DNA of 49,062 bases from Burkholderiales bacterium Ga0077544 (GTDB lineage Bacteria; Pseudomonadota; Gammaproteobacteria; Burkholderiales; Burkholderiaceae_D): the NCBI GenBank assembly GCA_001464355.1, contig LNEU01000024.1, forward strand, positions 1-49,062, read 5' to 3'. Both the position numbers and the translations under genes were made by a program. The notes beneath the pieces are model-generated. The model was not told the DNA's origin. It ran no database searches and saw only the letters and a program-made list of their open reading frames with translations. The stretch's first letter is position 1; each line of letters starts with the position of its first letter. This document shows positions 1 through 49,062 of this stretch, in pieces.

Positions 1-35
1 TTGAACTCCTTGCTGAACTGTCTACGATTTGCCAT
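1..35 (-). CDS. IS3-family transposase OrfA, N-terminal fragment (runs off the window)
   Basis: ATG at 35 on the minus strand, 5 nt after AGGAGGAAATAA-type ribosome site. Visible residues are MANRRQFSKEF, the usual beginning of IS3 OrfA helix-turn-helix proteins (consensus like M-x-K/N-R-R-x-F-S-x-E-F-K), which bind the element ends. Only about 11 codons are visible, so the subgroup and whether the frame is intact cannot be judged. Confidence 0.65.
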   Translation of the reverse strand, partial: MANRRQFSKEF

Positions 36-97
36 TTATTTCCTCCTGATTGATTAAAACACCTTATCTTGGTGTCTTTCAAGTCAGGGACAGGCCA
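1..97 (-). mobile_element. IS3-family insertion sequence, left (transposase-start) end, truncated by window edge
   Basis: Read on the minus strand the element begins TGGCCTGTCCCTGACTTG at position 97, matching the 5'-TG...CA-3' termini of IS3-family elements. It then has a short inverted repeat (GACACC...GGTGTT) and a good ribosome site AGGAGG at about 41-46, followed by an ATG at 35 opening a typical OrfA N-terminus. The rest of the element, including the other end and the target duplication, lies outside the window. It sits inside the reading frame of the sensor gene at 98-1051. Family assignment rests on the end sequence and eleven residues only. Confidence 0.75.
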
Positions 98-1051
98 GTT
101 AGCAACAATCCATGCAAGGAACAAAAAGGCGATACTGGAAGCTAGCATGGTGAGCAAGTTGACGCTTTCCAAATCGTTGACTTCTGTAAGTACGCTTGAA
201 TCAACCTGTCTAACAACAACTTGCCATCCAAGGGAATTAACTGTAGCCGGAGTTTTTACAGCAGCAGAGACTGTCAGATAAAGCTTATCTTCACCCCAAT
301 TCAAAAATTTTGTATCTACGCCGTTCGATAACGTATTCAGACTTGGAGCTTTCAATTTTACCGGTATGTTTTCTGGATAAATGACTTCGCCTTTATGATT
401 CAAAATAAATATGTCAATGCTATCGCGCTGCGCATGTACTGGGGTCATTGTTTCAACCAATGAACCAGCCCAGTTCCAGTGAGCGTGAGCACCGAGTACG
501 CCTTTTACCCGAGCCGATTCATCTAAAATCGAGGCTGAGAAATCAATGAAGCGAATCGGCTGGTCTGGTGAAGGGTTAGGTAAAAGTTTGGCTAAGAGTA
601 CCGCTTCATGCACGTCGCCAACAAACGGGCCTTTTAATCCTTCCTGAAACCACGGACGTTTCGATACGTCGGCGCCTTCCAGGTGCGATGAAGTTGCGGA
701 CTGTACACGTCCCTCCGTATTTGCAATGCCTATCCATGAATAATGAGAATAAGATTTTTTAACGCGCTCCAAGCTGGCGCGTATTTCAGAGCTTTTAAAA
801 TCTGAATTTTGGTAAAACGGACTTTGGGTCAGCAATACAATTTCACGGTGGCGCTCCTCAAGGCTTTCCGTAAGGATAGTTGCAGCTGCATCTGCCACAC
901 CTTGAAGCGTTTCTCGCTTGTACTCAATCAACTGAGCTTTATGCTGATTACTAATATAAAAGTAAGTCGGCAAGCCTACAAAGAGAGCAATTAATCCAAA
1001 AAGTAATGCCATCTGTGTGCGAAATGTGCGTGGCGCAAATCGTAAAGCCAT
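98..1051 (-). pseudogene. Membrane sensor with dCache-like periplasmic domain, cut by the IS insertion
   Basis: An open frame on the minus strand starts at ATG 1051 (GAAAGG ribosome site 6 nt upstream) and runs 318 codons to the IS boundary. It begins MALRFAPRTFRTQMALLFG, with a first membrane segment at about residues 14-33. A long extracytoplasmic region follows, with dCache-type features such as YSWIGIAN, S-K-R-PWFQEGLKGPFVGDVHEA and a second PAS-like lobe. A second membrane segment follows at about 298-318. The IS begins immediately after residue 318, so the cytoplasmic output domain (chemoreceptor, GGDEF/EAL or kinase; not determinable) is separated. The frame continues through the IS end to the window edge, adding unrelated residues. 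A membrane-anchored ligand-binding stub might still be made. Confidence 0.75.
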
Positions 1052-1573
1052 ATATTGCCTTTCTGCGTGCTTGTCATGAATTTTGATTCTCCAAATGCAT
1101 ATTAGCAAAGGTTATGTTGCGTCAAATTAATTTTCTGATGAATGGGTTCGCTAAAAACGCAGTAGTTGAAAAGTCCGTATTGGGTCGAAAGCAGACGTCT
1201 GCTTCCGGACCGCAGAGCTTTGGCGTATTTCGTAAAACAGGGGCGATACAGACGCTGATTGTGGGAGTGCTTCAGAAATTAAGGAGCGTGCGATTGCATA
1301 GATGCGGTGAATAATTGAAAAAAATTTGATTGTAAGTGAATGATTTATAACAATTTTCAATGTAATTTGAAATGTTATGCAAAAACATTGGAACCCCCAC
1401 GGATTCGATATAGCCGTCATCACTGTGAATCAACTTTTTAATTCTTATGCGATGCCACCACAGCTGGCAGGTCATCTCGCCGCAGCATGATTTTGCTGCG
1501 GCTTCGCAGGTGCTTAACTTGCGATGAAATTGCGAATAGTAGTAATTAGTAGCGGATTTACTAATTAGTAAAT
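1052..1573. other. Intergenic region with two palindromic elements, no convincing gene
   Basis: No reading frame here has convincing coding character. Seen directly: a perfect 16-bp palindrome AAGCAGACGTCTGCTT at 1189-1204, next to TTGGGTCG and CCGGACCG flanks; and a 9-bp perfect hairpin GCCGCAGCA/TGCTGCGGC at 1479-1487 and 1494-1502 with a 6-nt loop. The hairpin lies about 70 nt past the stop of the minus-strand gene at 1574-1927 and lacks a U-run on that side. Confidence 0.5.
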
Positions 1574-1574
1574 C
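1555..1574. repeat. Perfect 20-bp AT-rich palindrome overlapping a stop codon
   Basis: GATTTACTAATTAGTAAATC is its own reverse complement over all 20 bases. Its last base is the first base of the stop triplet (as read on the plus strand) of the gene at 1574-1927. A related stretch, GTAATTAGTAG, lies just to the left. It could be a protein-binding site or a cruciform/hairpin acting at the mRNA 3' end; no U-run follows. Confidence 0.7.
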
Positions 1575-1927
1575 TACCAATTATTATTAGGTTTCCCATC
1601 GTTCAGAGCTAAATGTTCCTGCCAGACAGAATCGCTCACGTCACTCCACATTTCTATGGACCGTTGTTGCGTCCACCGACTCCAAACATAATTGCCATCT
1701 AGGTTATTTCCTGAGCCGCCGCTGAGTAAATAAATGCGGCCGGAGTTTGTAGTTGCTCGTAGGTTTTTTAAATCTAGTTCGATAACGGTCGAGCTAACTC
1801 TTCCTTCGCGGTTTTCTATGCAATACCCTATGAGGTGACGTTTACCATCGGGTAGTTCGAGGACTTGCCAAGAACATAGCGTAAGTGTGTCCTGTTCTTC
1901 GACGGGGCGTGTAGGCCAGATAGTCAT
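1574..1927 (-). CDS. Small uncharacterised protein, 117 aa
   Basis: Start chosen at ATG 1927 because AAGGAGAAGCAA lies directly in front of it; the frame is open further upstream but without a ribosome site. The protein begins MTIWPTRPVEEQDTLTLCSW and has no signal peptide or membrane segment. Its centre carries TTNSGRIYLLSGGSGNNLDG followed by YVWSRW, a Gly-rich turn plus aromatic strand pattern reminiscent of small beta-sheet proteins. Tryptophan content is high (positions near 4, 20, 80-83, 91, 99, 117). It is a single-gene transcription unit facing the disrupted sensor. Function unknown. Confidence 0.7.
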   Translation of the reverse strand: MTIWPTRPVEEQDTLTLCSWQVLELPDGKRHLIGYCIENREGRVSSTVIELDLKNLRATTNSGRIYLLSGGSGNNLDGNYVWSRWTQQRSIEMWSDVSDSVWQEHLALNDGKPNNNW

Positions 1928-2463
1928 TTGCTTCTCCTTTAGGAATTCGCTATTCAAAAAGAGTGAATCGCTGAGCAAAAAAATCGCAATCACTTTTCAA
2001 AAGTGTAACGAGCGAATAGACCGAAAAACCTCGAGAAATTAAGAAAAACTTTGGGCGTGCAACAGAGTGTTTTTTCTTTTGGACACGATATGTTTTATTT
2101 CGTGGCGCTCGGCCACTTAATGCTTTATATCGGTATTGACGGGTGTTTGAGGCCTCTAGGTAAGGCGGACTACTTATGCTTTATTTATTGGTCATGTAAT
2201 AGCTAACGGCACAAATCCGTTTCAGTATTTTTCTCGACACTTGGCGTTTTTTCCTTAAACATCCGGAATGTTTGGCTTCGTTGCTGCCTGTCGATCAATC
2301 TCGGCGGACAAAAAATACCCGCCTCATGGACGGGTTAAGGGAAGGACGTACCTGAATCAAGGGCACTCAGTGCATTAAAGCAAAGTTATCTTGTAATTTG
2401 TATCCCATAAGTTTGGGATAGACGTAAAAATACCCGCACTAGGCGGGTATTTTTGATTCCACT
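1928..2463. other. Intergenic region, low coding potential, hairpins near the right end
   Basis: About 530 bp, AT-rich, without a supported gene. A 38-codon open frame at about 2089-2205 (plus) starts ATG TTT TAT TTC but has no clear ribosome site and is not called. Near the right end are an imperfect hairpin with ACCCG/CGGGT at 2317-2335, a TATCCCA/TGGGATA hairpin at 2401-2420 and the strong terminator at 2426-2454. Confidence 0.5.
2426..2454 (-). terminator. Intrinsic terminator of the mechanosensitive channel gene
   Basis: AAAAATACCCGC (2426-2437), a 5-nt loop, then GCGGGTATTTTT (2443-2454): a 12-bp perfect stem with U-runs in both directions. It begins 10 bp past the stop of the minus-strand channel gene. 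Confidence 0.85.
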
Positions 2464-4938
2464 TTAGCTTGATACCGGTGGCGTTCCCGGCAGGTTAGGC
2501 GTACTAAGCGGCGTACCGCCTATTGCCGGTGCAGTATTCAACACCATGGTGTTCGGTTTGGATATAGGCATATCCGCAGCGCGTAATCGTTTGAGCAAGT
2601 CGAATAGTAGTGTGCTGCGTACGCCGTATGCAAGTCGCGGCGAGGAGGCGAAGCCTGTGGCGTTGAACATCAGGTAGCCATTGTCTATGCCGTCCAATTG
2701 AACATTGGGTTCTGGCGTAGCGAGAATGTCGCTGTTGTCTATAAACGTTTGAAGTATCAGCGCACGCGCTTGTTCCGCATCGATATCCAGCGGCAGCGGC
2801 AGTTTGATTTGCACCAAGCCCAGCGGACTGGCGTGCGTCACGTTGCGGACAGTTTTTGTGATGAACTCGGAGTTCGGCACGATCACTGTCGAACGGTCAC
2901 CCATCTGGATTTCCGTCGCGCGCACATTGATGCGGCGTATATCGCCTTCGACGCCGCCCAGCGATACCCAGTCGCCTACCTTGACCGGACGCTCTGCCAG
3001 CAGGATCAAGCCGGACACAAAATTCTGCACGACCGCTTGCAGGCCAAAGCCTATGCCTACCGACAACGCGCTCGCAACCCATGCGATGCGTTCCAGGCCT
3101 ATGCCTAGTGCTGACAGCGCCAGCGCCACGGCGATGACGCCGCCGGCATAACCGAATAAGGTCGCTGCGGAAACCTGCATGCCGCTATCGAGTTTGGTGG
3201 TTGGCAGGTAGCGGGTTTCCAGCCAATGCTTGAGCAGGCGCAGGCCAAAAAAGCTGAACACCATCACCATCATGGCTTGTATGACTGAGCCTGGGCGGAT
3301 CAGAATTTCACCGATGGCCAGACCGTCGTCGAGTTGCCCTATGCGATGGATGAGTTCTGCCGGGCCTTCGCCAAACGGTGCTAGCAGCAGCATGATTGCC
3401 AACAGTACGACGACGACGCGACCCGCGCCGGATAGCAGCACTGCGGCCTGATCGCGTGCTTGTGGTGTGGCTAGCACCGGATTTTTCTGATTCGGATCAG
3501 GTTCGGTTGATGACAACAGCATGCAGACATCGTCCACCAATACTGCGAACAGATAAGTGCCGCTGACGATCACAATTATCCAACTCACTTGCTTGGCGAC
3601 AAAGCTGCCAAAGGCGACGTAGCCGACCAACAGGCTGATGGCGCTGGTTGCCAGTGCCAGCCACAGCAGAATTGCCACGACACGCAACCATAGCGGTGTG
3701 GGCACGGCATGTTCGGGATCTTCAAGTTTGACTTTTTTCCAGACTCGACTGGCGCGCCGCAGCCCGAATGCAATGGTCGCGCCCAGCAGTAGCGCAACGA
3801 TGCAGTTGATGGCGACGGCGGTCGACAGGCCGGTGTTGATAACAGCGGACAGACTCTCGGCTAGCCATACCAGCACCATGATGCTGGCAAAAGCGGCAGG
3901 AAAATGCCGCATGCGGTGCGCCACACGGTCATGCAAAGGCAGCAGGCGCCAGGATGGCCGGCCGGGCGAAAGCAATGCATAACCGAGTCCTGCGACAAAG
4001 CCGCCGAAACAAAGGGCGCCGATGCTATTGCCGAGGAAGGCGGAAGTTTTTTCGGACAGCGCACTGTTCCAGCGCAGGCCCAGTTTGAGTAGTTCTGCAA
4101 TCAGAAATGGCGTGGCGACAGAAAGTAAAGTCAGCGTCAGCGCATGTACGGAACGACGCAGGCGACCGTGCGGTACGCGGGTCGACGTCAACGTCATTAG
4201 ATAGCGTCCGGCCCAAATACGTAACAGCAGAAAGGTCAGCATGCCAGCCAGCAAAGCGGCCCATACCATGGACGGCGTGCTGCTTGCGGCACTGTCTATT
4301 TCATTCATCAGCGCGCGCAGGCGCCGTGCGTTTTGCGGAAACTCTGCTTGCAGCTGGAGCCAGAACGGCGCGGCCAGGATTGAGGCACTACGCTCGCCCA
4401 AGCGTGCCTGCAATTGCGCGCGGCGCACCGTGGTTACCTGTTCGGAAAGCTGGTCCGCTTCAACTATCAGCAGACGTGCCAGTTTGACTTGTGCATCGAG
4501 CGCACTATTGTCCCGGTTCAGTTGAGAACGTTGGGCAACGACATCGGCAGTTTCTTTGACGCCTGCTGCAGGTGCGCCCAATTCCGCCAACCGTGCCTGT
4601 ACACTCGTCAATTGCGGTGCCAGTTCCTTCTCAATGTTGTCGGCTTCGGTACTCGCCGCCAGTGCATCGGTTTTCATTTGCGATAGCGTGGCGTCATTGA
4701 GTTCTGCCTTGCCTTCGATTGTTTCCTGTATCTGCGTGATCTGCTTGCGCAAAGCGTCAAGCTTCTGGTCGACCGCCACCGCCTTGTCATCTTGTGCCTG
4801 AGAAAGTCCGGCAGAAAGCAGCAAAGGGAGCGAAACCAGCAGCGTTGCAATAATGCGATTGAAGTTGGCGCGGTTGAAGTAAATAGACAAAGCGGCAAAG
4901 CGAAAATAGAAACGCAAGGCAGTGGGCAGGGAATACAT
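2464..4938 (-). CDS. MscS-type mechanosensitive ion channel with large N-terminal domain (DUF3772 class)
   Basis: Large (824 aa) MscS-family protein, probably an inner-membrane channel releasing solutes on hypo-osmotic shock. The N-terminus (MYSLPTALRF) has a hydrophobic segment ending near SAGLSQAQ, likely a signal peptide. A coiled-coil periplasmic region with repeated Gln/Glu/Leu heptads follows (about residues 50-210), then several membrane helices. The MscS core is at about 590-770: pore helix GGVIAVALALSALGIG, then GLQAVVQNFVSGLILLAERPVKVGDW and the beta domain with IQMGDRSTVIVPNSEF. Start at 4938 avoids overlap with the MAPEG gene 50 bp upstream; no strong ribosome site is visible. It probably forms an operon with MAPEG. 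Confidence 0.85.
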   Translation of the reverse strand: MYSLPTALRFYFRFAALSIYFNRANFNRIIATLLVSLPLLLSAGLSQAQDDKAVAVDQKLDALRKQITQIQETIEGKAELNDATLSQMKTDALAASTEADNIEKELAPQLTSVQARLAELGAPAAGVKETADVVAQRSQLNRDNSALDAQVKLARLLIVEADQLSEQVTTVRRAQLQARLGERSASILAAPFWLQLQAEFPQNARRLRALMNEIDSAASSTPSMVWAALLAGMLTFLLLRIWAGRYLMTLTSTRVPHGRLRRSVHALTLTLLSVATPFLIAELLKLGLRWNSALSEKTSAFLGNSIGALCFGGFVAGLGYALLSPGRPSWRLLPLHDRVAHRMRHFPAAFASIMVLVWLAESLSAVINTGLSTAVAINCIVALLLGATIAFGLRRASRVWKKVKLEDPEHAVPTPLWLRVVAILLWLALATSAISLLVGYVAFGSFVAKQVSWIIVIVSGTYLFAVLVDDVCMLLSSTEPDPNQKNPVLATPQARDQAAVLLSGAGRVVVVLLAIMLLLAPFGEGPAELIHRIGQLDDGLAIGEILIRPGSVIQAMMVMVFSFFGLRLLKHWLETRYLPTTKLDSGMQVSAATLFGYAGGVIAVALALSALGIGLERIAWVASALSVGIGFGLQAVVQNFVSGLILLAERPVKVGDWVSLGGVEGDIRRINVRATEIQMGDRSTVIVPNSEFITKTVRNVTHASPLGLVQIKLPLPLDIDAEQARALILQTFIDNSDILATPEPNVQLDGIDNGYLMFNATGFASSPRLAYGVRSTLLFDLLKRLRAADMPISKPNTMVLNTAPAIGGTPLSTPNLPGTPPVSS

Positions 4939-4988
4939 GCAGGCCGATCTAAACAGTGAAATGCAATTGGGAAATAAAGTATGGCAAT

Positions 4989-5387
4989 TTAAAACGGCAG
5001 TAGCGCTGCGGCCAACACCATCAGCATGCCGATCAATGAGATCAGCCAAGTCAGGGTGCGTAATACTGGAACGCCGACAGCATACAAGGGCACATATACG
5101 ATGCGAGCCAGAAAATAAATCCAGGCACCATAGAAAGATAGTGCGCTTTCGCGACCGGCGATTGCAACGATCAGTACCGCACCCATGAACAAGGGCAAGG
5201 TTTCATACAGGTTTTTCTGAGCGCGTTGCATGCGGCCCGTCAGCTTGCCTGCTGGCGGCCCTTTATCATCACGCGGACCGGTATTGTAAGCGCCGCCGGT
5301 TTCGCGCGTGCGGAGGATTGAAGCCAGCATGATTTGTACTATGGCCAAGACTAGGGTGCAGGCAAGTAAATACAATTCGATTGTCAT
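4989..5387 (-). CDS. MAPEG family membrane protein, 132 aa
   Basis: Four-helix membrane protein of the MAPEG family (membrane-associated proteins in eicosanoid and glutathione metabolism). The N-terminal helix is TIELYLLACTLVLAIVQIML. The loop carries RETGGAYNTGPRDD, and the second helix region RAQKNLYETLPLFMGAVLIV contains the conserved R-x-x-N-x-x-E pattern. Two more helices end the protein. The start at 5387 has GAAGGCG upstream; the frame extends further but the extra residues are not family-like. Bacterial members are mostly uncharacterised, so substrate and activity are unknown. It lies 50 bp upstream of the channel gene in the same direction. Confidence 0.85.
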   Translation of the reverse strand: MTIELYLLACTLVLAIVQIMLASILRTRETGGAYNTGPRDDKGPPAGKLTGRMQRAQKNLYETLPLFMGAVLIVAIAGRESALSFYGAWIYFLARIVYVPLYAVGVPVLRTLTWLISLIGMLMVLAAALLPF

Positions 5388-5719
5388 GATTGCGCCTTCA
5401 AGGAATGAGGTGAATGATTCGACCTGATGGACCATCAGAACGTTCTTTGTTGCCCGTGAGCATAGCTGCAGGTAGGGCAAGCAGGGATGAATTTTGAATG
5501 TTGCGCTCGTCATTGATGCTTGATGCGCTTGAGTACAGCTTTTAACGGCCGCAGTTCGACCTACTGGTTTTTGATGGCGTCGCGTTGCGGTATGAGCACG
5601 CTATAGATTTTTACATGCGGGTTGCTTACTTCCGTATATCCGACAGTAATCGGCGTGTTGTCTGACTTACATTGAATTCAGTTTGGCATAAGCTAAATTA
5701 AACCATTAAGGAGTTCATC
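5388..5719. other. Divergent intergenic region between MAPEG and small hydrophilic protein
   Basis: About 330 bp with no gene seen. It should hold the minus-strand promoter for the MAPEG-channel pair and the plus-strand promoter for the gene at 5720 (annotated separately at 5672-5699). Confidence 0.5.
5672..5699 (+). promoter_or_regulatory. Candidate sigma70 promoter of the gene at 5720
   Basis: TTGAAT (5672-5677), 16-nt spacer, TAAATT (5694-5699), followed by a leader of about 15 nt and the ribosome site AAGGAG. Match by eye only. Confidence 0.45.
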
Positions 5720-6151
5720 ATGCCGAACAAACATATTTCGCAGTCCATTCTTCCACCTCCATCAGAGGCAGTCGAAGCTGTCGATGTTGGAGAAATATCC
5801 AATGCTTATGCCAACGATGCCGAGCGGCAAGCCGTGCACGAAGTTTACGAACGAGGGAATGAAGTTGCTGCAGAAAAAAACGAGCCGCTTTTCGATAATC
5901 GAACTGGTTTTGCGACGGTACCAAAGCAGGCTGTGGATAAAGCGTGGTCGGCTGACAAAGTGTCATCTCCTGAGGCTGTTCCGCCTTCGGGTGAATCGCT
6001 TGACGATGGCTTGAATAATCCGTCCGCGACGGCACCGGCTATTCCTGCGTCAGGGCTGCAGGGTTCCGACTCTGCCGACAGAAAGAATGATTCTGCCGTG
6101 GCTCCGGAAAAGTCCAAGAACGAAGCACTGCGCGGTTTTCACGGCGGTTAG
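5720..6151 (+). CDS. Hydrophilic low-complexity protein, 143 aa, unknown function
   Basis: ATG with an excellent ribosome site (AAGGAG, 6 nt spacing). The product is acidic and rich in Ala, Pro, Ser, Glu and Asp. It has no membrane segment, no signal peptide and no cysteine, and is probably largely disordered. The N-terminal part contains a possible short helix (AERQAVHEVYERGNEVAAEK). It is transcribed alone, with its own promoter-like sequence and an intrinsic terminator just downstream. Such proteins are often stress-induced, but nothing here proves that. Not a family I recognise. Confidence 0.7.
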   Translation: MPNKHISQSILPPPSEAVEAVDVGEISNAYANDAERQAVHEVYERGNEVAAEKNEPLFDNRTGFATVPKQAVDKAWSADKVSSPEAVPPSGESLDDGLNNPSATAPAIPASGLQGSDSADRKNDSAVAPEKSKNEALRGFHGG

Positions 6152-6188
6152 ATTTCTGGATTAAGCACTTAAATACCGCTCGAAGAAG

Positions 6189-6218
6189 GCTCCTTGATGC
6201 AATGGCAAGGAGCTTTTT
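6189..6218 (+). terminator. Intrinsic terminator downstream of the 143-aa gene
   Basis: GCTCCTTG (6189-6196), 9-nt loop, CAAGGAGC (6206-6213), then TTTTT. Perfect 8-bp stem 38 bp after the stop codon. Confidence 0.85.
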
Positions 6219-6497
6219 CTTGGGAAAAACCGTCCCGTTGTCGAGACGGGTGGGGGCATGTTGATAACGTTAAAGTTATCCCCGGAATATGTGGACAGTC
6301 CTGTGGATAACCGTTGCCCTAGTGAGGTAAGCACTTGAAGTGGCAGGGTTTTTCTTTCCTGCAAAATTTTCCTGCCCGGGGAAGCCGGATAAGACTACCT
6401 GTAGTCTTACAGACGAATGCCGGTTTGTCTGATTGGTGTCCTTGCAGCTGTCGTTTAGTATAAAAATCATAACTATTCAACAATAAAGGAGAATTTC
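6219..6497. other. Intergenic region with a DnaA-box-like pair
   Basis: No gene seen. Contains TTATCCCCG at 6276-6284 and a perfect DnaA-box consensus on the minus strand (TGTGGATAA at 6302-6310). One perfect 9-mer is not far from chance expectation in 49 kb, so no function is claimed. Confidence 0.3.
6433..6461 (+). promoter_or_regulatory. Candidate sigma70 promoter of the 58-aa gene
   Basis: TTGGTG (6433-6438), 17-nt spacer, TAGTAT (6456-6461), about 30 nt before the ribosome site of the gene at 6498. Match by eye only. Confidence 0.4.
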
Positions 6498-6674
6498 ATG
6501 GCTAAGCAAGATAATTCATCGTCTGATAAAACTACGAACGTTGTCGATAAAAAGAATGCTCCCAAAGAGCAGACAGGAACGCGCGACCAAAAAGACATGC
6601 CAGCTAAAACTCTGGATACCGAATCTGAATTCGCGGTGAATGAACTGCGTGAAGAAAAGCGCGACGCGGAATAA
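6498..6674 (+). CDS. Small highly charged protein, 58 aa, unknown function
   Basis: ATG preceded by AAAGGAGAATTTC, a near-ideal ribosome site. The product starts MAKQDNSSSDKTTNVVDKKN and ends NELREEKRDAE. It is almost entirely Lys, Asp, Glu, Ser, Thr and Asn with hardly any hydrophobic residue, so it is likely unfolded alone. It has its own promoter-like sequence and a strong bidirectional terminator 46 bp downstream, which supports a real monocistronic gene despite the small size. The composition resembles the 143-aa neighbour, but no shared motif is apparent. Confidence 0.65.
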   Translation: MAKQDNSSSDKTTNVVDKKNAPKEQTGTRDQKDMPAKTLDTESEFAVNELREEKRDAE

Positions 6675-6720
6675 ATGAAGCGCGGCATGCTTGCATGCTG
6701 TAAATCAATCGGCATTTAAA

Positions 6721-6752
6721 AAGCCCAAAGCAAATTGCTTTGGGCTTTTTTA
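6721..6752 (+). terminator. Strong bidirectional terminator
   Basis: AAGCCCAAAGCAA (6721-6733) and TTGCTTTGGGCTT (6735-6747) are perfect inverted copies, with A-run before and T-run after. It serves the 58-aa gene (plus) and the chemoreceptor gene (minus), whose stop is at 6804. Confidence 0.9.
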
Positions 6753-6803
6753 TTTTCTGCTTCTTGCATGCATTGCCGTCAGCTCTTGTTTTATGTGTGG
6801 CCC

Positions 6804-8492
6804 TTAAAACTGTTCCCAATCGTCACCCACCGGTTCAGTCGCAAGACGTGGGCGTGGTTCTGAAATACTGCGGTTTGCAGGCTTTGCCGCGGGGCGCGTT
6901 GAAGCAGCGACAATCTTGTTTTTTGAGAGGGCGGGAGCAGGCGCTGGTCTTGATGCCATCCCGTTAATCGTAAATACATCTACGGTGCGTTCCAGCTTGG
7001 TCGCCTGGTCTTGTAGCGATGCGGCTGCGGCGGCCGCTTGTTCCACCAACGCTGCATTTTGCTGGGTGACCTGATCCATCTGCACAATCGCTTCATTGAT
7101 CTGTTCGATGCCGCTATTTTGTTCACGGCTGGCCGCGGCAATTTCCGCGACGATATCGGTCACGCGTTTGACGCTGCTGACGACCTCAGTCATTGTTTCT
7201 CCAGCTCGCAGCACCAGCTTGCTGCCCACCTCGACCCGGCTTACTGAATCATCAATGAGCAGCTTGATTTCTTTTGCTGCCGAGGCGGAGCGTTGCGCCA
7301 GATTGCGCACTTCCGTTGCGACGACGGCAAAGCCTCGCCCCTGTTCGCCGGCCCGTGCTGCTTCGACAGCGGCATTCAATGCCAGGATGTTGGTTTGAAA
7401 TGCGATGCCGTCAATCACGCCGATGATGTCGACAATTTTTCTGGACGATTCGTTGATGCCGTCCATGGTTTCTACAACCTGTCCGACCACTTCGCCACCC
7501 TTGATGGCGACCTCGGATGCTGATAGCGACAGGGTGTTGGCTTGCCTGGCGTTCTCTGCATTTTGTCTGACGGTGGAGGTCAGTTCCTCCATTGATGAGG
7601 CGGTTTCTTCCAGAGAACTGGCCTGTTGTTCGGTGCGGCTGGACAGATCAAGATTGCCGCTGGCGATTTGGTTGGATGCGGTGGCGATGGTGGTGGTGCC
7701 ATTGCGCACGTCGCTGACAATGCCGACCAGACTTTCGTTCATGTCTTTGAGCGCTTGCAGCAACTGAGCGGTTTCATCCTTGCCTGTGATGTCAATCCGG
7801 CTGGTCAAATCGCCGGCGGCCACGGTTTGCGCGACAATCACGGCTTGCTGCAAGGGGCGTGTAATAGCGCGGGTAATAAAGAAGCCGAGCGCGATGCTCA
7901 GTAAAAGAGCGACGCCGGTAATGCTGAGAATAATCGTGACCGATTGAATCGAGGTCTTATTGGCTTCGGCGCTTTTTGCATCGACGGTGCTTTGTACCGA
8001 TTTGACGACGACGGCCATGTCGTCAACAATCTGGCGCCTAAGTGGGCTACATTCCGTGACTAGGAATTTGCCGAATTCTTCCATCTTTCCAGCGTCACGA
8101 TATTTGCGTGGCCGATTCAACTCTTCGGCCATAGTCCGCAATCCCTTGCTGACCTTGTCGAAATCAGGGTTGCCTTTGAATAAAGGCTCCATCTTGTTCA
8201 GCGCGTCCAGATAAACGGCTTTTTGCTGGTCGAGCATATCCAGTTCCTTGCGTGCATCTATATCGCTGCTAAATACGTAGGCATTCCTTGCCGAGAGGCC
8301 GGTCTGTCCTAGCGCTTCGCGGGCGGTATATAGTCTTTCCAGTTGCTCTGTTCGTATGGAGTTTTGTTCATTGATCACGCTATCGATCTGAGTGATGCGT
8401 ATCAGTGAGAAAAGGGCGATCAATAGTGTCAATAACACGGTGATGCCGAATCCCAACCCTAATTTTCTGCTTACTTTCATATTCGCGAGCAT
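6804..8492 (-). CDS. Methyl-accepting chemotaxis protein with C-terminal tether
   Basis: Chemoreceptor of 562 aa: a membrane helix at about 10-30 and a four-helix-bundle type periplasmic domain at about 31-185. A second membrane helix near 186-208, a HAMP domain ([15 protein letters not shown] onward) and a long cytoplasmic coiled coil follow. The highly conserved tip is [20 protein letters not shown], preceded by [18 protein letters not shown]. The extreme C-terminus is DDWEQF, matching the aromatic pentapeptide tether (as NWETF of E. coli Tar) that recruits CheR/CheB. Start chosen at ATG 8492 because AAGGGG lies 6 nt upstream; an ATG two codons earlier is too close to it. Ligand unknown. 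It stands alone, with no che genes nearby. Confidence 0.92.
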
Positions 8493-8895
8493 TTGCATCC
8501 CCTTGTGATTGAAAAAGCTTACTCAATCCATTTTCATATTCTATTTATGATCATTTATTGACTGAAAGAAATGATTGAGACGTAAAAATGACATTACCAC
8601 CTAGAATGCAAAAAAAAATCTCCCATATTTATGGGAGATTTTTGATTGTTAACAATTGTGGCCATCGAACTTTTTGCTATTGCCTGAATCGTAATAAACG
8701 CGGAGGTTATACAAATGCGTTTGCGATTGCAGTCTGACAGACCGTGGGAATCAAGCAGGCTAAAGCAGCACCGGCTCATGTGTCACGTATATGGTTGGCA
8801 AGTCCATTGCCTTGTATGAAAATGCTATGCCGAAAATGGGAGTAGGGTGAATAGGCTGCAACTGTCTGTATCATTTCAATCAAGGGTGAGACATC
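8493..8895. other. Divergent intergenic region with an unassigned terminator-like hairpin
   Basis: About 400 bp between the chemoreceptor (minus) and the gene at 8896 (plus). It holds the hairpin at 8614-8643. It also holds a 34-codon open frame at 8715-8819 (MRLRLQSDRPWESSRLKQHR...) with GGAGG 8 nt upstream. That frame is too short to call on sequence alone. Confidence 0.4.
8614..8643. terminator. Terminator-like hairpin between divergent genes
   Basis: AAAAATCTCCCAT (8614-8626), loop ATTT, ATGGGAGATTTTT (8631-8643): perfect 13-bp stem with U-runs on both strands. Neither annotated neighbour ends here, because both point away from it. Confidence 0.7.
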
Positions 8896-9123
8896 ATGAG
8901 TCATACCAATCTAGAGCAGCATCACGGTTACACCGTTCATGGCACAGGAGAAAAACAGGACCATGGCAAATGGTGCGGCAGCTTCCACATTGCGCAACAT
9001 GGCGTGCCTACCATCAGCATCAGTCTGTTGGAAAAGATGTTCGACTCTTCCGAAGAGGCAGCCGCGTATGCGTTGCGACAGGGACGATTGTATATAGACC
9101 GGACCTTGCTCGACAAAAAATAG
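8896..9123 (+). CDS. Small uncharacterised protein, 75 aa
   Basis: ATG with AAGGGTGAG upstream (about 7 nt). The product starts MSHTNLEQHHGYTVHGTGEK, is His-rich at the N-terminus and continues WCGSFHIAQHG...ISISLLEKMFDSSEEAAAYALRQ. The last part looks like a short alpha-helical element that pairs with two beta strands, a small compact alpha/beta domain. No membrane segment, one cysteine. It is monocistronic. I do not recognise the family; the base composition and codon usage are ordinary for the window. Confidence 0.65.
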   Translation: MSHTNLEQHHGYTVHGTGEKQDHGKWCGSFHIAQHGVPTISISLLEKMFDSSEEAAAYALRQGRLYIDRTLLDKK

Positions 9124-9220
9124 GAATGCCCGTTCTCGCGAATGTCAGCAAGATCTGTCATGGCTATTGCTGCTCAGGCGATATTGATGCAGACACGATT
9201 AAAGTATATTTGTCGCTAAA

Positions 9221-9349
9221 TCAAATCTGTTTCGGTGGATAAGATAAATGCCGTGTGAGCATCACACGAGCAAGTGAAGTCAGATTGTGAATCCCGTATT
9301 TGTTGCGCATAGCAGATGAGTAATAGCTGACGGTATGCGATATGCATAA
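9221..9349 (-). pseudogene. LuxR/NarL-type helix-turn-helix remnant (C-terminal)
   Basis: Minus-strand translation ends with CISHTVSYYSSAMRNKYGIH followed by NLTSLARVMLTRHL, closely resembling the recognition and last helices of a LuxR-type (GerE) DNA-binding domain. The preceding residues do not form the first helices (no L-T-x-R-E-x-E-V-L or A-x-G-x-x-N-x-E-I-A), and no receiver domain is found upstream. This therefore looks like the surviving tail of a response regulator gene. Family resemblance is by eye. Confidence 0.45.
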
Positions 9350-9987
9350 CCTAACGGGGGCGCTTTGCTGTGTCACTGCATGTGGTGGCGAGAAACTGGT
9401 GGGACTCATAAAAAATATATGCCACTCGGCGCTAAGCACGGCTTTTTACAGTGACTGCTCTCAGCACTTCTCTCAGCACTTCTTCAACTGACCATCCGCT
9501 TGCATCAGCAAGAATTAGATGGTCGCCACTCTCCTTCATGCAATACGGACATTGATATTAATGTCCTGATAATTGTTTGCCGGCAGTGTTTCATGAACGT
9601 CATCGTATCTACTTGTCTACCCAACAACTTGTCAATGGTTCTGGCGCAGATTGGCTGATCTTGACAAGGTTTTGTCGGGAAAGCGTGGCCTCGCCGCCCT
9701 AAGATCAATGGCATCCCAATTAAGTCAGGCTTGCAGTTCTGGTCGGCGGATTGGTTGTTGCATTGATGATTCCCTTGCTACGGAATAACGGCCTTCCAAC
9801 TCATGAAAAAAGAGGCGATGTCTTGATGCCTCGTTAGCCTCTCTTTCGATTGATTTCTTTTGCCCGCGGAAAATACCTTCGCTGCGCCATCAACGCACCA
9901 TCGCCCCATCTGCGCAACCGTCAATTCGTGCCTGCCTTGTTGTGGAGTTTTATAACAACCTCCCTCTTGCAACTATATACATCCACT
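9350..9987. other. Intergenic region upstream of the autotransporter
   Basis: About 640 bp without a supported gene. A weak AGAGGC/GCCTCT hairpin (9811-9816 with 9837-9842, A-run before, CTTT after) could be a terminator. A minus-strand open stretch near 9440-9545 (GDHLILADASGWSVEEVLRE) has protein-like composition and could be further debris of the regulator remnant, but this is not provable here. Confidence 0.35.
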
Positions 9988-12810
9988 ATGAGCAACCAGC
10001 GCACCACCCGTACTTTTTCACGCACTCTTTTAACTTGTATTCCTTTTCGGCCTTCTCTGGTCACCATGGCGATTTCTGCTGTGCTTGCCGGTTGCGGCGG
10101 CGGGGGAGGTGGTAGCGGAGCCCGCAATCCCTCGTTTATCGGCAGCGATCTCAGTAATGCCGGTGCTGCGCATGCACGCGGCATTACCGGTGCCGGTGTG
10201 ACTGTCGGGGTGGTCGATAGTGATTTTGATCTCGCGGCTCCCGAGCTTGCGGGACGGATTATTAAAGATGTATATTCCCCTCCCAGCGGTAATACCCCAG
10301 GAGGTTTTATAGGAGGTAGCGGAAACGGCAATCCACATGGCACCGAAGTCGCGGAAGCATTGGGTGGCACTAACACCGGCGTTGCGCCGAATGTCCGTAT
10401 TTACGGTATCGCCGCTGGCATCGGCACCAATCAGGTGATACTCAGTACCGCTATCTATGATCGCCTGTACAACAGCGGCGTACGGATTTTCAATCAGTCC
10501 AGTTTTGTCGGCTCCATTGCCGCGCCATCCGATAGTGCAACATATAACAATATTTATCAGCCCTTCGTTTCCAAGGGCGGATTGTTCGTCTGGGCTACTG
10601 GCAATAACCGTAGTTCTCAGCCCAGTATGACGGCTGGTTTGCCGGCGCTGTACCCTAATCTGCAAACTGGCTGGCTGGCAGTCACTGCCGTTAACGCGGT
10701 TGGCGGTGCAGAGGGATTTTCCAGCGCGGATACAATACCAGGCGTTATTTCCAGCTATGCCAGCCGCTGTGGCGTCGCCGCCAACTGGTGTCTGGCAGCG
10801 CCCGGCGACTTTTTCTCGCCTACAGCCGGCCGTCGCGTGTATGGCACTTCGTTTGCAGTACCTGCAGTGACTGGCGCGCTGGCGCTGGTGCAACAAGTTT
10901 ATCCGTGGATGAATGCGGATCTGTTACGGCAAACGATTTTGTCTACCGCTACCAGCATGGGCGATACCGCGACTTATGGCTGGGGTTTGCTGAATGCCGG
11001 CAAGGCGGTGGACGGTCCGGCTCTATTTGCGCAAAGTCTGGCGCTAGGGTCGAATGTGAACGTCAGTTTTGATGGCATGTCGTCGACTTTCCGCAATAAC
11101 ATTGGCGGCGATGCAGGGCTGATCAAAGGCGGTACTGGCACGCTGACCTTGTCGGGTATCAATACCTATAGCGGCAACAGCCGTATCACCAACGGCACGC
11201 TCAATGTCACTGGCTCGGTCGGCTCCAGCGTACAAATCGACGCTGCCGGCAACTTGTCCGGCGCTGGCGGCCAGGTCGGCGGCAACGTCACGAATAACGG
11301 TCGCTTGAGCAATACCGGTGCAGGCTTGACGATAGAGGGCAATTACACGGGTTCGGCGACGTCGATTCTGGCCAACGATATCAATTCAACGCTGGTGGTT
11401 GGCGGCACCGCGACACTGGGCAATTCGCATCTGGTGGCAACAGTGCCAACTGGCAGTGGTAACGCTACTAACTATGTCACCGCCCAAGCCAGTAATACTC
11501 CCAAGACGGTATTGACTGCCGGCGCTATCGTCAATACCTTCAGCGATGTTGGTTTTCAAACAGTAGGCACCGCTTTTCCACCGTTGCTGACGGCGCAGGT
11601 AAGCTACACGGCTAGGGATGTTGGTCTGACCATTCGCCGCGTTTCCACTACCGCCGTTGCCACGCAGGCGTTTGCCGGCGATGCCACCCGCACGAATACC
11701 GCGGCGAATGTTGAACAGGCGATGCGAATTGCAGACGCGTCCGCAGCCGATAATCCCAACGGCAGCGCCTTGCTCACCAGCGCGGCGGCATTGCAGCAGA
11801 CACCCACTATCGCGGCGCTGGGGGATGTACTGGATAGTCTTTCCGGACAGATTCATGCCTCGTCGCAGGCATTGACGTTCCAGCAGTCGCAGACAGTTAA
11901 TCGTGTCTTGTCCGATCGCATGGCATTGTTGGGTAAGCCAGACAAACCAGCAACAACAGGATTGTGGGGAACCACTTTCGGCACATCCGGCAAACTGGCG
12001 CAAAGTGGATATGCCACTGCTGATACGGGGATGTGGGGCGGACAGTTCGGCGTTGATACCCGGCTCGGCGAGAACGCGATCGCTGGTGCGGCATTATCGT
12101 ATTCCGACAGCGAGGCGAACTTTGATCGTTTAGGCGGCGCAGCCAAAGGCAGAAATGTCAGTGCGTCTCTATACGGTCGGTATGCGATACCGGCAGCCGA
12201 TGCCAGCGGTAGCAGCAATGTCTATGTTGCTGGTCGGCTTGGCGCGGCGAGCGTGTCGAGCACAGTCAATCGGGTGGCGCTGGCCGGGTCCGAAGTGGAA
12301 AACCTGCAAAGCTCGCATACCGACCGCATGCTGTCCGCTTACGTCGAAGCCGGTTACGCGATGCGCTTATCTGACAACGCCTTGCTCACACCGTTTGCCG
12401 GCATCAGCTATGACCATTTGCGGCGCGGTGCTTTTGCCGAAAGTGGCGGCAGCTTCGGTTTGGTCGCAGATAGACAGAATTATCGGCAATGGGCGGGGCA
12501 GCTTGGTGTGCGTGCCGAGTCTGACTTCAATTGGTTTGACGGCCGCAGCACCGTACAAACTTATGCCGCCTGGCGACATGCGATGAATGATGGCAAGCTG
12601 GATTTGCAAGCCGCATTTGCGGCCGCACCCGACAGCAATTTTAATGTGCAGGGCATTGGACTGGCGCGCAACACTGGTTGGACCGGCATCGGCATATCGA
12701 CTGCGATCAACCGTCGGGTGAGCTGGTTCGCCAATTACGATGCGCAGTTCGGTCGCGGCGGTTTGCTCAACAATCTGCTGCTGCTGGGAGTCAGGATCAA
12801 ACTTGATTGA
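9988..12810 (+). CDS. Subtilisin-like (S8) lipoprotein autotransporter
   Basis: 940 aa from ATG 9988, chosen because it precedes a credible signal; no strong ribosome site. The N-terminus carries a lipobox LAGC (Cys36) followed by six Gly. The S8 protease domain (about 45-390) has the triad Asp77 (GVVDSDF), His117 (NPHGTEVA) and Ser288 (GTSFAVPAV), with oxyanion ATGNN near 206. A passenger beta-helix segment holds an autotransporter-associated repeat (LIKGGTGTLTLSGINTYSG, about 375-400). The C-terminal part (about 640-940) is a beta-barrel translocator. The architecture resembles SphB1 of Bordetella, a surface lipoprotein that matures adhesins. Oddity: the barrel ends GVRIKLD rather than in the usual Phe/Trp. 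Confidence 0.88.
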   Translation: MSNQRTTRTFSRTLLTCIPFRPSLVTMAISAVLAGCGGGGGGSGARNPSFIGSDLSNAGAAHARGITGAGVTVGVVDSDFDLAAPELAGRIIKDVYSPPSGNTPGGFIGGSGNGNPHGTEVAEALGGTNTGVAPNVRIYGIAAGIGTNQVILSTAIYDRLYNSGVRIFNQSSFVGSIAAPSDSATYNNIYQPFVSKGGLFVWATGNNRSSQPSMTAGLPALYPNLQTGWLAVTAVNAVGGAEGFSSADTIPGVISSYASRCGVAANWCLAAPGDFFSPTAGRRVYGTSFAVPAVTGALALVQQVYPWMNADLLRQTILSTATSMGDTATYGWGLLNAGKAVDGPALFAQSLALGSNVNVSFDGMSSTFRNNIGGDAGLIKGGTGTLTLSGINTYSGNSRITNGTLNVTGSVGSSVQIDAAGNLSGAGGQVGGNVTNNGRLSNTGAGLTIEGNYTGSATSILANDINSTLVVGGTATLGNSHLVATVPTGSGNATNYVTAQASNTPKTVLTAGAIVNTFSDVGFQTVGTAFPPLLTAQVSYTARDVGLTIRRVSTTAVATQAFAGDATRTNTAANVEQAMRIADASAADNPNGSALLTSAAALQQTPTIAALGDVLDSLSGQIHASSQALTFQQSQTVNRVLSDRMALLGKPDKPATTGLWGTTFGTSGKLAQSGYATADTGMWGGQFGVDTRLGENAIAGAALSYSDSEANFDRLGGAAKGRNVSASLYGRYAIPAADASGSSNVYVAGRLGAASVSSTVNRVALAGSEVENLQSSHTDRMLSAYVEAGYAMRLSDNALLTPFAGISYDHLRRGAFAESGGSFGLVADRQNYRQWAGQLGVRAESDFNWFDGRSTVQTYAAWRHAMNDGKLDLQAAFAAAPDSNFNVQGIGLARNTGWTGIGISTAINRRVSWFANYDAQFGRGGLLNNLLLLGVRIKLD

Positions 12811-12887
12811 TTGGATTGATATCAAGTCGTGGCCCTTAGTCAGTGTCCGGTAGTTTCGTCTGCGCTCGCTTTTCTGTATTTTCCTGA

Positions 12888-12909
12888 TATGGAGTATATT
12901 ATGTCCATA
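12888..12909. promoter_or_regulatory. Candidate operator for the toxin-antitoxin operon
   Basis: TATGGA (12888-12893) and TCCATA (12904-12909) form a perfect 6-bp inverted repeat with a 10-bp spacer, ending 13 bp before the antitoxin start. Type II antitoxins with an Xre-like helix-turn-helix usually bind such sites to repress their own operon; binding is inferred. Confidence 0.5.
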
Positions 12910-12925
12910 AACGGAGAATATTATG
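12891..12925 (+). repeat. Tandem GGAG-to-ATG module in front of the antitoxin
   Basis: GGAGTATATTATG (12891-12903) and GGAGAATATTATG (12913-12925) match at 12 of 13 positions, 22 bp apart. Each combines a ribosome-site core with an ATG. The second opens the antitoxin gene. The first opens a 19-codon frame (MSINGEYYERSLRIPKKSI) that overlaps the antitoxin start in another frame. Confidence 0.7.
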
Positions 12926-13360
12926 AGCGCAGCCTACGCATACCCAAAAAGTCAATTTGAACCAGCCAAGCTGGTAGACCTGAATGCCAAGTCGGAACGC
13001 GAACGTCTTTCTGGTTCGGCGCTAAAGGGATTTTTCCGTCTTGCAGAAGCCTGGAAGATACGGGATGAAGACGCGCGCGAATTGCTGGGGGGGCTGTCTA
13101 GTAGCGCCTTTTACGAATGGAAAAAGAATCCTGCGCGTGTGCTTGAGGTGGACCGCATCACGCGTATTTCCTACCTGATCGGGATCTACAAGGCATTGCA
13201 CATCTTGTATGGCGACAAGCTGGCCGATGAATGGGTGAGCCTGGGCAACAAGAATGTCATCTTTGCTGGGCAGACGCCGCTGGCGTTCATGCAGGCAGGC
13301 GGCCTGCTTGCGATGCAAACCGTGCGCAAGCTGCTGGATGCGCGTCGCGGAGGGTTGTAA
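12923..13360 (+). CDS. Antitoxin, Xre/MbcA/ParS-like with toxin-binding domain (DUF2384 type)
   Basis: 145 aa, ATG with GGAGA 7 nt upstream. The N-terminal half (about 35-75) has a helix-turn-helix-like segment, FRLAEAWKIRDEDARELLGG then SSAFYEWKKNP. The C-terminal half has RITRISYLIGIYKALHILYG, NKNVIFAGQTPLAFMQAGG and LLAMQTVRKLLDARRGGL, typical of the Xre/MbcA/ParS toxin-binding domain that caps RES toxins. It overlaps the toxin gene by 1 bp (TAATG), so translation is coupled. It should neutralise the downstream toxin and repress the promoter. Confidence 0.9.
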   Translation: MSAAYAYPKSQFEPAKLVDLNAKSERERLSGSALKGFFRLAEAWKIRDEDARELLGGLSSSAFYEWKKNPARVLEVDRITRISYLIGIYKALHILYGDKLADEWVSLGNKNVIFAGQTPLAFMQAGGLLAMQTVRKLLDARRGGL

Positions 13361-14076
13361 TGGCAGCTGTTCCGGTAACGCCATTGCGTCAGTTTGATAC
13401 GTGCAGATTGATCCCGTCGGGGTTTGTCGATAAAGAAGATTCGGTGCTGGTACCGCTGTCTGAAAACACAGCGCATCTAGCCGATATTTTTGAGCTGGAC
13501 AATGCGACCAACCAGCGCGTGATGGCGGAGCATGGACGTGCTATGGGAATCGGAAGGGATGAATTGGTGTCCGGTATCCCTAATTTTCGCATTATCAATG
13601 CCGCTTATGCGTATGCGCGGCCGGAAGGCAGCCGCTTCAATAATGACGAACGTGGTGCCTGGTATTGCGCGTTCGATATCGAGACTGCATTAGCAGAAAT
13701 CATCTTCCACAAAACAGTGGAGTATGACGAGATTGATCGCTTCGACGATAGCGTGCGTTATCAAAATTTGCTGGCTGATTTCAATAGCGAATTTCACGAT
13801 TTGCGCGGTTCCGCTCGCCATAAAAAAATTCTGGCACGCGATAACTACATCGCATCGCAGAAGCTTGCCGCGCAATTGCTGGAACAGGGATCGCTGGGCA
13901 TTATTTATCCGAGCGTCAGACATACAGGCGGTACTAATCTGGCTTGCTTTCGGCCGGCGCTGGTAGGAAACGTAAGACTTGGTACGGTGTATGAGCTGAC
14001 GTGGTCTGGTGCGCCGGAGCCTGAAGTTGCCGCCATCAAGACCAGGACACTTAAACCGCAGAAGAGGGAAGGATGA
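13360..14076 (+). CDS. RES-domain toxin (NAD+-degrading type)
   Basis: 238 aa, overlapping the antitoxin stop by one base. The RES signature is visible at about 88-125: GSRFNNDERGAWYCAFDIET then ALAEIIFH, with the conserved Arg, Tyr and Glu. IIYPSVRHTGGTNLACFRPA near 186-205 supplies the C-terminal Ser-containing motif. Characterised RES toxins of this partner type (for example MbcT, and RES-Xre pairs) deplete NAD+. This copy seems intact, with all key residues in place, but an N-terminal stretch (about 1-75) precedes the usual start of similarity. The gene stops 3 bp before a convergent gene's stop. Confidence 0.9.
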   Translation: MAAVPVTPLRQFDTCRLIPSGFVDKEDSVLVPLSENTAHLADIFELDNATNQRVMAEHGRAMGIGRDELVSGIPNFRIINAAYAYARPEGSRFNNDERGAWYCAFDIETALAEIIFHKTVEYDEIDRFDDSVRYQNLLADFNSEFHDLRGSARHKKILARDNYIASQKLAAQLLEQGSLGIIYPSVRHTGGTNLACFRPALVGNVRLGTVYELTWSGAPEPEVAAIKTRTLKPQKREG

Positions 14077-14079
14077 AAC

Positions 14080-14364
14080 TTAGTCTTCTGCCTTCATCGC
14101 CTTGGCGACGCTTTCCTTGTTGAGCACCTTGCCCCACGATTCAATGCGATAAATCTCGCCGAATTTATGGATCACCATGCCATATTGTTCTCGGAGTTTT
14201 TCGACTTCTTCATCTATCGTGGTTTTGTCTATGCCGGTCAAGTCGTCGATGGCGGTGGCGGTAGGGCGCTCGAGCAAATCGATGGCTGAGGCAAGCACGA
14301 ATAGGCGGCGCGCATCGTCATGTGGATACTGCGGTACGCCAAACTGATTTTTGTGGAATTGCAT
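14080..14364 (-). CDS. Small uncharacterised protein, possibly winged helix, 94 aa
   Basis: ATG 14364 has AAGGAACGCCC upstream. The product begins MQFHKNQFGVPQYPHDDARR. The part DLLERPTATAIDDLTGIDKT then TIDEEVEKLREQYGMVIHKF followed by EIYRIESWGKVL has the helix-turn-helix-beta-hairpin rhythm of a winged-helix domain, so DNA binding is possible but unproven. It lies 15 bp after the stop of the larger gene upstream in the same direction, so the two form an operon. It converges on the RES toxin gene with only 3 bp between stop codons. Confidence 0.7.
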   Translation of the reverse strand: MQFHKNQFGVPQYPHDDARRLFVLASAIDLLERPTATAIDDLTGIDKTTIDEEVEKLREQYGMVIHKFGEIYRIESWGKVLNKESVAKAMKAED

Positions 14365-14379
14365 GGGCGTTCCTTTCCA

Positions 14380-15057
14380 TTATTTTCGATTGTTTGGCGT
14401 GCCAAATACCTTGTTGACCCAGGTTTCCTTCGACGCCGATTTTTCCTGCGTCAGGAATTTGGCCTTGAATTCAGCGGCTTTTTTATTTGCAGTGGCGCGT
14501 GTCATGACCTCCAGGCTCACCAGAATGGCGATGCCGCCTTCAATTCGGCCGAGCACACGTTCTTCATTGAGATTATCTTCAGCTTTTTCAGTACGGGCGA
14601 TGAGTTGGCTGAACGCTTCGCTGACCGCGCCATAAGCACGGTTGGTCATTCCGATCTGTGCGGCATCGGCAATTTCCTTTGCATCTTTCTGATAATGCTC
14701 GAACAAATCCTTCAGGCGTTTCACGTAAGAGCTTGTCAGTTTCAAGTCTTTGACGATGGCGCTTGCAAGCAAGGCTGCGGACATCTCGTCTTTCGCTGCC
14801 GTCTTTGGATAGCAGGCAAGTCCATAACCATGCTTGTGCAAGCGCGTTACCATGCGTTCGATTGCGTTGAACGAATAAATATCATTGCGCTCGGATACAG
14901 ATATATCGGTTTTAGGCGTGATAGTGATTCTGTCAAGTAACCAGTCATCAAAGCTGGGCGGCAATGCGCCGGATGGCGTTGCATCCACGCTCTGTTGAAA
15001 GCTGTTCAACAGGTTTTGATGTGCGTCGGACGAAACTGAAATGCTGATTTGCGGCAT
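14380..15057 (-). CDS. Uncharacterised protein, 225 aa
   Basis: Start set at ATG 15057 (MPQISISVSSDAHQNL) with GGAAAA upstream; the longer frame adds Arg/Lys/Cys-rich residues that look non-coding. Seen: an N-terminal beta-strand plus helix like a small DNA- or protein-binding fold, then PPSFDDWLLDRITITPKTDI. A long alpha-helical rest follows (about 75-205) including SYVKRLKDLFEHYQKDAKEI and ATANKKAAEFKAKFLTQEKS. No signal peptide or membrane helix. It is the first gene of a two-gene unit with the 94-aa gene. I do not recognise either; proximity to a toxin-antitoxin pair suggests accessory origin. Confidence 0.7.
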   Translation of the reverse strand: MPQISISVSSDAHQNLLNSFQQSVDATPSGALPPSFDDWLLDRITITPKTDISVSERNDIYSFNAIERMVTRLHKHGYGLACYPKTAAKDEMSAALLASAIVKDLKLTSSYVKRLKDLFEHYQKDAKEIADAAQIGMTNRAYGAVSEAFSQLIARTEKAEDNLNEERVLGRIEGGIAILVSLEVMTRATANKKAAEFKAKFLTQEKSASKETWVNKVFGTPNNRK

Positions 15058-15350
15058 ATCTTGTTTTCCATTTCTATCCAATGAATTCACGGTTCTGCAT
15101 GACGGTTGTCGCTGCGGTTTTTTTAAAGATTGTTCTTGTCGCCTGGAGCTGAAGAATGGGCAGTTATCTGTCTCACTATAATACTGACTAAAGTATCTGA
15201 CAAAGATTCCATATTCTTTGTACGAACTAGTCTGTATCTCTATTTTCCTGCCGTGGACAAGCATTTTGGGATGTACGGCCTGACGTACTTTTCGGTATTT
15301 ACATGAAATAATGTGGCAGCTTACGCCATGGAAAAATGAAGGGTAAAAGA
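15058..15350. other. Divergent intergenic region
   Basis: About 290 bp between the 225-aa gene (minus) and the deaminase gene (plus). It should contain both promoters. No RNA gene or clear operator was recognised. Confidence 0.4.
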
Positions 15351-16364
15351 ATGAACGCCGGATTGATCGAGCTCGTTAAAAATATGCCCAAGGCAGAACT
15401 GCATATTCATATTGAAGGTTCGCTGGAACCCGAATTGATCTTTGCTCTCGCACAACGCAATGGTGTCGTACTGAACTACCCGTCGATAGAAGCATTACGC
15501 GCGGCGTACGCATTTACTGATTTGCAATCATTCCTCGATATCTACTATGCCGGGGCCAGCGTCTTGCTGACCGAACAGGATTTCTACGATATGACCTGGG
15601 CTTATTTGGAGCGTGCCCATGCCGATAATATTTTGCATGCGGAACTGTTTTTCGATCCGCAAACGCACACTGCGCGCGGTGTGGAATTTGGCGTAGTGGT
15701 GAACGGCATACAGCGCGCTGTGCAAGATGCGCATGCCGAATGGGGCATGACAGGTGGTTTGATCATGTGCTTTCTGCGTCATCTGTCGGAAGAAGAGGCA
15801 TTTTTGACATTGGAACAGGCCTTGCCTTATCGTGTGCACATCCTCGGTATCGGACTGGACTCTTCAGAGCGCGGTCATCCACCCGAGAAGTTTGCACGGG
15901 TTTTTGCGCGCGGCAAAGAATTGGGTTTTCATCTGGTGGCGCATGCTGGCGAAGAAGGTCCGTCAGCTTATATAGAAACGGCACTGGATTTATTGCAGGT
16001 GGAGCGTATCGATCATGGTGTGCGCTGCATAGACGATCCAGTGTTGATGCAGCGTTTGGTTGCGCAAGCAATACCATTGACGGTCTGCCCTTTGTCAAAT
16101 ATCAAATTGTGTGTGTTTGAAAAAATGGCGCAACATAATCTGTTGACCTTGCTGGATGCGGGTTTGGTGATTACGGTCAATTCGGATGATCCGGCCTATT
16201 TTGGCGGCTACATGAATGACAATTTGGTTGCGATTGTCGAAGCCCTGCCTTTGCAAAGACAGCATGTGCAGCAACTGGCCCGCAATAGTTTTCATGCAGC
16301 CTTTATCGATACTAATCTAAAGCAAAAGTATCTGGCACAGGTCGATGCATACTTCGCGCATTGA
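15351..16364 (+). CDS. Adenine/adenosine deaminase family protein
   Basis: 337 aa zinc-dependent amidohydrolase in purine salvage. Start at ATG 15351 has AAGGG 7 nt upstream. Metal and catalytic residues are all visible: His18 and His20 ([13 protein letters not shown]), His198 with Glu201 (VAHAGEEGP), His222 (ERIDHGVRC) and Asp279-Asp280 ([10 protein letters not shown]). [11 protein letters not shown] and the overall length fit the branch related to yeast Aah1 and Pseudomonas adenine deaminase, so the substrate may be adenine (giving hypoxanthine) rather than adenosine. The gene stands alone between divergent and downstream unrelated genes. Confidence 0.88.
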
Positions 16365-16538
16365 GTAAGCAAAGCAGCCGGATTTCCCCGGCGTCGGCGG
16401 CACATGCACTTTTACGCTAGTCTTATGCAAGTTTGCAGTTGCAATTCCTGTTTCCTCCTATTGCTGTTCGACTTGTCGTGTCAAATATTCTGCATGAATC
16501 CACGATAAAGCGGGCATATCCAGAAAGCGAATGTCTTG

Positions 16539-19040
16539 ATGTTTGTTCAATCTTTTCGTATGACGCAACGCGACTGGCGTGCGGGCGAGTTGCGCTTCTT
16601 GCTGGTGGCCTTGATTGTCGCGGTCGCTGCATTGTCATCAGTCAGTTTCTTTGTCGATCGCATGCGCACCGGTTTGAACCGCGATGCACATCAAATGCTG
16701 GGTGCAGATTTACTGATACGTACAGATGAACAGATTGCGCCCGCATGGAAAGCGGAAGCGCAGAAGCGCGGTCTGCAGCTAGCAGAGACTGTTGTTTTTC
16801 CCAGCATGGCAATTGCGGGTGAGGGTGAGCAGGCAGTGTCCAAACTGGCTTCGATCAAGGCGGTCACTCCCGGCTATCCATTGCGCGGCAATGTAAAAAT
16901 AGCGACACAGATAAACGGAGACGGTGTTGCCGCAAAGTCTATTCCCGATGCGGGAACGGTGTGGGTCGATGCCGGGATTCTGACCAGTCTGAATATTGCA
17001 GTCGGCAACTCACTCAAACTTGGCGACAAGATTTTTACCATTGCCAAGGTGATTACCAATGAACCGGATCGCGGCGCGGGTTTCATGAACTTTGCGCCGC
17101 GCGTGATGCTTTCCGCCGGCGATGTGGCGGCGACCGGCCTGATACAGCTCGGTTCGCGCATCACCTATCGCCTGCTGGTAGCCGGCAAACCGGCCGATGT
17201 CGACAAATTCGATAAATGGGTGCAGGACAAAATCGAAACCGATAATCTGAAAGGTGTGCGTACCGAATCGCTGGAGTCTGGTCAGCCACAAATGCGCGCA
17301 ACGCTGCAACGTGCTGAAGAATTTTTGTCACTGGTCGGCCTGCTGTCGGCCATGTTGGCTGCCGTCGCCGTTGCAATGGCAGCACGCCGCTTCATGCTGC
17401 GTCATGTCGATGCATGCGCAATGCTGCGTTGCCTTGGCATGACGCAGAATCAGGTGACATGGTTATATCTGATTGAATTTCTGGTGGTTGGTTTAATCGG
17501 CAGTGCAATCGGTGCGGCAGTCGGTTTTGCTGCGCATTTTGTGTTGATCGAATGGCTGGGTCGCTTGATCACTGCCGATTTGCCGCCGGCGTCGATTTTG
17601 CCAGGAGTACAGGGCGTTGCCACCGGCTTGCTGTTGTTGATTGGTTTTGCATTGCCGCCTATTTTGCAATTGCGCAATGTGCCGCATAACCGTGTGATCC
17701 GTCGCGAGCAGGATATGCCGCAGCCAATCACGATCATGACCTATATGCTTGGCTTGGCAACCTTTATCGGTCTGCTGTTGTGGCAGGCGGGAAATATCAA
17801 GCTTGGCTTGCTGACTGCAGCCGGCTTTCTCGGTGGTTTGGCCGGTTTTGCATTCATCAGTTGGCTGGCGTTGAAGTCGCTGCAATCCTTGCGCGGCTTG
17901 ATCAATAATGCGAGCTGGCGCTTTGCAGTCACTGCGCTGCAGCGGCGTCCGGGTGCGACGATCATACAAGTCGTTGCATTGGCGCTAGGACTGATGGCCT
18001 TGCTGCTATTGACAGTGATTCGCGGTGATCTGGTCGATGCGTGGCGCAGCGCGACGCCGCCGAATGCACCTAATCGATTCGTTATCAATATTCAACCGGA
18101 TCAAAAAACCGAGTTTGAAGCGCGCCTCGTGCAAAACAAGATTGCCGACGCGGACCTGTTTCCTATGATACGCGGTCGTCTGCTTGCGATTAATAATGTA
18201 GAGATCACCGGCGAGAGCTTTGTCGAAGATAGGGCCAAGCGTCTAGTCGATCGCGAATTCAATTTGTCGACAATGAGCAAAATGCCGGCATCAAATGAAA
18301 TCACCGCAGGCCGCTGGTTCGATGACAGCAAGCCGGAAGCCTCGGTTGAAGCCGGATTGGCAGAAACGCTGGGACTGAAGATAGGCGATCAATTGAAATT
18401 CGAAATCGCTGGCGAAACCGTCGAAGTGCCGATTACCAGTTTGCGCAAACTGGAATGGGGATCAATGAAGGTCAACTTCTTCGTCATCATTAATCCCGCT
18501 GCGATGAGGGACATGCCGCAGTCGTGGATCACGTCCTTCCATCTTCCAGCAGATAGCTCTGCGTTCGAGAACCAGCTGACGCGCGATTATCCAAATCTAA
18601 CCGTGGTTGATATCGGTAGCGTGGTCAAACAGATTCAGGACGTGATCGACCAGGTTGTGACCGCAGTCGAGTTCCTGTTCATGTTCACGCTTGCATCCGG
18701 TGTGCTGGTGCTCTACGCAGCGCTTGCCAGTTCACAGGATCAGCGCACGCGCGAAGCAGGGCTGCTGCGTGCGCTTGGTGCAACGCGCAAGCAATTGTCA
18801 CAATCGCAGTGGATCGAATTCGCTTTGGTCGGTGGTCTTGCCGGTTTGTTGGCGGCCAGTGGCGCAACTGCGGTGGGCTGGTCGCTTGCTCATTTCGTAT
18901 TCGACTTTGAATGGAAGTTCAGTCCGGTAGTGTGGATCGCAGGCTTTGCGGTCGGCGCAGCGTGCGCATTCATCGGTGGTTGGGTCGGCTTGCGCAATGT
19001 GCTGAATCAGCCGCCATTGCAGACGCTGCGCGAGGCCTGA
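16539..19040 (+). CDS. Large FtsX-like ABC transporter permease (YbbP type)
   Basis: 833 aa with two FtsX domains. An N-terminal membrane helix lies at about 17-40, followed by an extracytoplasmic MacB-like region to about 250. Three helices follow at about 262-375 (AEEFLSLVGLLSAMLAAVAV onward), then further helices at 400-460. A second extracytoplasmic region spans about 500-710, and the last three helices form the C-terminal FtsX unit (ALASSQDQRTREAGLLRALG, then ATRKQL). YbbP-type permeases pair with a LolD-like ATPase; none is adjacent here, so it may lie elsewhere. The start is ATG 16539; a TTG directly before it is less likely. Role perhaps lipid or outer-membrane export; unproven. Confidence 0.88.
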   Translation: MFVQSFRMTQRDWRAGELRFLLVALIVAVAALSSVSFFVDRMRTGLNRDAHQMLGADLLIRTDEQIAPAWKAEAQKRGLQLAETVVFPSMAIAGEGEQAVSKLASIKAVTPGYPLRGNVKIATQINGDGVAAKSIPDAGTVWVDAGILTSLNIAVGNSLKLGDKIFTIAKVITNEPDRGAGFMNFAPRVMLSAGDVAATGLIQLGSRITYRLLVAGKPADVDKFDKWVQDKIETDNLKGVRTESLESGQPQMRATLQRAEEFLSLVGLLSAMLAAVAVAMAARRFMLRHVDACAMLRCLGMTQNQVTWLYLIEFLVVGLIGSAIGAAVGFAAHFVLIEWLGRLITADLPPASILPGVQGVATGLLLLIGFALPPILQLRNVPHNRVIRREQDMPQPITIMTYMLGLATFIGLLLWQAGNIKLGLLTAAGFLGGLAGFAFISWLALKSLQSLRGLINNASWRFAVTALQRRPGATIIQVVALALGLMALLLLTVIRGDLVDAWRSATPPNAPNRFVINIQPDQKTEFEARLVQNKIADADLFPMIRGRLLAINNVEITGESFVEDRAKRLVDREFNLSTMSKMPASNEITAGRWFDDSKPEASVEAGLAETLGLKIGDQLKFEIAGETVEVPITSLRKLEWGSMKVNFFVIINPAAMRDMPQSWITSFHLPADSSAFENQLTRDYPNLTVVDIGSVVKQIQDVIDQVVTAVEFLFMFTLASGVLVLYAALASSQDQRTREAGLLRALGATRKQLSQSQWIEFALVGGLAGLLAASGATAVGWSLAHFVFDFEWKFSPVVWIAGFAVGAACAFIGGWVGLRNVLNQPPLQTLREA

Positions 19041-19175
19041 GTCAGCTCTGACTGCATGGATTTTGAAATGAATGCGGTTCGTGACTTGCTGCTTAGGCTG
19101 CCGCGAGTGCAGACCGTTGCGCGCATGCCGTTCGGGCACACAGCGCAAATAGCGTGAAGTGTTACGGCAGGATAT

Positions 19176-19350
19176 GCATGACTATCCCCGCGTGAAATCC
19201 AAGACGTCTTCGTATCGCACTCTCTATTCATTGAGCAAACCGCTGCTGCCGATGTTGTATAAGCTCTTTCCGAATCATGTATTGGCTAAAATGGAAATCG
19301 GGCGAATGCTGCTGGCAGTTGATGGCAAGTGCGTGCACAGTCATTCTTGA
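19176..19350 (+). pseudogene. C-terminal remnant, possibly of an NAD(P)-binding oxidoreductase
   Basis: A 57-codon frame starting MHDYPRVKSKTSSYRTLYSL continues SKPLLPMLYKLFPNHVLAKM and EIGRMLLAV. This pattern (TLY...KPL.P.L..LFP...L....IGR.ML.V) recalls the C-terminus of HIM1/NmrA-like NAD(P)-binding proteins. No Rossmann fold is found upstream and no good ribosome site is seen. Most likely debris of a lost gene; the resemblance is by eye. Confidence 0.35.
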
Positions 19351-19460
19351 ACGCAATGACCTTTTAGCACTCATCTCCAGGCACTGAAGCAGGATTTTTG
19401 CGATGTAAAGCACAAGGTGGATGCGCTTGTCCCTTACCTTGATGCGTTATCATGCTGGCT

Positions 19461-19862
19461 ATGACTACTGAAGATACTCAACAACAGACCCTGTACCAAC
19501 TTTTGGATGGCGAAAACGGCGTACGTGCGCTGGTTGACCGTTTCTATGATTTGATGGACCTGGAGCCTGCCTTCGCCGGCATACGTGCGATGCATCCGAC
19601 CACACTCGACGGTTCACGCGACAAGCTGTTCTGGTTTTTGTCCGGCTGGACTGGTGGCCCGAATCTGTTTGTCGAACGATTCGGCCATCCACGCTTGCGC
19701 GCACGCCACTTGCCTTACGCGATTGCCACCGATGAACGTGATCAATGGTTGCGTTGCATGGAAATGGCGATGCAGGATGTCGGCATCGTTCCTTCTCTGC
19801 AGGAGCATCTGCAAAAAGCTTTCGCTGAAACTGCTGACTGGATGCGTAATACGCATGGTTGA
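19461..19862 (+). CDS. Truncated haemoglobin, group II
   Basis: 133 aa 2-on-2 globin. Visible landmarks by comparison with known group II globins: Tyr29 at B10 (VDRFYDLM), the GGPNLFVERFGHPRLRARH segment with proximal His83 at F8, and Trp96 at G8 (DERDQWLRCM). The CD1 position appears to be His45 rather than Tyr. The family binds oxygen or NO and is linked to NO or peroxide detoxification. The start is uncertain: ATG 19461 is preferred, ATG 19452 is in frame, and neither has a strong ribosome site. It is followed 63 bp later by rmuC in the same direction. Confidence 0.9.
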   Translation: MTTEDTQQQTLYQLLDGENGVRALVDRFYDLMDLEPAFAGIRAMHPTTLDGSRDKLFWFLSGWTGGPNLFVERFGHPRLRARHLPYAIATDERDQWLRCMEMAMQDVGIVPSLQEHLQKAFAETADWMRNTHG

Positions 19863-19925
19863 TTCATTGCGTCACAGCATTTTGCATTCCCGATTTGATT
19901 AGCCTAGCCCCGGACCCAGATAGAC

Positions 19926-21395
19926 ATGACACAACTGCACTTTATTATTCTGCTACTCGTCGCAGTCGTGATCATTGCGCTGCAGATTGTCGCCATGCTG
20001 CGCAGTCGCGCCGTGGATATCACGCCGCAACTGACCAACTTGCAAAACGAATTGCAGCGCCATCAGCAACAGAGCAGCGAGCGCATAGAGCGTGAGTTGC
20101 GCGAACAGGTGCAATCGACGGCGCAAGCCACACGTCAGGAACTCGGCAGTAATTTCATGCAGTTCCAGCAGGCGCTGGCAGCGCAATTGACGAACGTCGC
20201 GACACTGCAAAACAATCAGATCGATTCGTTCGCGCAGCAGCTTGCCAAATTGAACGAAGCGAACGCGCAGCAACTGGAAGCCATGCGGCAGGCGATTACT
20301 TTGCAGGCGCAAACCGGCAGGGAAGAACAGGCAACGGCGCTCAAGCGTTTCGGCGATACCTTGAATCAAACGTTAACGACGCTGACGGAATCCAATGCGC
20401 AGCGCATGGCCGAAGTACGGGCCACGCTGGAAGCCAAGATCAAGGATTTGCAAACCGATAACGGTGCGCGTCTCGAAGAAATGCGCAAGACTGTCGATGA
20501 AAAATTGCATGCGACGCTGGAACAGCGTTTGGGTGAATCATTCAAGCTGGTGTCCGACCGCCTGGAAAAAGTTCATCAAGGTCTGGGCGAAATGCAGCAA
20601 TTGGCAATTGGCGTCGGTGATTTGAAGCGCGTACTGACCAACGTCAAAACGCGCGGGACCTGGGGCGAAGTGCAGCTGGAGATGTTACTGGAGCAAGTGC
20701 TGACGCCGGACCAGTATGCAAAGAATGTGGAAACGATACCTGGCAGCGGAGCCCGTGTCGAATTCGCGATCAAGCTACCGGGTTCCGACAATGGTAATAC
20801 GCCGGTCTGGATGCCTATCGATGCGAAATTTCCTAAGGAGCAGTACGAGCGTCTGGCGGAAGCTGCAGATCGCGCCGATGCCGATGGTGTTTTGTTAGCC
20901 GGACGTGAATTGGAAACGGTAGTGCGCAATGAGGCAAAAAAAATCGCCGAAAAATATCTGTCGCCGCCATTGACCACCGATTTCGCTATCCTTTTCTTGC
21001 CGACCGAGGGCTTGTATGCAGAGGTAATGCGCAGGCCTGGTCTGGCTGACGATTTGCAACGCACGCATAGGGTCAGCATCGCCGGTCCATCAACCTTGTC
21101 GGCATTATTGAACAGCTTGCAAATGGGCTTTCGCACACTGGCGTTGGAAAAACGTTCGTCAGAAGTCTGGCAAGTCTTGGGCGCAGTCAAAACCGAGTTC
21201 GGTAAATTCGGTGATGTGTTGGCAGCAACCAAGGCTACGTTGGAGCGTGCGGCCAAGAATATCGAGCAGGCCGAGACTAGAAGCCGTCAGATGACGCGCA
21301 AACTGAAGTCGGTAGAGGCGCTGCCGAGCGAGGCTGCGCAACAGCTGCTAGGCGTGGATTTGCCTTTAGGCGATTTGCTGGACGACAAAGAGTAG
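19926..21395 (+). CDS. rmuC: DNA recombination protein RmuC
   Basis: 489 aa. An N-terminal membrane anchor (FIILLLVAVVIIALQIVAML, about residues 6-25) is followed by a long Gln/Glu-rich coiled coil (about 30-200). The RmuC nuclease-like domain spans about 205-430, with VKTRGTWGEVQLEMLLEQVL and MPIDAKFPKEQYERL. The fold is related to PD-(D/E)XK nucleases. In E. coli RmuC limits inversions at short inverted repeats. Length fits the family. It probably shares an operon with the globin gene; downstream lies the FMN riboswitch. Confidence 0.93.
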   Translation: MTQLHFIILLLVAVVIIALQIVAMLRSRAVDITPQLTNLQNELQRHQQQSSERIERELREQVQSTAQATRQELGSNFMQFQQALAAQLTNVATLQNNQIDSFAQQLAKLNEANAQQLEAMRQAITLQAQTGREEQATALKRFGDTLNQTLTTLTESNAQRMAEVRATLEAKIKDLQTDNGARLEEMRKTVDEKLHATLEQRLGESFKLVSDRLEKVHQGLGEMQQLAIGVGDLKRVLTNVKTRGTWGEVQLEMLLEQVLTPDQYAKNVETIPGSGARVEFAIKLPGSDNGNTPVWMPIDAKFPKEQYERLAEAADRADADGVLLAGRELETVVRNEAKKIAEKYLSPPLTTDFAILFLPTEGLYAEVMRRPGLADDLQRTHRVSIAGPSTLSALLNSLQMGFRTLALEKRSSEVWQVLGAVKTEFGKFGDVLAATKATLERAAKNIEQAETRSRQMTRKLKSVEALPSEAAQQLLGVDLPLGDLLDDKE

Positions 21396-21493
21396 AAACT
21401 TGTTCGTCGTCAGCAACGTTTTTTAAATCATGATAAATTCACGTCTCACTGATGAAGTGATGCGCTGAGTTTTCAACACAACATTCATCAGTA

Positions 21494-21673
21494 CGTTCTC
21501 GGGGCGGGGTGAAATTCTCCACCGGCGGTAATAACGCAGAGTTTCATTATTTTGTGTTTAGCCCGCGAGCGCTTGTTGAAGCTTCAAGTCGATTTCTTCG
21601 GCTTGCTTCACGAGGTCAGCAGACTCGGTGTGATCCCGAGGCCGACGGTCATAGTCCGGATGATAGAGAACGG
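21494..21673 (+). ncRNA. FMN riboswitch (RFN element)
   Basis: Conserved RFN blocks are readable in order: TCTCGGGGCGGGGTGAAATT near 21497, CCACCGGCGGTAAT, then after a variable arm GTGATCCCGAGGCCGACGGT and AGTCCGGATGATAGAGAACG. Opening and closing strands (CGTTCTC and GAGAACG) pair to close the junction. It binds flavin mononucleotide and reduces riboflavin gene expression. The variable arm (about 21545-21615) is longer than the minimal version. The downstream gene is a lumazine synthase, as expected. Confidence 0.95.
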
Positions 21674-21741
21674 GATGATTCATTACTCACTGGCCCTTGC
21701 GGTCATGTGCGTTTGCCATTCCCGCTTGATATTCAAATTGC

Positions 21742-21765
21742 CCTGTACTTTCATTTGTACACAGG
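21742..21765 (+). promoter_or_regulatory. Riboswitch expression platform: hairpin covering the ribosome site
   Basis: CCTGTAC (21742-21748) can pair with GTACACAGG (21757-21765) with a 2-nt bulge, burying the AGG of the lumazine synthase ribosome site AGGAG. No U-run follows, which points to translational rather than transcriptional control. An alternative partner upstream was not proven. Confidence 0.5.
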
Positions 21766-21773
21766 AGCTTTAT

Positions 21774-22277
21774 ATGCAACACGCTATCGATATCAAAACA
21801 AAATCCGCAACACGTCGTATCGCTTTTATTCAAGCCAGCTGGCACAAGGAAATCGTTGATCAATGCCGTATCGGATTCGTGGCAGAAATGGCTACGCGCG
21901 GTTACTCAGAAGATGTGATCGACTTCTTTGAAGTTGCAGGCGCATTCGAAATTCCACTGCATGCAAAATTGCTCGCCAAGAGCGGCCGTTATGCGGCTGT
22001 AGTCGGCACGGGTCTGGTGGTTGATGGCGGTGTTTATCGTCACGAATTCGTTTCCCAGGCTGTCATCAGCGGCTTGATGCAGGTTCAACTGGAAACTGAA
22101 GTGCCTGTTATTTCCGCTGTGCTGACGCCACATCATTTCCATTCGCACGATGAGCATCAAGGCTTTTTCTACGATCACTTTTTGGTCAAGGGAAAAGAAG
22201 CTGCGCACGCATGTGCAGATACCATCAAACGTCTGCAACAAATTGATGCGATTACACAGGAGCGTATCGCAGCATAA
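21774..22277 (+). CDS. ribH: 6,7-dimethyl-8-ribityllumazine synthase, type II (RibH2-like)
   Basis: 167 aa. ATG 21774 with AGGAG 8 nt upstream; the frame is open through the riboswitch but upstream residues are not protein-like. Catalyses the penultimate riboflavin step, joining 5-amino-6-ribitylamino-uracil and dihydroxybutanone phosphate. Visible: IAFIQASWHKEIVDQCRIGF, FEVAGAFEIPLHAKLLAKSG, VVDGGVYRHEFVSQAVISGL and TPHHFHSHDEHQGFFYDHF. ASWH, the VYRHEFV segment and the HHFH stretch match the Brucella RibH2 type (decameric) better than the icosahedral RibE/RibH type. No other rib gene is adjacent, so this may be a second, flavin-responsive lumazine synthase. Confidence 0.93.
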   Translation: MQHAIDIKTKSATRRIAFIQASWHKEIVDQCRIGFVAEMATRGYSEDVIDFFEVAGAFEIPLHAKLLAKSGRYAAVVGTGLVVDGGVYRHEFVSQAVISGLMQVQLETEVPVISAVLTPHHFHSHDEHQGFFYDHFLVKGKEAAHACADTIKRLQQIDAITQERIAA

Positions 22278-22353
22278 GTTCTTGTTTAATATCTTACTTG
22301 GGCCAGGTTTTCAAGAATGGCATCAGCATTACGAAACGTGTGAAACCCGGAAA

Positions 22354-22381
22354 AAAAAAGGGAGCCTAGGCTCCCTTTTTT
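22354..22381. terminator. Bidirectional terminator between ribH and rne
   Basis: GGGAGCCTAGGCTCCC (22360-22375) is a perfect 16-bp palindrome with A-run before and T-run after. It ends both the plus-strand ribH transcript and the minus-strand rne transcript. Confidence 0.9.
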
Positions 22382-22387
22382 GCGACT

Positions 22388-22413
22388 GTTCATCCTGCGT
22401 TGGCAGGATGAAC
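22388..22413 (-). other. Perfect 11-bp hairpin just after the rne stop codon
   Basis: GTTCATCCTGC (22388-22398), loop of 4, GCAGGATGAAC (22403-22413). It lies 5 bp past the rne stop and before the terminator, so the rne mRNA ends in two consecutive hairpins. It may protect the 3' end or bind RNase E itself. Confidence 0.7.
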
Positions 22414-22418
22414 AAGTC

Positions 22419-25349
22419 TTAGCGCTTCGTTTCCATCTGAACCAAAGGCTCAGATGATTGCGGAGGCAATGGCTTGCGTTCACGTGGCACGCGCACCGGC
22501 GCTACATAACTGGCGGCTTCTGCCTGCGCAGCACGCAGTTTTTCAGGATTGGTAGCGGCAAGCTGCAAACCAGCATTACGCAGTACTTCGCTCAAGTCTT
22601 CGACTTTGTTTGGCGCTGCTGGTGCTGGTGTTGCAGGAGCGACTGCAACTGGCACTGCAGCAACGACAGGCGCTGGCTGAGGAGCAGGTGCAACCGGAGC
22701 CGCTTGAACAACTGGCGTTTCGACAACCGGAGTTGCATCAACGACAGGTGCTGCAACAATCACTGGTTCAGGAGCCGGGATAGGAGCAGTGACAGCAACG
22801 GCTGGGGCTACAACTTCTGGGTCCGCAGCAGGTGCAACAACCGGGCTAGACTCAGCCTGACGCGCTACTTCTTGCGGCGCGACTGGCGCAGCAATTGCAG
22901 AGCTCAAAGCGCTGACCGGTGCTTCGACTGTTTCACTGATTTCAGCTACACGCACAAATGTTTCATGCTTGGGCGCATTGACGATGGTAGCTGCCACTTC
23001 CGCTGCGGTGATATGTGCAGTGTTTGGTGTTTGTGCCGCTTCGTCTTGCAAGGTTTGTTCTTGCAGTGCGATTACGCCATCTTCGTTGTTTTCGTTTTCA
23101 GTACCGGCTTCAGTATTGTCACGATCGCGACGATTGCGGTTACGGCCGCCACGACGACGACGACGACGCGGTTGTTCGTCGCCTTCAACAGTTTCAACAG
23201 GAATGCCGTTGGCGTCCAGTACAACTGCAGTGTTGCCATTCGTTTCCGTCGTTGTCGGAGCGGCTTTGTTTGGCGCAGCACTTGCAACTGAAGCGCCTTG
23301 CAGCAATGCAGGGTCTTCTGCAATAACTTCCTTGCGATCTTCACGTGGGGGACGCGGTGTGCGTTCGCGACGACCTTCGTTGCGAGTTTCACTACCCTCA
23401 CGTGGTTCACGCGGCTCGCGTGGTTCACGAGGTGGGCGGGGTGGGCGTGTAGTTTGTGTTTCTATCGCTGCTGGTGCCGCCTTGGCGGCAACTTCTTCAC
23501 CTTCGGCACGATCACGACCACCACGGCCGCCACGACTGCGATTGCGTTGATTGCGACCGTTGGAATTACGTTCACCGCGTTCGCGGTTACGTGAATTCTT
23601 TTCTTCAGGTGTAGCAGGAGTTGCTGCTGTCTTTGCCTGTTCCGGTTCAGCACCGAAGAAAGCCATCAGTTTTTGGAAGAAGCCTTTTTCAGCAGGCGCT
23701 GCTTTTACAGCTTCGACAACTTTGCGTTCGACGATAGGCGCTGGTTGATCAGGCGTAATGCCTTTGACCATGGCTTCCTGACGTGGTTTGATGTCTTCCT
23801 TCTGACGCTTGGCATAGCTGATATCGGTGTCCGCTTGTTCGGTCATCGCGTAGCTGGCTTGTATTTCTTCCAGACGTGGGTCGTCGTGCTTGATGCGCTC
23901 CAGTTTGTAATGCGGTGTTTCCAGATGCTTGTTCGGGATCAGGATGATGGAGACGCGATGACGCGTTTCTATCTTCAGAATTTCGCCGCGTTTTTCGTTC
24001 AGCAGGAAAGCAGCAACATCGACTGGTGCTTGCACGTGAATGGATGCCGAATTTTCCTTCATCGCTTCTTCCTGGATGATACGCAGGACTTGCAATGCGG
24101 ACGATTCGGTATCGCGGATGTGGCCGGTGCCATTGCAACGCGGGCAGGTTACATGGCTCCCTTCGGACAGTGACGGACGCAGGCGCTGACGCGATAATTC
24201 CATCAAGCCGAAGCGTGAAATCTTGCCCATCTGCACGCGAGCGCGATCGTAATGCAGCGCGTCTTTAAGGCGTGTTTCGACTTCGCGCTGATTTTTCGAA
24301 TTCTCCATGTCGATGAAATCGATGACGATCAGGCCGCCCAAATCGCGCAAGCGCAATTGACGGGCTACTTCTTCAGCGGCTTCACAGTTGGTATGGAATG
24401 CAGTGGTTTCGATGTCGCTACCGCGAGTGGCGCGCGCCGAGTTGACGTCGACGGAAACCAATGCTTCGGTGTGATCGATAACGATGGCGCCGCCGGATGG
24501 CAACGGTACGGTGCGGGAGTACGCGGTTTCGATCTGATGTTCGATCTGGAAACGCGAGAACAGCGGTACGTCGTCGTTATAACGTTTGACGCGATGAACC
24601 ATGTCCGGCATCACGTGGCTCATGAACTGCTGAGCTTGTTCGTAGATGTCGTCCGTGTCGATCAGGATCTCGCCGATGTCCGGTTGGAAGTAATCGCGGA
24701 TAGCGCGGATAACCAGCGACGATTCCTGATAAATCAGGAAAGCGCCAGCACTGGTTTGGCCTGCGCCTTCAATCGCGCGCCAGAGTTGCATTAGATAATT
24801 CAAATCCCATTGCAATTCATCGACGTTGCGGCCGATACCGGCGGTACGTGCAATGACGGACATGCCTTGTGGCAAATCCAGTTTGTCCATCGTTTCGCGC
24901 AGTTCCTGGCGATCTTCACCTTCGACGCGACGCGATACGCCGCCGCCGCGAGGGTTGTTAGGCATCAAGACCAGGTAACGGCCAGCCAGCGAAACGAATG
25001 AAGTCAGTGCCGCGCCTTTGTTGCCGCGCTCTTCCTTCTCGACCTGGACCATGATTTCCTGGCCTTCGCGCAATGCATCCTTGATGGACGCGCTGCGAAC
25101 ATCTACGCCTTCCTTGAAGTAGGTGCGTGCGACTTCTTTAAACGGGAGGAAACCGTGGCGATCTTCACCGTAGCTGACGAAGCAGGCTTCGAGCGAGGGT
25201 TCGATGCGGGTGATAACACCCTTGTAGATATTGGACTTGCGCTGCTCGCGTCCGGTTGTTTCGATATCGATGTCGATGAGTTTTTGTCCATCGACAATCG
25301 CAACGCGCAATTCTTCTTGCTGCGTTGCATTAAATAACATGCGTTTCAT
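22419..25349 (-). CDS. rne: Ribonuclease E
   Basis: 976 aa endoribonuclease and degradosome scaffold, involved in mRNA decay and rRNA/tRNA processing. The start MKRMLFNATQQEELRVAIVD is almost identical to E. coli Rne. S1 domain about 35-120; catalytic Asp301 (SVDVNSARATRG) and Asp344 (LIVIDFIDMEN). Zinc-link cysteines 402 and 405 (TCPRCNGTG). The C-terminal half (about 520-976) is low complexity: Arg-rich stretches (RNRSRGGRGGRDR, RRRRRRGGRNRNRRDRD), REPREPREPRE repeats and a Pro/Ala/Val-rich tail, as expected for RNA and partner binding. A long 5' region precedes it, compatible with autoregulation. Confidence 0.96.
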   Translation of the reverse strand: MKRMLFNATQQEELRVAIVDGQKLIDIDIETTGREQRKSNIYKGVITRIEPSLEACFVSYGEDRHGFLPFKEVARTYFKEGVDVRSASIKDALREGQEIMVQVEKEERGNKGAALTSFVSLAGRYLVLMPNNPRGGGVSRRVEGEDRQELRETMDKLDLPQGMSVIARTAGIGRNVDELQWDLNYLMQLWRAIEGAGQTSAGAFLIYQESSLVIRAIRDYFQPDIGEILIDTDDIYEQAQQFMSHVMPDMVHRVKRYNDDVPLFSRFQIEHQIETAYSRTVPLPSGGAIVIDHTEALVSVDVNSARATRGSDIETTAFHTNCEAAEEVARQLRLRDLGGLIVIDFIDMENSKNQREVETRLKDALHYDRARVQMGKISRFGLMELSRQRLRPSLSEGSHVTCPRCNGTGHIRDTESSALQVLRIIQEEAMKENSASIHVQAPVDVAAFLLNEKRGEILKIETRHRVSIILIPNKHLETPHYKLERIKHDDPRLEEIQASYAMTEQADTDISYAKRQKEDIKPRQEAMVKGITPDQPAPIVERKVVEAVKAAPAEKGFFQKLMAFFGAEPEQAKTAATPATPEEKNSRNRERGERNSNGRNQRNRSRGGRGGRDRAEGEEVAAKAAPAAIETQTTRPPRPPREPREPREPREGSETRNEGRRERTPRPPREDRKEVIAEDPALLQGASVASAAPNKAAPTTTETNGNTAVVLDANGIPVETVEGDEQPRRRRRRGGRNRNRRDRDNTEAGTENENNEDGVIALQEQTLQDEAAQTPNTAHITAAEVAATIVNAPKHETFVRVAEISETVEAPVSALSSAIAAPVAPQEVARQAESSPVVAPAADPEVVAPAVAVTAPIPAPEPVIVAAPVVDATPVVETPVVQAAPVAPAPQPAPVVAAVPVAVAPATPAPAAPNKVEDLSEVLRNAGLQLAATNPEKLRAAQAEAASYVAPVRVPRERKPLPPQSSEPLVQMETKR

Positions 25350-26089
25350 GTAAGTGCTCCGTGACCCGAAGGCCGTTTTAATGCCGTAGCTTTACATAGT
25401 GACATCACATGCAAGAGTAAATTGCTGCTTGCTAGCCGGCGTGAAGCGATTAGCGGCGATAGCGTGGCTATCGGGGAAAATCGCAGCGAATTGCGGCTCA
25501 CTGAGCGTTTCTATCTTGCATTGAAGGCAATATGCGCCATCTATAGCAACAGTACAGGGATGTACGCGGGGCAGGAGTGCTTGGGGAGGGAATTGCCTTG
25601 GTGTGTGATACTTAGCGCAGACGCGCTGTATTCACAACGGGGCGCGAATGCAGGAAAACGGGTGCCGAGCGCTCACTAGTTCCACATCGTGCGCGTCGAA
25701 TAAATCGAGCGCAACGAAAGTCGCAAGTGGTGAACACTGTGGTTGAGCCATATAAAACATAGGCAAAGTCGGCAAACAGTTTAACTACATCAACCAGCAA
25801 GCTCACTGTTAAAACGGCGAGCTTGCCGGACTTTATCCTAACGATCCAAACATTCTTGACCAACACCCTTGCGCGTTATCCGATTACAACAACGGTGCAA
25901 CCTTGACTCGCACAGGGGCGGTGCATACACATCTTTTCCATCGAATTTGCAAATTGGCGAGGCCGATGGAGACGCCCCTGTGTAGAATGTGTTTTTTATT
26001 CTTACACCAGCAATGGTTTTTGACCATTGCGAAACGATTATATATTCAAAATGAAGGACTTAGCGAGATTTTCAGGGAAACAGGCTGAA
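25350..26089. other. Long rne-rluC divergent region
   Basis: About 740 bp, no supported gene. It should hold the rne promoter and 5' leader on the minus strand and the rluC promoter on the plus strand. Visible structures: GCAAGCTC/GAGCTTGC inverted repeat at about 25798-25826, and a perfect 10-bp inverted repeat CACAGGGGCG (25911-25920) with CGCCCCTGTG (25973-25982). The arrangement rne-leader-rluC divergent resembles E. coli. Confidence 0.5.
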
Positions 26090-27070
26090 ATGCCATCACC
26101 CACCCACTCGTCACAGGTCCAATCCCAAGTTCCGGTGCAAGTTCAGCTTGTCACCATTTCCGAAGAAGAAGCCGGTCAGCGCATAGATAACTATTTGCTA
26201 CGCATTTGCAAAGGCGTGCCGAAAAGTCACATCTACCGTGTATTACGTTCGGGAGAAGTGCGTGTCAATAAAGGGCGCATTGATCAAACCTATCGTTTGG
26301 CCGAAGGCGATATTATTCGCATCCCGCCGATCCGGATTGCCGAAAAAGCACCGTCCACCGCGCCAGGAGCAGAATTCAAGATATTGCTGGAAGATAATCA
26401 CTTATTGGTTATCGACAAGCCGGCTGGCGTTGCCGTGCACGGCGGTTCAGGCGTCAGTTATGGCGTGATTGAACAGTTGCGTGCGGCTCGCCCGGATGCG
26501 AAATTTCTTGAGTTGGTGCACCGGCTTGATCGGGATACATCCGGTGTTCTGGTTTTAGCCAAGAAGCGTTCGGCGTTGACAAACTTGCACGAACAGATTC
26601 GTGGTGGTGAACCCGACAAGCGTTATTTAGTATTGGTGCATGGCGATTGGAAGAACACTCGTCAACATATTAAATTGCCGTTGCATAAATATTCGACGGC
26701 TGATGGCGAACGTCGTGTTCGCGTTCAAGCCGATGGCATGGAGTCGCACACGATTTTCAATCTAATCCAACGTTACGGCGAATTCGCCTTGCTGGAAGCG
26801 GAATTGAAAACCGGTCGTACGCATCAGATACGCGTGCATCTTGCTTCTAGCGGTTTTGCGATTGCGGGCGATGACAAGTATGGCGATTTCGCATTGAATC
26901 GCGATTTGCAAAAAGCCGATGGCGAGCGTGTCGCGTTAAAGCGCATGTTCCTGCACGCACACCAAATTACCTTCATTCATCCTGAGAGCGGGAAACCGGT
27001 GACACTGAACGCGCCTTTGCCGCCAGAATGCGAACGCTTCCTCAAGAGTTTGAAAAAGACATCGAACTAA
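26090..27070 (+). CDS. rluC: 23S rRNA pseudouridine synthase RluC-like
   Basis: 326 aa. S4 domain at about 20-85 (VTISEEEAGQRIDNYLLRIC, then KSHIYRVLRSGEVRVNKGR), and the catalytic domain with VHRLDRDTSGVLVLAKK holding the active Asp. KTGRTHQIRVHLAS lies nearer the C-terminus. RluC modifies 23S rRNA positions equivalent to E. coli 955, 2504 and 2580. The start is ambiguous: ATG 26090 (AGG in front) is preferred; ATG 26051 would add 13 residues without a ribosome site. Position divergent from rne and head of a run with HAD, Rieske and sppA genes. Confidence 0.92.
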   Translation: MPSPTHSSQVQSQVPVQVQLVTISEEEAGQRIDNYLLRICKGVPKSHIYRVLRSGEVRVNKGRIDQTYRLAEGDIIRIPPIRIAEKAPSTAPGAEFKILLEDNHLLVIDKPAGVAVHGGSGVSYGVIEQLRAARPDAKFLELVHRLDRDTSGVLVLAKKRSALTNLHEQIRGGEPDKRYLVLVHGDWKNTRQHIKLPLHKYSTADGERRVRVQADGMESHTIFNLIQRYGEFALLEAELKTGRTHQIRVHLASSGFAIAGDDKYGDFALNRDLQKADGERVALKRMFLHAHQITFIHPESGKPVTLNAPLPPECERFLKSLKKTSN

Positions 27071-27148
27071 TTAATTAAATAATCGCTAGCCTGTTAAAGG
27101 CTCATTGATATCTGGAAAAGGAGCTGGCAGCGTGCGCTGTCAGACTAC

Positions 27149-27808
27149 ATGGCAAGAAAGCAATTTGATCTTATCGTTTTCGATTGGGACGGCACCCTGA
27201 TGGACAGCACCGCGGTGATCGTCAACTGTATACAAGCAGCGGCCAAGGATCTTGGTTTGCCGATCCCTGATCAGAAGGCCGCGTCGCATGTCATTGGCTT
27301 GAGTCTGCAGAATGCGATGGAAGTGGCGTTGCCGGGTATCGATCCAAAATATTATCCGCGCATGGTCGAGCGCTATCGCTATCACTATTTAAATCAGGAC
27401 GGCGGTCTGGTTCTGTTTGATGGCGTGCGTGAGATGCTGAATGATTTGTCGCAGCAAGGTTATTTCCTGGCCGTGGCAACCGGTAAAAGTCGTGTTGGCT
27501 TGAATCGCGCGCTGGATGCATCCAAATTGTTGTCACTGTTTGATGCTACGCGCTGTGCCGACGAGACATTTTCCAAGCCGCATCCTGCGATGTTGCAGGA
27601 ACTGACACGCGAATTGGGACAAGACATGAAACGTACCGTCATGATAGGCGACACCACGCATGACTTATTGCTGGCGCAAAATGCCGGTGCTTCAAGCGTC
27701 GCCGTACATTACGGGGCACATACGCCAGCAGAATTGCAGGCGTTAAGTCCGCTTTATGCGGCCAATTCTGTTTCCGAGTTGCATGTGTGGCTGGATGCAA
27801 ACGGATAA
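27149..27808 (+). CDS. HAD-family hydrolase (phosphoglycolate phosphatase-like)
   Basis: 219 aa haloacid dehalogenase superfamily phosphatase. Motif I VFDWDGTLMDS (nucleophile Asp at about 12), motif II ATGKSRVGL, motif III KPHPAML and motif IV MIGDTTHDLLLA. The cap is helical (about 20-85), which is the Gph/beta-phosphoglucomutase arrangement. The substrate is not fixed by sequence; the gene is next to rluC as in many proteobacteria. A GGAG ribosome site is further upstream than usual. The downstream Rieske gene starts 5 bp after the stop, or overlaps if its GTG is used. Confidence 0.88.
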   Translation: MARKQFDLIVFDWDGTLMDSTAVIVNCIQAAAKDLGLPIPDQKAASHVIGLSLQNAMEVALPGIDPKYYPRMVERYRYHYLNQDGGLVLFDGVREMLNDLSQQGYFLAVATGKSRVGLNRALDASKLLSLFDATRCADETFSKPHPAMLQELTRELGQDMKRTVMIGDTTHDLLLAQNAGASSVAVHYGAHTPAELQALSPLYAANSVSELHVWLDANG

Positions 27809-27813
27809 AGAAA

Positions 27814-28185
27814 TTGACTGCCGAGCTGATTCCCATTTGTGATGCGAGTGCACTTGAGGAGCGCGGTAAGGGCGTGCGTTTTCCTGTCACTGCAGGTGGT
27901 GAAGAGGCAACCGGTTTTGTCGTCAGGTTCAGTGGTCTAGTGCGAGGTTATTTAAATCGTTGCGCGCATGTACCGATGGAACTTGATTGGAATGAAGGCG
28001 ATTTTTTTGAGTCTAGCGGCTTGTACCTGATTTGCGCCACGCACGGCGCAGTGTATGCGCCGGAAACAGGTCGTTGCGAAGGCGGTCCTTGCCGTGGGCG
28101 CAGTTTGCGACGAATTGAAATCACGGAAAAAGATAATCAGGTATTCTGGCAGCCAGATGAATATGTTAGACCGGCGCGTGCATAA
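27814..28185 (+). CDS. Rieske [2Fe-2S] ferredoxin-like protein
   Basis: 123 aa. Rieske ligands are visible as RCAH (Cys-x-His) and ICATH (Cys-x-x-His) separated by about 21 residues, in RCAHVPMELDWNEGDFF...LYLICATHGAVYAP. A C-terminal basic and acidic tail follows. No membrane helix, so a soluble electron carrier or assembly partner; partner unknown. The start is likely TTG 27814 (GGA 8 nt upstream, right after the HAD stop). A GTG at 27787 overlapping the HAD gene is possible; no ATG is available near. sppA follows after 32 bp. Confidence 0.85.
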   Translation: MTAELIPICDASALEERGKGVRFPVTAGGEEATGFVVRFSGLVRGYLNRCAHVPMELDWNEGDFFESSGLYLICATHGAVYAPETGRCEGGPCRGRSLRRIEITEKDNQVFWQPDEYVRPARA

Positions 28186-28217
28186 GCAGCGACGAAAAAA
28201 CTAGTGATGACACAAAT

Positions 28218-29231
28218 ATGAGCAACGAGAACGATCAAGAAAATCAATCCCCGTCCTGGCAGCGGCCTGCCGCGCCAAGTGCCGTCACGCCGAAAAAGGA
28301 AGGTTGGGAACGCGAAGTATTGGAAAAGCTGGCTTTTGCGACTATCAAGGAGCAGCGTGCACGCCGTCGCTGGGGAATTTTCTTTAAGTTTGCTACCTTG
28401 TCCCTGATCGTATTCGCATTGTGGACCAGCTTCGGTCCTAGCGTGAGCGAGATGGAAAATGTCGGCCCGCATACTGCGCTGATCAAGATCGATGGCACCA
28501 TCGAAGCCAAGGGGGCCGGCGATGCAGAAACCGTCATTTCTGCGTTGACTAAAGCGTATGAAGATCCTGGCTCTGTCGGACTCATTTTGCAGATCAATAG
28601 CCCTGGTGGCAGCCCGGTGCAAGCCGGCATCATCAATGATGAAATTACTCGCTTGCGCAAACAATATCCGAAAAAACCTCTGTACGTAGTGGTGAATGAA
28701 ATTTGTGCGTCCGGCGGTTATTACATCGCTGTTGCTGCTGATCGCATTTACGTTAACAAAGCAAGTATCGTTGGTTCGATCGGCGTGTTGATGGATAGCT
28801 TCGGTTTCACCGACGCGATGGAAAAATTAGGTGTTGAACGCCGTCTGCTGACAGCGGGTGAAAACAAAGGCTTTATGGATCCATTCAGCCCGCAAAGCGA
28901 AAAGCAAAAACTTTACGCGCAAGGGATGCTGGATGAAATCCATCAGCAATTTATTGATGTTGTGCGCAAAGGTCGCGGCAAGCGTTTGAAGGAAACGCCA
29001 GAAACTTTCTCCGGCCTTTTCTGGAGTGGTGCAAAATCGGTCGAACTTGGTTTGGCTGATGGCTTCGGTACAGTAGAAAGCGTGGCACGTGAAGAGTTCA
29101 AGTCGACTAACATCGTAGATTACACACAACGCGAAGGTTTGTCGGATCGTGTGTTAAGGAAATTTGGTGCTGCAGCGGGCGCATCAGCAGTCAAGACTTT
29201 TGCTCTGGAAATGACGCCCAGTCTTAAATAA
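28218..29231 (+). CDS. sppA: Signal peptide peptidase SppA, short (36-kDa) form
   Basis: 337 aa S49 protease that degrades cleaved signal peptides in the membrane. An N-terminal cytoplasmic tail is followed by one membrane helix (about 52-72, WGIFFKFATLSLIVFALW). Catalytic Ser165 (EICASGGYYIA) and Lys217 (TAGENKGFMDP) are 52 residues apart, as in the single-domain Bacillus type (Ser147/Lys199), not the double-length E. coli enzyme. NSPGGSPVQAG forms the oxyanion region near 128-137. It lies downstream of the Rieske gene, likely in one operon. Confidence 0.93.
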   Translation: MSNENDQENQSPSWQRPAAPSAVTPKKEGWEREVLEKLAFATIKEQRARRRWGIFFKFATLSLIVFALWTSFGPSVSEMENVGPHTALIKIDGTIEAKGAGDAETVISALTKAYEDPGSVGLILQINSPGGSPVQAGIINDEITRLRKQYPKKPLYVVVNEICASGGYYIAVAADRIYVNKASIVGSIGVLMDSFGFTDAMEKLGVERRLLTAGENKGFMDPFSPQSEKQKLYAQGMLDEIHQQFIDVVRKGRGKRLKETPETFSGLFWSGAKSVELGLADGFGTVESVAREEFKSTNIVDYTQREGLSDRVLRKFGAAAGASAVKTFALEMTPSLK

Positions 29232-29245
29232 TTTTCTTTATTGAA

Positions 29246-29265
29246 AAGAGAAAAATTTTTCTCTT
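29246..29265 (+). terminator. AT-rich palindrome after sppA, possible terminator
   Basis: AAGAGAAAAATTTTTCTCTT is a perfect 20-bp palindrome starting 15 bp after the sppA stop. GC content is low, so it is a weak terminator at best. Confidence 0.45.
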
Positions 29266-29279
29266 ACGCGAAAATCGGC

Positions 29280-29307
29280 TTGTAATTTCATGTCGCTCGA
29301 CTATAGT
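29280..29307 (+). promoter_or_regulatory. Sigma70-like promoter of the candidate small RNA
   Basis: TTGTAA (29280-29285), 16-nt spacer, TATAGT (29302-29307). Predicted transcription start near 29314. No open reading frame follows before the terminator at 29451. Confidence 0.55.
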
Positions 29308-29313
29308 GATTAA

Positions 29314-29478
29314 GCGTTACCGACATCTGAAGGTGTGAATGCAACAACGTCTGCAACTGCTAAGTTGTAACCGCTCGCATTTTGGTAGCGTGTCTTAGTA
29401 AAAAACTGTAGGTCCTTTGACCTCTCCTCATGCTTCCTACGGAAGCAGGCAAAACGGCGGTGAAACACCGCCGTTTTG
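29314..29478 (+). ncRNA. Candidate intergenic small RNA, about 165 nt
   Basis: Bounded by the promoter-like pair at 29280-29307 and the perfect terminator at 29451-29477. Internal structure visible by eye: a GCGTTAC/GTAAC-C-GC long-range pairing, an ACATC-UGAA-GGUGU hairpin and a CGCT...AGCG hairpin. AGGTC-CTTT-GACCT (29410-29423) and GCTTCC-TAC-GGAAGC (29432-29446) follow. Between the last two lies an unpaired TCTCCTCAT (29423-29431), which is complementary to GAGGAG-type ribosome sites. No protein frame, tRNA or known riboswitch pattern fits. It lies between sppA and the convergent methylase gene. Confidence 0.5.
29451..29477. terminator. Strong intrinsic terminator
   Basis: AAAACGGCGGTG (29451-29462), loop AAA, CACCGCCGTTTT (29466-29477): perfect 12-bp stem with T-run. 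It would end the candidate small RNA on the plus strand and the methylase gene (stop at 29502) on the minus strand. Confidence 0.9.
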
Positions 29479-29501
29479 CGTTTACGTATTCATTTCTTTA
29501 T

Positions 29502-30254
29502 TTACTCTGCGAGCAATAAAAACACAGTCGGTTTTTTGTGGAAATCCGGAGCTTTGCCAGATGCACATTCGGCTTTCCATTTTGCAGCGGTTTTAGTTTG
29601 AATCTGCTCCGACGGCAGAGTCAGATCGGTTGCGATGCTGATCAAGGTGTTGCCATTGCAATTGGCTGCCAGTGTTTCCAGCATGCCGGCATTGCGATAG
29701 GGCGTTTCGATAAAAAACTGCGTTTGCTTTTCTGTGCGTGAACGTTCTTCCAGTTGCTTGATGCGCTTGATACGTGCTGCAGAATCAATAGGCAAATAGC
29801 CGTTGAATGCAAAATTCTGTCCACTCAGACCGCTCGCCATTACTGCAAGCAATAAAGAAGAAGGACCAACCAAAGGTTTGACTTGAATACCTTGCGCATG
29901 TGCCAGGCGCACAAGATTTGCACCTGGATCTGCAACTGCCGGTACACCCGCTTCAGAAATTAATCCCGCATCTTGCCCGGCTAATATTGGCTCCAGCAAT
30001 GCAGGTAAATTCTTTGCGTCAGTGTTGACGTTCAGTTCCGCGATCTGTATTTCTTGTATCGGCTTTGTCAGTGGATTACGTATGCCTACCAATTTAAGAA
30101 AAGCGCGTGTGGTCTTGGCATTTTCTGCAATGAAGTAATCGAGCCTGGCGGTCAGTAACTGCACGTCCGCAGGAATGATATGCGCGAGTGCATCGACGTT
30201 TTCAACTTCTGTCGGACCCAGGGTGTTGGGGATAAGGTAAAGGATGCCGGCCAT
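29502..30254 (-). CDS. RsmI/tetrapyrrole methylase-family SAM methyltransferase, short form
   Basis: 250 aa. The N-terminal part has the tetrapyrrole methylase fold: YLIPNTLGPTEVENVDALAH, the motif GLISEAGVPAVADPGANLVR (equivalent to the SDAGTPLISDPG of RsmI) and VGPSSLLLAVMASGLSG. Family members methylate the 2'-O of C1402 in 16S rRNA (RsmI). This protein is shorter than typical RsmI (about 280-290 aa) and lacks its C-terminal extension. It may be the paralogous YraL-like class rather than the true RsmI. It converges with the small RNA locus and is divergent from yceD together with maf. Confidence 0.82.
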   Translation of the reverse strand: MAGILYLIPNTLGPTEVENVDALAHIIPADVQLLTARLDYFIAENAKTTRAFLKLVGIRNPLTKPIQEIQIAELNVNTDAKNLPALLEPILAGQDAGLISEAGVPAVADPGANLVRLAHAQGIQVKPLVGPSSLLLAVMASGLSGQNFAFNGYLPIDSAARIKRIKQLEERSRTEKQTQFFIETPYRNAGMLETLAANCNGNTLISIATDLTLPSEQIQTKTAAKWKAECASGKAPDFHKKPTVFLLLAE

Positions 30255-30314
30255 ATGCAGAATAAATAAGGGAGTGTGAGCGTGTAGCTGAAAAGTGAGT
30301 CGTATTAATTAGGA

Positions 30315-30929
30315 TTAAACGCCAAAAAAATTAATGCCAGCTCGTCTTAACATGCTTGTCAGCGTAATCAGGGGCAAGCCGGTTAAAGCAGTCGGGTCGC
30401 TGCTTTCAATTTTTTCGATGATGGCGATTCCAAGACCTTCGTTTTTTGCGCTGCCAGCGCAATCGTATGGTTGTTCTATACGTAGATAAGTATCGAGTTC
30501 GTGATCCGATAAATCCCGGAAGGTCACAAAAGTCTGGACGTTTTCCAGCTGGATTTGCGGCGAGGCTATATGGTCATGTGAGTCGAACAGGCATAAGGCT
30601 GTATGAAATACCACTTTGCGGCCACGCATTTTCTGCAATTGCTTGAGTGCGTTTTCATGTGTGCCGGGCTTGCCAATTTGTTCGCCATCTAGCGTCGCGA
30701 CTTGATCGGAGCCAATTACCAGCGAGTTTGGGTTTCTCAAGCCGACAACAGTGGCTTTTTCTTGTGCTAACCGTAACGCGGTTGCATCCGGTGATTCATT
30801 GGAAAGAGGTGTTTCGTCTATATCCGGCACCATTACGTCGAACGGAAGATGTAGACGGGATAGCAACTCTTTGCGATAAATTGAGCTGGAAGCGAGTATC
30901 AGACGACGTTGAAGAGATGGAGAAGGCAT
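30315..30929 (-). CDS. Maf-like nucleotide pyrophosphatase (YceF type)
   Basis: 204 aa. Motifs: ILASSSIYRKELLSRL at the N-terminus, EKATVVGLRNPNSLVIGSDQ, GKPGTHENALKQLQKMRGR, and YDCAGSAKNEGLGIAIIEKI. Maf proteins hydrolyse non-canonical nucleoside triphosphates; the YceF branch prefers 7-methyl-GTP. Start is ATG 30929; the frame is open upstream from a TTG. It is 60 bp upstream of the methylase and divergent from yceD, the same placement as yceF in E. coli, which supports the YceF assignment. Confidence 0.88.
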   Translation of the reverse strand: MPSPSLQRRLILASSSIYRKELLSRLHLPFDVMVPDIDETPLSNESPDATALRLAQEKATVVGLRNPNSLVIGSDQVATLDGEQIGKPGTHENALKQLQKMRGRKVVFHTALCLFDSHDHIASPQIQLENVQTFVTFRDLSDHELDTYLRIEQPYDCAGSAKNEGLGIAIIEKIESSDPTALTGLPLITLTSMLRRAGINFFGV

Positions 30930-31035
30930 TATTTGATGTTTATTTGAATGACCGCTCAATAAAAGTGCTCTAAGACTTTGACGAATAAAGGAAAAGCCTG
31001 TTATTATCGCAGGTTTTCCGGGTTCAGCTAAGCCT

Positions 31036-31533
31036 ATGAGCGCTTTTGTAATCGATGCCTTCGAGTTCAGTCGGCTTAAAGAGCGACGCGAAGGCGATGT
31101 TTCTATCGCCGATATGGCAAGACTTTCTGCCGAGTCCGTGAATAAATCGGCATCCTTGCGTTGGAGTTTGCAGGGTGGCGCAGACTCACTGAATCATCCG
31201 CAATTGATTCTGTCTGTTTCAGGCACGATTGAGTTGATGTGCCAGCGCTGCATGACGCCACTGAAGTTTGCGGTTGAGTCAGAGTCTATATTGATTCTCG
31301 CCAAAACCGATGAGCGTGCAGATGGAATCGACGCTTTGCTGGCAGATGACACGGTTGACGTCATCGTCGCCTCGAAGACAATGAATATCATGGAGCTGAT
31401 TGAAGATGAGGCTTTGCTGGCGATACCGCTGGCTCCCAAGCATGATGTCTGTCCGGATAATGCAGCACTGAATGATTTAATGGGTACAAAGAAAGCATCG
31501 CCTTTCGCTGTGCTTAAAGACTTGAAGCAGTAG
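31036..31533 (+). CDS. yceD: YceD family protein (DUF177), large subunit rRNA accumulation protein
   Basis: 165 aa. N-terminal FVIDAFEFSRLKERREGDVS and the central GTIELMCQRCMTPLKFAVES with a CxxC pair are family features, followed by the acidic DEALLAIPLAPKHDVC and C-terminal SPFAVLKDLKQ. YceD is linked to 23S rRNA accumulation in E. coli and plants. It lies directly upstream of rpmF, with divergent maf, as in most proteobacteria. Confidence 0.93.
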   Translation: MSAFVIDAFEFSRLKERREGDVSIADMARLSAESVNKSASLRWSLQGGADSLNHPQLILSVSGTIELMCQRCMTPLKFAVESESILILAKTDERADGIDALLADDTVDVIVASKTMNIMELIEDEALLAIPLAPKHDVCPDNAALNDLMGTKKASPFAVLKDLKQ

Positions 31534-31589
31534 ATTTTTGCGGTCGCTATAGTAAGAGCGGGCGGTTCGTAATTGTGTAGTAAAGATTG

Positions 31590-31616
31590 TCGGTTTGCGG
31601 TGAGTTTGCAAACCGA
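31590..31616 (+). other. Hairpin in the rpmF leader
   Basis: TCGGTTTGC (31590-31598), 9-nt loop, GCAAACCGA (31608-31616): perfect 9-bp stem about 40 nt before the rpmF start, without a following U-run. It could be a protein-binding site, for example for autoregulation, but that is a guess. Confidence 0.5.
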
Positions 31617-31655
31617 ATGTGTTAGAATTTTAGAACTTAAGGTTTAGGAGTTATC

Positions 31656-31838
31656 ATGGCTGTTCAGCAAAATAAAAAGACACCGTCGAAACGCGGTATG
31701 CATCGTTCGCACGACTTCCTGGTTGCTCCGCAACTGAGCGTTGAGCAAACCACGGGTGAAACGCATCTGCGTCACCACATCAGCCCAAACGGCTTTTACC
31801 GTGGTCGTAAAGTACTGAAAACCAAAAACGACGAATAA
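31656..31838 (+). CDS. rpmF: 50S ribosomal protein L32
   Basis: 60 aa. [20 protein letters not shown] and the C-terminus [15 protein letters not shown] are diagnostic. AGGAG lies 6 nt upstream. The four cysteines of the zinc-binding L32 forms are absent, so this is the zinc-free (C-minus) type. It sits between yceD and plsX as usual. Confidence 0.98.
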
Positions 31839-31864
31839 TTTGTTTGTCGTTCAGGCGAAGAAAG

Positions 31865-31898
31865 CGGCGCGATGAGTGTAAACTTTGCGCCGTTTTTT
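31865..31898 (+). terminator. Terminator-like hairpin between rpmF and plsX
   Basis: CGGCGC (31865-31870), 16-nt loop, GCGCCG (31887-31892) followed by TTTTTT. It may end or attenuate the yceD-rpmF transcript before the fatty-acid genes. Confidence 0.65.
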
Positions 31899-31985
31899 CA
31901 TGTGCCAAGACAGCACAGTGCGTCATTTTGAATCAAGCCAAGTTTGGCCCATAATTGTGGCTAGAGTGAGGCACGAGTCAAACCA

Positions 31986-33077
31986 ATGACAATAAAAATA
32001 TCCATAGACTGCATGGGTGGCGATCACGGCCCGGCAGTTACTATTCCCGCCGCCATTTCGTTTGTCGAAAGCGAGCCAGACGCCGAGCTGATTTTAGTCG
32101 GGCTGGAAGATCAGCTTTTGGCCGAACTAAAAAAACACAAGGCAAGCGAGCATCCGCGTCTGTCGGTCGTTAACGCGACTGAAGTTGTAACGATGGATGA
32201 TTCGCTGGAAGTTGCATTGCGCCGCAAGAAGGACTCTTCTATGCGCGTGGCAATCAATCTCGTCAAGCAAGGGCAGGCCGACGCTTGCGTGTCAGCTGGC
32301 AATACGGGCGCGCTGATGGCGATTTCTCGTTACGTGCTCAAGACGATTCCTGGTGTTGACAGGCCTGCGATCTGCAGCATTCTCCCCAATCAAAAAGACG
32401 GTCCTACCTATATGCTCGATCTCGGCGCCAATGTCGATTGCGAGCCGCAGCATTTGCATCAATTTGCGTTGATGGGTTCTGCGTTAGTATCCGCGATGGA
32501 AGGCAAGCCGAAACCAACGGTTGGTTTGTTGAACGTCGGCGAAGAAGATATCAAGGGTAATGACATCGTCAAGCAGACGGCTGTATTGCTGCGCGCGGAT
32601 CATGAACGTGGCACCTTGAATTTCTACGGGAATGTCGAAGGTAACGATATCTTTAAAGGCACAACGGACATCGTCGTCTGTGATGGCTTTGTCGGTAACG
32701 TGACTTTGAAGGCGTCGGAAGGTCTGGGGCGTTTTGTGAAAAGCGTGTTGACGACCGAATTCAAGCGGACTCCACTGACGATGCTGGGTGCACTGATTGC
32801 ACGTCCTGCATTGAAAGCAATTTCACAACGTTTGAATCCTTCCCGCTACAATGGCGGCAGCCTGCTGGGACTACGCGGTTTGGTATTTAAAAGCCATGGC
32901 GGAGCGGATGCATACGGTTATCAATGGGCGATCAAACGCGCTTTTGATGCAGCCAAATATGATGTGTTGGCGCGTATCTCGACAAAAATCGCTGATCTGA
33001 TGCCGCAATCGGCATTGACGCCGCTCTCCGAAAATCCAGTTACTGCAACAGAAACAATAGAACAGAAAACCGCATGA
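31986..33077 (+). CDS. plsX: Phosphate acyltransferase PlsX
   Basis: 363 aa. Transfers acyl groups from acyl-ACP to phosphate, feeding phospholipid synthesis. N-terminal [20 protein letters not shown] and [20 protein letters not shown], then [25 protein letters not shown] and [16 protein letters not shown] are typical family segments. It overlaps fabH by 4 bp (ATGA), so the two are translationally coupled. First gene of the fab cluster. Confidence 0.97.
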
Positions 33078-34060
33078 CTCTCTATAGCAAAATTATCGGT
33101 ACGGGCAGCTTTTTGCCGCCTAACCGCGTGACGAATCAGGATTTAATAGAGCGGCTTGCTCTTGATGGTATCGAAACATCTGATGAATGGATTGTTTCTC
33201 GCAGCGGCATTTCTGTACGTCATTACGCGGACACGAATATGCAGTCTAGCGATCTGGCGGTTGAGTCTGCAAAACGTGCGCTGGATATGGCGCAAGTGGC
33301 GGCTAACGATATCGACCTGATCATTTTGGCGACTTCGACTCCTGATTTTTTCGGTGGTTTCCCAAGTACTGCATGCGTAGTGCAACGCAAATTGGGTATC
33401 ACAAATGGATGCGCCGCCGTCGATGTACAGGCAGTGTGCAGCGGCTTTGTATATGCCCTCGCAACAGCGGATAAATTTATCAAGTCGGGTTCGCACAAAA
33501 ATGTTTTGGTGATTGGCGCTGAAGTGTTTTCGCGCATCATTGATTTCAAGGATAGAACGACTTGCGTGCTGTTCGGCGACGGTTCCGGTGCGGTCGTGAT
33601 GACGGCGTCCGAAGAGCCAGGCATCCTGGCGACTGCGCTGCATGCAGACGGCAGCTATGGCGATATTCTTTGCGGGCCTGGCAGAATCAGCAATGGCGTG
33701 CTGGAAGGCAGTGCCTTCATGTATATGGATGGTCAGGCTGTGTTCAAATTGGCTATCGGCTTGCTGGACAAAGTCGCTAATGAAGCTTTGCAACTTGCAA
33801 ATATGGATGCATCCGAAGTTGACTGGATCGTCCCGCACCAAGCGAATATTCGCATCATGCAAGGGACCGCGAAAAAACTGGGCCTCAGCATGGATAAAAT
33901 GATTGTGACGGTTGATCAGCATGGCAATACATCTGCTGCATCGATTCCACTGGCGCTGGACGTTGGCGTGCGCGATGGTCGCATCAAGCCGGGTCAAAAC
34001 GTCATGATGGAGGGCGTGGGCGGTGGCTTTACTTGGGGTGCTGTGCTGGCACGCATGTAA
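33074..34060 (+). CDS. fabH: Beta-ketoacyl-ACP synthase III
   Basis: 328 aa. Starts fatty-acid synthesis by condensing acetyl-CoA with malonyl-ACP. Catalytic Cys122 ([13 protein letters not shown]), His255 ([10 protein letters not shown]) and Asn285 (QHGNTSAAS) are all present with normal spacing. Its ATG overlaps the plsX stop. The downstream gene fabD starts 49 bp later. Length is standard. Confidence 0.97.
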
Positions 34061-34109
34061 TAATTCTGTCTTCGCGTCAATCTGTTGATCATTCAAACTA
34101 AAAAATAAT

Positions 34110-35042
34110 ATGAGCAAATTCGCATTCGTTTTTCCGGGACAAGGTTCACAAGCGATCGGTATGTTGAACGGCTTTGCCGATAACGCGGTGGTGCAACAAA
34201 CGCTGGCAGAAGCATCCGACGCTTTGCAGTTCGATCTGGCCAAGCTGATTGCAGATGGCCCTAAAGAAGAACTCGATCTGACCACCAACACCCAGCCCGT
34301 GATGCTGACAGCGGCAGTGGCAATGTATCGTGCATGGATTGCCGCTGGCGGTAAAACACCGACGCTGGTCGCGGGTCATAGTTTGGGCGAATATTCGGCG
34401 CTGGTAGCTGCCGGGGTTATTCCATTCAAGGACGCTGTTCCATTGGTGCGTTTCCGCGCCAAGGCAATGCAGGAAGCAGTTCCAGTCGGTCAAGGCGGCA
34501 TGGCCGCGATACTTGGTTTGTCGGATGCCGACGTGCTTGCAGTATGTGCAGAAGCAGCGCAAGGCGATGTGGTCGAAGCAGTTAACTTCAACGCGCCGGC
34601 ACAAGTCGTGATTGCCGGACACAAAGCAGCGATTGAACGCGCTTGCGAGATTGCAAAAGCCAAAGGTGCGAAGCGCGCATTAGTGCTTGCCGTCTCTGCA
34701 CCTTTCCATTCTTCTCTTTTGAAACCTGCATCAGATCGCCTGCGTGAATATTTGGCTGGAGTGACTTTCAGTGCGCCGCAAATTCCATTGATCAATAACG
34801 TCGATGTCGCGATTGTCAGCGATGTAGATGGCATCAAGGATGCGCTGGTGCGTCAAGCTGCGAACCCGGTTCGTTGGGTTGAGTCAGTACAAAAAATGGC
34901 TGCTGAAGGCGTGACGGATGTGGTTGAATGCGGTCCTGGCAAAGTACTGGCCGGTTTGACTAAACGTATCGATGGCGAACTCACGGGTCACGCGATTGTC
35001 GATCAAGCGTCGCTGGACGCTGTCTTGGAGCTTTTGAAATAA
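34110..35042 (+). CDS. fabD: Malonyl-CoA:ACP transacylase
   Basis: 310 aa. Loads malonate onto ACP. Nucleophile Ser91 in GHSLGEYSALVA, partner His198 (SAPFHSSLL), N-terminal FPGQGSQ and the Arg in VRFRAKAMQEAVP. VVECGPGKVLAGLTKRI ends the family core. It shares one base with fabG (TAATG), so the two are coupled. Confidence 0.97.
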   Translation: MSKFAFVFPGQGSQAIGMLNGFADNAVVQQTLAEASDALQFDLAKLIADGPKEELDLTTNTQPVMLTAAVAMYRAWIAAGGKTPTLVAGHSLGEYSALVAAGVIPFKDAVPLVRFRAKAMQEAVPVGQGGMAAILGLSDADVLAVCAEAAQGDVVEAVNFNAPAQVVIAGHKAAIERACEIAKAKGAKRALVLAVSAPFHSSLLKPASDRLREYLAGVTFSAPQIPLINNVDVAIVSDVDGIKDALVRQAANPVRWVESVQKMAAEGVTDVVECGPGKVLAGLTKRIDGELTGHAIVDQASLDAVLELLK

Positions 35043-35788
35043 TGACTACAGTTGATTTGACGGGCCAAGTGGCCCTGGTAACCGGCGCATCGCGCGGTAT
35101 CGGACGTGCAATTGCAGTTTCATTGGCAAAGCAGGGCGCTAAAGTAATCGGTACCGCAACGTCGGAAGCTGGCGCTGCAGCGATTTCGGAATATCTGGCT
35201 GAAAGTGGTAAGGGTGTAGTGCTGGACGTCAATGACGCAGCGCGTTCGGTAGCCTTGATAGATGAAATCCAAAAGGAATTCGGTATCGCTGTCACCATCC
35301 TCGTCAACAATGCAGGCATTACGCAAGATCAATTGGCCATGCGCATGAAGGATGAGGAATGGGATAGCGTGATCGCCACCAATCTGACATCAGTAGGCCG
35401 TTTATCGCGCGCTGTTTTGCGCGGCATGATGAAGGCTAAACACGGCCGCATCATTAATATTACTTCGGTTGTGGGTTCTGCCGGTAATGCCGGGCAAATG
35501 AATTATGCTGCTGCCAAGGCAGGCGTGGCTGGCATGAGTCGCGCGCTGGCCCGCGAAATTGGTAGTCGCAACATTACTGTTAATTGTGTGGCGCCTGGTT
35601 TTATCGATACCGATATGACCAAAACGCTGAGCGAGCAACAAATTACTGCCTTGCTGCAACAGGTTCCATTGGGCCGTTTGGGTGTGCCGGAAGACATCGC
35701 TTCAGCGGTCAGCTTTCTCGCATCACCACAAGCGAGTTACATTACGGGAACCACCCTACATGTCAACGGCGGTATGTACATGAGTTAA
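35042..35788 (+). CDS. fabG: 3-oxoacyl-ACP reductase
   Basis: 248 aa short-chain dehydrogenase. NADPH-binding GASRGIGRAIA (about 15-25), NNAG at 89-92, catalytic Ser142, Tyr155 and Lys159 (NYAAAKAG). C-terminal SYITGTTLHVNGGMYMS matches FabG exactly in style. It reduces beta-ketoacyl-ACP to hydroxyacyl-ACP. It overlaps fabD by one base. Confidence 0.97.
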   Translation: MTTVDLTGQVALVTGASRGIGRAIAVSLAKQGAKVIGTATSEAGAAAISEYLAESGKGVVLDVNDAARSVALIDEIQKEFGIAVTILVNNAGITQDQLAMRMKDEEWDSVIATNLTSVGRLSRAVLRGMMKAKHGRIINITSVVGSAGNAGQMNYAAAKAGVAGMSRALAREIGSRNITVNCVAPGFIDTDMTKTLSEQQITALLQQVPLGRLGVPEDIASAVSFLASPQASYITGTTLHVNGGMYMS

Positions 35789-35870
35789 AGTTGTAAATAG
35801 GTATTTTTAGCGGAAGTTTCAAGTTTCTTGACTACAAAAGCTAAAAGTGAATTTTCGGTGCGCAAATCTG

Positions 35871-35876
35871 CTAAAA
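35871..35876 (+). promoter_or_regulatory. Possible acpP -10 element inside an inverted repeat
   Basis: TAAAAT lies between GTGCGC and GCGCAC, which are inverted copies. acpP is usually expressed far more than its neighbours and often has its own promoter. The -35 match is weak, so this is tentative. Confidence 0.3.
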
Positions 35877-35914
35877 TGCGCGCACTTTCTGTAACCACTC
35901 ATTGGAGTTAAAAC

Positions 35915-36157
35915 ATGTCGGATATCGAACAACGCGTTAAGAAAATCGTCGCTGAACAACTGGGCGTCGCCGAAGCAGACATCAAAATCGAATCGTCGTT
36001 TGTTGACGATCTGGGCGCTGATTCGCTGGACACCGTTGAACTCGTGATGGCGCTCGAAGACGAATTCGAAATGGAAATCCCTGACGAACAAGCTGAGAAA
36101 ATCACTACTGTGCAACAGGCGATTGACTACGCCAAGGCACACGTCAAAGCAGCCTAA
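35915..36157 (+). CDS. acpP: Acyl carrier protein
   Basis: 80 aa. The phosphopantetheine attachment Ser37 sits in [20 protein letters not shown]. The protein is acidic and helical, N-terminus [18 protein letters not shown]. It carries growing acyl chains. Ribosome site GGAG is 9 nt upstream; a promoter candidate lies just before. The gene lies between fabG and fabF as in E. coli. Confidence 0.98.
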
Positions 36158-36186
36158 GTTTTGTTGAACGACTCCAGGAGAATTGC

Positions 36187-37428
36187 TTGAGCCGCTCTAG
36201 TAACCGTCGTGTCGTCGTCACTGGTCTTGGTTGTGTTTCTCCCGTTGGTAACACTGTTGCTGATGCATGGAATGCCATTCTTGCTGGTCAATCCGGCATA
36301 GCAACCATTACCAAGTTTGATGCGACCCCCTTCAGCACGCACTTTGCTGGAGAAGTAAAAAACTTCAATATCGAGGATTACATTCCCGGTAAAGAAGCGC
36401 GTCACATGGATACCTTTATCCATTACGGCGTGGCAGCGGGCATGCAAGCCTGGCAGGATAGTGGACTGGTTGTCACCGAAGAAAATGCCGAGCGTATCGG
36501 TGTGATCGTCGGCTCCGGTATCGGTGGTTTGCCGCTGATCGAAAACACGCATGCTGAACTGGTGAATCGCGGCCCGCGCCGCATCAGCCCGTTCTTTGTG
36601 CCAGCTTCGATCATCAACATGATTTCCGGTCATCTTTCGATCATTTATGGTCTGAAAGGTCCGAATCTGGCAATCGTGACTGCATGTACTACCGGTTTGC
36701 ATTCGATCGGCGCTGCCGGCCGCATGATTGAATACGGTGATGCGGACGTGATGATTGCAGGCGGTGCGGAATCGACTGTTTCGCCATTGGGCTTGGGCGG
36801 TTTCGCCTCGGCGCGTGCTTTGTCTTCGCGTAATGATGATCCGGCAACGGCTTCTCGTCCGTGGGATAAGGATCGCGATGGTTTTGTACTTGGTGAAGGT
36901 GCCGGCGTCATGGTGCTGGAAGAGTATGAACATGCCAAGGCACGTGGTGCGAAAATCTATGCAGAGTTGCTTGGTTTCGGTATGAGTGGCGACGCTTACC
37001 ACATCACCGCTCCAAATATGGATGGTCCTCGCCGCAGTATGGTCAACGCCTTGAAGAGCGCAGAAATCTCCGCCGATCAAGTGCAATACCTGAATGCGCA
37101 TGGCACTTCGACACCGCTAGGCGATAAAAACGAAACAGATGCAGTGAAAGCCGCATTTGGAGCGCATGCGAAAAAGTTGACTGTGAACTCGACCAAGTCG
37201 ATGACCGGTCATTTGCTTGGCGGTGCGGGTGGTCTGGAGTCGGTGTTTACCGTTCTGGCTTTACATCATCAAATTTCGCCGCCGACTATCAATATCTTTA
37301 ATCAGGATCCCGAATGCGATCTTGATTACTGTGCCAATACGGCACGCGAGATGCCGATTCAGTACGCCATGAAGAATAACTTCGGTTTTGGCGGTACAAA
37401 CGGTACCCTGGTTTTTGGTAAAGCCTGA
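36187..37428 (+). CDS. fabF: Beta-ketoacyl-ACP synthase II
   Basis: 413 aa elongating condensing enzyme. Catalytic Cys167 ([10 protein letters not shown]), His305 ([11 protein letters not shown]) and His342 ([11 protein letters not shown]). The start is TTG 36187 because AGGAG lies 6 nt upstream and the N-terminus [20 protein letters not shown] is family-like; no ATG or GTG is near. A terminator follows, closing the fab cluster before the envelope-stress genes. Confidence 0.96.
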
Positions 37429-37432
37429 TAAG

Positions 37433-37467
37433 AATCCGGTCACCTTCACAGGTTGACCGGATTTTTT
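37433..37467 (+). terminator. Intrinsic terminator after fabF
   Basis: AATCCGGTCA (37433-37442), 11-nt loop, TGACCGGATT (37454-37463) and TTTT. Perfect 10-bp stem 5 bp after the stop. Confidence 0.88.
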
Positions 37468-37480
37468 ACTTCACTCCCCA

Positions 37481-37981
37481 ATGTCTATCGCGGTCTCTGC
37501 CGTGATTAAACCATCCAGAATATTACTATCTCTGGTTGGCGGGATGAGTGTGATTTTGTTGGGAGTTGCCGGCATTGTCGCGACGGGCATTGTTGGCAAT
37601 TTACCGCTTCTTGCAAGCATTGTTGTTGCAGTGATATGCACTATAGTGGCGATCGTTGTGTTTTCTCGGGCAGTCTTGCGCAGAACGACATATGTAATTC
37701 ATATCTCGGGATCAGGCCAGATTCGGTTGAGTACTGAGAAAAGAAATCAACATGGATTTGTCGATGCAACAGCGGATGGTGAGCTTGTACGTTTGTTGCC
37801 GGTATCGACAATTTGGCCAAGTTTGCTACTCTTACATTTGCAGAATGAGCGGCAGCAAACTGCGGTTCTGAAGATTTTGCCGGATGCTGTTTCCGCAGAC
37901 AGCTTCAGAGCTTTGCTGGTGGCTTGTCGTTGGATCGTATTGCGCCAGGTGGACTCAATTAAGTCCGATATTCGGCATTAA
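37481..37981 (+). CDS. Small inner-membrane protein of the YgfX-like position, 166 aa
   Basis: Two hydrophobic helices (about 13-38 and 44-63: SRILLSLVGGMSVILLGVAG and LLASIVVAVICTIVAIVVFS), then a soluble tail with RRTTYVIHISGSGQIRLSTE and DSFRALLVACRWIVLRQVD. The two-helix plus beta-rich tail layout and location between fabF and rpoE resemble the YgfX-like proteins found beside rpoE in other betaproteobacteria; similarity is structural, not proven. No clear ribosome site. It starts only 14 bp after the fabF terminator. Confidence 0.65.
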   Translation: MSIAVSAVIKPSRILLSLVGGMSVILLGVAGIVATGIVGNLPLLASIVVAVICTIVAIVVFSRAVLRRTTYVIHISGSGQIRLSTEKRNQHGFVDATADGELVRLLPVSTIWPSLLLLHLQNERQQTAVLKILPDAVSADSFRALLVACRWIVLRQVDSIKSDIRH

Positions 37982-37997
37982 GCCAAGAATTAATTCT

Positions 37998-38030
37998 GGA
38001 ACTTTTGAACCAATCATGTTTCGCTCAGTC
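37998..38030 (+). promoter_or_regulatory. Candidate sigmaE autoregulated promoter of rpoE
   Basis: GGAACTT (37998-38004) is the conserved sigmaE -35 element. Possible -10 elements with TC cores are TCGCTC at 38021-38026 (16-nt spacer) or TCAGTC at 38025-38030 (20-nt spacer). The start codon is at 38078. rpoE genes commonly have such a site; the -10 here is imperfect. Confidence 0.45.
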
Positions 38031-38077
38031 AATAGTGCGAACCGCGTGCGTGTTGCAGAATAACAAGGGAATCGGGA

Positions 38078-38680
38078 TTGACGACAGAACGCGAAATTGA
38101 TCAGCTACTTGTCGAACGTGTACAACGTGGCGACAAAAAAGCTTTCGAGCTGTTAGTGATCAAATACCAACGGAAATTGATGCGACTGGTGTCGCGGCTT
38201 GTCCGCGACCAGGCTGAGGCCGAAGACGTGGTGCAGGAAGCGTTCATCAAGGCGTATCGTGCATTGCCGCAATTTCGCGGCGATTCGGCGTTTTACACTT
38301 GGCTTTATCGCATCGGAATCAACACCGCAAAAAATTATCTGGTGACACAAGGCCGTCGTGCACCGACATCAACAGAAGCAGATGTCGAAGAAGCAGAAAC
38401 TTTTGACGACGGAGAGCGCCTAAGAGATATCAACACGCCAGAATCGTTATTGGCGACCAAGCAAATCGCGCAGACTTTGAATGTGGCGATGGATGAGTTG
38501 CCGGAAGAGTTGCGTATGGCAATTACATTGCGTGAGATCGAAGGATTGAGTTACGACGAGATTGCTGAGTCGATGGGTTGCCCTATCGGTACCGTGCGTA
38601 GCCGGATATTCAGGGCGCGCGAGGCGATCTCAGAAAAATTAAGGCCGCTATTGGATACGGCACTCGATAAACGTTGGTGA
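38078..38680 (+). CDS. rpoE: RNA polymerase sigma factor sigmaE (ECF)
   Basis: 200 aa ECF sigma factor for envelope stress. Region 2: VERVQRGDKKAFELLVIKYQ, LVRDQAEAEDVVQEAFIKAY, RGDSAFYTWLYRIGINTAKN. Region 4: PEELRMAITLREIEGLSYDE, then ESMGCPIGTVRSRIFRARE. The start is TTG 38078 (TTG ACG ACA GAA), with AAGGGA upstream; no suitable ATG. Followed by rseA, rseB and mucD. Confidence 0.96.
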   Translation: MTTEREIDQLLVERVQRGDKKAFELLVIKYQRKLMRLVSRLVRDQAEAEDVVQEAFIKAYRALPQFRGDSAFYTWLYRIGINTAKNYLVTQGRRAPTSTEADVEEAETFDDGERLRDINTPESLLATKQIAQTLNVAMDELPEELRMAITLREIEGLSYDEIAESMGCPIGTVRSRIFRAREAISEKLRPLLDTALDKRW

Positions 38681-38746
38681 AAAATAAATAAAGAAGCACT
38701 TTTTGCTGCAAATATAGGGGTAGGCCTTAATTTTTACGAGGTAGTG

Positions 38747-39319
38747 ATGAATACGACGAATATGACGCGTGAACAGATTTCCGCTTTTGCTGACAACGAA
38801 TTGCCCGATGGGCATTTCGATGTCACCTTGGCAGCCTTACGTCAGCAAGAAGGACGTGATGCATGGAATCTTTATCATCAAATCGGTGACGCTTTGCGTT
38901 CGGACGATTTGAATACGCAAGTAAATACTGGTTTGACCTCCCGTATATTTGCCAGTCTGGATGCTGAGCCGACTATTATGGTGGCAGCAGCGCAGCGCGT
39001 ACAGGTTACCAAGCATGATACGTTCAAGCGTTTTGCCATGCCGGGTATGGCGGCCGCAGCGGTCGCGGTTGCTGCGTTCCTGACATTGCCGCAGATGATG
39101 ACAACCCAAAATGCACCTGTGATCGCATCTAACCCTGCACCTATCGTGCTGGCTTCTGCTGAACCCGAAAAAGTGACGGTTTCCAGTCAGGACGGCGATG
39201 TCTTGCGCGATCCTCGCATTGATGAATATCTGTTGGCGCATCAGCGCTTTTCACCTTCAGTCTACAGCACGGCACAATATGCACGTTCAGCGACGTTTGC
39301 TGTTGACTCTGACAAATAA
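38747..39319 (+). CDS. rseA: Anti-sigmaE factor RseA/MucA-like
   Basis: 190 aa. N-terminal cytoplasmic anti-sigma domain (MTREQISAFADNELPDGHFD, then GRDAWNLYHQIGDALRSDD), a single membrane helix at about 102-118 (FAMPGMAAAAVAVAAFLTL region), and a periplasmic C-terminus. It holds RpoE inactive and is degraded on envelope stress. Start ATG 38747 with GAGG 5 nt upstream (a GTG one codon earlier is possible). Five bp before rseB. Confidence 0.9.
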   Translation: MNTTNMTREQISAFADNELPDGHFDVTLAALRQQEGRDAWNLYHQIGDALRSDDLNTQVNTGLTSRIFASLDAEPTIMVAAAQRVQVTKHDTFKRFAMPGMAAAAVAVAAFLTLPQMMTTQNAPVIASNPAPIVLASAEPEKVTVSSQDGDVLRDPRIDEYLLAHQRFSPSVYSTAQYARSATFAVDSDK

Positions 39320-39324
39320 TTGAC

Positions 39325-40356
39325 ATGCGGCAGACCTTCGGAATTTTAAAGTTCGTCTTTCTTTTCTCCAGCGTCCTTGTGTATTCTGCAAATGTAGCTG
39401 CTCGTGCAGAAAGTGTTGAGCCATCAACGGCTCAACACGATACACAAGTCTGGTTGAAAAAAATCCAGTCTTCGGCGCAGAAGCTGAATTACTCTGGCAC
39501 CTTTGTTTATCAACAAGGAAGTCAGGTTCGCACTTCGCGCATTACGCATATTCTGAATGGCAAGAATGAGGTCGAGAAACTAGAAATTCTCGACGGCAAA
39601 CCGCGTGAATACATACGCAACAATGAAGAGATTGTCTGCTACGTCCCTGAAAGCAAATCGATACGCATAGAAAAGCGTGTCACACAGGATGTGTTTCCGG
39701 CGATTCTGGGTGCCAATCCGACTGAACTGGCGGAGCATTACAATTTGAAGATGGGCGAGACCGGTCGTGTTGCCGGCTTCGATTGCCAAGCCATCATTCT
39801 GGAGCCGAAAGACAAACTGCGTTACGGTTACAAATTGTGGGCGGAGAAATCAACCGGCCTTTTGTTGAAAGCACAAACGCTGAATGAAAAAAGTTCCGTT
39901 GTCGAGCAAATCGCTTTTACGCAATTGGTCATTGGCCATATCGATGCCAGTCGTGTAAAGCCCAGCGTCAAGAATACGCAAGGGTGGCGGGTAGAAAACG
40001 CAGTCATGAGCGAGGCGAATCTCTCTGCTTGGTCAGTCAAGGCGATGCCAGCGGGTTTCAAGAAGGTGCGTGAAATGAAGCGCCTGATAACTGATACGCC
40101 AGCAAGCGCGACAGCAGAAAATGCGTCGTCCACTCAGCGCGAAGTATCGCAAATTGTGTACTCTGATGGTTTGGCTGCAATCTCGGTATTTATCGAGCCC
40201 GCTTCGCAAAGTCGTACTGAAGGTTCAATGCAGCAAGGTGCGATGAATATTGTCGGCAAGCGACATGGCGATTACTGGTTGACTGTTGTCGGCGAAGTGC
40301 CAGCCGCTGCAATCAGGCAGGTTGCCAATTCGATTGAATTGAAAATTCAGCCTTAA
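39325..40356 (+). CDS. rseB: Sigma-E regulatory protein RseB/MucB
   Basis: 343 aa periplasmic protein that shields RseA from DegS. Signal peptide FGILKFVFLFSSVLVYSANV, cleavage after about AARA. Mature part starts with KIQSSAQKLNYSGTFVYQQG, and includes the family segments EKLEILDGKPREYIRNNEEI, YGYKLWAEKSTGLLLKAQTL and, near the C-terminus, YSDGLAAISVFIEP. The two-lobe lipid-binding fold is predicted from the family. In operon with rseA and mucD. Confidence 0.93.
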   Translation: MRQTFGILKFVFLFSSVLVYSANVAARAESVEPSTAQHDTQVWLKKIQSSAQKLNYSGTFVYQQGSQVRTSRITHILNGKNEVEKLEILDGKPREYIRNNEEIVCYVPESKSIRIEKRVTQDVFPAILGANPTELAEHYNLKMGETGRVAGFDCQAIILEPKDKLRYGYKLWAEKSTGLLLKAQTLNEKSSVVEQIAFTQLVIGHIDASRVKPSVKNTQGWRVENAVMSEANLSAWSVKAMPAGFKKVREMKRLITDTPASATAENASSTQREVSQIVYSDGLAAISVFIEPASQSRTEGSMQQGAMNIVGKRHGDYWLTVVGEVPAAAIRQVANSIELKIQP

Positions 40357-40456
40357 TCTCAAATTTCTTCATCGATTCCTGTCTTACCTAGCATTGGCTA
40401 GTACTAATTCGCTATCAGATTCTTAACCCGATCCATAATCAGGCTTTTGTGAGTTT

Positions 40457-41938
40457 ATGAAAACAATGTTCATTGTTCAGAAAAAACTGTCTGCTGTTTT
40501 GCTTGGTGTTGCGAGCGCATTCCTCATTCCAGCTGTAAGCGGTTTGACACCGTCTGCGATGGCCGCTGCATCGGTTGCAGGCTTGCCCGACTTTACTGAT
40601 CTGGTTGAAAAGACCGGTGCCGCTGTCGTAAATATTCGTACTACCGAAAAAGCTAAGGTCAGTCAGGGGAATGGCTTAAGTGAAGATGAAGAGATGCAGG
40701 AATTTTTCCGCCGCTTCTTCGGTGCGCCGATTCCTCCGCGCCAGCAGCCGGCACCACGTGGTCGCAGCAAACCGGATGCCGATGCTGAGGAAGAATTGCC
40801 GCGGGGAGTAGGTTCAGGATTCATCATTTCCGCTGATGGTTATGTTATGACGAATGCGCATGTAGTCGAAGGTGCTGATGAAGTTTATGTCACGTTGACC
40901 GACAAGCGCGAATTCAAGGCAAAGATCATCGGTGCAGACAAGCGTACCGACGTTGCATTGGTCAAGATAGAAGGTAGCAACTTGCCACGTCTGACAGTGG
41001 GTGATTCAAACAAAATTCGCGTCGGCGAATGGGTGATCGCGATCGGTTCACCTTTCGGCCTGGATAATACGGTTACTGCCGGGATTGTGTCCGCCAAGGC
41101 GCGCGACACCGGCGAATATCTGCCGCTGATTCAAACCGACGTTGCAGTTAATCCGGGTAACTCAGGCGGTCCGCTAATCAATATGCGGGGCGAGGTTATC
41201 GGTATCAATTCGCAAATTTACAGTCGCTCTGGTGGCTATATGGGCATTTCATTTGCGGTGCCTATGGATGAGGCGATGCGGGTTTCCGACCAACTGCGCG
41301 CCAGCGGCAAAGTGACGCGCGGCCGTATCGGTGTGCAAATCGGCGAAGTAACAAAAGACGTTGCGGAGTCCCTGGGCTTGGTTCGCACGCAAGGCGCATT
41401 GGTGCAGCGTGTAGAAACGGGCGGCCCGGCTGAAAAAGGCGGCGTTGAAGCTGGCGATGTGATCTTGAAGTTCAATGGTGCCGCGATCGAACGCGCCAGT
41501 GATTTGCCGCGCATGGTTGGCAGCACAAAACCTGGTACCCGTTCAACGATTACTGTTTGGCGTAAGGGCGCAATGCGCGATCTGCCGTTGACGATTACCG
41601 AACTGGAGCCAGAAAAAGTTGCGCAAAAGGCCGAGAAAAAAGCCAAGGTAGAGCAGGCGGCTAATATGCTGGGTCTGATTGTCAGCGATCTTACTGCTGC
41701 GCAGGTTAAGGAATTGAAAATCGATGGCGGCGTTATTGTTGAATTTGCAGAAGGCTCAGCTGCACGTGCAGGTTTGCGTACCGGCGATATTCTTTTACGG
41801 GTGAACAATACCGATATCAAGGATGCGCGCCAGTTCAATGCACTGGTGGCAAAACTGGATGTGAAGAAAACGACCTTATTGCTGGTCCGTCGCGGCGATT
41901 CCTCGCAATTCGTGACAGTCAAACCGCACGTTCAATAA
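40457..41938 (+). CDS. mucD: Periplasmic serine protease DegP/MucD type
   Basis: 493 aa. Signal peptide at about 10-37 (SAVLLGVASAFLIPAVSG) ending near AMAAA. Protease triad His135 (MTNAHVVEG), Asp165 (DKRTDVALVKI), Ser236 (NPGNSGGPL). PDZ1 about 285-370 and PDZ2 about 400-490. A long flexible loop with PPRQQPAPRGRSKPDADAEE sits before the core. It degrades misfolded envelope proteins. Fourth gene of the sigmaE operon. Confidence 0.95.
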   Translation: MKTMFIVQKKLSAVLLGVASAFLIPAVSGLTPSAMAAASVAGLPDFTDLVEKTGAAVVNIRTTEKAKVSQGNGLSEDEEMQEFFRRFFGAPIPPRQQPAPRGRSKPDADAEEELPRGVGSGFIISADGYVMTNAHVVEGADEVYVTLTDKREFKAKIIGADKRTDVALVKIEGSNLPRLTVGDSNKIRVGEWVIAIGSPFGLDNTVTAGIVSAKARDTGEYLPLIQTDVAVNPGNSGGPLINMRGEVIGINSQIYSRSGGYMGISFAVPMDEAMRVSDQLRASGKVTRGRIGVQIGEVTKDVAESLGLVRTQGALVQRVETGGPAEKGGVEAGDVILKFNGAAIERASDLPRMVGSTKPGTRSTITVWRKGAMRDLPLTITELEPEKVAQKAEKKAKVEQAANMLGLIVSDLTAAQVKELKIDGGVIVEFAEGSAARAGLRTGDILLRVNNTDIKDARQFNALVAKLDVKKTTLLLVRRGDSSQFVTVKPHVQ

Positions 41939-41954
41939 GATTATTTTCAGGAAT

Positions 41955-41990
41955 AAGGCTGCCTGCTGAAAAGCTTGCAGCCTTTTCTTT
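41955..41990 (+). terminator. Terminator after mucD
   Basis: AAGGCTGC (41955-41962), 14-nt loop, GCAGCCTT (41977-41984) then TTCTTT. Ends the sigmaE operon. Confidence 0.78.
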
Positions 41991-42006
41991 TGAGCCGAAT
42001 CCAACC

Positions 42007-42261
42007 TTGATTCATTTCACTCTCTACTCGCGAACTTACTGCCACTTGTGTGACGATATGCTGGTCGCCCTGCGCGCGTTGGAAATTATGAGTCCAATGC
42101 TAATTACAGTGGTCGATGTGGATGCGGACGAGACGCTGGTGGCTCAATATGATGAATTAGTGCCGGTACTGTTCGCCAGCAGGGATGGCCATCTTGGACA
42201 GCAGCTTTGCCATTATTTCCTGGATGAAGCCGCCGTATGGGCGTTTATCGCTGAAGCTTGA
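42007..42261 (+). CDS. Glutaredoxin-like protein (DUF836 type)
   Basis: 84 aa thioredoxin-fold protein. Active-site CHLC (residues 12-15) in SRTYCHLCDDMLVALRAL, a cis-Pro region ELVPVLFASRDG and a C-terminal helix. It resembles YbjN/DUF836 glutaredoxin-like proteins in length. TTG 42007 is the only early start in the frame; no obvious ribosome site, so the start is uncertain. It lies between the mucD terminator and the lepA leader; a partner is not evident. Confidence 0.82.
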   Translation: MIHFTLYSRTYCHLCDDMLVALRALEIMSPMLITVVDVDADETLVAQYDELVPVLFASRDGHLGQQLCHYFLDEAAVWAFIAEA

Positions 42262-42386
42262 TCCGGTTGCGGCTGTGAGGCTCTGTCATTGTGCGTAATT
42301 TTGTGTTGCCGGCTGCCAGACGGGGAATTTATGGGCTTTCCCCTCTGAAATCCGGTAAAATGCCGGGGCCGTCATCCCTCCGTAAC

Positions 42387-42432
42387 AAGACGCTCGCTTG
42401 GGGAAAACATCCTAGCATTGAGCGTTTTTTTT
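42387..42432 (+). promoter_or_regulatory. Terminator-like hairpin in the lepA leader
   Basis: AAGACGCTC (42387-42395) pairs with GAGCGTTTT (42420-42428, one G-U pair) around a 24-nt loop, followed by a total run of eight T. It ends 18 nt before the lepA ATG. An upstream hairpin GGGGAA/TTCCCC lies at about 42324-42344. The arrangement looks like an attenuator rather than the end of the previous gene. Confidence 0.5.
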
Positions 42433-42450
42433 GTAATTATCACTTGGTTA

Positions 42451-44244
42451 ATGAACAACATCCGCAATTTTTCCATCATCGCCCACATCGACCACGGTAA
42501 ATCGACGCTTGCCGACCGCATTATTCAATTGTGCGGTGGCTTGTCTGATCGCGAAATGGAGGCGCAAGTCCTCGATTCGATGGATCTTGAGCGCGAGCGT
42601 GGTATCACAATCAAGGCACAGACCGCAGCGCTGTCGTATAAGGCGCGCGATGGCAAGGTGTACAACCTGAATCTGATTGATACACCGGGTCACGTCGATT
42701 TCAGCTATGAAGTCAGTCGTTCGCTGTCCGCATGTGAAGGGGCGCTGTTAGTGGTTGATGCCTCGCAAGGGGTAGAAGCGCAAACGGTAGCGAACTGCTA
42801 CATGGCGCTGGATCTGGGCGTCGAAGTGGTGCCTGTCCTCAACAAGATTGATTTGCCGAATGCTGATCCACCGGCTGCGATTGCCGAAATCGAAGACGTG
42901 ATCGGTATCGATGCGGCGGATGCAGTGCATTGCTCGGCGAAAACCGGTTTGGGTGTGGCTGACGTACTAGAGTCACTGATCGCCAAAGTACCACCGCCTA
43001 AAGGTGATCCGGATGCACCTCTGCAAGCGCTGATCGTCGATTCGTGGTTCGATAATTACGTCGGCGTGGTGATGCTGGTGCGTGTCATCAACGGCACGTT
43101 GAAACCAAAAGAAAAAATTCTGTTGATGGCGAGCGGTTCGGTCAATCTGGTCGAAAACATCGGCGTTTTTGCGCCGCGCTCGGTATCGCTACCGACGTTG
43201 TCTGCCGGACAGGTGGGTTTTATCATTGCCGGCATCAAAGAACTGAAGGCCGCCAAAGTTGGCGACACCGTTACGTTGGCCAGCCGTCCGGCCGCCGAAG
43301 CTTTACCTGGCTTCAAGGAAGTACAACCACAAGTTTTCGCCGGCCTGTTCCCGGTTGAGGCGAATCAGTACGACGCATTGCGCGACTCACTGGAAAAGTT
43401 GAAGCTGAACGATGCGGCGTTGATGTACGAACCTGAAGTGTCGCAAGCACTGGGCTTCGGCTTCCGTTGCGGCTTCCTCGGCTTGCTGCATATGGAAATC
43501 GTGCAGGAACGCCTAGAGCGCGAATTCGACATGGATCTCATCACGACGGCACCGACCGTTGTGTACGAAGTCATCATGGGCGATGGCAGCCTGATCAAGG
43601 TCGATAACCCGTCGAAGATGCCCGAGCCGTCGAAGATAGAAGAAATTCGCGAGCCTATCGTTACCGTCAATCTGTACATGCCGCAGGAATATGTAGGTTC
43701 TGTCATCACGCTGTGTATCGCCAAGCGCGGTGTACAGATGGACATGAGCTACCACGGTCGTCAGGTGAAATTGGTCTACGAAATGCCGATGGCCGAGATC
43801 GTGCTCGATTTCTTCGATAAATTGAAATCGACCTCGCGCGGTTACGCGTCGATGGATTACGAGTTCAAGGAATATCGTGCATCTGATGTGGTCAAAGTCG
43901 ACATGCTGATCAACAGCGAAAAAGTCGATGCGCTCGCCATTATTGTGCATAGATCGAACAGCCAGTATCGCGGCCGTCAGGTAGCGGCCAAGATGCGCGA
44001 ACTGATACCGCGCCAGATGTTCGACGTTGCGATCCAGGCCACTATCGGTGCCAATATTATTTCTCGTGAAAACGTCAAGGCATTGCGCAAGAACGTACTG
44101 GCGAAGTGTTATGGCGGCGATATCAGCCGTAAGAAAAAACTGCTGGAAAAGCAAAAAGCCGGCAAGAAACGCATGAAGCAGGTGGGTTCGGTCGAGATCC
44201 CGCAGGAAGCGTTTCTGGCAATTTTACAAGTGGACGATAAATGA
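42451..44244 (+). CDS. lepA: Elongation factor 4 (LepA)
   Basis: 597 aa GTPase that acts on ribosomes. G1 [11 protein letters not shown]2 region with [12 protein letters not shown]3 DTPGHVDF, G4 NKIDLP. The distinctive C-terminal domain ends with [20 protein letters not shown]. Start at ATG 42451 ([16 protein letters not shown]); an upstream TTG frame is less likely. It overlaps lepB by 4 bp. The leader hairpin is described separately. Confidence 0.97.
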
Positions 44245-45164
44245 CATTGCAAGATCTGTTGGGCAATTTTTCGCTGATCCTTTTCATCCTGACGGTAGCT
44301 ACAGGCATCGTCTGGGTACTGGATGTTTTTTATCTGTCGAAAAAACGTCGCGCCAATGCGGATAAGGTACTGGCTGAATTTGATGCGCGCAATGCCAAGC
44401 TGGCGGGTGAGGGTATTAAGCCGGATAACAATGGCCGTGCTGCGCTACAGGCTAGCCTGATGCGTCAGCCGACATGGATAGAGTATTCGGGCAGCTTTTT
44501 TCCTGTGATTGCATTGGTATTCGGTCTGCGCTCCTTCCTGTACGAGCCGTTCAAGATTCCATCGACATCAATGGTGCCGACGCTGCAAGTCGGCGATCTG
44601 ATCCTGGTCAATAAATATACTTACGGCATTCGCCTGCCTATTCTCAACAAAAAAGTGATCGAATTGAACGATCCTCAGCGCGGCGACGTCATGGTGTTCA
44701 AGTATCCGGAAAACATGACGCTGGATTACATCAAGCGTGTAGTCGGCGTTCCTGGCGACACGGTGACTTATCGCAACAAGCGTTTGATTGTTAACGGCGA
44801 GCCGGTTTCTTACAAGGCTTTGCCCGACTATCTGGATGAAGAAACGCTCAGCTATTCCAAGCTGCTGACTGAAAATCTGAACGGTGTGGCGCATCAAGTG
44901 TTGAATAATCCGCGTGCACCGTCTTATGTATCCAACCCGCACGATTTCCCAAATCGCGATTTGTGTACCTACGACGCGGAAGGATTTACTTGCAAAGTCC
45001 CGGCTGGACAATATTTCATGATGGGCGATAATCGGGATAACAGTTTGGATAGCCGCTATTGGGGTTTCGTTCCGGATAGAAATATTGTTGGAAAAGCATT
45101 TTTTGTATGGTTGAATTTGAGTAATTTCCCGAAAAACCTTGGTCGCATTGGCAGTTTTCAATAA
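44241..45164 (+). CDS. lepB: Signal peptidase I
   Basis: 307 aa. Two N-terminal membrane helices (about 8-30 and 82-100). Catalytic Ser110 (PSTSMVPTL) and Lys165 ([13 protein letters not shown]), spaced as Ser90/Lys145 in E. coli. C-terminal boxes [17 protein letters not shown]. Cleaves signal peptides at the periplasmic face. Coupled to lepA by ATGA overlap. Confidence 0.97.
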
Positions 45165-45186
45165 TCATAGTCAGGAGCGCAAGTAG

Positions 45187-45588
45187 ATGGCAAACATGAC
45201 ATTGGCAGCACGCATGCATCGCAAGCAAAATGGTGTCACCCTGGTTGGATTGATACTGGTGTTGGCTATCATAGGTGTCGTTGCGGTACTTGCGATGAAG
45301 GTAACGCCGACAGTGACAGAATACTTTTCGATCAAGAAGGCGATAGGCAGCGTCAAGGCCGCTGGCGGTGGGATTCCTGAAATGCGCGCAGCATTTAATC
45401 GCCAGGCTGAAGTTGGTTATATCGATGCTATCAGTGGTAAAGATCTGGAAATTCTGAAAAACGGCGACGATGTAGAAATCAACTTTGCGTACCAGAAGAT
45501 TATTCCACTTGTAGGGCCTGTCAGCCTGTTGATCGATTATGCCGGTTCAACCAATGAGAACAGATTAAAGAAAAAAGCGGCACCTTAA
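45187..45588 (+). CDS. DUF4845 membrane protein, pilin-like N-terminus
   Basis: 133 aa. The N-terminus KQNGVTLVGLILVLAIIGVV looks like a type IV prepilin (charged, Gly, then hydrophobic helix) but with Gly where pilins carry Glu at position +5. A soluble alpha/beta tail follows: SIKKAIGSVKAAGGGIPEMR and YIDAISGKDLEILKNGDDVE. The function is unknown; the family is conserved between lepB and rnc in betaproteobacteria. It is preceded by 22 bp from lepB and followed by rnc after 20 bp. Confidence 0.85.
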   Translation: MANMTLAARMHRKQNGVTLVGLILVLAIIGVVAVLAMKVTPTVTEYFSIKKAIGSVKAAGGGIPEMRAAFNRQAEVGYIDAISGKDLEILKNGDDVEINFAYQKIIPLVGPVSLLIDYAGSTNENRLKKKAAP

Positions 45589-45608
45589 GGTAAGAAGCGA
45601 TAGAAAAA

Positions 45609-46607
45609 ATGGATGTAACGTTATTGCAAAATCGGCTGGGCCATATGTTCAAGGATGCTGGATTGCTGCAGCAGGCCTTGACGCATCGCAGCCATAGCAG
45701 TGTGCATAACGAGCGTCTGGAGTTTCTCGGCGATTCCATTTTGAACTGCGTAGTTGCCTCCTTGCTGTTCGATCGTTACAGCAAGATAGATGAAGGCGAT
45801 TTATCGCGCTTGCGCGCCAATCTGGTCAAGCAGCAGTCGCTGTATGAAATCGCCCAGCGTCTGGAGTTGTCGCAGTTTTTGCGTCTGGGCGAAGGCGAAT
45901 TGAAATCCGGCGGCTTTCGTCGTCCCTCGATACTGGCTGATACGCTGGAAGCATTGTTTGGTGCGATTTTTCTCGATGCCGGTTTCAATGCCGCGCGTGA
46001 TGTGATTCGCTCCCTTTATATTCCGATACTGGATAGCGTGGATCCAAAAACGCTGGGCAAGGATGCAAAAACCCTGTTGCAGGAATATCTGCAAGGCAAA
46101 AAAATCGCACTGCCACAATACAATGTGGTCGCCACGCACGGTGCTGCGCACAATCAGGAATTTGAAATTGAATGTCTGGTGCCGAAACTGGATATTCAAG
46201 TATTTGGCACCGGTGGCAGCCGTCGCGCCGGTGAGCAGGCAGCAGCAAAACTCGCTCTGGAAGCCGTACAGGCTGCGTTGGTAAAAACACCTGGTTCCAG
46301 TCGCAAGAGCAAGCCGCGTACTGCACAATTGAAGTTGGCTGGTATTGCTACCGTGCAGCTGGATGAAATCAAGCCTTCATCCAAAGCCAAGCCCGATGCA
46401 AAAACTGCCAAGACAGAAGCGAAGTCTGACGTAGAAATCAAACCGGACCCGGCATCCGATGGTCAAAAAAGCTTGATCGCCGAAGCAGATCCAGTGATGG
46501 CTTCGACAGTCACCGCCGTATCGAAATCTACACACGATGCAGGATCGTCCGCAGCCGACGATGTTGTAAAAAAATCCACTACCACTTCCCATTCCAAAAT
46601 TGCATGA
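45609..46607 (+). CDS. rnc: Ribonuclease III with C-terminal extension
   Basis: 332 aa. Signature [18 protein letters not shown] with Glu35, Glu38 and Asp42 near the active site, [15 protein letters not shown] with the second acidic pair, and a double-stranded RNA-binding domain at about 155-225. Then a 100-residue Lys/Ala/Ser/Thr-rich disordered tail ([20 protein letters not shown] and so on) not present in E. coli Rnc (226 aa). It processes rRNA and mRNA. Overlaps era by 4 bp. Confidence 0.96.
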
Positions 46608-47506
46608 CTGAATCCACCGCACTGTCACACTTTCGATGCGGTTATATCGCGATCGTCGGTCGCCCTAACGTAGGTAAATCCACGTTGATGAATGAACTGA
46701 TCGGAGCCAAGGTCAGCATCACATCGCGCAAGGCGCAAACCACGCGTCACCGCATCACGGGTATTCAAACCATAGAAGATGCACAATTTGTCTATGTCGA
46801 TACCCCAGGTTTTCAGACGCGTCATTCGAATGCATTGAACAAGACATTGAATCGCACGGTGACCACAACGCTGACGGCATCTGATGTGATCTTGTTTGTC
46901 ATAGAAGCGGGGACTTTTGGGCTGGCCGATCAGCAAGTGCTGGATTTGATCCCCAAAAATGTGCCTTGCATATTGGTGATTAACAAATCGGATCGCGTTA
47001 AAGACAAGGCAGTGCTGTTGCCGTTCGCGCAGCAGATCGCAGCCAAGCGTGACTTCACTGCGGTGGTGCCTGTTTCGGCAAAATTGCGTTTTCAGCTGGA
47101 TAATCTGCAAGGTGAAATCAAAAAACACTTGCCGGAAAATCCACCGGTTTTTGGTGAAGACGACATTACAGATCGCAGCGAAAAATTTCTTGCTGCTGAA
47201 ATCGTCCGTGAAAAATTATTCCGATTTGTCGGTGATGAATTACCGTACACCAGCACAGTGCTGATCGAAAAATTTGAAGTTGAAGGTGATCTGCGCCGCG
47301 TCTTTGCCGCTATTCTGGTCGAGCGCGATACGCATAAATCGATGGTAATCGGTAACAAGGGTGAGCGTCTGAAAGATATCTCCACTCAGTCCCGCCTCGA
47401 TATGGCGCGCTTGTTCGGCGGTCCGGTCTATCTGGAAATCTGGGTCAAGGTCAAATCCGGCTGGGCCGATAACGAAGCTGGTTTACGCGCGTACGGCTAC
47501 GAATAA
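46604..47506 (+). CDS. era: GTPase Era
   Basis: 300 aa. G1 [12 protein letters not shown]2 TTRHRITG, G3 DTPGFQ, G4 NKSD, then a KH domain with [20 protein letters not shown]. Binds 16S rRNA in small subunit maturation. ATGA overlap with rnc couples translation. Length is standard. Confidence 0.97.
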
Positions 47507-47519
47507 AATCGATACATAG

Positions 47520-48407
47520 ATGACCGCACTCATCGCCGACATCAGTTCTTTGTCCTATTCTTCCGATGAAGAAAAGTCGGCGGCGCATGCCGATGAGGCC
47601 AGTATTGATACTTCGTCGGCATCGTTGACATCATCCTTGCCGGCTACGTTAGCCGCACCGAAAGCTGCACCGCGCCGCATACGCTCCCTGGAAAGAGACA
47701 CACGCATTGCCGACCAACCCGGCTTTGTTCTGCACAGTTACCCCTACAAAGAAACCAGCCTGATCGTCGACGTTTTTTCACGTGACCACGGGCGGATTGC
47801 GCTGGTTGCAAAAGGCGCAAAGCGTCCGCATTCCAGATTGCGTGGGGTATTGCAAACTTTTCAGCCTCTGTCTGTAGGCTGGAGCGGCAAAGCAGAAGTG
47901 CGGACATTAACCGCGGCCGAATGGGTAGGTGGACTCTTGCCTCTGGAAAAATCGGCACTGCTGTGCGGTTTTTATCTGAACGAGTTATTGGTCAAATTAC
48001 TCGCGCGCGATGATCCGCATCCTGCGCTATTCGATCATTACGTCAGCGCCTTGAATCAGCTTGCGCATGATGAGCCGGCCGCGATCGTCTTGCGAAAATT
48101 CGAGCGTGCGCTATTGAAAGAAACAGGTGTGTCCGGCGATTGGCAGATTTGCACGGCGACACGCAATCCCTTGAACGCCGCTATTAACTATGTCATCGAT
48201 CCAGAGCGCGGCCCGCGCCCTGCAAGACCTGCGGATACCTGGCCTCAGGTTGCCGGCAAGACCTTGCTGGATATGGAGTGCGAGGACTACAGTAATGCGA
48301 CGACGCAAATGCAAAGCAAATTTCTGATGCGCTTTCTTCTCGCACATCATCTGAACGGTGCGCCCTTGAATACGCGCCAAATACTGATAGACCTGCTGCA
48401 GCTTTAA
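47520..48407 (+). CDS. recO: DNA repair protein RecO
   Basis: 295 aa. RecF pathway mediator that loads RecA with RecR. The core begins at about residue 67: [20 protein letters not shown], then [20 protein letters not shown] with the OB-fold. A Ser/Ala-rich N-terminal extension of about 60 residues precedes it. [11 protein letters not shown] and the C-terminal helix end follow. The zinc-finger cysteines found in some RecO proteins are absent. Position era-recO-pdxJ is conserved in proteobacteria. Start ATG 47520. Confidence 0.92.
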
Positions 48408-48422
48408 CGGACACAATTCAAG

Positions 48423-49062
48423 ATGAGTTTTCTCCAGCCACAATCTTCCATCATTGATCTAGGTATCAACATTGATCATGTCGCGACGCTGCGAAATGCG
48501 CGCGGCACCGTTTATCCCGATCCTTTGCGAGCAGCCTTGCTGGCCGAAGAAGCCGGTGCCGATGCGATCACCTTGCACTTGCGTGAAGATAGACGCCATA
48601 TCAAGGATGCCGACGTCGAGTTGATACGCCCACAATTGTTGACGCGTATGAATCTGGAATCTGCGGTCACGTCTGAGATGGTAGATTTTGCCTGTCGCAT
48701 CAAGCCGCAGGATGTTTGTCTTGTGCCGGAACGCCGTGAAGAAGTAACGACTGAAGGCGGTTTGGATGTTGTGAAATATTTTGCAGAAGTATCGGCTGCC
48801 ATCAAGCAGCTGCAAGCAGAAGGTATCCGCGTCAGCCTGTTCATCGATGCTGACGCTGCGCAGATACAAGCTGCAGCTGAAGCCGGTGCGCCAGTGATTG
48901 AATTGCATACAGGACGCTATGCAGATGCCCATGATGAAACCGATCAGCGAGAACAATTACAGCGTGTGCAGCAGGGCGTACTCGAAGGCGTGAAACGCGG
49001 CTTGAAAGTAAATGCAGGTCATGGCCTGCATTACACCAATGTACAGGCGATTGCAGCGATTC
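48423..49062 (+). CDS. pdxJ: Pyridoxine 5'-phosphate synthase (5' part, runs off the window)
   Basis: Only the first 213 codons are present. The product condenses 1-deoxyxylulose 5-phosphate with 3-amino-1-hydroxyacetone 1-phosphate to form pyridoxine 5'-phosphate. [38 protein letters not shown] and [15 protein letters not shown]-type segments (here [15 protein letters not shown]) are family hallmarks; the TIM barrel is cut at the window edge. It follows recO by 15 bp. Confidence 0.95.

Follow-up and report, generated by a model that had tools for sequence, protein, structure and literature searches.

Does the intergenic stretch between the sppA-like and RsmI-like genes (29280-29479, + strand) carry a gene of its own? 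The first-pass annotation had proposed that this part of the window (the whole 49,062-nt stretch of DNA analysed here) encodes an independent, uncatalogued small RNA (sRNA). The proposal stands up well: promoter, terminator and folded shape are all kept in relatives, and nothing in Rfam matches. Judged from comparative genomics, the locus is almost certainly a stand-alone small RNA gene. The genome is Herminiimonas-like, its RsmI-like protein sharing 91% identity with the Herminiimonas fonticola protein and 83-84% with those of two other named Herminiimonas. We take sppA/sohB and RsmI to be the right names for the two neighbours. The features of the locus are as follows.

28218..29231, + strand: sppA/sohB-like peptidase gene, the upstream neighbour
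29280..29307, + strand: promoter, with -35 TTGTAA at 29280-29285, a 16-nt spacer and -10 TATAGT at 29302-29307 (from sequence and relatives)
29314..29484, + strand: predicted RNA of about 166-171 nt, the 5' end placed about 7 nt after the -10 element and the 3' end just past the terminator stem
29314..29391, + strand: 5' domain closed by stem P1, 29314-29321 with 29384-29391 (from the fold and the closest relatives)
29323-29327/29332-29336, + strand: small hairpin of the 5' domain
29337-29342/29377-29382, + strand: stem P2 of the 5' domain, plus an inner hairpin
29339..29398, + strand: 19-codon ATG frame within the RNA, not supported as a gene
29410..29423, + strand: hairpin hp2, AGGUC-CUUU-GACCU (from the fold)
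29424..29430, + strand: unpaired linker CTCCTCA, the first-pass annotation's candidate seed (from the fold and relatives)
29431..29447, + strand: hairpin hp3, UGCUUCC-UAC-GGAAGCA (from the fold and relatives)
29449..29479, + strand: intrinsic terminator, a perfect 14-bp stem (29449-29462 with 29466-29479) with loop AAA
29502..30254, - strand: RsmI-like methyltransferase gene, the convergent neighbour

The first point to note is how little the window can decide when taken singly. The promoter reported earlier, TTGTAA-N16-TATAGT, is in the sequence and is sigma-70-like, but a scan of both strands of 28900-29800 for promoter-like matches finds one against 0.8 expected, which is the chance level. 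The estimate of about 165 nt with several hairpins agrees with the predicted RNA, whose fold over 29314-29484 has an energy of -66.5 kcal/mol (z -5.9, with none of 200 shuffles as low); much of this energy comes from the terminator. The terminator stem is perfect, as had been described, but is 14 bp long, not 12. Since the promoter statistic for the single sequence is at chance level and the fold is largely that of the terminator, the case has to be made by comparison with relatives.

A DNA search of 195 genomes of the family, the Oxalobacteraceae, gave matches in 28. Nine of these, all of the window's own genus (the window included, some of the others bearing the name Herminiimonas), align over most of the stretch; the other 19, from other genera, match mainly over the terminator. 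In 27 of the 28 loci the match lies between sppA and the RsmI-like gene, the remaining one (L021) having the RsmI-like gene only, and the intergenic sequences have their elements in a common order, from promoter through 5' domain and hairpins to terminator. Averaged over the eight close relatives, identity to the window is 0.87 in the 5' domain and 0.94 in the terminator; it is 0.52 in the stretch from sppA to the promoter and 0.36 beyond the terminator. In its own genome the RNA is single-copy, the second match being the terminator palindrome read on the other strand.

A covariance model from related genomes had been suggested as a check. Such a model (R1) was built for the 3' part from 18 sequences outside the window's genus. 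Of 245 family genomes, 140 match it at E 0.01, the window's own among them, and these fall in 25 of 44 genera. The matches in five genomes (G215, G209, G082, G232 and G116) are false by gene context; without them about 135 genomes remain, in at least 23 of the 44 genera, the five taking one genus out entirely and genus g30 (L193) being uncertain. About 90 of these genomes were read and about 45 left unread. The unit in L193 (genome G084) is RNA-like, with a weaker promoter (TTGACT-16-TACACT) and no sppA in the stretch. Eight in-family matches (L201, L202, L203, L205, L206, L211, L212 and L213) were rejected by context, and terminator loops like GCGCAATGC are also present in hairpins that have no relation to the RNA (L202, L211, L212 and L213). 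Genome G095 has the RNA after sppA (L170) and also a second RNA-like unit (L171, C19:334-428), which lies near a contig start with a 16-nt-spaced promoter and no sppA in the stretch, and is a duplicate or a contaminant.

R1 also matched 15 of 399 genomes sampled from the order. Five of these are family members; the other ten were taken by eye to be plain terminator hairpins, an ORF list being at hand for L145 alone. Among the sampled genomes, then, the RNA was seen only in Oxalobacteraceae. The closest nine (L003-L011) score 39.3-47.5 bits with R1, and hp1, a hairpin found in most other genera, is absent from all of them. Opposite-strand matches of R1 to the terminator palindrome alone reach 20.7-33.6 bits. 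As the scores of the nine are low by this measure, their place in the family depends no less on synteny, promoter and hairpin order than on score.

TTG-N19-TATANT, which has the 16-nt spacer, is present in 78 of 88 loci (one per genome, taken from model matches), against 0.25 expected from dinucleotide shuffles, and CTTG..TATANT in 77. Spacers of 12-15 and 17-20 nt give 0 to 2 loci each, and 21 nt gives nine. Flanking bases that the pattern did not ask for are also common, with C before TTG in 80 of 82 loci and G after the -10 element in 59 of 82; six of the 88 have no match even with a looser rule. In the window's own genome the heat-shock promoter pattern CTTGNAW-N16-TATANTG occurs here and at one other place, and since the reversed control also gives one match, no regulon can be read from it.

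The 3' hairpins vary in sequence and keep their pairs. Of 30 pairs in a first, 18-sequence alignment, 13 show changes in both partners, and none of 500 shuffles reached the observed value on any of five measures. With 86 distinct sequences, such double changes appear in 29 of the 30 pairs, with 92.9% of cells paired, counts that lean towards the R1 structure because the alignment (A6) was fitted to R1 and R1's 18 source genomes recur in it. The covariation score of the 86 sequences is 0.514, compared with 0.238 (sd 0.006) in shuffles that keep column make-up but not relatedness, none of 500 reaching the observed value, and with 0.085-0.141 when slid. The closest nine alone show both-side changes in 9 of 47 predicted pairs; within these sequences hp3 changes on both sides in four of its seven pairs. 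Because three alignments (A2, A4 and A5) place hp2 one base off in some rows or omit it, this hairpin was read by eye for the window's genus; its outer A-U pair appears, again by eye, as G-C in some relatives. The check among relatives named by the first-pass annotation thus came out, at the level of sequence, in favour of the gene, promoter and terminator being conserved and no known family matching. It is the relatives, not the single sequence, that demonstrate a predicted unit beyond chance.

The position of the RNA raises the question of whether it is simply the 3' untranslated or terminator region of sppA, with no separate gene. Indeed, 84 of the 88 loci have sppA upstream and on the same strand (the exceptions are L121, L179, L193 and L196). 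The palindrome with which sppA had been said to end is present just after the gene (29246-29265), but is a loopless, A/T-rich run of 20 bases with two G-C pairs in ten, in the poorly conserved stretch of identity 0.52. For this reason sppA may also be served by the terminator of the RNA, and read-through from sppA may add to the RNA level. Against the 3'-region explanation stand the conserved promoter spacing and four loci of one genus (L179, L196, L204 and L207, genus g42) that keep the RNA without sppA beside it; the genes before the RNA there look HAD and Rieske-type, presumably sppA's usual neighbours.

The converse arrangement is also found. The absence check covered 20 of the 105 model-negative family genomes, 18 of which have sppA, in 19 loci. 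No promoter pattern occurs within 480 nt of sppA in any of the 19, and 13 have an empty site, with rsmI ending 0-114 nt after sppA; one of the 19 (L257) resembles a diverged copy of the RNA missed by R1. Outside the family 54 genomes matched sppA, and among the 27 loci listed none has such a unit beyond it, a single promoter match at +257 (L234) being taken as chance. The RNA without sppA, the empty sites within the family and the 27 loci outside it together indicate that the predicted RNA belongs, in these samples, to the Oxalobacteraceae and is separate from sppA, and that a mere sppA 3' region is highly improbable.

Nor does the RNA go with its other neighbour. The methylase gene had been said to point the other way, and rsmI is indeed convergent in the window; an RsmI-like gene was found in 48 of the 88 loci, whose flanks are short. 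With the next gene convergent and the unit closed by a terminator, a cis-acting leader or riboswitch was rejected. As its stem is a palindrome, the terminator may also serve rsmI.

The 5' domain is near-constant in the closest nine sequences, where its GUGAAUGCAACAACGUC is invariant (9/9), and is different in other genera. A P1-like stem at the 5' end ranks at or above 95% of 30 shuffles each in 32 of the 86 RNAs. The domain also bears on an earlier statement that the unit has no reading frame: there is a 19-codon ATG frame, but it carries no coding signal. The RNA could in principle be the mRNA of a small protein (19-23 codons, MQQRLQ...RSHFG), or have both functions, given that all nine closest sequences have the ATG frame and five have GAAGG or GGAG shortly before it. 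The substitutions do not behave as coding changes, with 4/5/6 variable columns at codon positions 1/2/3 over 14 codons in the closest nine and six of the 14 codons changing the amino acid. In L011 the frame runs to at least 42 codons, the invariant bases fit the pairing of P2, and no matching frame was seen by eye in other genera among the sequences listed. We therefore regard a small-protein mRNA as very unlikely.

The first-pass annotation had placed the recognition site elsewhere, in a CUCCUC exposed between two hairpins, by which the sRNA would pair with GAGGAG ribosome sites and block translation. The exposure is indeed predicted: flanked by hp2 and hp3, CTCCTC (29424-29429) is mostly unpaired in the window, with probabilities of 0.72-0.98 per base. 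Its conservation argues the other way, however. The motif is kept in four of the closest nine, in none of the genus's three Oxalicibacterium-like sequences and, overall, in 8 of the 86 RNAs; in the closest 12 sequences only about three bases of the linker (UCC) are nearly constant. With CUCCUC kept in only four of the nine, a general anti-ribosome-site seed is unsupported, and we consider such a function improbable.

A different element recurs in the 5' domain of many genera, namely a purine run resembling a ribosome site (AAGGAGG, GGGAGG or AAGGGGGG, often followed by GATAT). An A-to-G change in such a run keeps the pairing with the 3' end of 16S rRNA, as G-U. This suggests that the RNA might bind a protein or the ribosome rather than pair with mRNAs, docking on the 30S subunit or on another protein as a decoy. 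A Shine-Dalgarno-like run lies in the first 60 nt of 36 of the 86 RNAs (at +11 to +22 in 34), and its frequency is 0.46 per RNA, compared with 0.12 in shuffles (82 RNAs). No obvious start codon follows at the usual distance, and no frame common to the genera was seen after the run by eye among the sequences listed. On the other hand, the window lacks the run, the closest nine show only GAAGGUG, GGAGAUG or GAAGAUG at a similar place (L011 none), and its neighbourhood may pair in P2. A protein-binding RNA fits the conserved helices without a family-wide unpaired seed as well as an mRNA-pairing one does; on the whole, we judge a protein- or ribosome-binding role unlikely. More unlikely still is a specific form of it, in which a family-wide RNA would act on the ribosome or another conserved machine, not on single mRNAs: the 3' scaffold would present the 5' purine element as a ribosome-site mimic without a start codon, titrating or timing 30S subunits, and would be lost as a unit in several lineages. 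The element is AAGGAGG-like in many genera and weaker (GAAGG or GGAG) in the window's genus.

The explanation we prefer overall, to which we give a probability of roughly one in two, is that the locus forms a gene of its own, specifying a structured regulatory sRNA with a scaffold and a recognition domain. Transcription of this RNA of about 170 nt, on the + strand, would start at a sigma-70-like promoter and stop at a terminator, both belonging to the gene itself. The 3' part of the RNA (hp2, hp3 and the terminator, with the extra hp1 in most other genera) would be a scaffold kept by shape and not by letters, most likely for stability and chaperone binding. Because the P1-closed 5' domain is near-constant in the closest sequences and differs between genera, it would be the likely recognition site for lineage-specific partners, most probably mRNAs bound by base pairing in trans. 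No family-wide unpaired seed was seen in the relatives, the invariant 5' stretch being genus-specific, and we hold the trans-acting mechanism only tentatively, at a little under even odds.

The chaperone might be Hfq or ProQ, both families being encoded in the genome. Of 88 loci, 65 have an A-run of at least three on the 5' side of the terminator and 63 have a longest U-run of four; where the U-run pairs with A, few unpaired U remain for Hfq. ProQ is a possible chaperone. According to PMC11912907, proteins of the ProQ type contact terminator hairpins in their lower part and depend on single-stranded flanks, and the Neisseria ProQ requires a 3' poly(U) tail; by that account the short free U-run here (mostly four) disfavours ProQ.

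If the preferred explanation is right, this would be a new bacterial sRNA family, present in at least 23 of the 44 genera sampled from a family that is common in the environment. For a predicted sRNA the support from sequence is unusually strong, with constant promoter spacing, covariation in 29 of 30 pairs and presence or absence as a unit, and the RNA is ready for an Rfam covariance model. With a scaffold conserved in shape and joined to a genus-specific 5' domain, the RNA would also be a good example of sRNA recognition sites changing in a gene that is itself retained.

Comparison with catalogued RNAs supports the earlier statement that no known family matches. Searching the whole window with Rfam 15 at the gathering threshold gave only an FMN riboswitch at 21491-21675 (+ strand, 103.8 bits, an ordinary member) and nothing at the RNA locus; no family reached threshold at 17 + 20 related loci. 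The best weak match by bits in 28900-29800, L21_leader, scores 20.5 against a threshold of 36 and was taken as chance. The RNA had been said not to be 6S, and this too is upheld: there is no RF00013 match at the locus, and the genome has its own 6S RNA elsewhere (C27:12930-13108, 62.8 bits). Like the RNA described here, 6S is a stand-alone structured RNA of similar length, but 6S has the shape of one long bulged rod, whereas several separate hairpins are predicted here. Sponges of the CsrB/RsmZ type are multi-hairpin RNAs with a terminator, and so are alike in outline. This assignment was rejected, with no CsrA found in the genome at E 0.001 and GGA motifs not enriched (2.96 per RNA against 2.82 in shuffles).

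Two published sets come closer by lineage. The sRNA set of Herbaspirillum seropedicae (PMC7011215) comes from the same bacterial family and has RNA-seq; its main text, the part consulted, does not mention sppA, sohB or rsmI. Herbaspirillum huttiense (L038) has 67 nt between sppA and rsmI. The Burkholderiales-1 motif, an unassigned candidate RNA of Burkholderiales with no Rfam number and marked uncertain, is known to us from its table entry alone (PMC2864571) and may or may not be the same RNA. Open-licence full texts, supplements left out, yielded no description of the RNA.

The nearest general class is that of the Hfq/ProQ-associated trans-encoded sRNAs of Proteobacteria. As in these, the RNA is intergenic and about 170 nt long, with its own promoter, several predicted hairpins and an intrinsic terminator; the promoter is conserved, and a conserved promoter and an intrinsic terminator are among the marks of a trans-encoded sRNA. 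It differs in that no family-wide unpaired seed is seen and the U-run is mostly four. With the Burkholderiales-1 motif compared by description only, the predicted RNA would be a new sRNA family within a known kind of sRNA.
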